Source: Pseudomonadota bacterium
Lineage (GTDB): Bacteria; Pseudomonadota; Gammaproteobacteria; Burkholderiales; Burkholderiaceae_C
Assembly: GCA_021845505.1 (NCBI GenBank)
Contig: JAJZVU010000030.1
Location: 1-42,568, forward strand
Length of the DNA stretch: 42,568 nucleotides
Direction: 5' to 3'
Part shown: positions 1 to 42,568 of the stretch, in pieces
How positions within the stretch are numbered: position 1 is the stretch's first letter
Layout of the letters: each line of letters starts with the position of its first letter
The notes under the pieces: generated by a model
What the model was told of the DNA's origin: nothing
The model's database searches: none
What the model saw: the letters and a program-made list of their open reading frames with translations, nothing else
Program-made: the position numbers and the translations under genes

Positions 1-1311
1 ACGGGTCGAGGTGCTCAGCGCGCCCAGGCCGGTGCTCAGGCTGGCCGCCGTGGTGCTGGTCGAGGTGGACACGCTCGCAAGGCCGGTGCTCAAACTGGCT
101 GCGGCGCTGCTGGTGGAGGTGCTCAGCGCGCCGAGTCCGGTGCTCAGGCTGGCCGCCGTGGTGCTGGTCGAGGCGGAAAGGGCGCCGACACGGGTGCCCA
201 ACGCGCCGATCGCGGTGCTGGTCGAGGTGCTCAGCGTACCCAGCCCGGTGCTGAGGTTGACGGCCGTGGTGCTGGTGGACGTCGACAGCGCACCGAGCCC
301 AGTGCTCAGGCTGGTGGTGGCAGTACCTGTCGAGGTGGACAGCGTGCCGATGGCGCTGCTGGTGGAGGTGGATAGCGCGCCCAGGCCGGTGCTCAGGCTG
401 GCCGCCGTGGTGCTGGTCGAGGTGGACAGCGCGCCGAGGGACGAGCTGGTCGAAGTGGACACGCTCGCAAGCCCGGTGCTCAGGCTCGAGGTGGCGATGC
501 CTGTCGAAGTCGACAACGTGCCGATGGCGCTGCTGGTGGATGTCGACAACGCGCCGATCGCGGTGCTGGTCGAGGTGCTCAGCGTACCCAGCCCGGTGCT
601 GAGGTTGACGGCCGTGGTGCTGGTCGACGTCGACAGCGCACCGAGCCCAGTGCTCAGGCTGGTGGTGGCAGTACCTGTCGAGGTCGACAACGTGCCGATC
701 GCGCTGCTGGTGGAGGTGGATAGCGCGCCCAGGCCGGTGCTCAGGCTGGTGGTCGCGGTGGCCGTCGCGGTCGACAGGGTGTTGAGCGCGCTGGTCGTGG
801 TCGATACGGCCACGCTGAGGCTGCTGACCGACGACGCCAGGGTGCCGCGGAACGCGGCGGGCGCCGGTGCGGGGCGCGGGGTGAGCGCGATGGTCCCGAC
901 GCCAGCCGGTGCAGCGCCGGCCGGTGGCGCACCTGCCTGCAGCAGCATCGGGGCCGCTGGCAGATCCAGAGGCGGCAGCAGGTACAGCACCATGCCGGCC
1001 GGCCGCAGCGCCTGCGCGCGCGGCTCGCAACGCCGGGCCTCGCGGGACTCGCTGCCGCGCGCCGCCAAGGCAGGCTGGCGCCTGTGCGCGCGGGCAGGCC
1101 GCGCAGCGCACCACTGCCTGCCGGGCCGGCTCGCCGGGACGGCCGGGACCTGGCGCCCCGGCGCGGCGGCGGCCGAAGCGGCGACGCCGATCCACCACGT
1201 CATGCACGCAGCCAGCAGGCCGCGCCGGCAGCGCGGGCGGCGGGCATGCTCGGAGGCGACCACGACCAGGCCGCTGCGGCGGTTTCGCACCAGGCTGTAG
1301 ATCCGATTCAC
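1..1311 (-). CDS. Trimeric autotransporter adhesin (type Vc), N-terminal part, runs off left edge
   Basis: The minus-strand frame is open from a GTG at 1311 to the window edge (about 437 residues). It begins MNRIYSLVRNRRSG..VVASEHARR, an extended signal peptide region (ESPR) typical of large type V secreted proteins, followed by a hydrophobic signal core (GLLAACMTWWIGVAASA). A GGAAGG Shine-Dalgarno (plus strand 1319-1324) lies 7 bases before the GTG and decides the start; the only nearby ATG runs straight into TGA. After a Pro/Ala-rich stretch, residues ~155-437 are Ser/Thr-rich repeats of LSTGLGA- and LSTSTSTTAVN-type modules, as in Burkholderia surface adhesins. Family knowledge: such proteins are homotrimeric, are exported through a C-terminal YadA-like barrel and mediate adhesion. 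The barrel lies outside the window. A plus-strand ORF over the same bases is its antisense shadow. The family call is firm; the adhesive target is unknown. Confidence 0.85.
   Translation of the reverse strand, partial: MNRIYSLVRNRRSGLVVVASEHARRPRCRRGLLAACMTWWIGVAASAAAAPGRQVPAVPASRPGRQWCAARPARAHRRQPALAARGSESREARRCEPRAQALRPAGMVLYLLPPLDLPAAPMLLQAGAPPAGAAPAGVGTIALTPRPAPAPAAFRGTLASSVSSLSVAVSTTTSALNTLSTATATATTSLSTGLGALSTSTSSAIGTLSTSTGTATTSLSTGLGALSTSTSTTAVNLSTGLGTLSTSTSTAIGALSTSTSSAIGTLSTSTGIATSSLSTGLASVSTSTSSSLGALSTSTSTTAASLSTGLGALSTSTSSAIGTLSTSTGTATTSLSTGLGALSTSTSTTAVNLSTGLGTLSTSTSTAIGALGTRVGALSASTSTTAASLSTGLGALSTSTSSAAASLSTGLASVSTSTSTTAASLSTGLGALSTSTR
203..749. repeat. Direct repeats inside the adhesin gene (203-401 and 551-749)
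   Basis: A 199-base block at 203-401 recurs at 551-749, offset 348 bases (116 codons), with about four mismatches by eye. Shorter copies of the same units occur around 20-70 and 374-424. The offset is a multiple of three, so recombination between copies would lengthen or shorten the adhesin stalk in frame. Confidence 0.85.
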
Positions 1312-1683
1312 ATCGTGGCCTTCCCGAGCAACGGCGCGACGGGCTCCGCCCGGCCTGCACGCCGCTGCGGACCGGCGCTCCAGCCTGCACCGCCTGCCAT
1401 TAGAGGACCGCCACGTCCGCGTGCGTGCCGCGGCGCGCCGCCAAACACCGGGCTCGCGCGGCGCTCGCGTGGCAGTCACGGGCCGCGCGCGCCGCCCGTG
1501 AGAGCGATGCCAGCGACCCGTGAGTCGGGCGTGAACCGGACGCCGCGCGGCCGCGCAGCGATTGACCCGCGGTCGCGCCGGCTCCTAGAGTGCCCGCGAC
1601 GTGCTGCGCCGGCGTGACCCGCGCAGACCTCGAAGCCACCACCTGCGGCAGGGCCGACGCCCTGCGGCTCTCCCGCCAGCGCG
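1312..1683. promoter_or_regulatory. Divergent intergenic region between adhesin and DUF2827 genes
   Basis: This 372-base non-coding stretch separates the divergent adhesin and DUF2827 operon. It holds a perfect 8-base inverted repeat, TCACGGGC (1476-1483) and GCCCGTGA (1494-1501). The octamer CCCGTGAG in its right arm (1495-1502) recurs at 1517-1524, 22 bases away. A possible sigma-70 promoter for the DUF2827 genes is TTGACC (1562-1567), 18 bases, TAGAGT (1586-1591). On the minus strand TCTAAT (1404-1399) is a -10-like hexamer without a good -35. These are eye-level matches only. Confidence 0.35.
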
Positions 1684-2865
1684 ATGTCGCAACCGGTCGC
1701 ACCCGTCGAGCAGCAGCCCGCGCCGCCGCGCCCCGCGGCACCGCGCGGCGTTCTGCGCGTGGGCATCAGCGTGGCCGCGGGCCAGGCCGCGCAAGGGCTG
1801 TGGGGCAACGGCATCCTGCAGAACGCGATCTTCCTCTGCATGGCGCTGCAGGCCTGCGAGAACGTGCGATCGGCCTGCCTGGTCGACGTGGGCGCGGACG
1901 CGGCGGCGCTGCCCCCGCAGCTGGAAGGCCAGCCGCTGCACGGATTCGACGCGGTGTGCGAGCGGCTGGACGTGCTGATCGAGCTCGGCGCGCAGGTCAG
2001 CGCGGCGCAGACGGAGATCCTCAAGCGCCGCGGAACCCGCCTGGTGTCGTACTGCTGCGGCTCCGAGTATGTCGTGGCGATGGAGGCCGTGCTGTTCGGC
2101 AGGCCGCTGTGGGCGGGCGGCCTGTTCATCAACCAGCGCTACGACGCGATCTGGATGGTCCCGCAGGTCGCCGAGACCAACCGCGGGTTCTTCGAGGTAC
2201 TGCGCCAGCGCCAGGCCGAGGTGGTGCCCTTTGTGTGGGATCCGCTGCTGCTCGAGCGGCGCAGCGCCGGGCTGCGCGCGGGCGGGGCGTACCGCCCGCG
2301 CCGCCAGGCGGCGCGCCTGTCGGTGATGGAACCCAATGTCGACGTGGTCAAGTTCTGCCTCTATCCGCTGCTCATCGCCGAACAGGCCTATCGCTGCAGC
2401 CCTGGGCTGATCGGCTTCATCCATGTCACCAACTGCGAGCGCTTCGCCGGCAGCAGCCAGGACTTCGTCGCGCTGATGAACCACCTGGATCTCGTGCGCC
2501 AGCACAAGGCGGCCTTCGTCGGGCGTTTCGAGACGCCGAGCTTCCTGTCGGAGATGACCGATGCCGTGGTGTCGCACCAGTGGGGCAATCCGCTGAACTA
2601 CCTGTACCTGGAGGTCTGCTGGCAGGGCTATCCGCTGATCCACAACGCCGAGCTCTGCCGCAGCCTCGGCTACTACTACCCGGGACACGACGTGCGGCAG
2701 GGCGCGCGGGTGCTGCAGGACGCGCTGCTGGCGCACGACGGGTGGTGGCAGGCCTATCGCGAGCGCCAGCGCGCCATCATCTCCCGCTACCGACCGCATC
2801 ACCCCGGGCTGCTGCGCGCCTACGCGCGGCTGCTCGACGAGCTGATGCAGCGGCCGCTGCACTGA
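1684..2865 (+). CDS. DUF2827 family protein, putative GT-B glycosyltransferase (paralogue 1)
   Basis: This 393-residue protein has no signal peptide or membrane segment. I recognise the DUF2827 family, which has no established function and is common in Burkholderia. Family landmarks are the N-terminal WGNGILQN (residues 40-47) and, near the C-terminus, SHQWGN (297-302) followed by E310..GYPLIHN (315-321). The late E-x4-GYPL(V/I)HN pattern resembles the donor-binding end of GT-B glycosyltransferases, so a glycosyltransferase role is an inference from motif shape and genomic setting. The gene leads a three-gene operon of paralogues, with 15 bases to the next, and diverges from the Ser/Thr-rich adhesin. 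The ATG has no clear Shine-Dalgarno. Confidence 0.75.
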   Translation: MSQPVAPVEQQPAPPRPAAPRGVLRVGISVAAGQAAQGLWGNGILQNAIFLCMALQACENVRSACLVDVGADAAALPPQLEGQPLHGFDAVCERLDVLIELGAQVSAAQTEILKRRGTRLVSYCCGSEYVVAMEAVLFGRPLWAGGLFINQRYDAIWMVPQVAETNRGFFEVLRQRQAEVVPFVWDPLLLERRSAGLRAGGAYRPRRQAARLSVMEPNVDVVKFCLYPLLIAEQAYRCSPGLIGFIHVTNCERFAGSSQDFVALMNHLDLVRQHKAAFVGRFETPSFLSEMTDAVVSHQWGNPLNYLYLEVCWQGYPLIHNAELCRSLGYYYPGHDVRQGARVLQDALLAHDGWWQAYRERQRAIISRYRPHHPGLLRAYARLLDELMQRPLH

Positions 2866-2880
2866 CCGGGAGCGCCAGGC

Positions 2881-4053
2881 GTGGATGCGGCAGCGACACC
2901 CGACCACCAGGGGCTGCGCGTGGCGGTCGCGGCGCCGGCACGCGGCGAGGCCGACATCGCCCACGACCCGCGCTGGCAGTTCACCGCGTTCGTGCTGATG
3001 GCCTTGCAGGGGCTGGAAGGGGTGTCGCGCCTGTGGCTGGTGCACGAGGCGCCGCTGCGCCTGCCGCAGGGCCTGCAACTGGCCGACATGGGCGCGACCG
3101 CGGCCGAGCCCCACGAGCTGACCCATCGACTGGACTGGGTGATCGACATCGACGCCACCTTGCCGGCCGAGTGGTTGCGCCGACTGCGCAGGCTGGGCAC
3201 GCGGGTCGTCGAGGTGTTGCGCGGCAACCCCTATGCCGATGCCCTGGAGCCCGCGCTGTTCGGCCTTGCGCCGCGCTGGACATGGCCCGACGCGGCGATC
3301 GACGAAGTGTGGTGCGGCGCTGCGCTGCGCCGAACCTGCCAGCCGATGCTGCAGGCCGTGGCGCGCGCGCCGGTGTGGGAAATGCCTCGGCTGTGGTCGC
3401 CGTTGTTCGCCCAGCGCCGCGCACAGGCACTGGCCGGTGCCGGTCACCCGCTGGGTTTCGTCCCCGGGGTGCGGGCGGGCCAGCGCGGCTGGCGCGTGCT
3501 GGTGGCCGAAGCCAACGCATCGGTCGTGGGCAACTGCGTGGTGCCGATGCTGGCAACGGAGGCGGCGTACCGGGGCTGTGCGCAGGCCGTGGCTTGCATG
3601 ATGGTGCTGCATACCTTCGAGCGCAAGGAGCACCCGACTTTCAACGCCCTGGCCTGCAACCTCGACCTCACCCGCGACGGCCTGGCCAGCTACGAGCCGG
3701 GCCTGGCGGTGCTGGACGCCCTGGCCGCGCATCGCATGGACTGCGTCGTCGGCCACCAGTGGGAGCAGGAGATGCGGGACGACTGGTGCGAGGTGTTGTG
3801 GGCCGGCTACCCGCTGGTGCACAACTCGCAGGCGCTGCGAGAGCAGGGGCTGGGGTTGTCCTACGCCGACTTCGACGCCACCGATGCCGCTGCCGCGTTG
3901 CTGGCCGGCTGGCGCCTGCCGGCGTCGTTCTGGTCCGGGCAGCGCTGCCGCGCGCTGGCCTGGCTGGCCACGCTGCACCCGCTGGGCGAGTCGGTGCAGC
4001 GCAGCCTCGCGCAGCACCTGCGCCTGCCCGCGGCCCCGGCGGCCGCGCGATGA
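2881..4053 (+). CDS. DUF2827 family protein, divergent paralogue 2
   Basis: A GTG-started protein of 390 residues. It keeps the C-terminal signature GHQWEQ (from residue 291) and a GYPLVHNS block, so it belongs with the neighbouring DUF2827 proteins. It lacks the N-terminal W-x-NGI-x-QN motif found in both flanking paralogues, where it reads HDPRWQFTAFVLMAL instead. The SHQW serine is Gly, and the tyrosine-rich segment after the HN motif is also altered. This paralogue has probably changed substrate or become a non-catalytic partner. Its TGA overlaps the ATG of the third paralogue (ATGA), implying translational coupling. No membrane or secretion signals are visible. Confidence 0.72.
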   Translation: MDAAATPDHQGLRVAVAAPARGEADIAHDPRWQFTAFVLMALQGLEGVSRLWLVHEAPLRLPQGLQLADMGATAAEPHELTHRLDWVIDIDATLPAEWLRRLRRLGTRVVEVLRGNPYADALEPALFGLAPRWTWPDAAIDEVWCGAALRRTCQPMLQAVARAPVWEMPRLWSPLFAQRRAQALAGAGHPLGFVPGVRAGQRGWRVLVAEANASVVGNCVVPMLATEAAYRGCAQAVACMMVLHTFERKEHPTFNALACNLDLTRDGLASYEPGLAVLDALAAHRMDCVVGHQWEQEMRDDWCEVLWAGYPLVHNSQALREQGLGLSYADFDATDAAAALLAGWRLPASFWSGQRCRALAWLATLHPLGESVQRSLAQHLRLPAAPAAAR

Positions 4054-5180
4054 AGCGGTCGCTGCGCGTCGGGGTGACGCTGGCGGTGCGTGAGAGCGCG
4101 CAGTCCATCTGGGAGAACGGCATCTTCCAGAACTGCGCCTTCCTCGTGCAGTCGCTGCGGCACAGTCCGCTGGTGGGCCAGGCGGTGCTGTTGACCAATC
4201 GGCCGCAGGTCCCGCGGCTCAGCCCCGACCTGCTGCTGCAATCGAGCGGTCTTGCGCTGATGGGCCTCGACGAGGCCCTGCAGGCTCTGGACGTGGTGAT
4301 CGAGATGAGCGCGCAACTCGACACCGAGTGGGTGCAGGCGTTCGGCCTGCGCGGCGGGCGCCTGGTGTCGATGTACGTCGGCAACACCTACGTGATCGAC
4401 GTCGAGCGCGCGCTGTTCGCGCAGCCGCCGGCCGGCCTGTGGGATCGGCGCCGGCGCGACGCCGTGTGGACCTTGCCGCAATACCGGCGCAGCTGCCGCG
4501 CGTACCTGGAGGTCAACACCCGCTGCCCGGTGCGCGAACTGCCGCATCTGTGGAGCCCGTTCTTCGTGCAGCAGGCTTGCGCCGGACTGGCTGCCGGGGC
4601 GCGGTTCGGCTATGCCCCGGGGCGGGCGCGCTGGCGGCTGTGCGGCTTCGAGCCCAACCTGTGCATGGTGAAGACCGCGCTGATCCCGCTGCTGGCCGGC
4701 GAACTGGCCTACCGCCAGCGGCCCGGCTCGATCGAGGCGCTGCGCCTGTGCAACGCGCTGGCCTGGCGCGAGCACGAGGGGATCGCGGCGCTGGTGCGCG
4801 GCCTGGACGTGGTGCGCGACGGCGTCGCTCGCTTCGAGCCCCGCTACGCCACCTACGAGCTGATGGCGCATCACGGCGACTGCGTGATCTCCCATCAGTG
4901 GGAGAACGAGCAGAACTACCTGCACTACGAACTGCTGTGGGGCGGCTACCCGCTGGTGCACAACTGCGAACCCCTGCGCGAGCTGGGCTATTACTACCAG
5001 GGCTTCGATTGCCACGGCGCCGCCGCCGCGCTGCTGCGGGCGCTGGACGGGCACGACGCCGGGCTGGCCGAGCATCGCGGGCGCGCCGCGGCCTGGCTGC
5101 GCGGCCTGGACCCGGGCGACGCGCGCAACGTGGCCTGCTACACGGCGGAACTGCAGCGGCTGGTGGCGGGTGGTCGCTGA
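4050..5180 (+). CDS. DUF2827 family protein, putative GT-B glycosyltransferase (paralogue 3)
   Basis: A 376-residue protein starting MKRSLRVGVTLAV. The ATG at 4050 overlaps the previous stop. An in-frame upstream extension exists but is only an open shadow of the upstream genes. All family landmarks are present: WENGIFQN (residues 21-28), SHQWEN (281-286) and GGYPLVHN (GYPLVHN from 299) followed by a Y-rich LGYYYQGFD. It is more similar to paralogue 1 than to paralogue 2. The glycosyltransferase role is inferred from the GT-B-like C-terminal pattern. It is the last gene of the trio, and the next gene is convergent 44 bases downstream. Confidence 0.75.
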   Translation: MKRSLRVGVTLAVRESAQSIWENGIFQNCAFLVQSLRHSPLVGQAVLLTNRPQVPRLSPDLLLQSSGLALMGLDEALQALDVVIEMSAQLDTEWVQAFGLRGGRLVSMYVGNTYVIDVERALFAQPPAGLWDRRRRDAVWTLPQYRRSCRAYLEVNTRCPVRELPHLWSPFFVQQACAGLAAGARFGYAPGRARWRLCGFEPNLCMVKTALIPLLAGELAYRQRPGSIEALRLCNALAWREHEGIAALVRGLDVVRDGVARFEPRYATYELMAHHGDCVISHQWENEQNYLHYELLWGGYPLVHNCEPLRELGYYYQGFDCHGAAAALLRALDGHDAGLAEHRGRAAAWLRGLDPGDARNVACYTAELQRLVAGGR

Positions 5181-5224
5181 CAGCGGGCGGTGGCTGACGG
5201 CGGACGGCCGGGCCGGTTCCCGGA

Positions 5225-5872
5225 TCAGTCGTGCAGCAACGCCATCGCGGTGCCGAAGCCGACGAACAGGCCTCCGGTGACCCGGGCAAAGGCGCGCGCC
5301 ACGCCGACGCGGCCCAGCCAGCGGCCGAGCTGGGCGCCGCTGAGCGCGTAGACCAGGTACCAGCTGACTTCGATCACCGCGAAGCTGCCGAGCAGGGTGC
5401 CGAACTGCGGCAGCGCACGCGCCTGGGGATCGATGAACTGGGGCAGCAGCGCGGCGGCGAACAGGATGGCCTTGGGGTTGCTGCTGGCGACCGCGAAGCC
5501 GTTGCGGTACAGCCCCCACGCGCTGCGCTCGGCGGGCCGCGGGGCCGCGCCCGGCTCCAGCGGGGTTGCGGCCTGCGCGCCGGACCGGGCGGCAGAGCGC
5601 CAGGTGCGCACGCCCAGCCAGACCAGGTACGCGGCGCCGACCAGGCGCAAGGTGTCGAAAACCGCCGGCCAGGCCTGCAGCAACGCGCCGAGCCCGGCCG
5701 CGGAGATGCCCATCATCAGAAGCAGGGCGCTGAGGCAGCCGGCCATGGTCGCGGTCGAGCGGCGCAGTCCGTGGCGAGCGCCATGGCTCATCACCAGCAG
5801 CATGTTCGGGCCGGGGATCGCCGAAATCACTCCGACCGTCGCGATGTAGAGCAACCAGGTGTGCAGGCTCAT
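5225..5872 (-). CDS. LysE/RhtB family amino-acid exporter
   Basis: A 215-residue inner-membrane protein with about six hydrophobic segments. It starts [27 protein letters not shown], carrying the family's diagnostic PGPN near residue 21, followed by the typical [11 protein letters not shown] loop. Length matches the family (about 205-215). Relatives export amino acids such as homoserine, threonine or lysine; the substrate cannot be read from sequence. The gene is convergent with the DUF2827 operon and divergent from the copper operon, sharing a 138-base intergenic region. A perfect 7-base inverted repeat (5880-5886 / 5892-5898) lies just upstream of its start. Confidence 0.88.
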
Positions 5873-5934
5873 CGTTCAGGCGCCCGCCGCGCGGGCGCAA
5901 AGGCTCAAGTATGCCATGCCGCCGCCGCCGGTCC

Positions 5935-5948
5935 TTGATCCAGCTCAA
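5935..5948. promoter_or_regulatory. FNR/ANR-type binding box upstream of the copper operon
   Basis: TTGATCCAGCTCAA matches the FNR/Anr consensus TTGAT-N4-ATCAA at 9 of 10 defined positions. Its centre (5941.5) lies about 41 bases upstream of the start expected from the TATAAT at 5970-5975, which is class II activator geometry. This suggests activation of the copper operon at low oxygen. The site could also influence the divergent LysE gene. Confidence 0.5.
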
Positions 5949-5975
5949 ACCCGAAACACTACAATTAACTATAAT
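5935..5975 (+). promoter_or_regulatory. Copper operon promoter, two overlapping readings
   Basis: Reading A: TTGATC (5935-5940), a 19-base spacer and TACAAT (5960-5965), the long spacer typical of MerR-family activated promoters such as those of CueR. Reading B: a consensus TATAAT (5970-5975) without a recognisable -35, as expected when FNR bound at 5935-5948 substitutes for it. I did not find a clear CueR-type dyad within the spacer, which favours B slightly. Confidence 0.45.
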
Positions 5976-5994
5976 GTTGGGCACCGAGGCCGAT

Positions 5995-6022
5995 CCATGT
6001 CCATCCCTCCATGTCCATCCCT
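5995..6022 (+). repeat. 14-bp perfect tandem duplication over the merR start codon
   Basis: CCATGTCCATCCCT occurs at 5995-6008 and again at 6009-6022. Each copy carries an ATG. The ATG at 6011 is in frame with the regulator; that at 5997 opens a 15-codon reading frame ending at TGA 6042-6044, which overlaps a possible TTG start (6041-6043) of the regulator. Confidence 0.9.
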
Positions 6023-6523
6023 TCGCCCACCGAGCGCCCGTTGACCATCGGCCAGTTGGCGCGCCGCGCCGAGCTGGCCCCCGAGACCTTGCGCCACTAC
6101 GAACGCCTGGGGCTGGTCGAGCCGAGCCGGCGCACCGACTCCAACTACCGGCTGTACGACGCGGAGGCGGTGCGCAGGCTGCATTTCATCCGGCGGGCGC
6201 AGTCGCTGGGATTCTCGCTGCCGGAGATCCGCCAGCTGCTCGGGTTGCACGCCCAGGGCGCCGGCGACATGGCGCAGGTGCGCGCCATCGCCGAGCAGCG
6301 CCTGCGGCAGATCGAGCAGCGCATCGCCGACCTGCGCAGCCTGCGCGCGGGACTGGAGCAATTGCTGCAGTCCTGCCCCGGGCACGGCGCGCTGGCCGAC
6401 TGCCCGATCCTGGCCGCGTTGTGCGGGCAGGAAGCCGCGTCCGCCGCATCCGCGCAGCCCGCGGAGCCGGATGCCCCCGCGGGCGCGGGCAGCGGCGCGC
6501 GGCTCGCCGGGGCTGCGCCATGA
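6011..6523 (+). CDS. cueR: MerR-family regulator, CueR-like copper sensor
   Basis: A 170-residue cytoplasmic activator. The N-terminal winged helix begins [25 protein letters not shown], followed by [12 protein letters not shown], a long dimerisation helix and a metal loop [14 protein letters not shown]. CueR has C-x7-C; here the spacing is C-x8-C. The position of the extra Cys found in MerR, ZntR and PbrR is not Cys, which fits a monovalent metal ion. The Ala/Gly-rich tail after residue ~145 is longer than usual. The stop overlaps the copA start (ATGA), so regulator and pump are co-transcribed, unlike E. coli where they are unlinked. A TTG at 6041 would give a protein of standard MerR length. 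Cu(I) sensing is inferred from context and loop. Confidence 0.78.
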
Positions 6524-9405
6524 GCGTGCCGCTGCCCGGTGCGTTGCCTCGCCAGCCGGCGCCGAGCGGCGAGGGCGAGCGCTGCGAGCTCGCGCTGGAT
6601 GTGGACGGCATGACCTGCGCGTCCTGCAGCTCGCGTGTCGAGGCGGCCCTGAACGCGCTGCCCGGGGTGCGCGCGAGCGTGAACCTGGCCAGCGAGCGCG
6701 CCCAGGTGCGTTTCGACCCCGCGCAGGCCGATGCCCGCGCGGTGGTCGACGCGGTGGCCGCCAGCGGGTACCAGGCTCGCACCGCCGACGTGGTGCTCGA
6801 CGTCGGGGGCATGACCTGCGCTTCGTGCGTGTCCCGGGTCGAGGGCGCGCTGCGCCGGCTGCCCGGGGTGGTGCAGGCCGATGTGAACCTGGCCGCGGAA
6901 AGCGCCAGCGTGCGCTTCGTTCCCGCCAGCGTGCAGCCCCAGGCCTTGCTCGACGCCGTGCAGGCGGCCGGCTACACCGTCAGGCTGCGCGACCCCGACG
7001 TCGTGCGCGCGGCCGCCGACTCCGAGGGGCACAAGCAACGCCAGCTGGCGGCGATGCGGCGCGATGTGGTCATCGCGCTGGCGGCCGCCGGCGGCGTGCT
7101 GGTGCTGGCGATGGGGGGCATGTTCTGGCCGCGCGCGCGCCAGGCGCTCGACGCGCTGGCGCCGTGGCCCCGGCTGGGCGACTGGTTGCAGGCCGTGCTG
7201 GCCAGCGTGGTGGTGCTGGGCCCCGGGCGCAGGTTCTTCCGCAGCGGCTGGATCGCCTACCGGCACCTGTCGCCGGACATGAATTCCCTGGTGGCCAGCG
7301 GCGCCGGCGTGGCGTGGCTGTTCAGCATGGTGGTGCTGCTGGCGCCGCAATGGTTTCCCCCCCATTCCACGCAGGTCTATTTCGACTCGGCGGCCGTGGT
7401 GATCGCCGCGGTGCTGCTGGGCAAGTACCTGGAGGAACTGGCCAAGGGGCGGGCATCGCAGGCGATCCGCGCGCTGGCCCACCTGCAGGCGCACACCGCG
7501 CGGCTGCGCACCGCGCAAGGCGAGCAGGAAGTGCCCATCGGCCAGGTGCGGCGCGACGACGAGGTCGTCGTGCGGCCCGGCGAGAGGCTGCCGGTCGACG
7601 GCCTGGTGCTGCAGGGCGAGTCGCATGTGGACGAGTCGATGTTGAGCGGCGAGCCGATCCCGGTCGACAAGCGCGCGGGCAGCCAGGTGCGCGCCGGGAC
7701 CGTGAACCAGCAGGGCCTGCTGGTCGTGCGCGCGACGTCGGTGGGCTCCGACACGGTGTTGGCGCAGATCATCCGGCTGGTCGAACAGGCGCAAGGCGGC
7801 AAGCTGCCCATCCAGGGCCTGGCCGACCGCGTGGTGCGGGTGTTCACTCCGGCGGTGCTGGCGGTCGCGCTGGCAAGCTTCGCGCTGTGGATGTGGCTGG
7901 CCCCGGCGCCCGCGCTGGGGCATGCCCTGCTGGCCGCGGTGGCGGTGCTGGTCGTCGCCTGCCCCTGCGCGATGGGGCTGGCCACGCCGGCGGCGATCAT
8001 GGTGGGAACCGGGCGCGCCGCCGAGTTCGGCGTGCTGTTCCGCAAGGGCGAGGCGCTGGAGGCGCTGTCGCGGGTCGATACCGTGCTGCTCGACAAGACC
8101 GGCACGCTGACCCGCGGCAAGCCGCAACTGGGCACGCTGGTGGCGGCGCAAGGGGTCGATGAACGCCAGCTGCTCGGCTGGGCGGCGTCGGTGGAGGCCG
8201 CGTCGGAGCATCCGCTGGCGCGGGCGGTGGTCGCCGCGGCCGCACAGGCCGGGGTCGAAGGGGCGCCGGTCGAGGCCTTCCAGGCGCGCGCCGGCCACGG
8301 CGCGCAGGCGCTGGTGCAAGGGGTTCCGGTCGCGCTGGGCACGCGTCGCTACCTGGAGTCGCTGGGCGTGCCGTGCGACGACCTGCTGGCCGAGGGGGAA
8401 GCGCTGCAGCGCGAGGGCGCCACCGTGGTGTTCGTCGCGCGCGACGGGCAGGCCGCGGGGGTGCTGGGGATCTCCGATCCGGCACGCGCCGAGGCCGCGG
8501 CGGTGGTGGCGGGATTGAAGGCGCTGGGAATCGAGGTGCAACTGGTCAGCGGGGACAGCGAGCGCGCGGCGCGCGCGCTGGGCTCGCAGGTCGGCATCTC
8601 CGAGGTGCACGCCGAGGTGCTGCCGCAAGGCAAGGCCGAGGTGGTGCGCGCGCTGCAGTCCCGCGGCCGACGGGTGCTGTTCGTCGGCGACGGCATCAAC
8701 GATGCGCCGGCGCTGGCGCAGGCCGACGTCGGCATGGCGCTGGCCAGCGGCACGGACATCGCGATGGAGGCGGCCGACGTGACCCTGACCCGCGGCGATC
8801 TGGGTGGGGTCATCGGAGCGCTGCAGGCGGCGGCCCACACCATGCGCACCATCCGCGGCAACCTGTTCTGGGCCTTCGGCTACAACGTGCTGCTGATCCC
8901 GCTCGCGGCCGGCGTCGGCGCGCCGTGGGACCTGCAGCTCAGCCCCATGCTGGCGGCGATCGCGATGGGGCTGTCGTCGGTGTTCGTGCTGGGCAACAGC
9001 CTGCGGCTGCGGCGCATGCATGCCTGGAGCGCCGGTGCGGCAGCCGAGGCGGCCGCACAGGGGCCGCTCGCCCGGCCGACCCCGCCGGCCGGCGGGGCCG
9101 ATGGCGGCCCCCCAGTCGAAGGCCCCCCGGTCGGCGGCCCGGAGGCCCCATCCCCGAGATCCTCTTCCCCATCACCGTCAAGGAGACCCGCGATGACCGC
9201 AACCCGCAACCTGATGATCGAAGGCATGAGCTGCCAGCATTGCGTGGCCAGCGTCACCAAGGCGCTGCAGGCGGTGCCGGGAGTGCAGTCGGCCCAGGTC
9301 AGCCTGGACGAGGCGCGCGCGCAGGTCAGCGGCGACGCGCCGTTGCCGGCGCTGCTCGAGGCGGTGCAGCGAGCGGGCTACACGGCCACGCCCGACGACG
9401 CCTGA
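6520..9405 (+). CDS. copA: Cu(I)-exporting P1B-type ATPase CopA, in frame with a C-terminal CopZ domain
   Basis: An inner-membrane ATPase that pumps Cu(I) out of the cytoplasm. Two N-terminal heavy-metal domains carry GMTCASC (CXXC Cys34/37 and Cys100/103). These are followed by transmembrane helices, the actuator loop ([10 protein letters not shown]), the CPC ion site (481-483), the phosphorylated Asp in DKTGTLT (D525), [12 protein letters not shown] (from 723) and the C-terminal YN and MGLSS membrane motifs of Cu(I) pumps. The ATPase proper ends near residue 840. No stop follows: a Pro/Gly/Ser-rich linker (about 842-891) leads in frame into a complete third metal domain (GMSCQHC). The polypeptide can therefore be 961 residues, with CopZ fused, although copZ also has its own ribosome site at 9180. 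Confidence 0.9.
9180..9185 (+). promoter_or_regulatory. Internal Shine-Dalgarno for copZ
   Basis: AAGGAG lies 7 bases before the ATG at 9193, inside the open copA frame. It is the strongest ribosome binding site I noted in the window, and it indicates separate translation of the 70-residue copper chaperone. Confidence 0.75.
9193..9405 (+). CDS. copZ: CopZ-like copper chaperone, nested in frame at the 3' end of copA
   Basis: A 70-residue heavy-metal-associated domain. It has the beta-alpha-beta-beta-alpha-beta length and the metal site GMSCQHC near residues 11-17, which binds Cu(I) through the two cysteines. It ends [10 protein letters not shown]. It shares the copA frame, so it can appear both as free CopZ and as the C-terminal domain of CopA. 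Family knowledge: CopZ delivers Cu(I) to the N-terminal domains of CopA and to the CueR-type regulator. The nesting recalls E. coli, where CopA(Z) arises from copA by frameshifting, but here it would come from an internal start. Confidence 0.8.
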
Positions 9406-9424
9406 GGCCCGACGACGCCTGAGG
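9391..9424. repeat. 17-bp perfect tandem duplication spanning the copA/copZ stop codon
   Basis: CCCGACGACGCCTGAGG is present at 9391-9407 and at 9408-9424. The first copy contains the TGA stop. A further degenerate piece (CCTGGCGACGCC) follows before the convergent gene's stop at 9440. The 34-base gap between the two genes is almost entirely this repeat. Confidence 0.9.
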
Positions 9425-9439
9425 CCTGGCGACGCCGCT

Positions 9440-12400
9440 TCAGCTCGCCGCCGGCTGCAGCTGGAACACCGTTCCCGGCGCGCCCTGCACGGTCAGCGCC
9501 CAGAACTGCTCGCGCACTTCGTCGCTGGCCATGTGCAGCTCGAGTTCGAGCCCCGGGCGCGCCAGCGGCTCGTCGAGCCAGCGCCTGACCAGCGCATACA
9601 GCTCGGCGTGGCGCTGCACCAGTTGCTCGAACTGCGGGAGGTGGCGCCAGCGACCGGCATGATGCTGGCACCACAGGCCCAGCGCGCAGCGCGCGTGGGC
9701 ATCGGGCTCGCGCAACGCGGCCTCGGCGTCGGACTCGAGGGCGCCTTGCAGCAACTGCCTGAGCATCGTGCCCAGCGACACGATGGCCTCGATGCCGTCG
9801 TGGCCGAGCACGCTGCCCTTGCCCAGGTCGGCGGTCCAGCCCAGGCGCTGCTGCCACTCGGCGATCCACCCGGGCAGTTGCAGCGCCGGCATCGGGCGGG
9901 CGATCGCGTAACCCTGCAGGTGGTTGCAGCCCATGGCCACCAGCACCCGCGCCAGTTCCGGGGTCTCGACCCCTTCGGCGACGACCCGCACGCCCATCAG
10001 CTGGGCGGTGCGCAGGATGCCGTAGGCGATGCTCAGGTCGCGCGCATCGTGCAGCAGGTCCTTGACGAAGCGACGTTCGATTTTCAGCGTGGAAACGGCC
10101 AGCGCCTGCAGGTGGGTCAACGAGGCGCTTCCGGTGCCGAAATCGTCCAGGCTGACCTGCACGCCCAGCGCGTGGCAATGCTCGATGCGCCGGCGCGTGG
10201 CGTCGCCATCGAGCAGCGCGCCGTGCTCGGTCAGCTCCAGTGTGAGGCTGGACGGCCGCATGCGCGGATGACGGCCCAGCAGTTCGCGCACGTCCTCGAG
10301 GAAGGTGGGCCCGAGGAAGTGCCGCGGACTGATGTTGACACTCATGTGCAGGTCCAGCCCGCCGGCATGCCAGCGTTCCACCCATTGCGCGGCCTGTTCC
10401 ATCACCCAGCGGCCGAGCGCGACGGCCAGCCGAGGCTCGTCCAGCACATGCTCGAAGGCTCCCGCGGTGTGCAGCCTGCCGTGCTCGTCGACCAGCCGCA
10501 GCAGGCCTTCGACATGGGCGATCGCGGGCGGCCCGCCGCGCTGCCGGGGAACGCTGAGGATGGGCTGCACGTGCAACTGCAGCCGTCCCGCGGCGAGCGC
10601 GCCCTCGAGGGCGCTGAGCCAGCCCTGGCGCGCCTCGACCTCGGCCTGCATGGTCTGGTCGAACACGCAGGCCTGGTTGCGGCCGCGCGACTTGGCCGCA
10701 TACAGCGCGATGTCCGCCTGGCGCAGCAGGGTCTGCGCATCCTCGCGCTGGCCGCGCAGCGCCAGCCCGAGCGACAGCCGGGCCGACAGCAACTGCCCCT
10801 CGACCTCGATCGGCGCGCGCAGCGCGGCCATCACGCGCTCGGCGATGCGCTGGGTGCGCTGGGGGTCCTTGCCCACCTGCAGCAGCAGCGCGAACTCGTC
10901 GCCGCCGATGCGCGCCAGGATGTCGGCGCCGCGGCCCTGGCGCGACTGCCGCGACAGCCGCAGCGCGCCGCGCAGCCGGGTGGCCACCTCGACCAGCAAC
11001 GCGTCGCCGGCCGCGTGACCGAAGCGGTCGTTGATGGTCTTGAAGTCATCGAGGTCGGCGATTCCCAGCGCCACGTCCTGGCGCTGCTCGAGGGTCTCGG
11101 CGAGCAGTTTCTCGAAGGCGCCGCGGTTGCTCAGCCCGGTCAGCGAGTCGCGCTCGGCCAGCTCGCGGATCTGCTGTTCCTGCAGTTTGCGCTCGGTCAC
11201 GTCCTGGATGGTCCACAACGCGCCCGCCGAGCGACCGCCGGGATCGAGCAGCGGGGTGTAGTGCCGCAGCAGGATGCGACCGTCGTTCAACCACACCTCG
11301 TCGACCGCGGCCTGGTGCTCGCGGAACAGGATCTTCACCTGCTTGAGCGCATCCTGGCCGCCGGCGTGCAAATCGGCGATCAGCTCCCATACCGCGCGCC
11401 AGGATTGCCCGATGAGATCGCGCGGCGACTGGGTCTGGCGGGTCATGCGGACAAAGCCCAGGCTGCAGTACTGGACGATCCCCATCGCGTCGAACACGAT
11501 CAAGCCACCGGGCAGGTTGTCCAGGATCTGCGCGAACAGCGCCGAATCCTTGCGCTGCGCCTGCTGGGCCTGCTCGCTTTCCTGCAGCAAGTTGCGCGCC
11601 TGGCCCACCCATTCGCGCTGCATCCTCAACTCGCGCCGCAGCAGCCACACCAGTACCAGGGCCAGCAGCAGCGCGGCCCCCAGCGGCATGCTGACCCGCC
11701 GCCACCAGTCCCGCGCCACGATGGAGCGCGGAGTCACGACAAAGGCCTGCAGCCCGGAGCTGCCCAGCGGGTACAGCGCGCCGATGTAGGCTTCGGCGGG
11801 CGCGGCGGCGCCGCCCAGCGCCGATGGCGCGCCGCGCAGCAGCAGTTGCGGATGCGGTCGGGTGAAATAGCCCGCCAGCTGCGTGCCCCGCGGCAGCGGC
11901 CAGCGTCCCAGCAGATAGCCCTCGGAGTCGGCCAGCCCGAGCACCAGGCCCGAGCGCTCGCTGCCTTGCAGCAGCGCGCGGTAGAGGGCGTTTTCCAGCT
12001 GCTGGTCCAGAAAGCCCGAGAGCACGAAGCCCGGCTGCCCGCTGCGCGTCGCCTGCGCCCAGGCCATCGGAAGCCACAGCCGCGCGCTGCCGGGTCGCGC
12101 CACGGCGGGGCCGAGTTGCAGCGAACCCGGATGGGCGCGCGCGAGTTGCTGTACCGAGCGCAGTGCCGCGGGCGCAGGCAGGGCCTGCGGCTGCGTGCCG
12201 GCCTGCGGCTGTTGCGCGACCGCGTCGCCTCGCCAGTCCAGCACCAGCAATTGCGCGACAGCCGGTTCGGTGCGGCAGAAATCCGCCAGCGCCTGCTGCA
12301 GCCCGCCGGGGCTGGTGAGCCAGCCCCGCGAATCGATCTGCGCCGCCAGGAACGCCAGGCCCCTGGCGTAACGGGTCAGGTGGTTCTGAACCGCGGCTTG

Positions 12401-12580
12401 CACGATCGACGCCGTCTGCCCGAGTTCGGCGCGGCGGTTGCGCAGCTGCTCGCGCCAGGTCAGCACCAGGAACCAGGCCGTGATCGCAACCAGCGTGGCC
12501 AGCACCACGGCAAAGAGCCGCAGGCTTCGACGTCGCACCCGCTGGTCATCGAGCATGGGCAGGGGGCCGGGGTTGTTCAT
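9440..12580 (-). CDS. Membrane PAS-GGDEF-EAL c-di-GMP protein with CZB-like C-terminal domain
   Basis: The chosen start MNNPGPLPMLDD gives 1046 residues; an in-frame start at 12691 would add 37 without similarity. Order: transmembrane helix (~16-40), periplasmic sensor region (~41-295), second helix (~296-315), PAS (~345-460), GGDEF (motif 559-563, with the inhibitory RxxD as RGAD five residues before it) and EAL. In the EAL domain the signature reads EGLLR (E691), which keeps ExLxR; DDFGTG (from 812) and VAEGVET are present, and LKIDRSFV reads LKIERRFV. A C-terminal ~110 residues with CALGLW (C965) and LPxF..L..H..L resembles the zinc-binding CZB domain. Both cyclase and phosphodiesterase sites look usable. 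It diverges from another diguanylate cyclase gene. Confidence 0.85.
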   Translation of the reverse strand: MNNPGPLPMLDDQRVRRRSLRLFAVVLATLVAITAWFLVLTWREQLRNRRAELGQTASIVQAAVQNHLTRYARGLAFLAAQIDSRGWLTSPGGLQQALADFCRTEPAVAQLLVLDWRGDAVAQQPQAGTQPQALPAPAALRSVQQLARAHPGSLQLGPAVARPGSARLWLPMAWAQATRSGQPGFVLSGFLDQQLENALYRALLQGSERSGLVLGLADSEGYLLGRWPLPRGTQLAGYFTRPHPQLLLRGAPSALGGAAAPAEAYIGALYPLGSSGLQAFVVTPRSIVARDWWRRVSMPLGAALLLALVLVWLLRRELRMQREWVGQARNLLQESEQAQQAQRKDSALFAQILDNLPGGLIVFDAMGIVQYCSLGFVRMTRQTQSPRDLIGQSWRAVWELIADLHAGGQDALKQVKILFREHQAAVDEVWLNDGRILLRHYTPLLDPGGRSAGALWTIQDVTERKLQEQQIRELAERDSLTGLSNRGAFEKLLAETLEQRQDVALGIADLDDFKTINDRFGHAAGDALLVEVATRLRGALRLSRQSRQGRGADILARIGGDEFALLLQVGKDPQRTQRIAERVMAALRAPIEVEGQLLSARLSLGLALRGQREDAQTLLRQADIALYAAKSRGRNQACVFDQTMQAEVEARQGWLSALEGALAAGRLQLHVQPILSVPRQRGGPPAIAHVEGLLRLVDEHGRLHTAGAFEHVLDEPRLAVALGRWVMEQAAQWVERWHAGGLDLHMSVNISPRHFLGPTFLEDVRELLGRHPRMRPSSLTLELTEHGALLDGDATRRRIEHCHALGVQVSLDDFGTGSASLTHLQALAVSTLKIERRFVKDLLHDARDLSIAYGILRTAQLMGVRVVAEGVETPELARVLVAMGCNHLQGYAIARPMPALQLPGWIAEWQQRLGWTADLGKGSVLGHDGIEAIVSLGTMLRQLLQGALESDAEAALREPDAHARCALGLWCQHHAGRWRHLPQFEQLVQRHAELYALVRRWLDEPLARPGLELELHMASDEVREQFWALTVQGAPGTVFQLQPAAS

Positions 12581-12853
12581 GGTGGCATAGCGTAATCGAT
12601 GGGCCGCGGCTTGGGTGCGACACCCGGTCGAGGCGCCGGCGGGAATTGATGGCGGATCGTGAATTCGTTCACAGCCGGGAAACTCTCGCATTGTTTAGAC
12701 TTGCGTCAGCCGGGTAGCACGGGCGAGGCGCCGCGTGGCCGTGCAGCGCGTCGAACGCGTGAATCGGGGTGAAACAACGGCCGCTTTGTCGAATGCCCGC
12801 CGGCTGGCCGACGATCGGCCCGCGGCGGGCGGTTCCCGCAACCGATTTTCGCG
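12581..12853. other. Divergent intergenic region, no confident elements
   Basis: This 273-base gap separates two divergent c-di-GMP genes. I see no strong promoter hexamers. The stretch at 12691-12720 is less G+C-rich than its surroundings and is the likeliest promoter area, with a TTGTTT followed 17 bases later by a poor -10. Confidence 0.3.
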
Positions 12854-14137
12854 ATGAGCGCACTCGAATCCGATTTGCCCGCCCTGCCTGCCCAGGCCGC
12901 CTGGGTCGACGCCCTCGCGGCGCCGGTCATGCTGGTGGTCGGCGGGCGCCTGCGCTACGTCAACGCGGCGGCGGTGAGCCTGCTGAAGGCGGATTCGCAG
13001 CGCGCGCTGGTCGGGCGCAACGTGCGCGATTTCATCCACCCGCTCGACGCCCACCGGATCCTCGCCCGCATCCAGCGCGCCGAGGCGGGCGCCGGGGTCA
13101 ACCCCCCGACGACCATGCGGGCCTTCGATTGCGCGGGCGCCGAACTCACGCTGGCGATCACCAGCGCGCCGGTCGACTGCGGTGGCGAGACCGGGGTGCT
13201 GGCGACCTGCCTGGACATGTCCAGGCGGGCCGCGATGGAGCAGCGCCTGCGGCGTACCGACGAGGATTTCCGGCGGATCATGGACACCATGCAGGATGTG
13301 TTCTACCGCACCGATGCGCAGGGTATCACCCGTTATGTGTGCCCGGCGGTGAAGAAAGTCCTCGGATATACCGCCGAGGAAATCATCGGCTTGCCCGCGG
13401 CGGCCTTCTATCCCGATCCGGCCGAGCGCGATGCGCTGGTCGCGGCCATCCGCGAGCAGGGCTTCGTGCAGGATTTTCCGGGACGCATGCGGCGCAAGGA
13501 CGGGGTGATCATCGATATTTCGATCAGCACCCAGGCGCTGCGCGACGAGCAGGGCGAATACGCCGGTGTCGAGGGCATCTGGCGCGATATTTCCGAGCGC
13601 AAGGCCATGGAGCGCGAGCTCGAGCGGCTGGCGACCCGCGACCACCTGACCGGGCTGTTCGGCAGGCGGCGCATCCTGGAGATGCTGGACGAGGAACTCG
13701 AGCGCCGGCGCGGCCGGCCCTCGCAGGCGCCGCTGTCCATCCTGCTGCTCGATCTCGATCACTTCAAGCAGGTCAACGACAGCTTCGGCCACGCCGCCGG
13801 CGACGAGGTGTTGCGCCAGTTCGTGCACAGCGTGCAGCAATCGCGGCGCGGCGACGACCCCTTCGGCCGCCTGGGCGGCGAGGAATTCCTGCTCGTGCTG
13901 CAGGGCGCCGACGCCGCTGCGGCGCCGCAACTGGCCGAGCGCATCCGCGCCGCGGTCGAGGCCACGGCCTTCCAGGTCGCCGACGGCGAGGTGGTGCGCC
14001 TGACGGTGAGCATCGGCTGGACCCACGCCGGGACGCAGGACCGGCGCGCCGGCGATGTCCTGGAGCGGGCGGATCGGGCCTTGTACGAGGCCAAGCGCAA
14101 TGGGCGCAACCGAGTGTCGCCGGGAGTCGGATCATGA
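12854..14137 (+). CDS. Diguanylate cyclase, PAS-PAS-GGDEF
   Basis: A soluble 427-residue protein. Two PAS domains (~19-130 and ~137-255; the second begins DFRRIMDTMQDVFYRTD and ends IWRDISERK) precede a GGDEF domain. The domain opens with ATRDHLTGLFGRRR and DLDHFKQVNDSFGH. Its catalytic motif is GGEEF at 341-345, and an intact RxxD product-inhibition site (RGDD) lies five residues before it. It should make c-di-GMP from two GTP under control of a PAS-bound signal. There is no membrane segment. The stop overlaps the next ATG (ATGA), making a three-gene operon that ends 145 bases before the polysaccharide cluster. c-di-GMP control of polysaccharide production is a reasonable guess from position only. 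Confidence 0.9.
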   Translation: MSALESDLPALPAQAAWVDALAAPVMLVVGGRLRYVNAAAVSLLKADSQRALVGRNVRDFIHPLDAHRILARIQRAEAGAGVNPPTTMRAFDCAGAELTLAITSAPVDCGGETGVLATCLDMSRRAAMEQRLRRTDEDFRRIMDTMQDVFYRTDAQGITRYVCPAVKKVLGYTAEEIIGLPAAAFYPDPAERDALVAAIREQGFVQDFPGRMRRKDGVIIDISISTQALRDEQGEYAGVEGIWRDISERKAMERELERLATRDHLTGLFGRRRILEMLDEELERRRGRPSQAPLSILLLDLDHFKQVNDSFGHAAGDEVLRQFVHSVQQSRRGDDPFGRLGGEEFLLVLQGADAAAAPQLAERIRAAVEATAFQVADGEVVRLTVSIGWTHAGTQDRRAGDVLERADRALYEAKRNGRNRVSPGVGS

Positions 14138-14592
14138 CCACGAGGCAGCATGCTGGCGGGGGTCCGCGCGACCCCGCGCCCAAGCCGAGCGCCGAGACGG
14201 GCGGCCAGCCGCCCGGCGGCCTGGCGCGCGACCCGCTGAGCCTGCGCATCCAGGTCGAGGCGCTGTTGCTGGATCCGCGCGGACACTTCCGGCCGCGCCC
14301 GCTGACCCTGCAGCCGGCCAGCGGTGGGCGCGAGCAGGCGCTGCTGGTGATGCAGGTGGGCGAGCACGAGGACGGCAGCTTCAGCGTGGTGACCAGCGAG
14401 CCGCTGGTGCCGGGCGAGCTGTTCAGCGTGCGCGCCGCGCCGGCCCGCTCGCCGACCGATCCGCTGGCCGACGCCGGCTGGTACCTGCTGTGCAGCTGCC
14501 GGCCGGGCAACCGGCCGGAGGACGAGGGCCAGGAGTGCTGGATCAGCGTGCTGCGTCCCCAGCCGGCGGCGCCCGGTCAACGCGGAGCCTGA
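14134..14592 (+). CDS. Hypothetical protein, 152 residues
   Basis: I do not recognise this family. The ATG at 14134 overlaps the diguanylate cyclase stop; the long upstream extension in the same frame is the cyclase shadow. The first ~35 residues are Pro/Gly-rich and probably disordered. The rest (from LSLRIQVEALLLDPRGHF) looks like a compact beta-rich domain, ending near ECWISVLRPQ. There are no signal peptide, membrane helix or obvious catalytic motifs. It lies between a diguanylate cyclase and an FHA protein and may act with them in signalling. The downstream gene's Shine-Dalgarno (GGAG, 14584-14587) lies inside its last codons. Confidence 0.7.
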   Translation: MTTRQHAGGGPRDPAPKPSAETGGQPPGGLARDPLSLRIQVEALLLDPRGHFRPRPLTLQPASGGREQALLVMQVGEHEDGSFSVVTSEPLVPGELFSVRAAPARSPTDPLADAGWYLLCSCRPGNRPEDEGQECWISVLRPQPAAPGQRGA

Positions 14593-14595
14593 GCC

Positions 14596-15510
14596 GTGCT
14601 GCGCCGCTGGCTCGGACTGCGCTCGGCCACCCAGCTGGTGGCCTTGCACGCCACGCTGGGCAGCACCCAGCCGCTGTTCCTCAGCCTGGGCGAGGTGCGG
14701 GCGCGCCAGTTCCTGGAGCTGACGGTCAATCGCCTGGCGCACCGCGCCGCGGCGCTGTCGGGGCTGGTGGTGCGCAGCGAAGGCAGCTCGCTGCTGGTGC
14801 TGTTCGACCAGGCCGAACAGGCGTTGCGCGCGAGCTGGGCCTTGCGCGAGGAACTGCGCTCGTGGTGCCTGAACGTCGACGCGCAATTCGAACTTCCGAT
14901 GGAAATCGGCCTGAGCAGCGGCGCCGTGCTGTGCCGGCCGCCGACCTACCAGGGCGAGACCCTGCTGCGCGCGTCGGTGCTGGCGGCCGCCGCGCAAGGC
15001 GACGAAACCCTGCTCGACCACGGGGTCGTGGATGCGCTGCCTGCCGAACTGGCTGCGCGGGCGCGTCCTGCGCTGCCGGCGCCGGCCTTCGCCCATGTCG
15101 GCCATGTGTGGAGCCTGGAGGGCGAGCGAGTGGGCGGGCCGAAGGTGGCCGACCCACTGTGGGTGAACCTGCGCAGCCCGGACGGGCGCATCCACCTGAG
15201 CTTCACCCCGGAGCGGCCGATCCGCATCGGGCGCGACGCCCGCTCCGACATCGTGATCGACAGCCCGCAGATTTCGCGGCAGCATGCGGTGATCGTCTGG
15301 CGCAATGGCTGCTACATGCTGGCCGACACCAGCCGCAACGGAACCTGGGTGCGGCACCAGGCGGCGCCGCAACCGGTGCACCTGCAGCGCGGGGTCTGCA
15401 TGCTCGATCGCTCCGGCTCGCTGAGCCTGGGGCGCGGTCCGCGCAGCGGGCGCGCCCCCGACCTCCTGTTCAGCGTCACGGCGCCGCCCGACGCCGGCGC
15501 GGCGGGCTGA
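14596..15510 (+). CDS. Nucleotide-cyclase-like domain plus FHA domain protein
   Basis: A 304-residue soluble protein with a GTG start and a GGAG 8 bases upstream. Residues ~25-160 look like a class III adenylate/guanylate cyclase homology domain (FLSLGEVRARQFLEL, VVRSEGSSLLVLFD, MEIGLSSGAVL). The metal-binding aspartates and the nucleotide-specifying residues are not recognisable, so it is probably non-catalytic. The C-terminal FHA domain (~193-285) has the phosphothreonine-binding pattern: GRDARSDIVID (R213), SRQH and NGTWV. FHA domains read Ser/Thr phosphorylation, but no Ser/Thr kinase is encoded in the window. It is the third gene of the diguanylate cyclase operon. Confidence 0.8.
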   Translation: MLRRWLGLRSATQLVALHATLGSTQPLFLSLGEVRARQFLELTVNRLAHRAAALSGLVVRSEGSSLLVLFDQAEQALRASWALREELRSWCLNVDAQFELPMEIGLSSGAVLCRPPTYQGETLLRASVLAAAAQGDETLLDHGVVDALPAELAARARPALPAPAFAHVGHVWSLEGERVGGPKVADPLWVNLRSPDGRIHLSFTPERPIRIGRDARSDIVIDSPQISRQHAVIVWRNGCYMLADTSRNGTWVRHQAAPQPVHLQRGVCMLDRSGSLSLGRGPRSGRAPDLLFSVTAPPDAGAAG

Positions 15511-15655
15511 GCTGCGGGGACTGCCCGCGGGCGTCGTGGGCGCACAGGCCCGAGGCGCCGCGGCGGCGCGCAGGCGCTATGCTTGCGGCTTGCGGCTTGC
15601 GCGCTCCGCAGTGCGCACCGCGCCGCGTCCACCGAGCCCCCGACGTATCCTGCCG
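15511..15655. promoter_or_regulatory. Leader of the polysaccharide cluster with a motif shared with 40177-40216
   Basis: This 145-base gap carries GCTATGCTTGCG (15576-15587) and TCCGCAGTGCGC (15605-15616). A near-identical pair, GCTACGCTTGCG and TCCGCAGCGCGC, occurs at 40177 and 40205 before the DprE1-like gene, with spacing differing by one base. TATGCT/TACGCT could be -10 hexamers, but no good -35 is seen. Confidence 0.3.
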
Positions 15656-17062
15656 ATGCCTCTGCCCCGCGGCCGCCTGAAGGAATTCGCCAGCGGTTTG
15701 TCGCTGCTGCAGCGCGCCGCGGACATGCTGGTGATCGTCGTCGCCGCGCTCGCCGCCGCATGGATCCGCTTCGGGGGCGTGCAGCTGAGTCCGAGCCAGG
15801 TGACGACCGTGGTGATCGCGCTGCTGCTGGCGTATTTCACGTTTATCGAACTCGGCATGTACCGCAGCTGGCGTGCCGGCAGCATCGGCCGCGAGATCGG
15901 CCTGCTGTGGGTCGGCTGGTTCATCGTGTTCCTGCTGCTCAGCGGCCTGCTGTTCGTGCTGAAGATCGGCGCCGACTACTCGCGGCTGTGGGTGGGCACG
16001 TGGTTCAGCCTGGCCGCGGTGCTGCTCGCGGGCGGCCGCGCCGGACTGCGCCTGGGGCTGCGCTGGGCGCGCAGCCGCGGCTACAACGTGCGCACCGTGT
16101 ACCTGGTCGGCGACGGCGAGGCGGCGAGCCGCCTGCGCGAGCTGGCCGGGGCGCGGGGTGGGCTGGGTTTTCGGGTGTCCGCCTGGTTCGGGGTGCGCGA
16201 ACAGCCCAGCGACGCCGGCTTGCACGGCTGCGGCCTGTTGCCCCAGTTGCAGGCCTATGTCGAGGCGCATCCGCCCGATGAAGTCTGGGTGGCGGTGCCG
16301 TTGCGCGACGAGGAATACCTGCGCGCCACCTTCGACGCGCTGCGTCACAGCACCGCCAACGTGCGCTACGTGCCCGACCTGTACGGCTATGAACTGCTCA
16401 ATCACGCGGTCACCGACATCGCGGGCGTGACCATGCTCGACCTGTCGGTGTCGCCGATGGAGGGCCTGAATCGGCTGGTCAAGCGCGTGGAGGACCTGTT
16501 GCTGGGCGGGCTGTTCCTCGCGCTGGCCAGCCCGCTGATGCTGCTGATCGCACTGGCGGTGAAACTCGACTCCGCGGGTCCGGTGCTGTTCAAGCAAAAG
16601 CGCATCGGCTGGTCGGGCAGGGAGTTCGTGATCTACAAGTTCCGCACCATGCGCCTGCATGCGCAGCAGGCGCAGGGGCAGTTGCCGCAGGCCACGCGCG
16701 ACGATCCGCGGGTGACCCGGCTCGGTCGGCTGCTGCGGCGCAGCAGCCTGGACGAGTTGCCGCAGTTGATCAATGTGCTGCAGGGTCGCATGTCGCTGGT
16801 CGGGCCGCGGCCGCACGCCGTCGAGCACCATCATCTGTACATCGACCAGATTCCGAGTTACGCGTCGAGGCACATGGTCAAGCCGGGAATCACCGGCTAT
16901 GCGCAGGTCGCCGGCTACCGCGGGGAGACCGAGACGCCCGAGAAGATGCGGCGCCGCGTCGAGTACGACATGCTGTACATACAGCACTGGTCGCTCGCGC
17001 TCGACCTGAAGCTGATTTTCCTGACCGTGTTCAAGGGCCTGGTGCACCGCAATGCCTATTGA
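15656..17062 (+). CDS. Polyprenyl glycosylphosphotransferase (WcaJ/WbaP family), initiating enzyme
   Basis: This inner-membrane enzyme moves a sugar-1-phosphate from a UDP-sugar to undecaprenyl phosphate, starting the glycan. The start MPLPRGRLKEF gives 468 residues, the usual length for full-size family members; 40 upstream in-frame residues look like non-coding leader. Four N-terminal transmembrane helices (within ~15-130) and a soluble CoA-binding-like middle domain (VYLVGDGEAASRL) precede the catalytic domain (~275-468). That domain has its re-entrant membrane segment (VEDLLLGGLFLALASPLML), KFRTM, SSLDELPQLINVL and LVGPRPHAVEHH. The donor (glucose, galactose or N-acetyl sugar) cannot be read from sequence. 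First gene of the cluster. Confidence 0.9.
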   Translation: MPLPRGRLKEFASGLSLLQRAADMLVIVVAALAAAWIRFGGVQLSPSQVTTVVIALLLAYFTFIELGMYRSWRAGSIGREIGLLWVGWFIVFLLLSGLLFVLKIGADYSRLWVGTWFSLAAVLLAGGRAGLRLGLRWARSRGYNVRTVYLVGDGEAASRLRELAGARGGLGFRVSAWFGVREQPSDAGLHGCGLLPQLQAYVEAHPPDEVWVAVPLRDEEYLRATFDALRHSTANVRYVPDLYGYELLNHAVTDIAGVTMLDLSVSPMEGLNRLVKRVEDLLLGGLFLALASPLMLLIALAVKLDSAGPVLFKQKRIGWSGREFVIYKFRTMRLHAQQAQGQLPQATRDDPRVTRLGRLLRRSSLDELPQLINVLQGRMSLVGPRPHAVEHHHLYIDQIPSYASRHMVKPGITGYAQVAGYRGETETPEKMRRRVEYDMLYIQHWSLALDLKLIFLTVFKGLVHRNAY

Positions 17063-17086
17063 GGCCGCGCCGACGCGAGCGCATCG

Positions 17087-18031
17087 ATGCGCACCGCGCT
17101 GATCGTTCCGGTACGCAACGGCGGCCAGGCATGGCGGCGCGCGGCGGCTGCCATCGGCCGACAGACGCTGCGCCCCGAGCGGGTGCTGGTGGTCGACTCG
17201 CAATCCAGCGACGGCAGCCAGGGCGTCGCGCAGGCTTGTGGCTTCGAGCTGACGAGCATCGCCGCGCGCGACTTCGACCATGGCGGGACGCGGCAGATGG
17301 CAGCCGAACTCTGCCGCGACGCGCAGATCCTGGTCTACCTCACGCAGGACGCGGAACTGGCCGAGCCGTGGGCGCTCGAGTGCCTGGTGCGCGCCTTCGA
17401 CGACCCCGAGGTGGCGGTGGCCTACGGGCGCCAGTTGCCGCGGCGCGAGGCCGGGCCGATCGAGGCTCATGCGCGCTGGTTCAACTATCCGCAGGACAGC
17501 CAGCGGCGCACGCTGGACGACGCGCGCGCGCTCGGACTGAAGGCCGCGTTCACGTCGGACTCCTTCTGCGCCTATCGCGCCGACGACCTGCGTCGGCTCG
17601 GCGGTTTTCCGTCCCGGGTGATCGTCTCCGAGGACATGTTCGTCGCCGCCAAGGCGCTGCAGGCCGGCCGGGCAGTGGCCTACGTGGCCGAGGCCAGGGT
17701 CTATCATTCGCACGCCTACACGCTGGCGCAGGAGTTCCGCAGGTACTTCGACATCGGCGTGCTGCACCGCGAGCAGTCGTGGCTGCTCGAGCAGTTCGGT
17801 CGCCCCGAAGGCGAGGGGCTGCGCTTCCTGCGCTCCGAATTCGTCTACCTGGGACGGCATGCGCCCTGGCTGCTGCCGCAGGCGGCGTTGCGCACCCTGG
17901 TCAAATACGCCGGCTACAGGGCCGGGCGGGCCTTCGAGCGGATCCCGCCGGCCTGGCGCAGGCATCTGAGCATGCAGCGACAGCATTGGGCGCGAGCCTC
18001 GGCGGGGGCGCGGCCGACAGGGTTGGAATAG
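17087..18031 (+). CDS. Family 2 glycosyltransferase
   Basis: A 314-residue GT-A fold transferase. The N-terminal nucleotide-binding part reads TALIVPVRNGG..WRRA and VLVVDSQSSDGS. The metal-binding acidic motif is in YLTQDAELAEPW, and an acceptor/catalytic acidic site in GFPSRVIVSEDMF. The arrangement resembles rhamnosyltransferases of O-antigen clusters, but the sugar is not certain. There is no membrane span, so it acts at the cytoplasmic face on the lipid-linked chain. It lies 24 bases after the initiating transferase and is presumably the second step of assembly. Confidence 0.85.
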   Translation: MRTALIVPVRNGGQAWRRAAAAIGRQTLRPERVLVVDSQSSDGSQGVAQACGFELTSIAARDFDHGGTRQMAAELCRDAQILVYLTQDAELAEPWALECLVRAFDDPEVAVAYGRQLPRREAGPIEAHARWFNYPQDSQRRTLDDARALGLKAAFTSDSFCAYRADDLRRLGGFPSRVIVSEDMFVAAKALQAGRAVAYVAEARVYHSHAYTLAQEFRRYFDIGVLHREQSWLLEQFGRPEGEGLRFLRSEFVYLGRHAPWLLPQAALRTLVKYAGYRAGRAFERIPPAWRRHLSMQRQHWARASAGARPTGLE

Positions 18032-18106
18032 CGGACTGCTCGCTTGCAGGACCCGTCGGCAGCGCGCGATGGGCGGGGGCGTGCCTCTTCAGGGCTTGAC
18101 TGGGCT

Positions 18107-19093
18107 ATGCAGATCGAATCGGGCAGGTTTGTGGTGATCGGAGGGGCCGGCTTCATCGGCTCGCACGTCGTGGATCAGTTGCTGGACGCCGGCGCGAGTT
18201 CGGTGCTGGTCTACGACAATTTCTCCAGAGGAAGCCGGGCGAATCTCGCGGCGGCGTTGCGCGATCCTCGGTGCAGGGTGTTCGACGACGGGGCCGACAT
18301 CCTGCATCGCGACATGCTGGAGCGCGCGATGCGGGGCGCCGACGGGGTGTTCCACCTGGCGGCGCATTGGTTGCTGCAGAGCCTCGAATACCCGAGGGCC
18401 GCCTTCGACGTCAATGTGGTCGGTACGATGAACGTCGCCGAGGCGGCGATCCGCACGGGCGTGCGTCGCCTGGTCTACTCGTCGTCGGCATCGGTCTATG
18501 GCGACGTGCGCGAGACGCCGGTTCCCGAATCCCACCCGCAGGAACCCGGGGACTTCTACGGCGCGAGCAAGGTCTGCGGCGAGGCCCTGCTGCGCGCTCT
18601 GGCCGGCCATGCGCGACGCCAGCGCGGGCAGTTCGGCTACGTGGCCTTGCGCTACATGAACGTCTACGGGCAGCGCCAGCACGAACAGGGGGAATACCTG
18701 GGCGTGGTGGCGCGTATGCTCAATGCGCTGGACCAGGGACAGGCGCCGACGGTGCACGGCGACGGCACGCAACTGCTGGATTTCATCGATGTGCGCGACT
18801 GTGCGCGCGCCAATCTGCTGGCGATGCAGGCCGACGCGACACAGGCCGGGTACAACGTGGGCACCGGTGTCGGCACGACCATCGCGGAGCTCGCCACCCT
18901 GCTGTCGGCCCTGCACCCGTGCAAGCTGCCGGCCGTGCGGCTGCCCAGCGGACGACCGCAGGTCATGGCCAGGGTGGCGTCGACGACGCGGGCCCTGCGC
19001 GACCTGCATTTCCAGGCACGGATCTTGTTGGAGGATGGTTTGCAATCCTTGCTCGACTGGCGCGCGATGGCGCGGGGAGCGCTGAGCTCATGA
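18107..19093 (+). CDS. NAD-dependent nucleotide-sugar epimerase/dehydratase (extended SDR)
   Basis: A 328-residue protein beginning MQIESGRFVVIGGAGFIGSH, with the GxxGxxG NAD site at the start. The earlier TTG in frame adds 21 residues ahead of the Rossmann fold and was rejected. The catalytic site is complete: YSSSASVYG supplies the Ser, and FYGASKVCGE supplies Tyr-x3-Lys. RYMNVYGQRQ and DFIDVRDCARANL are typical of UDP-sugar 4-epimerases and related enzymes. The substrate is unknown. The stop overlaps the start of wzm (ATGA). Confidence 0.85.
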   Translation: MQIESGRFVVIGGAGFIGSHVVDQLLDAGASSVLVYDNFSRGSRANLAAALRDPRCRVFDDGADILHRDMLERAMRGADGVFHLAAHWLLQSLEYPRAAFDVNVVGTMNVAEAAIRTGVRRLVYSSSASVYGDVRETPVPESHPQEPGDFYGASKVCGEALLRALAGHARRQRGQFGYVALRYMNVYGQRQHEQGEYLGVVARMLNALDQGQAPTVHGDGTQLLDFIDVRDCARANLLAMQADATQAGYNVGTGVGTTIAELATLLSALHPCKLPAVRLPSGRPQVMARVASTTRALRDLHFQARILLEDGLQSLLDWRAMARGALSS

Positions 19094-19899
19094 ACCGGGG
19101 TGGATCGTTGTTGCGGGAGATGCGCGGCCTGTTTCGATACTGGCCCAGCGTGCTCGAAGGCGTTTCCCACGACGTACGCCAGCGTTATGTCGGATCGGTC
19201 TTCGGATCGCTATGGGCCGGTATTTTCCCGCTGATGCAGCTGCTGATCTACGCGGGCCTTTATACGGTGGTATTCAAGGTCCGGCCCGCGGGCTTGAGTT
19301 CGACGGGGTACGTCGTGCTGATCTTTTCCGGGCTGATACCGCTGATGGCATTCAGCGAGGCCTTGAACGCCGCGACCGGCGCGCTGTCGACCAACCGCAC
19401 GCTGCTGCAGAACACCTTGTTCCCGGCGGAACTGATCCCGGTGCGCGCGGCGCTGGCCGCGCAGATCAGCGGCCTGGTGGCGCTGACCGCGACCTTGCTG
19501 GCCGGGCTGGCGCTGGGCCGAACCGGCTGGAAGGCCTTCGTCTTCGTGCCGGTGCTGTGGGTCGGATTGCTGATGTTCACGGTCGGCCTGGGCTGGGTGC
19601 TTTCGCTGTTCGCGCTGGTGGCCAAGGACGTCCAGCACGGACTGGGCCTGCTTATCATGCTGCTCTTCGTGTTGAGCCCCTACGCGTATACGCCGGCGAT
19701 GATGCCGCACCTGCTGCGCATCATCATCTATGCCAACCCCCTCGCGTATTTCGTGTTCTGCTTCCAGGACCTCATTTGTTACAATACGTGGCCCAGTGTG
19801 CCTGCGCTGAGCGGAGTCCTGCTGCTCGTGCCGGTGTGCTTTGTCGGTGGCTTTGCGATGTTTCGTCGCATGAAGTTCGTTTTCTTTGACTATGTCTGA
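19090..19899 (+). CDS. wzm: Polysaccharide ABC exporter permease Wzm
   Basis: A 269-residue inner-membrane protein of the ABC-2 type with six predicted helices. Its N-terminal amphipathic stretch (DVRQRYVGSVFGSLWAGIFPLMQLLIY) is typical of O-antigen/teichoic acid exporters. With Wzt it carries undecaprenyl-linked polysaccharide across the inner membrane. The last 8 bases overlap the wzt start. The ATG at 19090 overlaps the preceding stop; the long same-frame extension upstream is a shadow of the epimerase gene. Confidence 0.92.
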   Translation: MNRGGSLLREMRGLFRYWPSVLEGVSHDVRQRYVGSVFGSLWAGIFPLMQLLIYAGLYTVVFKVRPAGLSSTGYVVLIFSGLIPLMAFSEALNAATGALSTNRTLLQNTLFPAELIPVRAALAAQISGLVALTATLLAGLALGRTGWKAFVFVPVLWVGLLMFTVGLGWVLSLFALVAKDVQHGLGLLIMLLFVLSPYAYTPAMMPHLLRIIIYANPLAYFVFCFQDLICYNTWPSVPALSGVLLLVPVCFVGGFAMFRRMKFVFFDYV

Positions 19900-21334
19900 C
19901 GCCGACTTTGCCATCCAGCTCGAATCCATCGACAAGACCTATCGCTTGCACAACAGCCAGCGCGACCAGTTGGTCGACGTGCTGGGGCTTCGCCGCCTGG
20001 GATTTCGCACGCGCAGCCCGGCACGTGAGTTCGTCGCGCTGTCGGGCATCTCGCTGGCCGTGCGCCGCGGCCAGCGCATCGGCATCATCGGACGCAACGG
20101 TGCGGGCAAGACGACCCTGCTGAAGCTGATCTGCGGAACCATTTCCCCCAGCGCCGGCACGGTGCAGGTGCAGGGGCGGGTGCAGGCGCTGCTGAGCACG
20201 GGAATCGGCTTCCATCCAGAGTACACCGGCCGCGAGAACGTGAAGGCGGCGTTGCAGTACAACGGATTGCCACGCGCCGAATACGAGCAGGCGCTGGCCG
20301 AGGTGGTCGAGTTCTGCGAACTCGGCGAATTCATCGACCAGCCGTTCAAGACCTACTCGCTGGGGATGCAGGCCCGCTTGATGTTCGCCGCGGCCACGGC
20401 CATCCGGCCGGATATCCTGATTGTCGACGAGGTCCTGGGCGCGGGGGATGCCTACTTTGTCGCCAAGTCCAAGCGGCGCGTCGAAAGGCTGGTGCGCTCG
20501 GGCTGCACGATGCTGCTGGTGTCGCATTCGATGCAGCAGGTGCTCGAACTGTGCGAAGAGGTGCTCTGGCTCGATGGCGGAAGGCTGCGCATGCGCGGGG
20601 AGGCCTTCGCCGTGGTCAAGGCCTACGAGGAGTACATGCACGGCAAGTCGGAAACCCTGATCCTGCCGCCGCCGGTCGTGCAGCCGGGCGCCGGCGAACC
20701 CGCCGCCGCGGCCGAAGCCCGCGCGGCCGCGGCGGCGGTCGCCGCGCAAGCCCGGCTGCGTTTCGAGCGCCCCGCCGGATTGCGCCTGCAGGCGCCGGAG
20801 TTCATGCCCCACCAGGTCGACCACCATCTGCCCGAGGTCAGGCCGGAGGGCTTCCGTTTCACTGCGCGCGGCGGGCTGTCGCGCTGGGATTCCAGCCTCG
20901 GACTGAAATTCTCCGGCTTCAGCATCGTCACCGAGCGCGGCGAAAGCGATGAACTGATTTCGCTGAGGCCGGCCAAATTCGTCTGCGCGGTGACCGGCGA
21001 GGTGGCCGATCGGTATTCCTGCCGGCTCGGCATGGTGATTTTCGACCATCTCGGCACCTGCGTTGCGCGAATCATCGGCGCGGTCGAGGAATTCGACGTG
21101 GCCGTCGGTGGGGTACGCTATCTCGAGCTCGCGCTCAATCCCTGCCAGATCGGACCGGGTGAATACGTGGTCAGCCTGAGCCTGCATGGTGGCGGGCCAG
21201 CGGAGATGCTCGGCGCGGCGGTTCGCTACGATCTGCTGAACCGGAGTTTCCGCTTCGCCGTGGAAATGCCGGAATCGCTGGTGGGGCTGGCAGCCGGCTT
21301 CCTGCACAGCGCGGAGTGCGCCTCCTATGAATGA
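19892..21334 (+). CDS. wzt: Polysaccharide ABC exporter ATPase Wzt with C-terminal carbohydrate-binding domain
   Basis: 480 residues from MSDADFAIQLESIDKTY. The nucleotide-binding domain (~1-250) has Walker A GRNGAGKTT (K73), signature YSLGMQARL, Walker B ILIVDEVLGAGD and the H-loop SHSM. An Ala-rich linker (~267-290) joins it to a ~190-residue domain ending RFAVEMPE.. that matches the Wzt C-terminal carbohydrate-binding module by length and style (SLRPAKFVCAVTGEV, GEYVVSLSLHGGG). In characterised systems this domain recognises the capped non-reducing end, so export depends on a terminal modification. The TTG at 19886 is an alternative start but the ATG is preferred. Confidence 0.92.
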   Translation: MSDADFAIQLESIDKTYRLHNSQRDQLVDVLGLRRLGFRTRSPAREFVALSGISLAVRRGQRIGIIGRNGAGKTTLLKLICGTISPSAGTVQVQGRVQALLSTGIGFHPEYTGRENVKAALQYNGLPRAEYEQALAEVVEFCELGEFIDQPFKTYSLGMQARLMFAAATAIRPDILIVDEVLGAGDAYFVAKSKRRVERLVRSGCTMLLVSHSMQQVLELCEEVLWLDGGRLRMRGEAFAVVKAYEEYMHGKSETLILPPPVVQPGAGEPAAAAEARAAAAAVAAQARLRFERPAGLRLQAPEFMPHQVDHHLPEVRPEGFRFTARGGLSRWDSSLGLKFSGFSIVTERGESDELISLRPAKFVCAVTGEVADRYSCRLGMVIFDHLGTCVARIIGAVEEFDVAVGGVRYLELALNPCQIGPGEYVVSLSLHGGGPAEMLGAAVRYDLLNRSFRFAVEMPESLVGLAAGFLHSAECASYE

Positions 21335-21385
21335 CCCGGGCGGCGCGCCAGCCGTGGTGCCCGTGCAAGCCATCTGAACCTGGAT

Positions 21386-22681
21386 ATGGACCTGTCTTCC
21401 GAGAAAATCGCCGTCATCGGCCTGGGCTACGTCGGTCTGCCGCTGGCGGTCGAGTTCGGCAAGCTGCGTCCGGTCGTCGGCTTCGACATCCACCGCGAAC
21501 GCATCGACGAGTTGCAGCGCGGCTGCGACCACACGCTGGAGGTGCTGCCCGAGGACCTGGCGCGGGCCACGCAACTGCGCTACAGCTGCGATGCGGCCGA
21601 CCTGCAGGACTGCGGGGTGTTCATCGTCACCGTGCCGACGCCGATCGATCGCGCGAACCGGCCCGACCTGCGCCCGCTGGTCAAGGCCAGCGAGACCGTC
21701 GGCAAGGCGCTGCGGCCGGGCGGCGTGGTGGTCTACGAGAGCACGGTGTACCCGGGATGCACCGAGGAAGTCTGCGTGCCGGTGCTGGAGCGCCATTCGG
21801 GGCTCAGGTTCAACCGCGACTTCTTCTGCGGCTACAGCCCCGAGCGCATCAACCCCGGCGACAAGGTGCACACGCTGACCACCATCCGCAAGATCACCAG
21901 CGGCTCGACGCCCGAGGCGGCCAGGCAGGTCGATGCGCTGTATGCCGGCATCATCCGGGCCGGAACCTTCCCCGCCTCCAGCGTGCGCGTCGCCGAGGCA
22001 GCGAAGGTGATCGAAAATACCCAGCGCGATCTGAACATCGCGTTGGTCAACGAGCTCTCGGTGATTTTCGACCGCCTGGGAATCGACACCACCGAGGTGC
22101 TGGAGGCGGCCGGCAGCAAGTGGAACTTCCTGCCGTTCCGGCCGGGGATGGTCGGCGGGCATTGCATCGGGGTCGATCCGTATTACCTGACGCACAAGGC
22201 CGAAGAAGTCGGCTACCACCCGCAGGTCATCCTGGCCGGGCGCCGCATCAACGACAACATGGCGAGGTATGCCGCGCGCAACGTGATCAAGCTGATGCTG
22301 TGCAACGGCATCGACGTCGCGCGCAGCACGGTCGGCGTGATGGGCATCACTTTCAAGGAGAATTGCCCCGACATCCGCAACAGCAAGGTCGCGGACCTGG
22401 TCGCCGAGCTGCGCAAGTGGAACGTGCAGGTGGTGGTCGCCGATCCCTGGGCGCTGCCCGACGAAGTCCGCGCCGAGTATGGAATCGAACTGGGCGTCAT
22501 CGACGCGCAGCGCCCGGTCGACTCGCTGGTGGTGGCGGTCGGGCATGAGCAGTTTCGCGGTCTGGAGTTGCCGGCGCTGCGCTCGATGTGCCGCGGCGAA
22601 AGGCCGGTGCTGGCCGACTTGAAGGCCTTGTACGACCGACGGGATGCCACCGGCGCGGGCTTCACCGTGTTTCGACTCTGA
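21386..22681 (+). CDS. wbpA: UDP-N-acetylhexosamine 6-dehydrogenase (WbpA/WbpO/TviB type)
   Basis: An NAD-dependent four-electron oxidase turning UDP-GlcNAc (or UDP-GalNAc) into the uronic acid, the first step of the diacetamido-uronate pathway. Of 431 residues, the NAD site is IAVIGLGYVGLPLAVEFGK, followed by TVPTPID, YESTVYPGCTE and GYSPERINPGDK. The catalytic Cys lies in GGHCIGVDPYYL (C260), and TFKENCPDIRNSK is the C-terminal binding site. Sequence features fit the TviB/WbpO/WbpA branch rather than UDP-glucose dehydrogenase. The genes that follow (oxidase, acetyltransferase, aminotransferase, epimerase) make the WbpA assignment likely. Confidence 0.85.
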   Translation: MDLSSEKIAVIGLGYVGLPLAVEFGKLRPVVGFDIHRERIDELQRGCDHTLEVLPEDLARATQLRYSCDAADLQDCGVFIVTVPTPIDRANRPDLRPLVKASETVGKALRPGGVVVYESTVYPGCTEEVCVPVLERHSGLRFNRDFFCGYSPERINPGDKVHTLTTIRKITSGSTPEAARQVDALYAGIIRAGTFPASSVRVAEAAKVIENTQRDLNIALVNELSVIFDRLGIDTTEVLEAAGSKWNFLPFRPGMVGGHCIGVDPYYLTHKAEEVGYHPQVILAGRRINDNMARYAARNVIKLMLCNGIDVARSTVGVMGITFKENCPDIRNSKVADLVAELRKWNVQVVVADPWALPDEVRAEYGIELGVIDAQRPVDSLVVAVGHEQFRGLELPALRSMCRGERPVLADLKALYDRRDATGAGFTVFRL

Positions 22682-22702
22682 GGCGGCGCGGCGCCCGACA
22701 TC

Positions 22703-23761
22703 ATGATGCACAACTACCCCATCATCCAGGACCGCAGGATCCGCGTCGCGGTCGTCGGCTGCGGCCGCATCTCGAAAAACCATTTCGGCTCGATCGACAA
22801 GCACTCTGCGGATGTCGAACTCGTCGCCGTGTGCGACACCGACGCGCAGGTGCTGGACCAGCACACGCAGGCGCATGGGGTGCCGGGCTACCGCAGCCTC
22901 GAGCAGTTGCTGGCGACCGAGACGCTCGACCTGGCGATCCTGTGCACGCCCAGCGGGCTGCACGCCGAGCAGGCGATCCTGGCGGCCAAGGCCGGGGTGC
23001 ACGTGATGACCGAGAAGCCCATGGCCACGCGCTGGCAGGACGGGGTGCGCATGGTGCGGGCCTGCGACGAGGCCGGCGTGCGGCTGTTCGTGGTCAAGCA
23101 GAACCGTCGCAACCGCACGCTGCAGCTGCTCAAGCGCGCGGTCGACGAGAAGCGCTTCGGGCGCATCCACATGGTGCACCTGAATGTGTTCTGGGCGCGC
23201 CCGCAGTCGTACTACGACCAGGCCAAGTGGCGCGGCACCTGGGAGTTCGACGGCGGCGCATTCATGAACCAGGCCAGCCATTACGTGGACCTGCTGGACT
23301 GGTTGATCGGGCCGGTGGAACAGGTGCAGTGCATGGTCAGCACGACCCGCGACATCGAGGTCGAGGACACCGGCGTGCTCAACGTCAAATGGCGCAACGG
23401 CGCGCTGGGCTCGATGAGCGTGACCATGCTGACCTACCCGAAGAACCTCGAGGGCAGCATCACCATCCTGGGCGAGAAGGGCTCGGTGCGGGTCGGCGGC
23501 GTGGCGGTCAACGACATCCAGCTGTGGGAGTTCGCCGAGCCGCGGGACTACGACGCGCAGATCTCCGAGGCCAACTACGAGACTGCCTCGGTCTACGGCT
23601 TCGGACACCCGCTGTACTACAAGAATGTCGTCGACGTGATGCGTGGCGCGGCCGAACCCGAGACCGACGGGCGTGAGGGCCTGAAGTCGCTGGAGATCAT
23701 CATCGCCGCCTACCTGTCGGCACGCGATGCCAGGACGGTCAGCCTGCCGCTGGAGTTCTGA
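22703..23761 (+). CDS. wbpB: Gfo/Idh/MocA oxidoreductase, WbpB-like UDP-GlcNAcA 3-dehydrogenase
   Basis: A 352-residue NAD-dependent dehydrogenase. The Rossmann start is RVAVVGCGRISKNHF, the family motif TEKPMA lies around residue 108, and a substrate domain follows with FDGGAFMNQASHYVDLLDWL (the conserved GG and the H-x-x-D pair). It is inferred to oxidise C3 of UDP-GlcNAcA to the 3-keto sugar for transamination by the WbpE-like enzyme. In Pseudomonas WbpB the NADH is recycled with 2-oxoglutarate. There are two consecutive ATG codons (22703 and 22706), either of which may serve. It lies 21 bases after the 6-dehydrogenase. Confidence 0.85.
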   Translation: MMHNYPIIQDRRIRVAVVGCGRISKNHFGSIDKHSADVELVAVCDTDAQVLDQHTQAHGVPGYRSLEQLLATETLDLAILCTPSGLHAEQAILAAKAGVHVMTEKPMATRWQDGVRMVRACDEAGVRLFVVKQNRRNRTLQLLKRAVDEKRFGRIHMVHLNVFWARPQSYYDQAKWRGTWEFDGGAFMNQASHYVDLLDWLIGPVEQVQCMVSTTRDIEVEDTGVLNVKWRNGALGSMSVTMLTYPKNLEGSITILGEKGSVRVGGVAVNDIQLWEFAEPRDYDAQISEANYETASVYGFGHPLYYKNVVDVMRGAAEPETDGREGLKSLEIIIAAYLSARDARTVSLPLEF

Positions 23762-23816
23762 AGCCGGCGGGTCGCGGCGCGGCGTCGGGCGGCGTGCGCG
23801 GCGAGCGATGGCAGAC

Positions 23817-23847
23817 CGGGCGGGCGCGGTCGCGCCGCGCCCGCCCG
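23817..23847 (+). terminator. Perfect 13-bp hairpin between wbpB-like and wbpD-like genes
   Basis: CGGGCGGGCGCGG (23817-23829) pairs perfectly with CCGCGCCCGCCCG (23835-23847) around the five-base loop TCGCG. There is no T-run after it, so it is not a classical intrinsic terminator. It could attenuate transcription or stabilise the upstream mRNA end. It sits in the largest gap (123 bases) within the diacetamido-uronate gene block. Confidence 0.6.
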
Positions 23848-23884
23848 ATGGCGTGAAGCCCGTGGAACGATCAAGGACCCTTGC

Positions 23885-24472
23885 ATGGACCCCGCAGTGA
23901 GCATTCATCCGTCGGCCATCGTCGACCCAGGCGCCAGCATCGGCGAAGGCAGCCGGGTCTGGCATTTCGTCCATGTGTGCGCAGGCGCGCGCATCGGGCG
24001 CAAGGTTTCGCTGGGGCAGAACGTGTTCGTCGGCAACCGGGTCTCGATCGGCGACAATTGCAAGATCCAGAACAATGTCTCGGTCTACGACAACGTCACC
24101 CTGGAAGAAGGGGTGTTCTGCGGGCCGAGCATGGTGTTCACCAACGTCTACAATCCGCGCGCTCTGATCGAGCGCAAGAGCGAGTACCGCGACACCCTGG
24201 TGCGCCGCGGCGCCACGCTGGGGGCGAACTGCACCGTGGTCTGCGGGGTCACGGTGGGCCGTTTCGCCTTCGTCGGCGCCGGTGCCGTGGTCCACAGGGA
24301 TGTCGCCGACTACGCGTTGATGGTCGGCGTGCCGGCGCGCCAGGTCGGCTGGATGAGCGAGTACGGGGAACAGATCCCGTTGCCGCTGCGGGGGGAGGGC
24401 GGCTACCGGTGCCCGCACACCGGAGCGATGTATCAACTCGAAGGCACTACCCTGCGAAAGATTTCCGGATGA
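23885..24472 (+). CDS. wbpD: WbpD-like UDP-sugar 3-N-acetyltransferase
   Basis: A 195-residue left-handed beta-helix acetyltransferase built of hexapeptide repeats from residue ~6 ([20 protein letters not shown]) to ~150. It includes the coenzyme-A/active-site segment [11 protein letters not shown] and a C-terminal tail [13 protein letters not shown] typical of WbpD/WlbB. It is inferred to acetylate the 3-amino group made by the next gene's product, giving UDP-GlcNAc3NAcA. It probably acts as a trimer in the cytoplasm. The stop overlaps the aminotransferase start (ATGA), a common arrangement for these sequential steps. Confidence 0.88.
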
Positions 24473-25563
24473 GCATTCCCTTCATCGATCTCAAGGCCCA
24501 GTACCGCGCACTGCAGGCCGACATCCAGCAGCGCATCGACCGCGTGCTCGAGCATGGCCAGTACATCATGGGGCCGGAGGTGCGCGAGCTCGAGGGCGCG
24601 CTGCAGGCCTGCACCGGAGCCGCGCATTGCGTCACGGTGGCCAGCGGAACCGAGGCGCTGCTGATCGCGCTGATGGCCATCGGCATCCAGCCGGGCGACG
24701 AGGTCATCACCACCCCCTTCACCTTCGTCGCCACGGCCGAGGTCATCGTGCTGCTCGGCGCGCGCCCGGTGTTCGTCGACGTCGAGCCCGACACCTGCAA
24801 CATCGACGTGCGGCACATCGAGCGGCACATCGGGCCGCGCACCCGCGCGATCATGCCGGTGAGCCTGTACGGCCAGCCGGCCGACATGGACGAGATCAAC
24901 GCCATCGCGGCACGCCACGGCCTGCACGTGATCGAGGACGCGGCGCAGAGCTTCGGAGCCAGCTACAAGGGGCGGCGCAGCTGCAACCTGAGTTCGATCG
25001 GCTGCACGAGCTTCTTCCCCAGCAAGCCGCTGGGCTGCTACGGCGACGGCGGGGCGATCTTCACCAGCGACGACGCGCTGGCGCAGGCCTGCCGGGAGAT
25101 CCGGGTGCACGGCCAGAGCCGGCGCTACGTGCACACCCGGATCGGGGTCGGCGGGCGCATGGACACGCTGCAGTGCGCGATCGTGCTGGCCAAGCTCGCG
25201 CGCTTCGACTGGGAGGTCGAGCAGCGCGCGCGCATCGGCGCGCGCTACGACCGGCTGCTCGATGAGCGCGGCATCGCGCGGGTGGCGCAGCGCGCCGATC
25301 GCAGCAGCGTGTACGCCCAGTACACGGTACTGCTCGACGATCGCGACGCCGTGCAGCGCCGCTTTGCCGACGCCGGCATGCCCAGCGCCGTGCACTATCC
25401 GGTTCCGCTGAACCGCCAGAGCGCCTACGACGGGCTGTGCGGGGGCGATCCCACGCCGGTGGCCGACCGCCTGGCTGCCTCGGTGATGAGCCTGCCGATG
25501 GGGGCCGATCTGCGCGCCGAAGACCAGGACGCGGTGGTCGAACTGCTCGGCAGGGTTGCCTGA
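24469..25563 (+). CDS. wbpE: WbpE-like PLP-dependent 3-aminotransferase (DegT/DnrJ/EryC1 family)
   Basis: 364 residues from [15 protein letters not shown], the standard start for this family. Motifs: [34 protein letters not shown] in the cofactor region (shown here in pieces, residues ~60-90), then [12 protein letters not shown] with the Asp that contacts the pyridine nitrogen, and [15 protein letters not shown] with the PLP-binding Lys. It is inferred to transfer an amino group from glutamate to C3 of the 3-keto UDP-sugar made by the WbpB-like enzyme. The long antisense frames over this gene are shadows. Confidence 0.88.
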
Positions 25564-25566
25564 GCC

Positions 25567-26670
25567 ATGCGCATCGTCACCGTGGTCGGAGCCAGGCCGC
25601 AGTTCATCAAGGCCGCCGCGGTGTCGCGGGTCATCCGCACCGCTTACGCCCGGCAGGTGGACGAAGTCCTGGTGCATACCGGCCAGCACTACGACGACAA
25701 CATGTCGCAGGTGTTCTTCGACGAGCTCGACATTCCGCGGCCCGGCTACAACCTGTCGATCTCCGGAGGCGGCCACGGGGCGATGACCGGGCGCATGCTG
25801 GAGGCGCTGGAGGAGGTGCTGCAGCGCGAGCGCCCGCACTGGGTGCTGGTGTACGGCGACACCAATTCGACCCTGGCGGCGGCGCTGGCGGCTGCCAAGC
25901 TGCACATTCCGGTGGCGCATGTCGAGGCCGGGCTGCGCTCGTTCAACATGCGCATGCCCGAGGAGGTCAACCGCGTGCTGGCCGACCGCGTGTCGGCGCT
26001 GCTGCTGTGCCCGACCGCGACCGCGGTGGCCAACCTGGCCGCCGAGGGCATCCGCGAGGGCGTGCGGCAGGTGGGCGACGTGATGTACGACGTGTCGCTG
26101 TATTACCGCGAGCGCGCCCGCGGCGGCAGCGACGCGCTGCGCCGCCTTGGGCTGCGCGAACGCGGCTATGTGCTGGCGACCTGCCACCGCGCCGAGAACA
26201 CCGACGATCCCCGGCGCCTGCAGGCCATCGCGCAGGCGCTGGGCGAGATCGCGCAGGGCACGCCGCTGGTGCTTCCGCTGCATCCCCGCACCCGCAAGCT
26301 GCTGGCCGAGCGCGGCTGGCTGGATCTGCTGGCCGGCGCGCGGCTGGTCGATCCGCTGGCCTTCCTCGACATGGTGGCGCTGGAGCAGGGCGCAGCGGCG
26401 ATCGTCACCGATTCGGGCGGCGTGCAGAAGGAAGCTTTTTTCTACGGCGTGCCTTGCGTGACCATGCGCGACGAGACCGAGTGGGTGGAGACCGTCGAGG
26501 CGGGCGCCAACCGGCTGGTCGGCGCGTCGCGGCAGGCCATCGTCGCGGCGGTGCGCGATGCGCTCGGCGGCGCCGGCGTGGCCTCGAGCGCGCAACCCTA
26601 TGGCGACGGCCATGCCGCCGAACGGGTCGTCGAGCACCTGCTCGACGAAGCCCGCCCTTCCACCCAATGA
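25567..26670 (+). CDS. wbpI: UDP-N-acetylglucosamine 2-epimerase family, WbpI-like
   Basis: A 367-residue GT-B-fold epimerase. The start is MRIVTVVGARPQFIKAAAV, followed by HTGQHYDDNM, VYGDTNST, HVEAGLRSFN..MPEEVNR, LATCHRAEN, LPLHPRT and TDSGGVQKEAFF with GVPCVTMRDETEW, all family hallmarks. WecB makes UDP-ManNAc from UDP-GlcNAc, while WbpI converts UDP-GlcNAc3NAcA to UDP-ManNAc3NAcA. Placement directly after the 3-amino-sugar genes favours the WbpI reaction, but sequence alone does not separate the two. It lies 3 bases after the aminotransferase. Confidence 0.85.
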   Translation: MRIVTVVGARPQFIKAAAVSRVIRTAYARQVDEVLVHTGQHYDDNMSQVFFDELDIPRPGYNLSISGGGHGAMTGRMLEALEEVLQRERPHWVLVYGDTNSTLAAALAAAKLHIPVAHVEAGLRSFNMRMPEEVNRVLADRVSALLLCPTATAVANLAAEGIREGVRQVGDVMYDVSLYYRERARGGSDALRRLGLRERGYVLATCHRAENTDDPRRLQAIAQALGEIAQGTPLVLPLHPRTRKLLAERGWLDLLAGARLVDPLAFLDMVALEQGAAAIVTDSGGVQKEAFFYGVPCVTMRDETEWVETVEAGANRLVGASRQAIVAAVRDALGGAGVASSAQPYGDGHAAERVVEHLLDEARPSTQ

Positions 26671-26694
26671 CAGCTTGACAACCCAGAGGCGAAC

Positions 26695-27633
26695 ATGAAA
26701 GTACTCGTAACCGGCGGATTGGGGCAGATCGGCTCCCACGTGGCCGAAATGCTGCTCGAGCGAGGCGACCAGGTGACGGTGATCGACAACCTGGCCACCG
26801 GGCGCCGCGAGCATCTCGCGGACCATCCGGGGCTCACGGTGATCGTCGACAGCATCGCCAACAAGCCGCTGATGGAACAGCTGATGCACGACCTGCGTCC
26901 CGACGCGGTGGTGCATGCCGCCTGCTCGTACAAGGACCCGGACGACTGGTACAACGACACGCTGACCAACTGTGTCGGAGGCGCGATGGTCGTCGACCTG
27001 GCGAAGAAGGTCGGCACGCGCCGCTTCGTGTACTACCAGACCGCGCTGTGCTACGGCCTCAAGCCGATGCAGCAGCCGATCCGGCTCGACCATCCGCGCA
27101 ACCCCGGCGGCAGCAGCTACGCGATCTCGAAGACCGCCAACGAGTTGTACATCGAGCTGTCGGGCATCGATTTCGTGACCTTCCGCCTGGCCAATGTCAT
27201 CGGCCCGCGCAACGTCGGCGGACCTTTGCCGATCTTCTACCAGCGGCTCAAGGACGGCAAGCCCTGCTTTGTCACCCGTTCGCGCCGCGACTTCGTGTTC
27301 GTCAAGGACCTGGCCAGGACCACGCTGCAGGCCCTGGACGGCGTCGGCCACGGCACCTACCACTTCTCCTCCGGCACCGACGTGGCGATCCAGGAGCTGT
27401 ACGACGCCGTGGTCGAGGCGATGGACGTGCCGGGGCGGCCGCAGGCCGAGGTGCGCGAGCTCGCGCCCGACGACGTGTTCTCCATCCTGCTCGATCCCTC
27501 GCGCACCTTCGCCGACTTCGGGGCGATCGAGTTCACTCCGCTGTCGACCACGGTCGCCGAGGCGGTGGCCTATTACCGCGCGCATGGCACACTGGGCGAG
27601 TACACCCACCTGCGCATCCAGGAAGGCAAGTGA
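26695..27633 (+). CDS. Nucleotide-sugar epimerase/dehydratase, WbmF/WbmG-like (first of a pair)
   Basis: A 312-residue extended SDR. The NAD site is MKVLVTGGLGQIGSH. The active site is complete, with T116 in YYQTALCYG and Y142-x3-K146 in SSYAISKTANE. It shares the unusual block SYKDPDDW and QTALCYG with the next gene, so the two are paralogues. The pair followed by a third SDR, together with the diacetamido-uronate genes and amidotransferases, recalls WbmF/G/H of the Bordetella bronchiseptica O-antigen locus. It is inferred to epimerise or otherwise remodel a UDP-2,3-diacetamido-uronic acid or its amide. The exact reaction is not known from sequence. Confidence 0.8.
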   Translation: MKVLVTGGLGQIGSHVAEMLLERGDQVTVIDNLATGRREHLADHPGLTVIVDSIANKPLMEQLMHDLRPDAVVHAACSYKDPDDWYNDTLTNCVGGAMVVDLAKKVGTRRFVYYQTALCYGLKPMQQPIRLDHPRNPGGSSYAISKTANELYIELSGIDFVTFRLANVIGPRNVGGPLPIFYQRLKDGKPCFVTRSRRDFVFVKDLARTTLQALDGVGHGTYHFSSGTDVAIQELYDAVVEAMDVPGRPQAEVRELAPDDVFSILLDPSRTFADFGAIEFTPLSTTVAEAVAYYRAHGTLGEYTHLRIQEGK

Positions 27634-27646
27634 GGAGAGGCAGGCC

Positions 27647-28579
27647 ATGCGCATCCTGATCACCGGAGGAGCCGGTTGCCTGGGTTCGAACCTGCTCGAG
27701 CACTGGTTGCCGCAGGGGCACCAACTGCTGGTGCTGGACAATTTCGCCACCGGCAAGCGCGAACTCGTGCCCCAGGTCGACGGGCTGACCCTGGTCGAGG
27801 GCAGCGTGGCCGACTCCGCCACCGTCGAGGCGTGCTTCGCCCGGTTCGCGCCGGAGGTCGTGATCCATTCGGCCGCGTCGTACAAGGACCCGGACGACTG
27901 GGCCGAGGACACGCGCACCAACGTGCTCGGCAGCGCCCACGTGGCGAAGGCGGCGGCCGCTCACGGCGTGCGCCGCGTGGTCAACTTCCAGACCGCGCTG
28001 TGCTACGGGCGGCCGCGGCAGCTGCCCATCCCGGCCGATCACCCGAGCGCCCCCTTCACCAGCTACGGCATCACCAAGACCGCGGGCGAGCAGTTCCTGC
28101 TGCTGTCGGGAGTGCCCACGCTGAGCCTGCGCCTGGCCAATGTCACCGGCCCGAGGCTGGCGATCGGACCGATCCCGACCTTCTACAAGCGCCTGAAGGC
28201 GGGACAGTCGTGCTTTTGTTCCGACACCGCTCGCGATTTCCTGGACATGCAGGATTTCCTTCGGTTCATGGACCTGGCGATCGCCGACGGCGCGCCCAGC
28301 GGCGTGTTCAATCTGTCGACCGGCGAAGCCCATACCATCCGCGAGATCTTCGACATCGTCGCCGATCATCTCGGCCTGGGACGGCCCGAGGTGCCGGTGG
28401 TGCCCGCCGGCGCCGACGACGTGCCGGTGGTGGCGCTCGACGCGTCGGCGACGCGTGCCGCCTTCGGCTGGCAACCCCGGTTCGCGTTCGAGGACATCAT
28501 CCGCCGGCAACTCGCCTGGTACGACGCCCACGGCGTGACCGATGTCTATTCCCACCTGAAGCAGCCCGCCGGGCGCTGA
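27647..28579 (+). CDS. Nucleotide-sugar epimerase/dehydratase, WbmF/WbmG-like (second of a pair)
   Basis: 310 residues from MRILITGGAGCLGSN; the ATG at 27647 has a GAGGAGAGG-rich site upstream. The in-frame region before it is a shadow of the previous gene. Active-site T116 (NFQTALCYG) and Y140-x3-K144 (TSYGITKTAGE) are intact. It is a clear paralogue of the preceding gene (SYKDPDDW, LSLRLANVTGPR versus FRLANVIGPR), with 13 bases between them. The role is inferred as the partner or sequential enzyme acting on the same UDP-diamino-uronate pool. Confidence 0.8.
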   Translation: MRILITGGAGCLGSNLLEHWLPQGHQLLVLDNFATGKRELVPQVDGLTLVEGSVADSATVEACFARFAPEVVIHSAASYKDPDDWAEDTRTNVLGSAHVAKAAAAHGVRRVVNFQTALCYGRPRQLPIPADHPSAPFTSYGITKTAGEQFLLLSGVPTLSLRLANVTGPRLAIGPIPTFYKRLKAGQSCFCSDTARDFLDMQDFLRFMDLAIADGAPSGVFNLSTGEAHTIREIFDIVADHLGLGRPEVPVVPAGADDVPVVALDASATRAAFGWQPRFAFEDIIRRQLAWYDAHGVTDVYSHLKQPAGR

Positions 28580-28589
28580 GCGAATCATC

Positions 28590-29648
28590 ATGGACGAACT
28601 GCAATTCGCCGGGGCGAAGGTCCTGGTCGTCGGTGGCGCCGGCTTCGTCGGCTCCAACCTGGTGCACATGCTGCTCGGGCAGGGACCGCGCGAGGTCGTC
28701 GTGGTCGACAACCTGCTGTCCTCCGACGTGTCCAACATCCCCGACGACCCGCGGGTGCGCTTCGTGTACGGATCGATCACCGACGAGCGCATCCTGGCCG
28801 CGCTGCCCGCAGACCTGGACTTCGCGTTCCACCTGGCCTGCTACCACGGCAACCAGTCGTCGATCGCCGACCCCTTCGCCGACCACGACAACAACACCCT
28901 GACCTCGCTGAAGCTGTTCGATCGCCTGAAGGACATCGCCGGCCTGAAGAAGGTGGTGTACGCGGCGGCGGCCTGCGCGGTGGCCGAGAAGACCTACGAC
29001 GCTCCCAGCGCGACCACCGAGGACCAGCCGGTCACGCTGTACCACGACAGCCCCTACTCGATCTCCAAGATCATCGGCGAGCTCTACGGGAACTACTATT
29101 TCCAGCGCTACCGGCTGCCCTTCGTCAAGGCGCGCTTTTCCAATGTCTACGGGCCGCGGGAAATCCTCGGTGCCGGCCGCTGGCGCGGCACCGTGCACAC
29201 CGTCTGGCGCAATGTCACGCCGAGCTTCGTCTGGCGCTCGCTGCAGCACGAGGCGCTGCCGCTGGACAATGGCGGCAACACCAGCCGTGACTTCATTTTC
29301 GTCGAGGACATGGCGCGCGGGCTGATGGCCTGCGCGTTGCGCGGAAGGGCGGGAGAGGTCTACAACCTGGCCACCGGCAAGGAGACGACCATCCTCGAGC
29401 TGGCCAGCCTGATCAACGAGTTCACCGGCAATCCGACCCCGGTGGAACTTCGCCCGGCGCGCGACTGGGACCGTTCCGGCAAGCGCTTTGCGTCCACCGA
29501 GAAGGCCGAGCGCGAACTGGGCTTTCGCGCGGGCGTGGACATGCGCAGCGGAATCGAACGCACCGTGGAGTGGACCAGGTCCCACCGCGGGCTGATCCAG
29601 TCGTGCATCGACCAGCATCGCAAGCAGATGGCACAGGCACAGGGCTGA
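28590..29648 (+). CDS. Extended SDR, WbmH-like, without the usual catalytic Ser/Thr
   Basis: A 352-residue protein with a normal NAD site (KVLVVGGAGFVGSN) and Tyr-x3-Lys (Y156, K160 in SPYSISKIIGE). The strand that normally ends SS(S/T)xxYG reads YAAAACAVAE (residues 124-133), so the canonical Ser/Thr position is Ala (about A127). Other features are typical: NVYGPREILG, TSRDFIFVEDMARG and YNLATGKETTI. It is the third SDR in a row, as in the Bordetella wbmFGH arrangement. The missing hydroxyl suggests an altered mechanism or that a nearby Cys129 takes part; this is inference. Confidence 0.78.
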   Translation: MDELQFAGAKVLVVGGAGFVGSNLVHMLLGQGPREVVVVDNLLSSDVSNIPDDPRVRFVYGSITDERILAALPADLDFAFHLACYHGNQSSIADPFADHDNNTLTSLKLFDRLKDIAGLKKVVYAAAACAVAEKTYDAPSATTEDQPVTLYHDSPYSISKIIGELYGNYYFQRYRLPFVKARFSNVYGPREILGAGRWRGTVHTVWRNVTPSFVWRSLQHEALPLDNGGNTSRDFIFVEDMARGLMACALRGRAGEVYNLATGKETTILELASLINEFTGNPTPVELRPARDWDRSGKRFASTEKAERELGFRAGVDMRSGIERTVEWTRSHRGLIQSCIDQHRKQMAQAQG

Positions 29649-29654
29649 GCGGGT

Positions 29655-31067
29655 ATGCGCGGCGAGACAAGCGCTCGGGCCGACGGAGTGCGCGAAGGCG
29701 GCGAAGCCGGATCGCCGCAGCCCGGGCGTGGGTGCAACGTGCTGTTCCTCTACGGCGCGATCACCACCTACACCAACACCATCTACGAATACATCGATGC
29801 CTTCCATCGCTATTCGGGATTCCGCACCTTTTTCGGCAACCTGGACCCCGACACCGACTTCGACGTCGACCTGTCGTTGTTCGATGCGGTAGCCATCCAT
29901 TACTCGGTCCGCCTGCCTTTCGACCAGATCTCCGAGTCGGCGGCCGAGGCGCTGTCACGCTACCAGGGGCTCAAGTACCTGTTCATCCAGGACGAATACG
30001 ACCACACCCGGCGCGCCTGGTACTGGATCCGCCGGCTGGGCATCCAGCTGGTGTTCACCGTCGTTCCCGAGGCGGGGGTGGCGACCGTCTACCCGCCGCA
30101 GGAGCTACCCGGGGTGCGCTTCGTCAGCGTGCTGACCGGCTATGTGTCCGAGCACATGGATACCGGGGGAAACTTCGCGCCGCCGTCGACCCGCAGGCTG
30201 GTCGTCGGCTATCGCGGGCGGCCGCTGCCCGTGCGCTACGGCCAGCTGGGTTTCGACAAGGTCGAGGTCGGGCGCATGGTCCGGGCCTACTGTCAGGCCC
30301 GCGGCATTCCCTGCGACATCGGATGGACCGAGGAGCAGCGCATCTACGGCCCGGCCTGGTACGACTTCATGGCGAGTTGCCGCTCGATGCTGGGCTGCGA
30401 ATCGGGCAGCAACGTGTTCGACTGGGATGGCAAGCTGGAGCACGAACTCGCGCAGCTGCGGTCGCAGGCCGCGCACCTCGACGAGCGCGGCGCCTACGAG
30501 CAGCTGGTGCGCCCGCTGGAAATCCCCGGACTGATGAACCAGGTCTCGCCGCGGGTGTTCGAGGCGATCGCGGCCGGCACGGTGCTGGTGCTGTTCGAAG
30601 GCAACTATTCGGGAGTGGTCGAGCCCGGGCGGCATTACATTCCGCTGGCGAAGGACGGATCGAATCTCGACGAGGTGTTCGCCAAGCTGGCCGACGACGC
30701 CTTCGTCGACGCGATGGCGCGCCGCGCCTACGACGACGTGATCGCCTCGGGGCGCTTCGGCTACAGGCAGTTCGTCGCGCGGGTCGACTCCGAAGTTCAG
30801 GCGTCCTTGCGGGCGCTGCCGGCGCGCGCGCAGCCGGCCGAGCGCTCGCCCGGGCGCGGCGCGACGCTGCCGCTGTCGACCGCGCCGCTGCGTTCGCAGC
30901 CGCCGATGATCTACCAGGCCTTCATGGGCCTGCCGCCGTCGTGGGGTGCCGCGCTGCGCGGCGCGCACCGCCGTGCATACCCGGTATGGTGCGCGCTGCC
31001 GCGGCCTTTGCGCAGGGTTCTCAAGTCACCGCTGCGACTGGCGGTGAAGTGGTTGAAGCGGCCGTGA
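29655..31067 (+). CDS. Putative GT-B glycosyltransferase with basic C-terminal tail
   Basis: A 470-residue protein without a secretion signal. A nucleotide-sugar transferase fold is suggested by the C-terminal donor-site pattern QVSPRVFEAIAAGTVLVLFEGNYSGVVEPG, the analogue of E-x7-E/G-x-P in GT-B enzymes. Other landmarks are FIQDEYDHTRR, VLTGYVSEH, VVGYRGRPLPVRYG and LGCESGSNVFDWDG. The same landmarks recur in the N-terminal half of the next gene's product. The last ~35 residues (LPRPLRRVLKSPLRL) form a basic amphipathic tail, perhaps for membrane contact. No specific function is assigned; cluster context supports a role in glycan assembly. Confidence 0.75.
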   Translation: MRGETSARADGVREGGEAGSPQPGRGCNVLFLYGAITTYTNTIYEYIDAFHRYSGFRTFFGNLDPDTDFDVDLSLFDAVAIHYSVRLPFDQISESAAEALSRYQGLKYLFIQDEYDHTRRAWYWIRRLGIQLVFTVVPEAGVATVYPPQELPGVRFVSVLTGYVSEHMDTGGNFAPPSTRRLVVGYRGRPLPVRYGQLGFDKVEVGRMVRAYCQARGIPCDIGWTEEQRIYGPAWYDFMASCRSMLGCESGSNVFDWDGKLEHELAQLRSQAAHLDERGAYEQLVRPLEIPGLMNQVSPRVFEAIAAGTVLVLFEGNYSGVVEPGRHYIPLAKDGSNLDEVFAKLADDAFVDAMARRAYDDVIASGRFGYRQFVARVDSEVQASLRALPARAQPAERSPGRGATLPLSTAPLRSQPPMIYQAFMGLPPSWGAALRGAHRRAYPVWCALPRPLRRVLKSPLRLAVKWLKRP

Positions 31068-31130
31068 GCCCGCGGCATCGGGTATCCGGCAGCATCCTCC
31101 TCAGCGTCACTTAATCCAAGGGGCTAGCAG

Positions 31131-33935
31131 ATGACCATCGCACAGACACCTGTCTTCCCCACGACCAGCGCCATGCCGGGTCGAATTCCTGCTGCGGTGC
31201 TTGTCCTCTGTTTTTACGAGCCGACTGGGATCTCGACTGTTCCCGAGAATGTAGCCTTTCTACAATCATGTTCGATTTTTTCAGTGAGTGTCGTCAACCT
31301 CTACGAGCATGGTCGCAACGGCGGTGCGTTATCGCTGTCGGAGCATTTCAATCTCGAATCCTTCGATGTTGTGGTTCTGCATAATTCGATATCGTACAAC
31401 GTCGACAATCTGCGCAGCATCGATCAGTTCCTGGATATTCCATTAAAGGCGTTTCGGGGGGTGAAAGTCCTGATGAAGCAGGACGAAAATTATCGTTTTC
31501 GAGAGCTTGCCGCCTATATCGGTGACGTCGGTTTCGACCTCATTCTGACTTGTCTTCCAGCAGAGGCGATTCCTTTGATCTATCCTCCGGAGCAGGTTGG
31601 AAGTGCGCGATTTCTTCGCATGCTGACAGGGTACGTTACCCCGAGCCTGCGCAGTATCCAGGCCCCCGATTCAGAACGATCGATTGATATTGGTTATCGT
31701 GGATCAATACAGCCGCTTTCCTTTGGAAGGCTGGCTTACGAGAAGCGACAGATTGGTCATGAGGTAGAGCGTCTACTCCAGGGGGAAGGGCTGCGGCTCG
31801 ATATTTCAAGCCGTTGGGAGGATCGCTTCGGAGGCGTTGCGTGGCTAAATTTTCTTGCCAAATGCAAGGCAACTCTGGGGGTTGAGTCAGCCGCTAGCGT
31901 ATTTGATCTGGCCGGTGATCTTGCGGCGCGCTGCGAGGAAATTGAAAGGCGGCATGGTAGCTTTCGGGAGGACGCCGATTATGCCGAGCTGTACCTGGCG
32001 GAGTTGGCCGACCTCGAAGGCAATATTGCATACAGTCAGATATCGCCTCGCCATTTCGAGGCGGCGGCCACGCGTACCTTGCAGATCATGTATCCGGGGA
32101 AATATTCCGGGATCTTCAAGGCAGGGCTTCATTACGTTGAACTGCAGCGTGACGCTTCGAATATCGATCAAGTCCTGGTCATCCTGCGCGACGACAACCA
32201 CCGTGAGCGCATTGTGCGCCGGGCATACGACGACATCATCGCAAACCCCGAATATTGGATTGAAACATTCGTTCGGCGACTCGATACCCATATTCTCCGC
32301 GAGTTACGACGCAAGCGCGCTGGCCCCACACGCCGCTTGACCCTCTCCCGGGGCAAGCGCAATGTCCTGCTCTTATGTGCGCATCGCCCCGCGTTGGATC
32401 CGCGTCTGGACTGGATTGCCGGTGGCGTTCCGGACGGCCTGTGTGTGACGCGCATGGGCGTCCTTCAGGCAGAGCCGCGCGAGAGCCTGGAAGAGAGCGC
32501 CGATAGTGGATTTGTGATGGCGAGCTCGAAGCGGCCACCATCGACTGCAGAGTTGGCACGCATGCGGCGGCTCGTCTCGAAGGATGAGGGGGGGCAGGCG
32601 GCATTGGCTGAGCTGCTGTTTTGGAACCAGATCGTGCAGACTGGTGATGCTTCGATTATTGAATATTTTGGGTCGCCAGTGGAAGGCCCTCGTTTACAGG
32701 CTTTTCGCTGGTACCTTCAGCATTTTCGTGACGTAGCTGCAACGCTGCTTGCGCAGGCGGAGACGCTGCGGGGGTTTCAAGCAGTCATCGCCACGGATCT
32801 CGACACCCTGGTACCTGCACTGATCTTGAAGGCCATGTACGGCGTTCCGGTGCTCTACGATGCCCATGAATATTGGGCAGCATCGGATGTTGACGCTTGG
32901 GAATTCGAGCGTGACTACTGGCTCGACCTGGAACGTCGACTGGTGCGGCATGTAAACCATGCGCAGACTGTGTCCAGTGGGCTGGCGCGATTGCTTTCGT
33001 CGAACACAGGCCTGCCATTCGATGTCGTGGCGAACTGCGAGCCGCGATCAGCCAGAATTGAGGGGGAAATGGCCGGCCCGCGGAGAAATGATGAGGCAGT
33101 GCGTTTCTTATTCCAGGGAAATTTCGCTGCGCGACGTGGCCTCGAGGAGCTGATCCTCGCATGGCCAAGGATGGATCCGAGGGCCGTTTTGTTGTTGCGC
33201 GGGCCGATGAGTGTGTTTCGCGCGGAAATGTTGGGACTCGCAGACAAGACAGGGCTGCTGGGAAGCCGAATTTTGTTTCCCGACCCGGTTTCGGAGCGCG
33301 AACTCGTGGCTGCGATCACGGAAGCAGATGTCGGCCTCATACCCTACACTCCATTCGGCGAAAATTATAAGAATTGCTGCCCGAATAAGATGTCGCAATA
33401 CATGGCTGCGGGGCGTCCGATACTAGCCAACCATACGTCCTTTGTTGCCGAGATCATGGAGCAATCGGGTGCCGGAATTGTCGTTGATTTCAATCACACC
33501 GAGGAGTTAATCGCGGCAGTGGCTCGCTTTGTTCACGATGAGTCGTGGCGACTAGGCATGGCCGAAGCCGCCGCCTCGTACTTCACCGGAGTGTTCCATT
33601 GGGAGAGAGTGAGTCACGGAATGTATGAGCGCTTGCTGAGTTTCTGCGCGATGCGCTCGGGCGCGACCTTGCGCATCTATCGCGAGCGCACGTATGGGAG
33701 GCTCTATCGCACGGAGAGGGCGGTCTTTCGCAGGGAAGATCCAGTTGGCGGGCGATTGGGCAGGCTGTTGCGGCCGATGTGGCGGAGGCTTCCGGAGCCG
33801 ACGCGTCGTGTCCTCAAGCCCTACGCGGTGCGAGTGCTGAGGTCCTCAACCAGTGCACGACGGCGGCTGCATGGCGTCCTGGGCAAGTGTCTTCGCATGC
33901 GAGGTGCGCGTCCTTCGAGCGGGCGAGGTGTCTGA
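31131..33935 (+). CDS. Two-domain glycosyltransferase, low G+C, probably acquired
   Basis: 934 residues. The N-half (~15-395) is a homologue of the preceding protein: KQDENYRF, MLTGYVTP, DIGYRGSIQPLSFG, LGVESAASVFDLAG and QISPRHFEAA..MYPGKYSGIFKAG. The C-half (~408-850) is a GT4-like GT-B enzyme (VLYDAHEYWAASDVDAWEFE, FLFQGNFAARRGLEEL, PFGENYKNCCPNKMSQYMAAGRPI) resembling the 37751-38881 product. A basic tail with LPEPTRRVLKP echoes the LPRPLRRVLK tail of the previous protein. Base composition is distinctly lower: 31681-31740 has 28 G+C of 60 by count, against 48 of 60 at 38041-38100. TTA codons occur, unlike in the neighbours. It is inferred to add two sugars or a disaccharide repeat. The stop overlaps the asnB start. 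Confidence 0.82.
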   Translation: MTIAQTPVFPTTSAMPGRIPAAVLVLCFYEPTGISTVPENVAFLQSCSIFSVSVVNLYEHGRNGGALSLSEHFNLESFDVVVLHNSISYNVDNLRSIDQFLDIPLKAFRGVKVLMKQDENYRFRELAAYIGDVGFDLILTCLPAEAIPLIYPPEQVGSARFLRMLTGYVTPSLRSIQAPDSERSIDIGYRGSIQPLSFGRLAYEKRQIGHEVERLLQGEGLRLDISSRWEDRFGGVAWLNFLAKCKATLGVESAASVFDLAGDLAARCEEIERRHGSFREDADYAELYLAELADLEGNIAYSQISPRHFEAAATRTLQIMYPGKYSGIFKAGLHYVELQRDASNIDQVLVILRDDNHRERIVRRAYDDIIANPEYWIETFVRRLDTHILRELRRKRAGPTRRLTLSRGKRNVLLLCAHRPALDPRLDWIAGGVPDGLCVTRMGVLQAEPRESLEESADSGFVMASSKRPPSTAELARMRRLVSKDEGGQAALAELLFWNQIVQTGDASIIEYFGSPVEGPRLQAFRWYLQHFRDVAATLLAQAETLRGFQAVIATDLDTLVPALILKAMYGVPVLYDAHEYWAASDVDAWEFERDYWLDLERRLVRHVNHAQTVSSGLARLLSSNTGLPFDVVANCEPRSARIEGEMAGPRRNDEAVRFLFQGNFAARRGLEELILAWPRMDPRAVLLLRGPMSVFRAEMLGLADKTGLLGSRILFPDPVSERELVAAITEADVGLIPYTPFGENYKNCCPNKMSQYMAAGRPILANHTSFVAEIMEQSGAGIVVDFNHTEELIAAVARFVHDESWRLGMAEAAASYFTGVFHWERVSHGMYERLLSFCAMRSGATLRIYRERTYGRLYRTERAVFRREDPVGGRLGRLLRPMWRRLPEPTRRVLKPYAVRVLRSSTSARRRLHGVLGKCLRMRGARPSSGRGV

Positions 33936-35827
33936 TGTGTGGCTTCTTCGGCTTCCTGGTTTCTCAGGCGAGATCTCTGCCCTCGGGCGGGCGAGAGCTT
34001 GCGCGGGGCTTGGATGCGATCCGCCACCGCGGCCCCGACGGCAGCGGGCAATGGCTGAGCTCCGACGGGCGGGTCGGACTGGGCCACGTGCGGCTGTCGA
34101 TCATCGACCTGGAGACCGGCGCGCAGCCGATGCACAGCGACGACGGGCGCTACACCATTGTCTACAACGGGGAGATCTACAACTTCGTCGAGCTGCGCGC
34201 CGAACTCGGCGCGGACAGCTTTCGCACCCATTCCGACACCGAGGTGCTGCTGCGCGCCTACGCACGCTGGGGCAGCGAGTGCCTGCAGCGGCTGCGGGGC
34301 ATGTTCGCGCTGGCGATCTGGGATTCCCGCGAGCAGCGGCTGTTCCTGGCGCGCGACCGCTTCGGCATCAAGCCGCTGTATTGGGCGCAGACCCCGACCG
34401 GGCTGTACTTCGCGTCGGAGATCAAGGCGCTGCTGCCTTTCCTCGGCCGGCGCGCGACCAACCCGCGGGCGCTGTCGGACTATTTCACCTTCCAGTTCTG
34501 CCTGGGCGACAAGACCCTGATCGACGGGGTGTGGAAGCTGCCGGCCGCGCACCATGCCAGCGTCGTGCCCGGGCAGGCTCCGCAGCCCCAGCGCTACTGG
34601 AACGTGCACTACGACATCGACTATTCGCACACCGAGCGCTGGTTCACCGAGCGGCTGCGCGAGCTGCTGCACGACTCGGTGCGCATGCACCTGCGGGCCG
34701 ACGTCGAGGTCGGCAGCTACGTCAGCGGCGGGGTCGATTCCAGCCTGCTCGCGGCGCTGGCGCGCCAGGTTCGGCCCGACGGGCGTTTCCAGGCCTTCAA
34801 CGGCCGTTTCCTCGACGGCCACGCCTACGACGAGTCGCGCTACGCGGCGGCGCTGGCCGACGAGAGCTCGATGCAGCTGCACGTGGCCGACATCGGCGAG
34901 CAGGACTTCGTCGACCACATCGAAAAGGTCATCTGGCACCTCGACGAGCCGACCGCCGGTCCGGGGTCGTTTCCCCAGTACATGGTCGCGAAGAAGGTCG
35001 GCGAGCACCTCAAGGTGGTGCTGGGCGGGCAGGGCGGCGACGAGATCTTCGGCGGCTACGCGCGCTACCTGGTGGCCTACTTCGAGCAGTGCATCAAGGG
35101 GGCGATCGAGGGCACGCTGCACAACGGCAACTACGTCGTCACCTACGAGTCGATCATCCCCAACCTCGAGACCCTGCGACAGTACAAGCCGATGCTGCAG
35201 GAGTTCTGGTCCAGCGGGCTGTTCGGCGAGCGCGATGCCCGCTACTGGCGGCTGGTCAACCGCTCCAACACCTTCGGCCCCATCCTCGCGCCCGGGGTCA
35301 TCGACCAGGCGGCGACTTTCGCCGAGTTCCAGGAAATCTTCTGGGGGCACAACGTGGGCAAGGAGTCGTACTTCGACTCCATGACCCATTTCGACTTCAA
35401 GACCCTGCTGCCGGCGCTGCTGCAGGTCGAGGACCGCATGAGCATGGCGCATGGCGTGGAGGCACGCGTGCCCTTCCTCGACCACCCGCTGGTGGAGTTC
35501 GCGGCGACCATCCCGGCCGACATCAAGTTCCGCAACGGCGAGCTCAAGCGGCTGCTCAAGTTCATCTTCCACGCCGACCTGCCGCAGGCGATCCGCGAGC
35601 GCAAGGACAAGATGGGCTTTCCGGTGCCGCTGAACCTGTGGCTGCGCCGCGGAGGGCGCGCCAGGGACCTGCTGGGCGACCTGCTCGGCTCGGCGGCCGC
35701 GAGGTCCAGGCCCTACCTGGCACCGGGGCTGTCGATCGACGCCGCGCTCGACGGCCAGAGCGCCTACGGCCGCAACCTGTGGGCGCTGCTCAGCCTCGAG
35801 CTATGGCACCGTCAGTTCATCGATTGA
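33935..35827 (+). CDS. asnB: Asparagine-synthase-like glutamine amidotransferase 1
   Basis: 630 residues beginning MCGFFGFLV; Cys2 becomes the N-terminal nucleophile that frees ammonia from glutamine, which fixes the start at 33935 rather than further upstream. The glutaminase domain (~1-200) has RHRGPDGSG, VYNGEIYNF, DTEVLLRAY and ARDRFGIKPLYW. The synthetase domain has the ATP-pyrophosphatase loop SGGVDSS, GGQGGDEIFGGY and EARVPFLDHPLVEF. In polysaccharide clusters such enzymes amidate uronic acids, which fits the diacetamido-uronate genes upstream and Bordetella galacturonamides. Its TGATG junction with the previous stop suggests coupled translation. Confidence 0.88.
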   Translation: MCGFFGFLVSQARSLPSGGRELARGLDAIRHRGPDGSGQWLSSDGRVGLGHVRLSIIDLETGAQPMHSDDGRYTIVYNGEIYNFVELRAELGADSFRTHSDTEVLLRAYARWGSECLQRLRGMFALAIWDSREQRLFLARDRFGIKPLYWAQTPTGLYFASEIKALLPFLGRRATNPRALSDYFTFQFCLGDKTLIDGVWKLPAAHHASVVPGQAPQPQRYWNVHYDIDYSHTERWFTERLRELLHDSVRMHLRADVEVGSYVSGGVDSSLLAALARQVRPDGRFQAFNGRFLDGHAYDESRYAAALADESSMQLHVADIGEQDFVDHIEKVIWHLDEPTAGPGSFPQYMVAKKVGEHLKVVLGGQGGDEIFGGYARYLVAYFEQCIKGAIEGTLHNGNYVVTYESIIPNLETLRQYKPMLQEFWSSGLFGERDARYWRLVNRSNTFGPILAPGVIDQAATFAEFQEIFWGHNVGKESYFDSMTHFDFKTLLPALLQVEDRMSMAHGVEARVPFLDHPLVEFAATIPADIKFRNGELKRLLKFIFHADLPQAIRERKDKMGFPVPLNLWLRRGGRARDLLGDLLGSAAARSRPYLAPGLSIDAALDGQSAYGRNLWALLSLELWHRQFID

Positions 35828-35852
35828 ACGCGGGGCGCCGGAGGCCCAGCTG

Positions 35853-37751
35853 ATGTGCGGCATCGCCGGCGCCTTCAGCACCGATGCGCTGTGGCCGGTG
35901 CAGCCCCGGCTGGACGCCGCGCTCGACCTGCTGCGCCACCGCGGACCGGATGACCGCGGGGTGGAAATCCTCCGGCGCGACGGCGTGCTCGGGCTCGGGC
36001 ATGCCAGGCTGTCGATCATCGACCTGTCGGCGGGCGGGCACCAGCCGATGCGCAGCGCCTGCGGGCGCTATCTGCTGGTGTTCAACGGCGAGATCTACAA
36101 CTACCGCGAGCTGCGCGAGGAACTGCAGGGGCTGGGCGAGCGCTTCCACACCGCGTCCGACACCGAGGTGCTGCTCGCCGCGTGGGCGCGCTGGGGGCGC
36201 GACTGCCTTCCCCGGCTGCTGGGCATGTTCGCCTTTGTCGTCGCCGACCTGCAGGAAGCCCGCCTGCACTGTGTGCGCGATGCCTTCGGCATCAAGCCGA
36301 TGTACCTGGCCAGCCATGCCGGCTGGTTCGGCTTCGCTTCCGAGCTTCCGGCGCTGCTGGCGCTGCGCGGCCGGGGCGCCGAGCTCGACCTGCAACGCTG
36401 CTACGACTACCTGGTGCACGGCGACTACGACTCGACCGCGGGCAGTTTCGTCGCCGGCATCGAGCAGCTCGAGGCGGGAACCATCCGCAGCTACGACCTG
36501 CGCGGCGCGGTGCTCGGTCCCGCGCTGCCGTGGTGGCAGCCCGACGTCGCGCAGACCTGCACGCTGTCCTTCGCCGACGCCGCGGCGCGGCTGCGCGAGC
36601 TGTTCCTGGACAGCGTGCGCATGCACCTGCGCAGCGACGTCGCGCTGGGCGCGGCGTTGTCGGGCGGCATCGACTCGTCGGCGGTGGTGTGCGCGATGCG
36701 CCACCTCGAGCCCGATGCGCCGATCCACACCTTCAGTTTCATCGCCCGCGGGTCTCCGTTGTCCGAGGAATCGTGGGTCGACCTGGTCAACGCCCGGGTC
36801 GGCGCGACCTCGCACCGCGTCGAGGTCGAGCCCGAGGAGCTGGCGCGCGACCTCGACGACCTGATCCGCGCCCAGGGCGAGCCCTTCGGCAGCACCAGCA
36901 TCTATGCCCAGTACCGGGTGTTCCGGCTGGCGCGCGAGCAGGGCGTGACGGTGACCCTGGACGGGCAGGGCGCCGACGAGCTGCATGCCGGCTACCTGGG
37001 CTATCCCGGGCGGCGCATGCGCAGCCTGATGGAGCGCGGCGAGTGGCTGCGCGGGCTGCGCCTGCTGCGCAACTGGTCGAAGGGCCCGGGTCGCAGCCTG
37101 GGGTACGCGCTGAAGGCCACGGCCGCCGAATATGCGCAGGGAGCGCTGTACCAGCGGCTGCGCACCCTGCATTCCGGCGCTCTGGACCCCGACTGGATCG
37201 ACGCCGCGACGCTGCGCGAAAGGGGCGTGCAGGTCGCCTTCCCGCTGCGCCGGCCGGCGCACAGCCTGCGCGGGCGCAGGCTGGTCGGCGAGCTGGCGCT
37301 GTCGGCGACGCGCCGTGGCCTGCCGGGCCTGCTGCGCCATGGCGACCGCAACTCCATGCGCTTCTCGGTCGAAAGCCGGGTGCCTTTCCTCACGCTGCAG
37401 CAGGCCGAGTTCCTGTTCTCGCTGCCGGAGAACTATCTGTTGTCCGACGACGGCCAGACCAAGCATCTGTTGCGTGCGGCGATGCGGGGACTCGTTCCCG
37501 ACGCGATCCTCGACCGTCGCGACAAGATCGGCTTCGCCACCCCGGAACAGGACTGGCTGCGCCGGCTGGCGCCGCAGGCACGCGCCTGGCTGTCCGAGGA
37601 CATCGGCGTCGACTTCCTCGACCAGTCGCGCATGCTGCGCACCTTCGACGCCATGCTCGAAGGGCGCGTGGGCTTCTCCTGGCAGGCCTGGCGCTGGATC
37701 AACTTCTGCCGCTGGCATGCGCTGGTGTTCCAGCCGCTGCGCGCAACGTGA
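35853..37751 (+). CDS. asnB: Asparagine-synthase-like glutamine amidotransferase 2
   Basis: 632 residues starting MCGIAGAFS with Cys2 as nucleophile. Motifs: LRHRGPDDRG, FNGEIYNYRELREEL, SDTEVLLAAW, DAFGIKPMYL, the pyrophosphatase loop SGGIDSSAVV, DGQGADELHAGYLGYP and SRVPFLTLQQAEFL. It differs clearly from the first amidotransferase: the synthetase part is shorter around the GGDE-like motif, which reads GADELHAGY. The two probably amidate different uronates or different positions. It lies 25 bases after the first enzyme, with CCGGAGG as a plausible ribosome site. Cytoplasmic. Confidence 0.87.
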   Translation: MCGIAGAFSTDALWPVQPRLDAALDLLRHRGPDDRGVEILRRDGVLGLGHARLSIIDLSAGGHQPMRSACGRYLLVFNGEIYNYRELREELQGLGERFHTASDTEVLLAAWARWGRDCLPRLLGMFAFVVADLQEARLHCVRDAFGIKPMYLASHAGWFGFASELPALLALRGRGAELDLQRCYDYLVHGDYDSTAGSFVAGIEQLEAGTIRSYDLRGAVLGPALPWWQPDVAQTCTLSFADAAARLRELFLDSVRMHLRSDVALGAALSGGIDSSAVVCAMRHLEPDAPIHTFSFIARGSPLSEESWVDLVNARVGATSHRVEVEPEELARDLDDLIRAQGEPFGSTSIYAQYRVFRLAREQGVTVTLDGQGADELHAGYLGYPGRRMRSLMERGEWLRGLRLLRNWSKGPGRSLGYALKATAAEYAQGALYQRLRTLHSGALDPDWIDAATLRERGVQVAFPLRRPAHSLRGRRLVGELALSATRRGLPGLLRHGDRNSMRFSVESRVPFLTLQQAEFLFSLPENYLLSDDGQTKHLLRAAMRGLVPDAILDRRDKIGFATPEQDWLRRLAPQARAWLSEDIGVDFLDQSRMLRTFDAMLEGRVGFSWQAWRWINFCRWHALVFQPLRAT

Positions 37752-38881
37752 TGGCACGGCTGCTCGTCCTGTCGTTCTCTCCCATCGGCAGCGATCCGCG
37801 GGTGATGCGCCAGCTGCGCGCGTTGAGCGGCGAGCACGAGCTGACGGTGGCCGGCCACGCGCCGGCGCCGCCCGCGGTCGATGCGGAGTTCATCGAGTTG
37901 CAGACGCCGCCGCGCAGCCGCGCCGGCCGCATCGGGCTGGCGCTGCGTCTGCTGGCCAGGCGCTACGAGGCCCAATACTGGTCGCAAGCGCCGGTGCGCC
38001 AGGCGCTGGCCGCGTTGCGCGGCCGCCGCTTCGACCTCGTGCTGGCCAACGACATCGCCGCGCTGCCGCTGGCGCTGCGCATCGCGGCGGGCGCGCCGGT
38101 GCTGTTCGATGCCCACGAGTATTCCCCGCGGGAGTTCGAGGACTCGCTGCGCTGGCGGGTGTTCCGCCGGGGCTACGTCGAGCATCTGTGCCGCAGCTAC
38201 CTGCCTGCGGTGAGCGGCTCGATGACGGTGTGCGAGGGCATCGCGCAGGCCTGGAGCGCCCACTACGGGCTGCACCCCGAGGTCGTGTACAACAGCCCGG
38301 CGAAGCAGGACCTGCCGCTGCGGCCGCCGCAACCCGGGCGCATCCGGCTGGTGCACCACGGCATCGCGCTGCGGGCGCGCCGGATCGAGCGCACGCTGGC
38401 GCTGATGGACCTGCTCGATGAGCGCTTCACCCTCGACCTGATGCTGGTGGGTTTCGACCCGGTCTACCTCGAGGAACTGCGCCGGCGCGCTGCCGGCAAC
38501 CCGCGCATCCGGCTGCGCGACCCGGTTCCGATGGAGCGCATCGCCGAGGCGATCAACGACTACGACCTGGGCGTGTTCCTGCTGCCGCCGGTGAATTTCA
38601 ACTACCGTCACGCGCTGCCCAACAAGTTCTTCGAATTCATCCAGGCCCGCCTGGGCGTGGCCATCGGGCCGTCGCCCGAGATGCGGTCGCTGGTCGAGCG
38701 CTGGGACCTGGGTGTCGTGGCCGAGGACTTCGAGCCGGCCTCGCTGGCGGCGCGGCTGCGTGCGCTGCGCGAGGGCGACCTGCTGCGCTTCAAGCGCAAC
38801 GCCGAGCGCGCCGCGCAGGTCCTCAACTCCGATCAGGTCAGCCTGCAGCTGCGGGCAGCGGTCGCCGGGGCGCTGCGGTGA
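37751..38881 (+). CDS. GT4-like glycosyltransferase
   Basis: A 376-residue GT-B enzyme from MARLLVLSFSPIGSDPRVMRQ. The ATG shares a base with the previous stop (TGATG). The N-terminal domain has FDLVLANDIAALPLAL, VLFDAHEYSPREFEDS and SGSMTVCEG; the C-terminal donor domain has RLVHHGIALRARRIERTL and NYRHALPNKFFEFIQARLGVAIG. These match the C-half of the 934-residue protein encoded upstream. It is inferred to extend the lipid-linked glycan in the cytoplasm; donor and linkage are unknown. A same-frame extension upstream is a shadow of the amidotransferase. Confidence 0.85.
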   Translation: MARLLVLSFSPIGSDPRVMRQLRALSGEHELTVAGHAPAPPAVDAEFIELQTPPRSRAGRIGLALRLLARRYEAQYWSQAPVRQALAALRGRRFDLVLANDIAALPLALRIAAGAPVLFDAHEYSPREFEDSLRWRVFRRGYVEHLCRSYLPAVSGSMTVCEGIAQAWSAHYGLHPEVVYNSPAKQDLPLRPPQPGRIRLVHHGIALRARRIERTLALMDLLDERFTLDLMLVGFDPVYLEELRRRAAGNPRIRLRDPVPMERIAEAINDYDLGVFLLPPVNFNYRHALPNKFFEFIQARLGVAIGPSPEMRSLVERWDLGVVAEDFEPASLAARLRALREGDLLRFKRNAERAAQVLNSDQVSLQLRAAVAGALR

Positions 38882-40146
38882 GCACGCCCGCCGGCGCAGC
38901 GCACAGCCCGGACGCGCCGGGCGCCGGCGAGGCCTGCGGCGGGCTGCGCGTGCTGTACGTGCACTGCTCGGCGGGCTTCACCGGGTCGGCGAAAAGCCTC
39001 ATCGAGCTGCATTCCCGGCTGCGCGAGCGCGGCGTGCGCGCCAGCGTGCTGGTTCCGGCCGGCGCGGCCGCCCGTGCCTTCGCCGAGGCGGGCATGCAGG
39101 TGCATGCCAGCCGCGGACTGAGCCAGTTCGACAACACCCGCTACGGCCATTACCGGGGACTGCGCTGGCTGATCGTGCTGCGCGAGATCGCGCTGCTGCC
39201 GGCTTCGCTGCTGGCGTTGTGGCGGCTTCGACGCGAGCGCTTCGACCTGGTGCATGTCAACGAGATCACCGTGCTGCCCTGGGGGCTGCTGGCCAGGCGC
39301 ATGTTCGGCGCCCCGCTGGTGGTCCACGTGCGATCGCTGCAGCGCGCTCCCGGCAGCGGTTGGCGCACCCGGCTGGTCGATCGCTGGCTGCGCCGGCGCG
39401 CCGACGCGGTGGTGGCCATCGACCAGACGGTGGCCCGCACGCTGGCCGAGGGACTTCCGCTGCACGTGGTGCACAACGGACTGGCGCTCGACGAGGCCGC
39501 CGAGCGGGCCGCGCGGCTGCCGCGGCCACGTGCGGCGCAGGCGGCGTTGCGGGTGGGATACGTCGGGCTGCTGGCCCGCCACAAGGGAATCCATGAACTG
39601 ATCGAGGCCATCGCGCTGCTGCGCCAGCGCGGCGTCGCGGTCGAGTGCCTGGTGGCGGGAGTCGGCGTGCGCCGGGTGGCGGGTCTGCGCGGACGCGCGC
39701 TGCGCAGCCTGGGCTTCGACCCCGACGTGGCCGCCGATCTGCGGCAACGGGTGGACCGCCAGGGCTTGCGCGATGGCGTGCGCTTCCTGGGTTTCGTGGG
39801 CGACGTGCGCGAGATCTACCCGCGACTGGACGTGCTGTGCTTCGCTTCCCACCTGGACGCAGCCGGGCGGCCGGTGTTCGAGGCCGCGCTGTTCGGGGTG
39901 CCCAGCGTGGTCGCGGTGCGCGACCCGCCGGCCGACGCGCTGATCGATGGGGTCACCGGAGTGGCGATCCCGCGGGCCGAACCGGCCTTGATCGCCGACG
40001 CGCTGCAGCGCCTGGCCCAGGACGAGGCGTATCGGCAGTCGCTGGGCAGCCGGGCGCAGCAGTGGGCGCGCGCGACTTTCGCCATCGATGCGGCCGCCGA
40101 GTCGGTGCTGGGGATCTACCGCGCGCTGCTGGCTCGTCGCGCCTGA
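38878..40146 (+). CDS. GT4 family glycosyltransferase
   Basis: 422 residues with a GTG start that overlaps the previous stop (GTGA). After a Pro/Ala/Gly-rich lead of ~20 residues the fold begins LRVLYVHCSAGFTGSAKSLIEL. Further landmarks are FDLVHVNEITVLPWGLLARR, VVHVRS, ADAVVAIDQTVA, VVHNGLAL and RVGYVGLLARHKGIHELIEA. The donor-site pattern is HLDAAGRPVFEAALFGVPSVVA (E-x7 type), with DGVTGVAIPRAEP after it. These are standard GT4 retaining-transferase features. It is the last transferase before a 196-base gap, so it may be the end of an operon. Confidence 0.88.
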   Translation: MSTPAGAAHSPDAPGAGEACGGLRVLYVHCSAGFTGSAKSLIELHSRLRERGVRASVLVPAGAAARAFAEAGMQVHASRGLSQFDNTRYGHYRGLRWLIVLREIALLPASLLALWRLRRERFDLVHVNEITVLPWGLLARRMFGAPLVVHVRSLQRAPGSGWRTRLVDRWLRRRADAVVAIDQTVARTLAEGLPLHVVHNGLALDEAAERAARLPRPRAAQAALRVGYVGLLARHKGIHELIEAIALLRQRGVAVECLVAGVGVRRVAGLRGRALRSLGFDPDVAADLRQRVDRQGLRDGVRFLGFVGDVREIYPRLDVLCFASHLDAAGRPVFEAALFGVPSVVAVRDPPADALIDGVTGVAIPRAEPALIADALQRLAQDEAYRQSLGSRAQQWARATFAIDAAAESVLGIYRALLARRA

Positions 40147-40342
40147 GGGCGCGCGGGCTGCCCGGGCCGCCGCGGTGCTACGCTTGCGCGGTCTCGCGCG
40201 ACCCTCCGCAGCGCGCGCTGCCCGCCATGCGCCTTCACCATCCGTCTCGACTGCCGCGACCGCATCCGCACCACGCCCGCGCGACGCTGGCGTGCGCGCC
40301 GGTCGTGCCGCGCCGCGGCGGCCCGGCGCCGGCGCAGCCGCG
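40147..40342. other. Intergenic region before the DprE1-like gene
   Basis: 196 bases. They contain GCTACGCTTGCG (40177-40188) and TCCGCAGCGCGC (40205-40216), which mirror a pair at 15576 and 15605. A 39-codon frame from ATG 40227 ends in a TGA (40344-40346) overlapping the next ATG. Its His/Pro/Arg-rich product has no recognisable features, so I do not call it a gene. Confidence 0.3.
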
Positions 40343-41656
40343 ATGAAGCGCCTGGGCTCGTGGGGACGCGTCGGCGACTTGCCGGCCACGCTGCACCTGC
40401 GGGTGCAGCGCCGCGATGCCGACCTGCCCCCGGTGAGCACGCTGCCGGTGCCGCTGTTGCCGTACGGCCGCGGCCGCAGCTACGGCGATGTCTGCCAGGT
40501 CGACCGCGGCACCCTGCTGCATACCGCGGAACTGGATCGCTTCGTCGACTTCGACCCGCTGCGCGGAGTGCTGCAGTGCGAGTCGGGGCTGAGCCTGGGG
40601 GAGATCCTGCGGCAGAGCATCCCGCGCGGCTGGACCCTGCCGGTGCTGCCGGGAAGCGGCGAGGTCACGGTGGGCGGCGCCATCGCCAACGACGTGCACG
40701 GCAGGAACCATCCGGGCGCGGGCAGCTTCGGCCACCATGTCGAGGCCCTGGAACTGCTGCGCAGCGACGGCACCCGGCTGTTGTGCAGCGCCGGGTCGAA
40801 CCCCGACTGGTTCGCAGCCACCATCGGCGGCCTCGGGCTGACCGGTTTGATCACCTGGGCCAGCCTGCGCCTGCGGCCGGTGGCCAACGCCTTCGTGCAC
40901 ACCCGCAGCGCGCGTTTTCGCAGCCTGGACGAATTCTGGGAGCTGAGTGCCGCGGCGCAGTCCGAGTGGCCGTACGCGCGCGCCTGGGTCGACGGCCTGG
41001 CACGCGGGCGCGCGCTGGGTCGCGGGGTGCTCGTCGGCGCGCGCGATGCTCCCGCGCTGGCCGAGCTGCCCGCGCCACCCCGGTTCCGCGCCTGGGTGCC
41101 GCCGCTGCCGTGGTCGCTGCTCGGCGCGGCCAGCGTGCGGGCGGGCAATGCCGCCTACTGGAGCGCGGCCGGCGCCCGCCAGCGTGCCGGCGTGCGCCTG
41201 ACCCACTACGAGCGGTACTTTTTCGCGGCGGACCGGGTCGTCGCGTGGAACCGGCTGTACGGCCCAGCGGGCTTCCACCAGTACCAATGCGCGCTGCCCG
41301 AGCGCTCGATGCGCGAGGCCACGCAGGCGTTGCTCGGACGCGTCGCGCGCAGCGGCCAGCGCGCCTTGTTCGGCACGCTGCAGCGGCTGGGCGACCACCC
41401 CGCGCCGGGCATGCTGTCGTTCGCCCGCGCCGGGGCCACGCTGGCGCTGGACTTCGCCCACCGCGGCGAAGCCACGCTGCGGCTGTTCACCGAACTCGAC
41501 GCCGTGGTGCGCGCGGCCGGCGGCGCGTTGTACCCGGCGAAGGACTCGCGCATGCCGCCGGCGATGTTCCGTGCCGGTTTTCCGCGCTGGGAGGCCTTCG
41601 GGCGCTTTGTCGACCCGGCCTTCGGATCGGCGTTCTGGAGGCGCGTGTCGCCATGA
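40343..41656 (+). CDS. DprE1-like FAD-linked oxidase
   Basis: A 437-residue flavoprotein oxidase. The FAD-binding half has PYGRGRSYGDV, LPGSGEVTVGGAIANDVHGRN and SFGHHVEALELL. The substrate half ends LYPAKDSRMPP, where K400 sits in the KDSR block corresponding to the essential lysine of mycobacterial DprE1. DprE1 oxidises C2' of decaprenyl-phospho-ribose to the keto form, and DprE2 reduces it with inversion to arabinose. The next gene is the SDR partner, so a 2'-epimerisation of a polyprenyl-phospho-sugar is inferred. The prenyl-phosphoribosyl synthase (UbiA type) is not in the window. The start is ATG 40343; the upstream same-frame stretch is a shadow of the glycosyltransferase. Confidence 0.8.
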   Translation: MKRLGSWGRVGDLPATLHLRVQRRDADLPPVSTLPVPLLPYGRGRSYGDVCQVDRGTLLHTAELDRFVDFDPLRGVLQCESGLSLGEILRQSIPRGWTLPVLPGSGEVTVGGAIANDVHGRNHPGAGSFGHHVEALELLRSDGTRLLCSAGSNPDWFAATIGGLGLTGLITWASLRLRPVANAFVHTRSARFRSLDEFWELSAAAQSEWPYARAWVDGLARGRALGRGVLVGARDAPALAELPAPPRFRAWVPPLPWSLLGAASVRAGNAAYWSAAGARQRAGVRLTHYERYFFAADRVVAWNRLYGPAGFHQYQCALPERSMREATQALLGRVARSGQRALFGTLQRLGDHPAPGMLSFARAGATLALDFAHRGEATLRLFTELDAVVRAAGGALYPAKDSRMPPAMFRAGFPRWEAFGRFVDPAFGSAFWRRVSP

Positions 41657-41666
41657 GGCCGCAGCC

Positions 41667-42434
41667 ATGAACCTTCCGATCTGGCCGATGCGACGGGTGC
41701 TGGTGTTCGGCGCGACCTCGGCGATCGCCCACGCCACGCAGCGCCTGCTGCTGCAGGCCGGGTGCGAGATCTATGCCGTCGGACGCGACCCGGCGCGGCT
41801 CGACGCGGTGCTGCGCGACCTGCGGGTGCGCGCCGGGCCGGGGCGGGTGGTCGACGGCTGCTGCGCGGACCTCGATGCGCTGGACGGCCACGCGGTGCTG
41901 TTCGAGCGCGCCCAGCGGGCGTTGGGGGGTGTCGACGTGGTGTTCATCGCCCAGGGCAGCCTGCCCGAGCAGGCGGCTTGCGACGCCTCGGTCGAGCAGG
42001 CGCTGCGCGTGCTGCACACCAACGCGACCAGCGCCGTGGCGTTGGCGCTGCTCGCCGCGCAGGGCCTGGAACAGCAGGGGCACGGCATGCTGGTGGGCAT
42101 CGGCGCGGCGGCGGGCGAGAGCGGGCGGCGCGGCAACTACCTCTACGGCGCTGCGAAGGACCAGTTCGAAGCGGTGTTGCGGGGACTGCGCGAGCGCCTG
42201 GCCCCGCGCGGGGTGCATGTGCTGTGCGTCAGGCCGGGCTGGGTCGACACGCCGCTGACCGCCGCCTTCACCCCGAAGGGGGCGCTGTGGACCAGCCCGC
42301 AGCGCGTGGCCAGCGGCATCGTCGCGGCGATGCGCGCGCGGCGCGACGTGGCCTGGCTGCCGGGGTCCCGGCGCTGGGTGGCGCTGGCGATGCGCTGGAT
42401 CGGCGGGCGCCGCTTGCGGCGCATGCCGCGCTGA
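41667..42434 (+). CDS. DprE2-like short-chain dehydrogenase
   Basis: A 255-residue SDR from MNLPIWPMRRVLVFGATSAIAHA, where the NAD(P) site reads GATSAIA, typical of DprE2-like proteins. The active-site pair YGAAK (Tyr-x3-Lys) is present in GRRGNYLYGAAKDQ. The Ser expected about 13 residues before the Tyr is Ala in GIGAAAGE. CVRPGWVDTPLT is the usual post-catalytic PG motif. It is inferred to reduce the 2'-keto polyprenyl-phospho-sugar made by the upstream FAD oxidase. The gap to the oxidase gene is 10 bases. It is the last co-directional gene of the cluster in this window. Confidence 0.8.
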   Translation: MNLPIWPMRRVLVFGATSAIAHATQRLLLQAGCEIYAVGRDPARLDAVLRDLRVRAGPGRVVDGCCADLDALDGHAVLFERAQRALGGVDVVFIAQGSLPEQAACDASVEQALRVLHTNATSAVALALLAAQGLEQQGHGMLVGIGAAAGESGRRGNYLYGAAKDQFEAVLRGLRERLAPRGVHVLCVRPGWVDTPLTAAFTPKGALWTSPQRVASGIVAAMRARRDVAWLPGSRRWVALAMRWIGGRRLRRMPR

Positions 42435-42462
42435 CCGCGCGGGCCGGCCGACGCCGGGGTTG

Positions 42463-42568
42463 TCAGTCGAACACCGGGGTTTCGACCCCGAGCACCTGGT
42501 GCAGCTTGGGGCTGGTGGTGGTGTATTGGAGGTGGGTCTTGCGGTCGGGGTGCAGGTAGTCGGCGGCG
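42463..42568 (-). CDS. C-terminal fragment of an unidentified gene, runs off right edge
   Basis: The minus-strand frame is open from the right edge to a TGA at 42465-42463. The last residues read [18 protein letters not shown] and continue to end ..GVETPVFD. Composition looks coding, and the orientation makes it convergent with the DprE2-like gene 28 bases away. Only about 34 residues are visible and I do not recognise the family. Confidence 0.45.

What the first reader, a model, noticed from the sequence alone, without database searches (positions are those of the whole stretch)
6520..9405. copZ nested in frame inside copA with its own strong Shine-Dalgarno
The copA frame has no stop before copZ: a Pro/Gly/Ser-rich linker joins the ATPase directly to a full CXXC chaperone domain. 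Yet AAGGAG sits 7 bases before an in-frame ATG at 9193. One gene could give both a 961-residue CopA-CopZ fusion and free 70-residue CopZ. This would do by internal initiation what E. coli copA does by frameshifting. The linker sequence looks like a former intergenic region, suggesting loss of an old copA stop.
Basis: partly seen in the sequence, partly recalled or inferred. Interest (0 to 1): 0.7.

Follow-up and report, generated by a model that had tools for sequence, protein, structure and literature searches.

The report
Copper pump gene containing chaperone start
One bacterial gene reads straight through from a copper-pumping ATPase into a small copper-carrier protein, yet keeps a ribosome landing site just before the carrier part, so it can probably make both the joined protein and the free carrier, and related bacteria show that this arrangement is preserved and has changed state more than once.

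Summary
Confirmed and strengthened. ORF 6520-9405 encodes 961 residues: two N-terminal metal-binding domains, a Cu(I) P-type ATPase, an Ala/Pro/Ser-rich linker and a C-terminal CopZ. AAGGAG (9180-9185) lies 7 nt before an in-frame ATG at 9193. It is no sequencing error: of 28 genomes held for the genus, 17 carry the fusion, 6 have a stop before copZ, 5 cannot be judged. GGAG or AGGA plus ATG/GTG is present in 16 of these 17 and in 27 of 30 fused genes read in all. Both products look selected. Sixteen fused genes have 14 linker lengths, all multiples of three. The Shine-Dalgarno is spelled in rare codons and beats synonymous recoding in 15 of 17. Predicted RNA structure there is weaker than at other in-frame ATGs in 17 of 17. 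The best CopZ-model hit of every fused genome is this domain. The larger tree forces at least four state changes. Best explanation: one gene, two proteins by internal initiation, a different route to what E. coli copA does by frameshifting. There is no protein evidence. New variant of a known kind.

The parts
6011..6523 (+). MerR-family regulator, CueR-like, directly upstream; its stop overlaps the copA start (ATGA 6520-6523)
   Evidence: Pfam MerR and MerR-DNA-bind; NCBIfam CueR 117.3 bits, below its cut-off of 147.4; ORF list
6520..9405 (+). copA-copZ fused reading frame, 961 residues
   Evidence: translation without internal stop; TIGR01511 Cu-translocating P-type ATPase 574.7 bits, cut-off 397
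6592..6777 (+). N-terminal metal-binding domain 1 (GMTCASC)
   Evidence: HMA match; CopZ model 55.7-57 bits, below its cut-off of 85
6793..6981 (+). N-terminal metal-binding domain 2 (GMTCASC)
   Evidence: HMA match; CopZ model 63-64.2 bits, below its cut-off of 85
7225..9012 (+). P1B-type ATPase core (residues 236-831)
   Evidence: TIGR01511 stretch 236-831
9019..9192 (+). linker of 58 codons between ATPase core and CopZ, probably flexible
   Evidence: very low pLDDT (about 25-30 per block) in a model that is poor overall and also low in the end of the core
9180..9185 (+). internal Shine-Dalgarno AAGGAG, 7 nt before ATG 9193, overlapping rare codons AGG AGA
   Evidence: conserved in relatives
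9193..9405 (+). in-frame internal start ATG and CopZ domain, 70 residues if made alone
   Evidence: NF047957 CopZ 91.6 bits, cut-off 85; HMA E 5.2e-19; [quoted passage not shown]

Best explanation
The gene makes two proteins. Ribosomes that start at 6520 read through the former copA-copZ junction and make a 961-residue Cu(I) ATPase with a CopZ domain on a flexible tether. Other ribosomes land on AAGGAG at 9180-9185, start at ATG 9193 and make free 70-residue CopZ that can shuttle Cu(I). Shown: the sequence anatomy, its conservation, and signs of selection on both the frame and the internal start. Inferred: that both proteins are made, their ratio, and what tethered and free CopZ each do. The fusion most likely arose by loss of the stop between neighbouring copA and copZ genes, the old copZ ribosome-binding site being kept because free CopZ is still needed.
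For: Fusion without stop in 17 of 28 congeners, stop before copZ in 6, 5 cut off or without an orthologue. GGAG or AGGA 4-8 nt before ATG (once GTG) in 27 of 30 fused genes read, 16 of 17 in the genus. The codon at -12 is AGG in 14 of 17 and at -9 AGT in 14 of 17, whereas in the cores of 14 genes, over 31 conserved Arg and 16 conserved Ser columns, the largest AGG and AGT shares are 29% and 36%. Predicted structure from -25 to +20 is weaker than the mean of other in-frame ATGs in 17 of 17, and no other ATG is as open in 16 of 17 (two genes offered only 3 others). Recoding test p under 0.05 in 15 of 17 genus genes. 14 distinct linker lengths in 16 fused genes, all multiples of 3, against 3 of 6 in separate genes. 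CopZ model over the 23 readable genomes: best hit in a 72-106 aa frame in the 6 separate, in the copA frame in the 17 fused. Four HMA domains found in the window's genome, three in this ORF. Control: at the second N-terminal HMA, 0 of 10 genes have GGAG/AGGA before a start codon, though 2 of the 10 have no start codon there. 16S end with CCTCC in 4 of 5 congeners. Fused/separate needs 5 changes on a 47-row tree, 4 forced by well-supported branches; 4 and 3 on a 35-row tree.
Against: No ribosome profiling, proteomics or blot. G024 is fused but has neither GGAG nor ATG at the usual place (a GTG without SD, or an ATG 22 residues ahead of the HMA motif, remain); G648 and G563 have fused HMA domains without an internal start. 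Outside the genus the recoding test is under 0.05 in only 5 of 11 genes; in G399 and G355 the amino acids alone tend to give the SD. Five of 17 fused genomes (G001, G009, G006, G016, G022) have weaker hits, 35-61 bits, in short frames of 84-123 aa that could be other small metal-binding proteins. The CopZ domains of G015 (84.7 bits) and G024 (79.9) are under the cut-off of 85. The 16S end was not found in the window's own genome or in G010. Recoding p-values are not independent across related genomes, and many genomes are incomplete.
Confidence: 0.77

Rival explanations
1. [quoted passage not shown] the Shine-Dalgarno and ATG are a relic.
For: The frame is kept, so the fusion is read. G024, G648 and G563 have fused domains without an internal start. 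C-terminal metal-binding domains on Cu ATPases are known (Archaeoglobus CopA, recalled).
Against: A relic should decay: third-position identity at fourfold sites in the core averages 0.63 (0.45-0.86), yet AGG and AGT each persist in 14 of 17, and recoding makes chance unlikely in 15 of 17. No second CopZ over the cut-off was found in the fused genomes.
Confidence: 0.13
2. Only free CopZ matters; read-through of copA into copZ is a harmless accident of a lost stop.
For: The linker diverges in length and sequence while the internal start is kept.
Against: 14 linker lengths in 16 genes, all multiples of three and without a stop; a useless fusion should by now have gained a stop or a frame change in some of them.
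Confidence: 0.06
3. Free CopZ comes from proteolysis of the flexible linker, or from a transcript starting inside the gene, rather than from internal initiation on the full mRNA.
For: Linker without predicted structure (poor model). E. coli is reported to combine differential transcript formation with frameshifting (title of Drees 2017, seen only as cited).
Against: Does not explain conserved rare codons, the 7-nt spacing and the start codon. No sigma70-like promoter match at 5800-9600, although that scan covers only one promoter type and finds none for the operon either.
Confidence: 0.03
4. The AGG AGA/AGT plus SD element acts as a frameshift or pause signal giving a truncated CopA, as in prfB (recalled).
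For: In the +1 frame a stop follows after 4 codons in 13 of 17 genes, and in G008 and G017 the -1 frame also stops after 3.
Against: The 7-nt spacing suits initiation and the start codon itself is kept; 4 of 17 lack the early +1 stop. Perfect X XXY YYZ heptamers in the window ORF lie only at codons 197, 232, 862 and 867, with no -1 stop found or one 97-102 codons on, none at the end of the first metal-binding domain where I recall the E. coli site to be.
Confidence: 0.01

Closest known systems
E. coli copA programmed frameshift giving CopA and CopZ
   Same: One copA gene supplies both the ATPase and a free copper chaperone (passages)
   Different: There it rests on a slippery sequence, a pseudoknot and the nascent chain (passage) and releases the N-terminal domain (recalled); here a C-terminal CopZ has its own ribosome-binding site and start
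Operonic copA-copZ pairs
   Same: Same proteins in the same order with a ribosome-binding site before copZ; present in 6 congeners
   Different: A stop codon separates the genes there; here the frame is continuous
Genes with in-frame internal translation starts, e.g. two-polypeptide phage endolysins
   Same: Two in-frame ORFs share a stop and the shorter has its own RBS (PMC9430671, abstract and passage)
   Different: Here the arrangement joins a membrane pump and a soluble chaperone and seems to descend from two adjacent genes
Cu ATPases with C-terminal metal-binding domains (Archaeoglobus fulgidus CopA, recalled)
   Same: Metal-binding domain after the last transmembrane helix
   Different: I recall no internal start reported for them; here the domain is CopZ-class by model score

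Membership tests
Cu(I) P1B-type ATPase | TIGR01511 score over cut-off | tested here: met
   574.7 bits against 397
E. coli CopA equivalog | PRK10671 (NF007952) score over cut-off | tested here: not met
   713.5 bits against 1316: CopA type, not the E. coli equivalog
CopZ metallochaperone (NF047957) | score over cut-off for the C-terminal domain alone, and not for the N-terminal domains | tested here: met
   91.6 bits against 85; N-terminal domains 57 and 64.2
CopZ metallochaperone (NF047957) | Cu(I) binding and delivery to CopA | not testable with these tools
   CxxC motif present (CQHC); biochemistry needed
Gene with in-frame internal translation start | in-frame start codon with own Shine-Dalgarno, shared stop, conserved in relatives | tested here: met
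   27 of 30 fused genes
Gene with in-frame internal translation start | short protein detected | not testable with these tools
   no expression data
E. coli type copA frameshift | slippery heptamer between the N-terminal metal-binding domains with a nearby -1 stop | tested here: not met
   perfect X XXY YYZ heptamers only at codons 197, 232, 862, 867 of the window ORF; no near -1 stop; pseudoknots not sought
CueR | TIGR02044 over cut-off for the upstream regulator | tested here: not met
   117.3 bits against 147.4; MerR family only

The most novel reading that the evidence does not exclude
CopA-CopZ fusions arise repeatedly in this order by loss of the stop between the two genes, and selection then holds both products: the tethered chaperone through the frame and the free chaperone through an internal ribosome-binding site written in rare codons. 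This is convergent with E. coli frameshifting, and the relative strength of the two starts would set the ratio of free CopZ to pump.
Probability: 0.55. Interest if true: 0.75.

Novelty: new variant of a known kind. Interest (0 to 1): 0.62.

Why it matters
It would be a second, mechanistically different solution to the problem that E. coli copA solves by frameshifting: making pump and chaperone from one gene. It suggests that keeping a free chaperone beside the pump is strongly favoured, and it offers natural experiments (fused with start, fused without, separate) within one genus. A gene call that takes only the longest frame would miss the small protein.

Tried and rejected
Assembly or base error: rejected, 16 other congeners have the open junction. 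E. coli style frameshift: perfect slippery heptamers are not at the expected place. Internal sigma70 promoter: none found, but the scan is weak. A family search at E 1e-60 was too strict and gave 8 of 299 genomes; it still yielded G152. A class sample of 369 genomes (E 1e-45) listed no fused gene besides G000; three others (G764, G829, G993) reach the CopZ end with stops inside; the list was cut. The nearest plasmid record (Acidithiobacillus caldus) has ATPase, a DUF302 gene and a separate small cation transporter gene. The 16S end was sought in G000 without result. Paper searches: searches gave 0 papers; others (19 papers; 4; 20 of 30 listed; 2) gave lists in which I saw no title describing this arrangement; only an open-access library was searched and ten searches were allowed. 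The organism's name was not established; Burkholderiales is inferred from titles of the nearest named records.

Rows left out: G026, G007, G012 (contig ends before the junction) and G014, G023 (no orthologue found) from the fused/separate counts; G008 and G017 (fragments) from both trees; G026 unlabelled in the first tree and absent from the second. The first tree held only part of the fused genes outside the genus. In the control, 12 genes were run; L022 and L024 showed one N-terminal motif only and are not counted; L022 had one ATG with an SD-like motif there, probably the true copA start (not checked).

Full report
Observation. The window holds an unbroken frame at 6520-9405, 961 residues. 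It starts with an ATG that overlaps the stop of a MerR-family gene (ATGA). Two HMA domains lead, then a Cu-translocating P-type ATPase (TIGR01511, 574.7 bits, cut-off 397), then a linker and a third HMA domain. AAGGAG at 9180-9185 stands 7 nt before ATG 9193, in frame. The C-terminal domain alone scores 91.6 bits on the CopZ model NF047957 (cut-off 85), while the two N-terminal domains score 57 and 64.2: it is CopZ-class, not a copy of the ATPase's own domains. [quoted passage not shown] The model is poor overall (mean 65.0, pTM 0.37; residues 771-892 under 50, which includes the end of the core), so the linker's disorder is only suggested.

Relatives in the genus. The protein was sought in the 28 genomes held for the genus. 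The junction could be read in 23: in 17 (window included) ATPase and CopZ are in one frame without stop, in 6 a stop precedes copZ, and in 3 of these 6 copZ is in another frame. G026, G007 and G012 end before the junction; in G014 and G023 no orthologue was found. The separate genomes show the presumed older state: ATPase, stop, short spacer, ribosome-binding site, ATG, copZ.

The internal start is kept. 16 of 17 fused congeners have AGGAG (13), GGAG (2) or AGGA (1) 7-8 nt before the CopZ start codon, which is ATG in 15 and GTG in G017; G024 lacks the motif. Because the gene is translated through this spot, the motif must be spelled in codons: AGG in 14 of 17, AGT in 14 of 17. These are rare here (AGG 20 of 714 Arg codons, AGT 17 of 440 Ser codons, AGA none). 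In the ATPase cores of 14 genes, 31 conserved Arg and 16 conserved Ser columns never exceed 29% AGG or 36% AGT, and fourfold third positions agree on average at 0.63. Holding the amino acids fixed and drawing codons by each gene's usage, a Shine-Dalgarno as strong comes up with p under 0.05 in 15 of 17; G001 gives 0.14 and G024 1.0. These p-values are not independent. The predicted fold of -25 to +20 is -2.3 to -8.4 kcal/mol against gene means of about -16 to -19 at other in-frame ATGs, weaker in 17 of 17. The second N-terminal HMA, a control inside the same genes, has no GGAG/AGGA before a start codon in any of the 10 genes in which both N-terminal domains were recognised; 2 of the 10 have no start codon there at all. 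The 16S end with CCTCC was found in 4 of 5 congeners; it was not found in G010 or in the window's own fragmented genome.

The fusion is kept too. Leaving out G001, which lies in the other clade, 16 fused genes have 14 distinct core-to-CopZ distances, all multiples of three and without stop; in 3 of 6 separate genes the distance is not a multiple of three. In the first tree all 14 rows of the window's clade are fused; G008 and G017 were fragments and not placed. Length changes thus seem tolerated only in threes, as expected if the long protein is useful.

One CopZ per genome. The CopZ model was run over the 23 readable genomes. The best hit, over the cut-off in 21 (G015 84.7 and G024 79.9 bits are under it), lies in a 72-106 residue frame in the 6 separate genomes and in the copA frame in the 17 fused ones. 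Against a strict reading, five fused genomes (G001, G009, G006, G016, G022) also have weaker hits of 35-61 bits in frames of 84-123 residues; in the other 12 no hit lies in a frame under 150 residues. In the window's genome four HMA domains were found, three in this ORF and one in another ATPase. If free CopZ is needed there, the internal start is the only evident source.

Elsewhere. In a sample of 399 genomes of the order (E 1e-45), 12 besides the window's reach from ATPase to the end of CopZ without a stop, and 16 do so with stops; G152 came. Of these 13 further fused genes, 11 have the internal Shine-Dalgarno and ATG: G399, G355, G152, G341 (before the second of two domains), G691, G377, G584, G468, G430, G504, G387. 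G648 and G563, with two or three HMA domains in the tail, have none. The recoding test is under 0.05 in 5 of those 11 (G152, G377, G468, G504, G387); in G399 and G355 the amino acids by themselves tend to give the motif. A sample of 369 genomes of the class listed no further fused gene, in a list that was cut. A tree of 47 ATPase cores needs 5 changes between fused and separate, at least 4 on well-supported branches; the 35-row tree gives 4 and 3. Rows were chosen, long branches meet, and gains cannot be told from losses, so this says recurrent, not how many gains.

Mechanism. The best reading is one gene, two proteins: a pump with a tethered chaperone by full translation, and a free chaperone by internal initiation. 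The anatomy, the conservation of frame and start, and the lack of another CopZ over the model's cut-off are shown. Synthesis of both products, their ratio and their separate roles are inferred. A plain fusion with a relic site is the main rival and does not explain the rare-codon conservation.

Comparison with the known. E. coli copA yields CopZ by frameshifting with a slippery sequence, a pseudoknot and a nascent-chain effect (review PMC7558416, passages; PMC9548414, passages; the original paper was not held). PMC10187127 (passages) says the chaperone is typically a separate gene, unlike the E. coli frameshift. In Cupriavidus metallidurans cupC lies on the other strand (PMC10304878, passages). 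Genes with two in-frame ORFs sharing a stop are known from endolysins (PMC9430671, abstract and passages). In the listings of ten paper searches I saw no CopA-CopZ fusion with an internal start; most subscription papers are not covered and one search listed 20 of 30. So the principle is known; this use and its recurrence appear new, as far as that search reaches.

Noticed in passing
L238 (G648) and L239 (G563): CopA tails carrying two or three HMA domains in frame without an internal Shine-Dalgarno plus start: fusions that seem to have given up a free chaperone.
   Followed up: partly
L028 (G024): Fused CopA-CopZ in the window's genus without GGAG and ATG at the usual place; no other CopZ-model hit over the cut-off was found there. 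A natural test case.
   Followed up: partly
L158 (G017): Internal start is GTG while GGAG is kept: start function seems preserved across a codon change.
   Followed up: no
L018 (G001): Fused gene inside a clade of otherwise separate copA/copZ genes, with a weaker SD (AGGA); either a separate fusion or a leftover of an older one.
   Followed up: partly
9193-9196 and the same place in 12 more of the 17 fused congeners: A +1-frame TGA overlaps the CopZ start codon (ATGA or GTGA); probably a by-product of the second codon, but it looks like a stop-start overlap.
   Followed up: partly
2881-5180 +: Two tandem DUF2827 proteins of unknown function (E 5.9e-75 and 1.5e-126); the second was scanned from 4050, its true start was not determined.
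   Followed up: no
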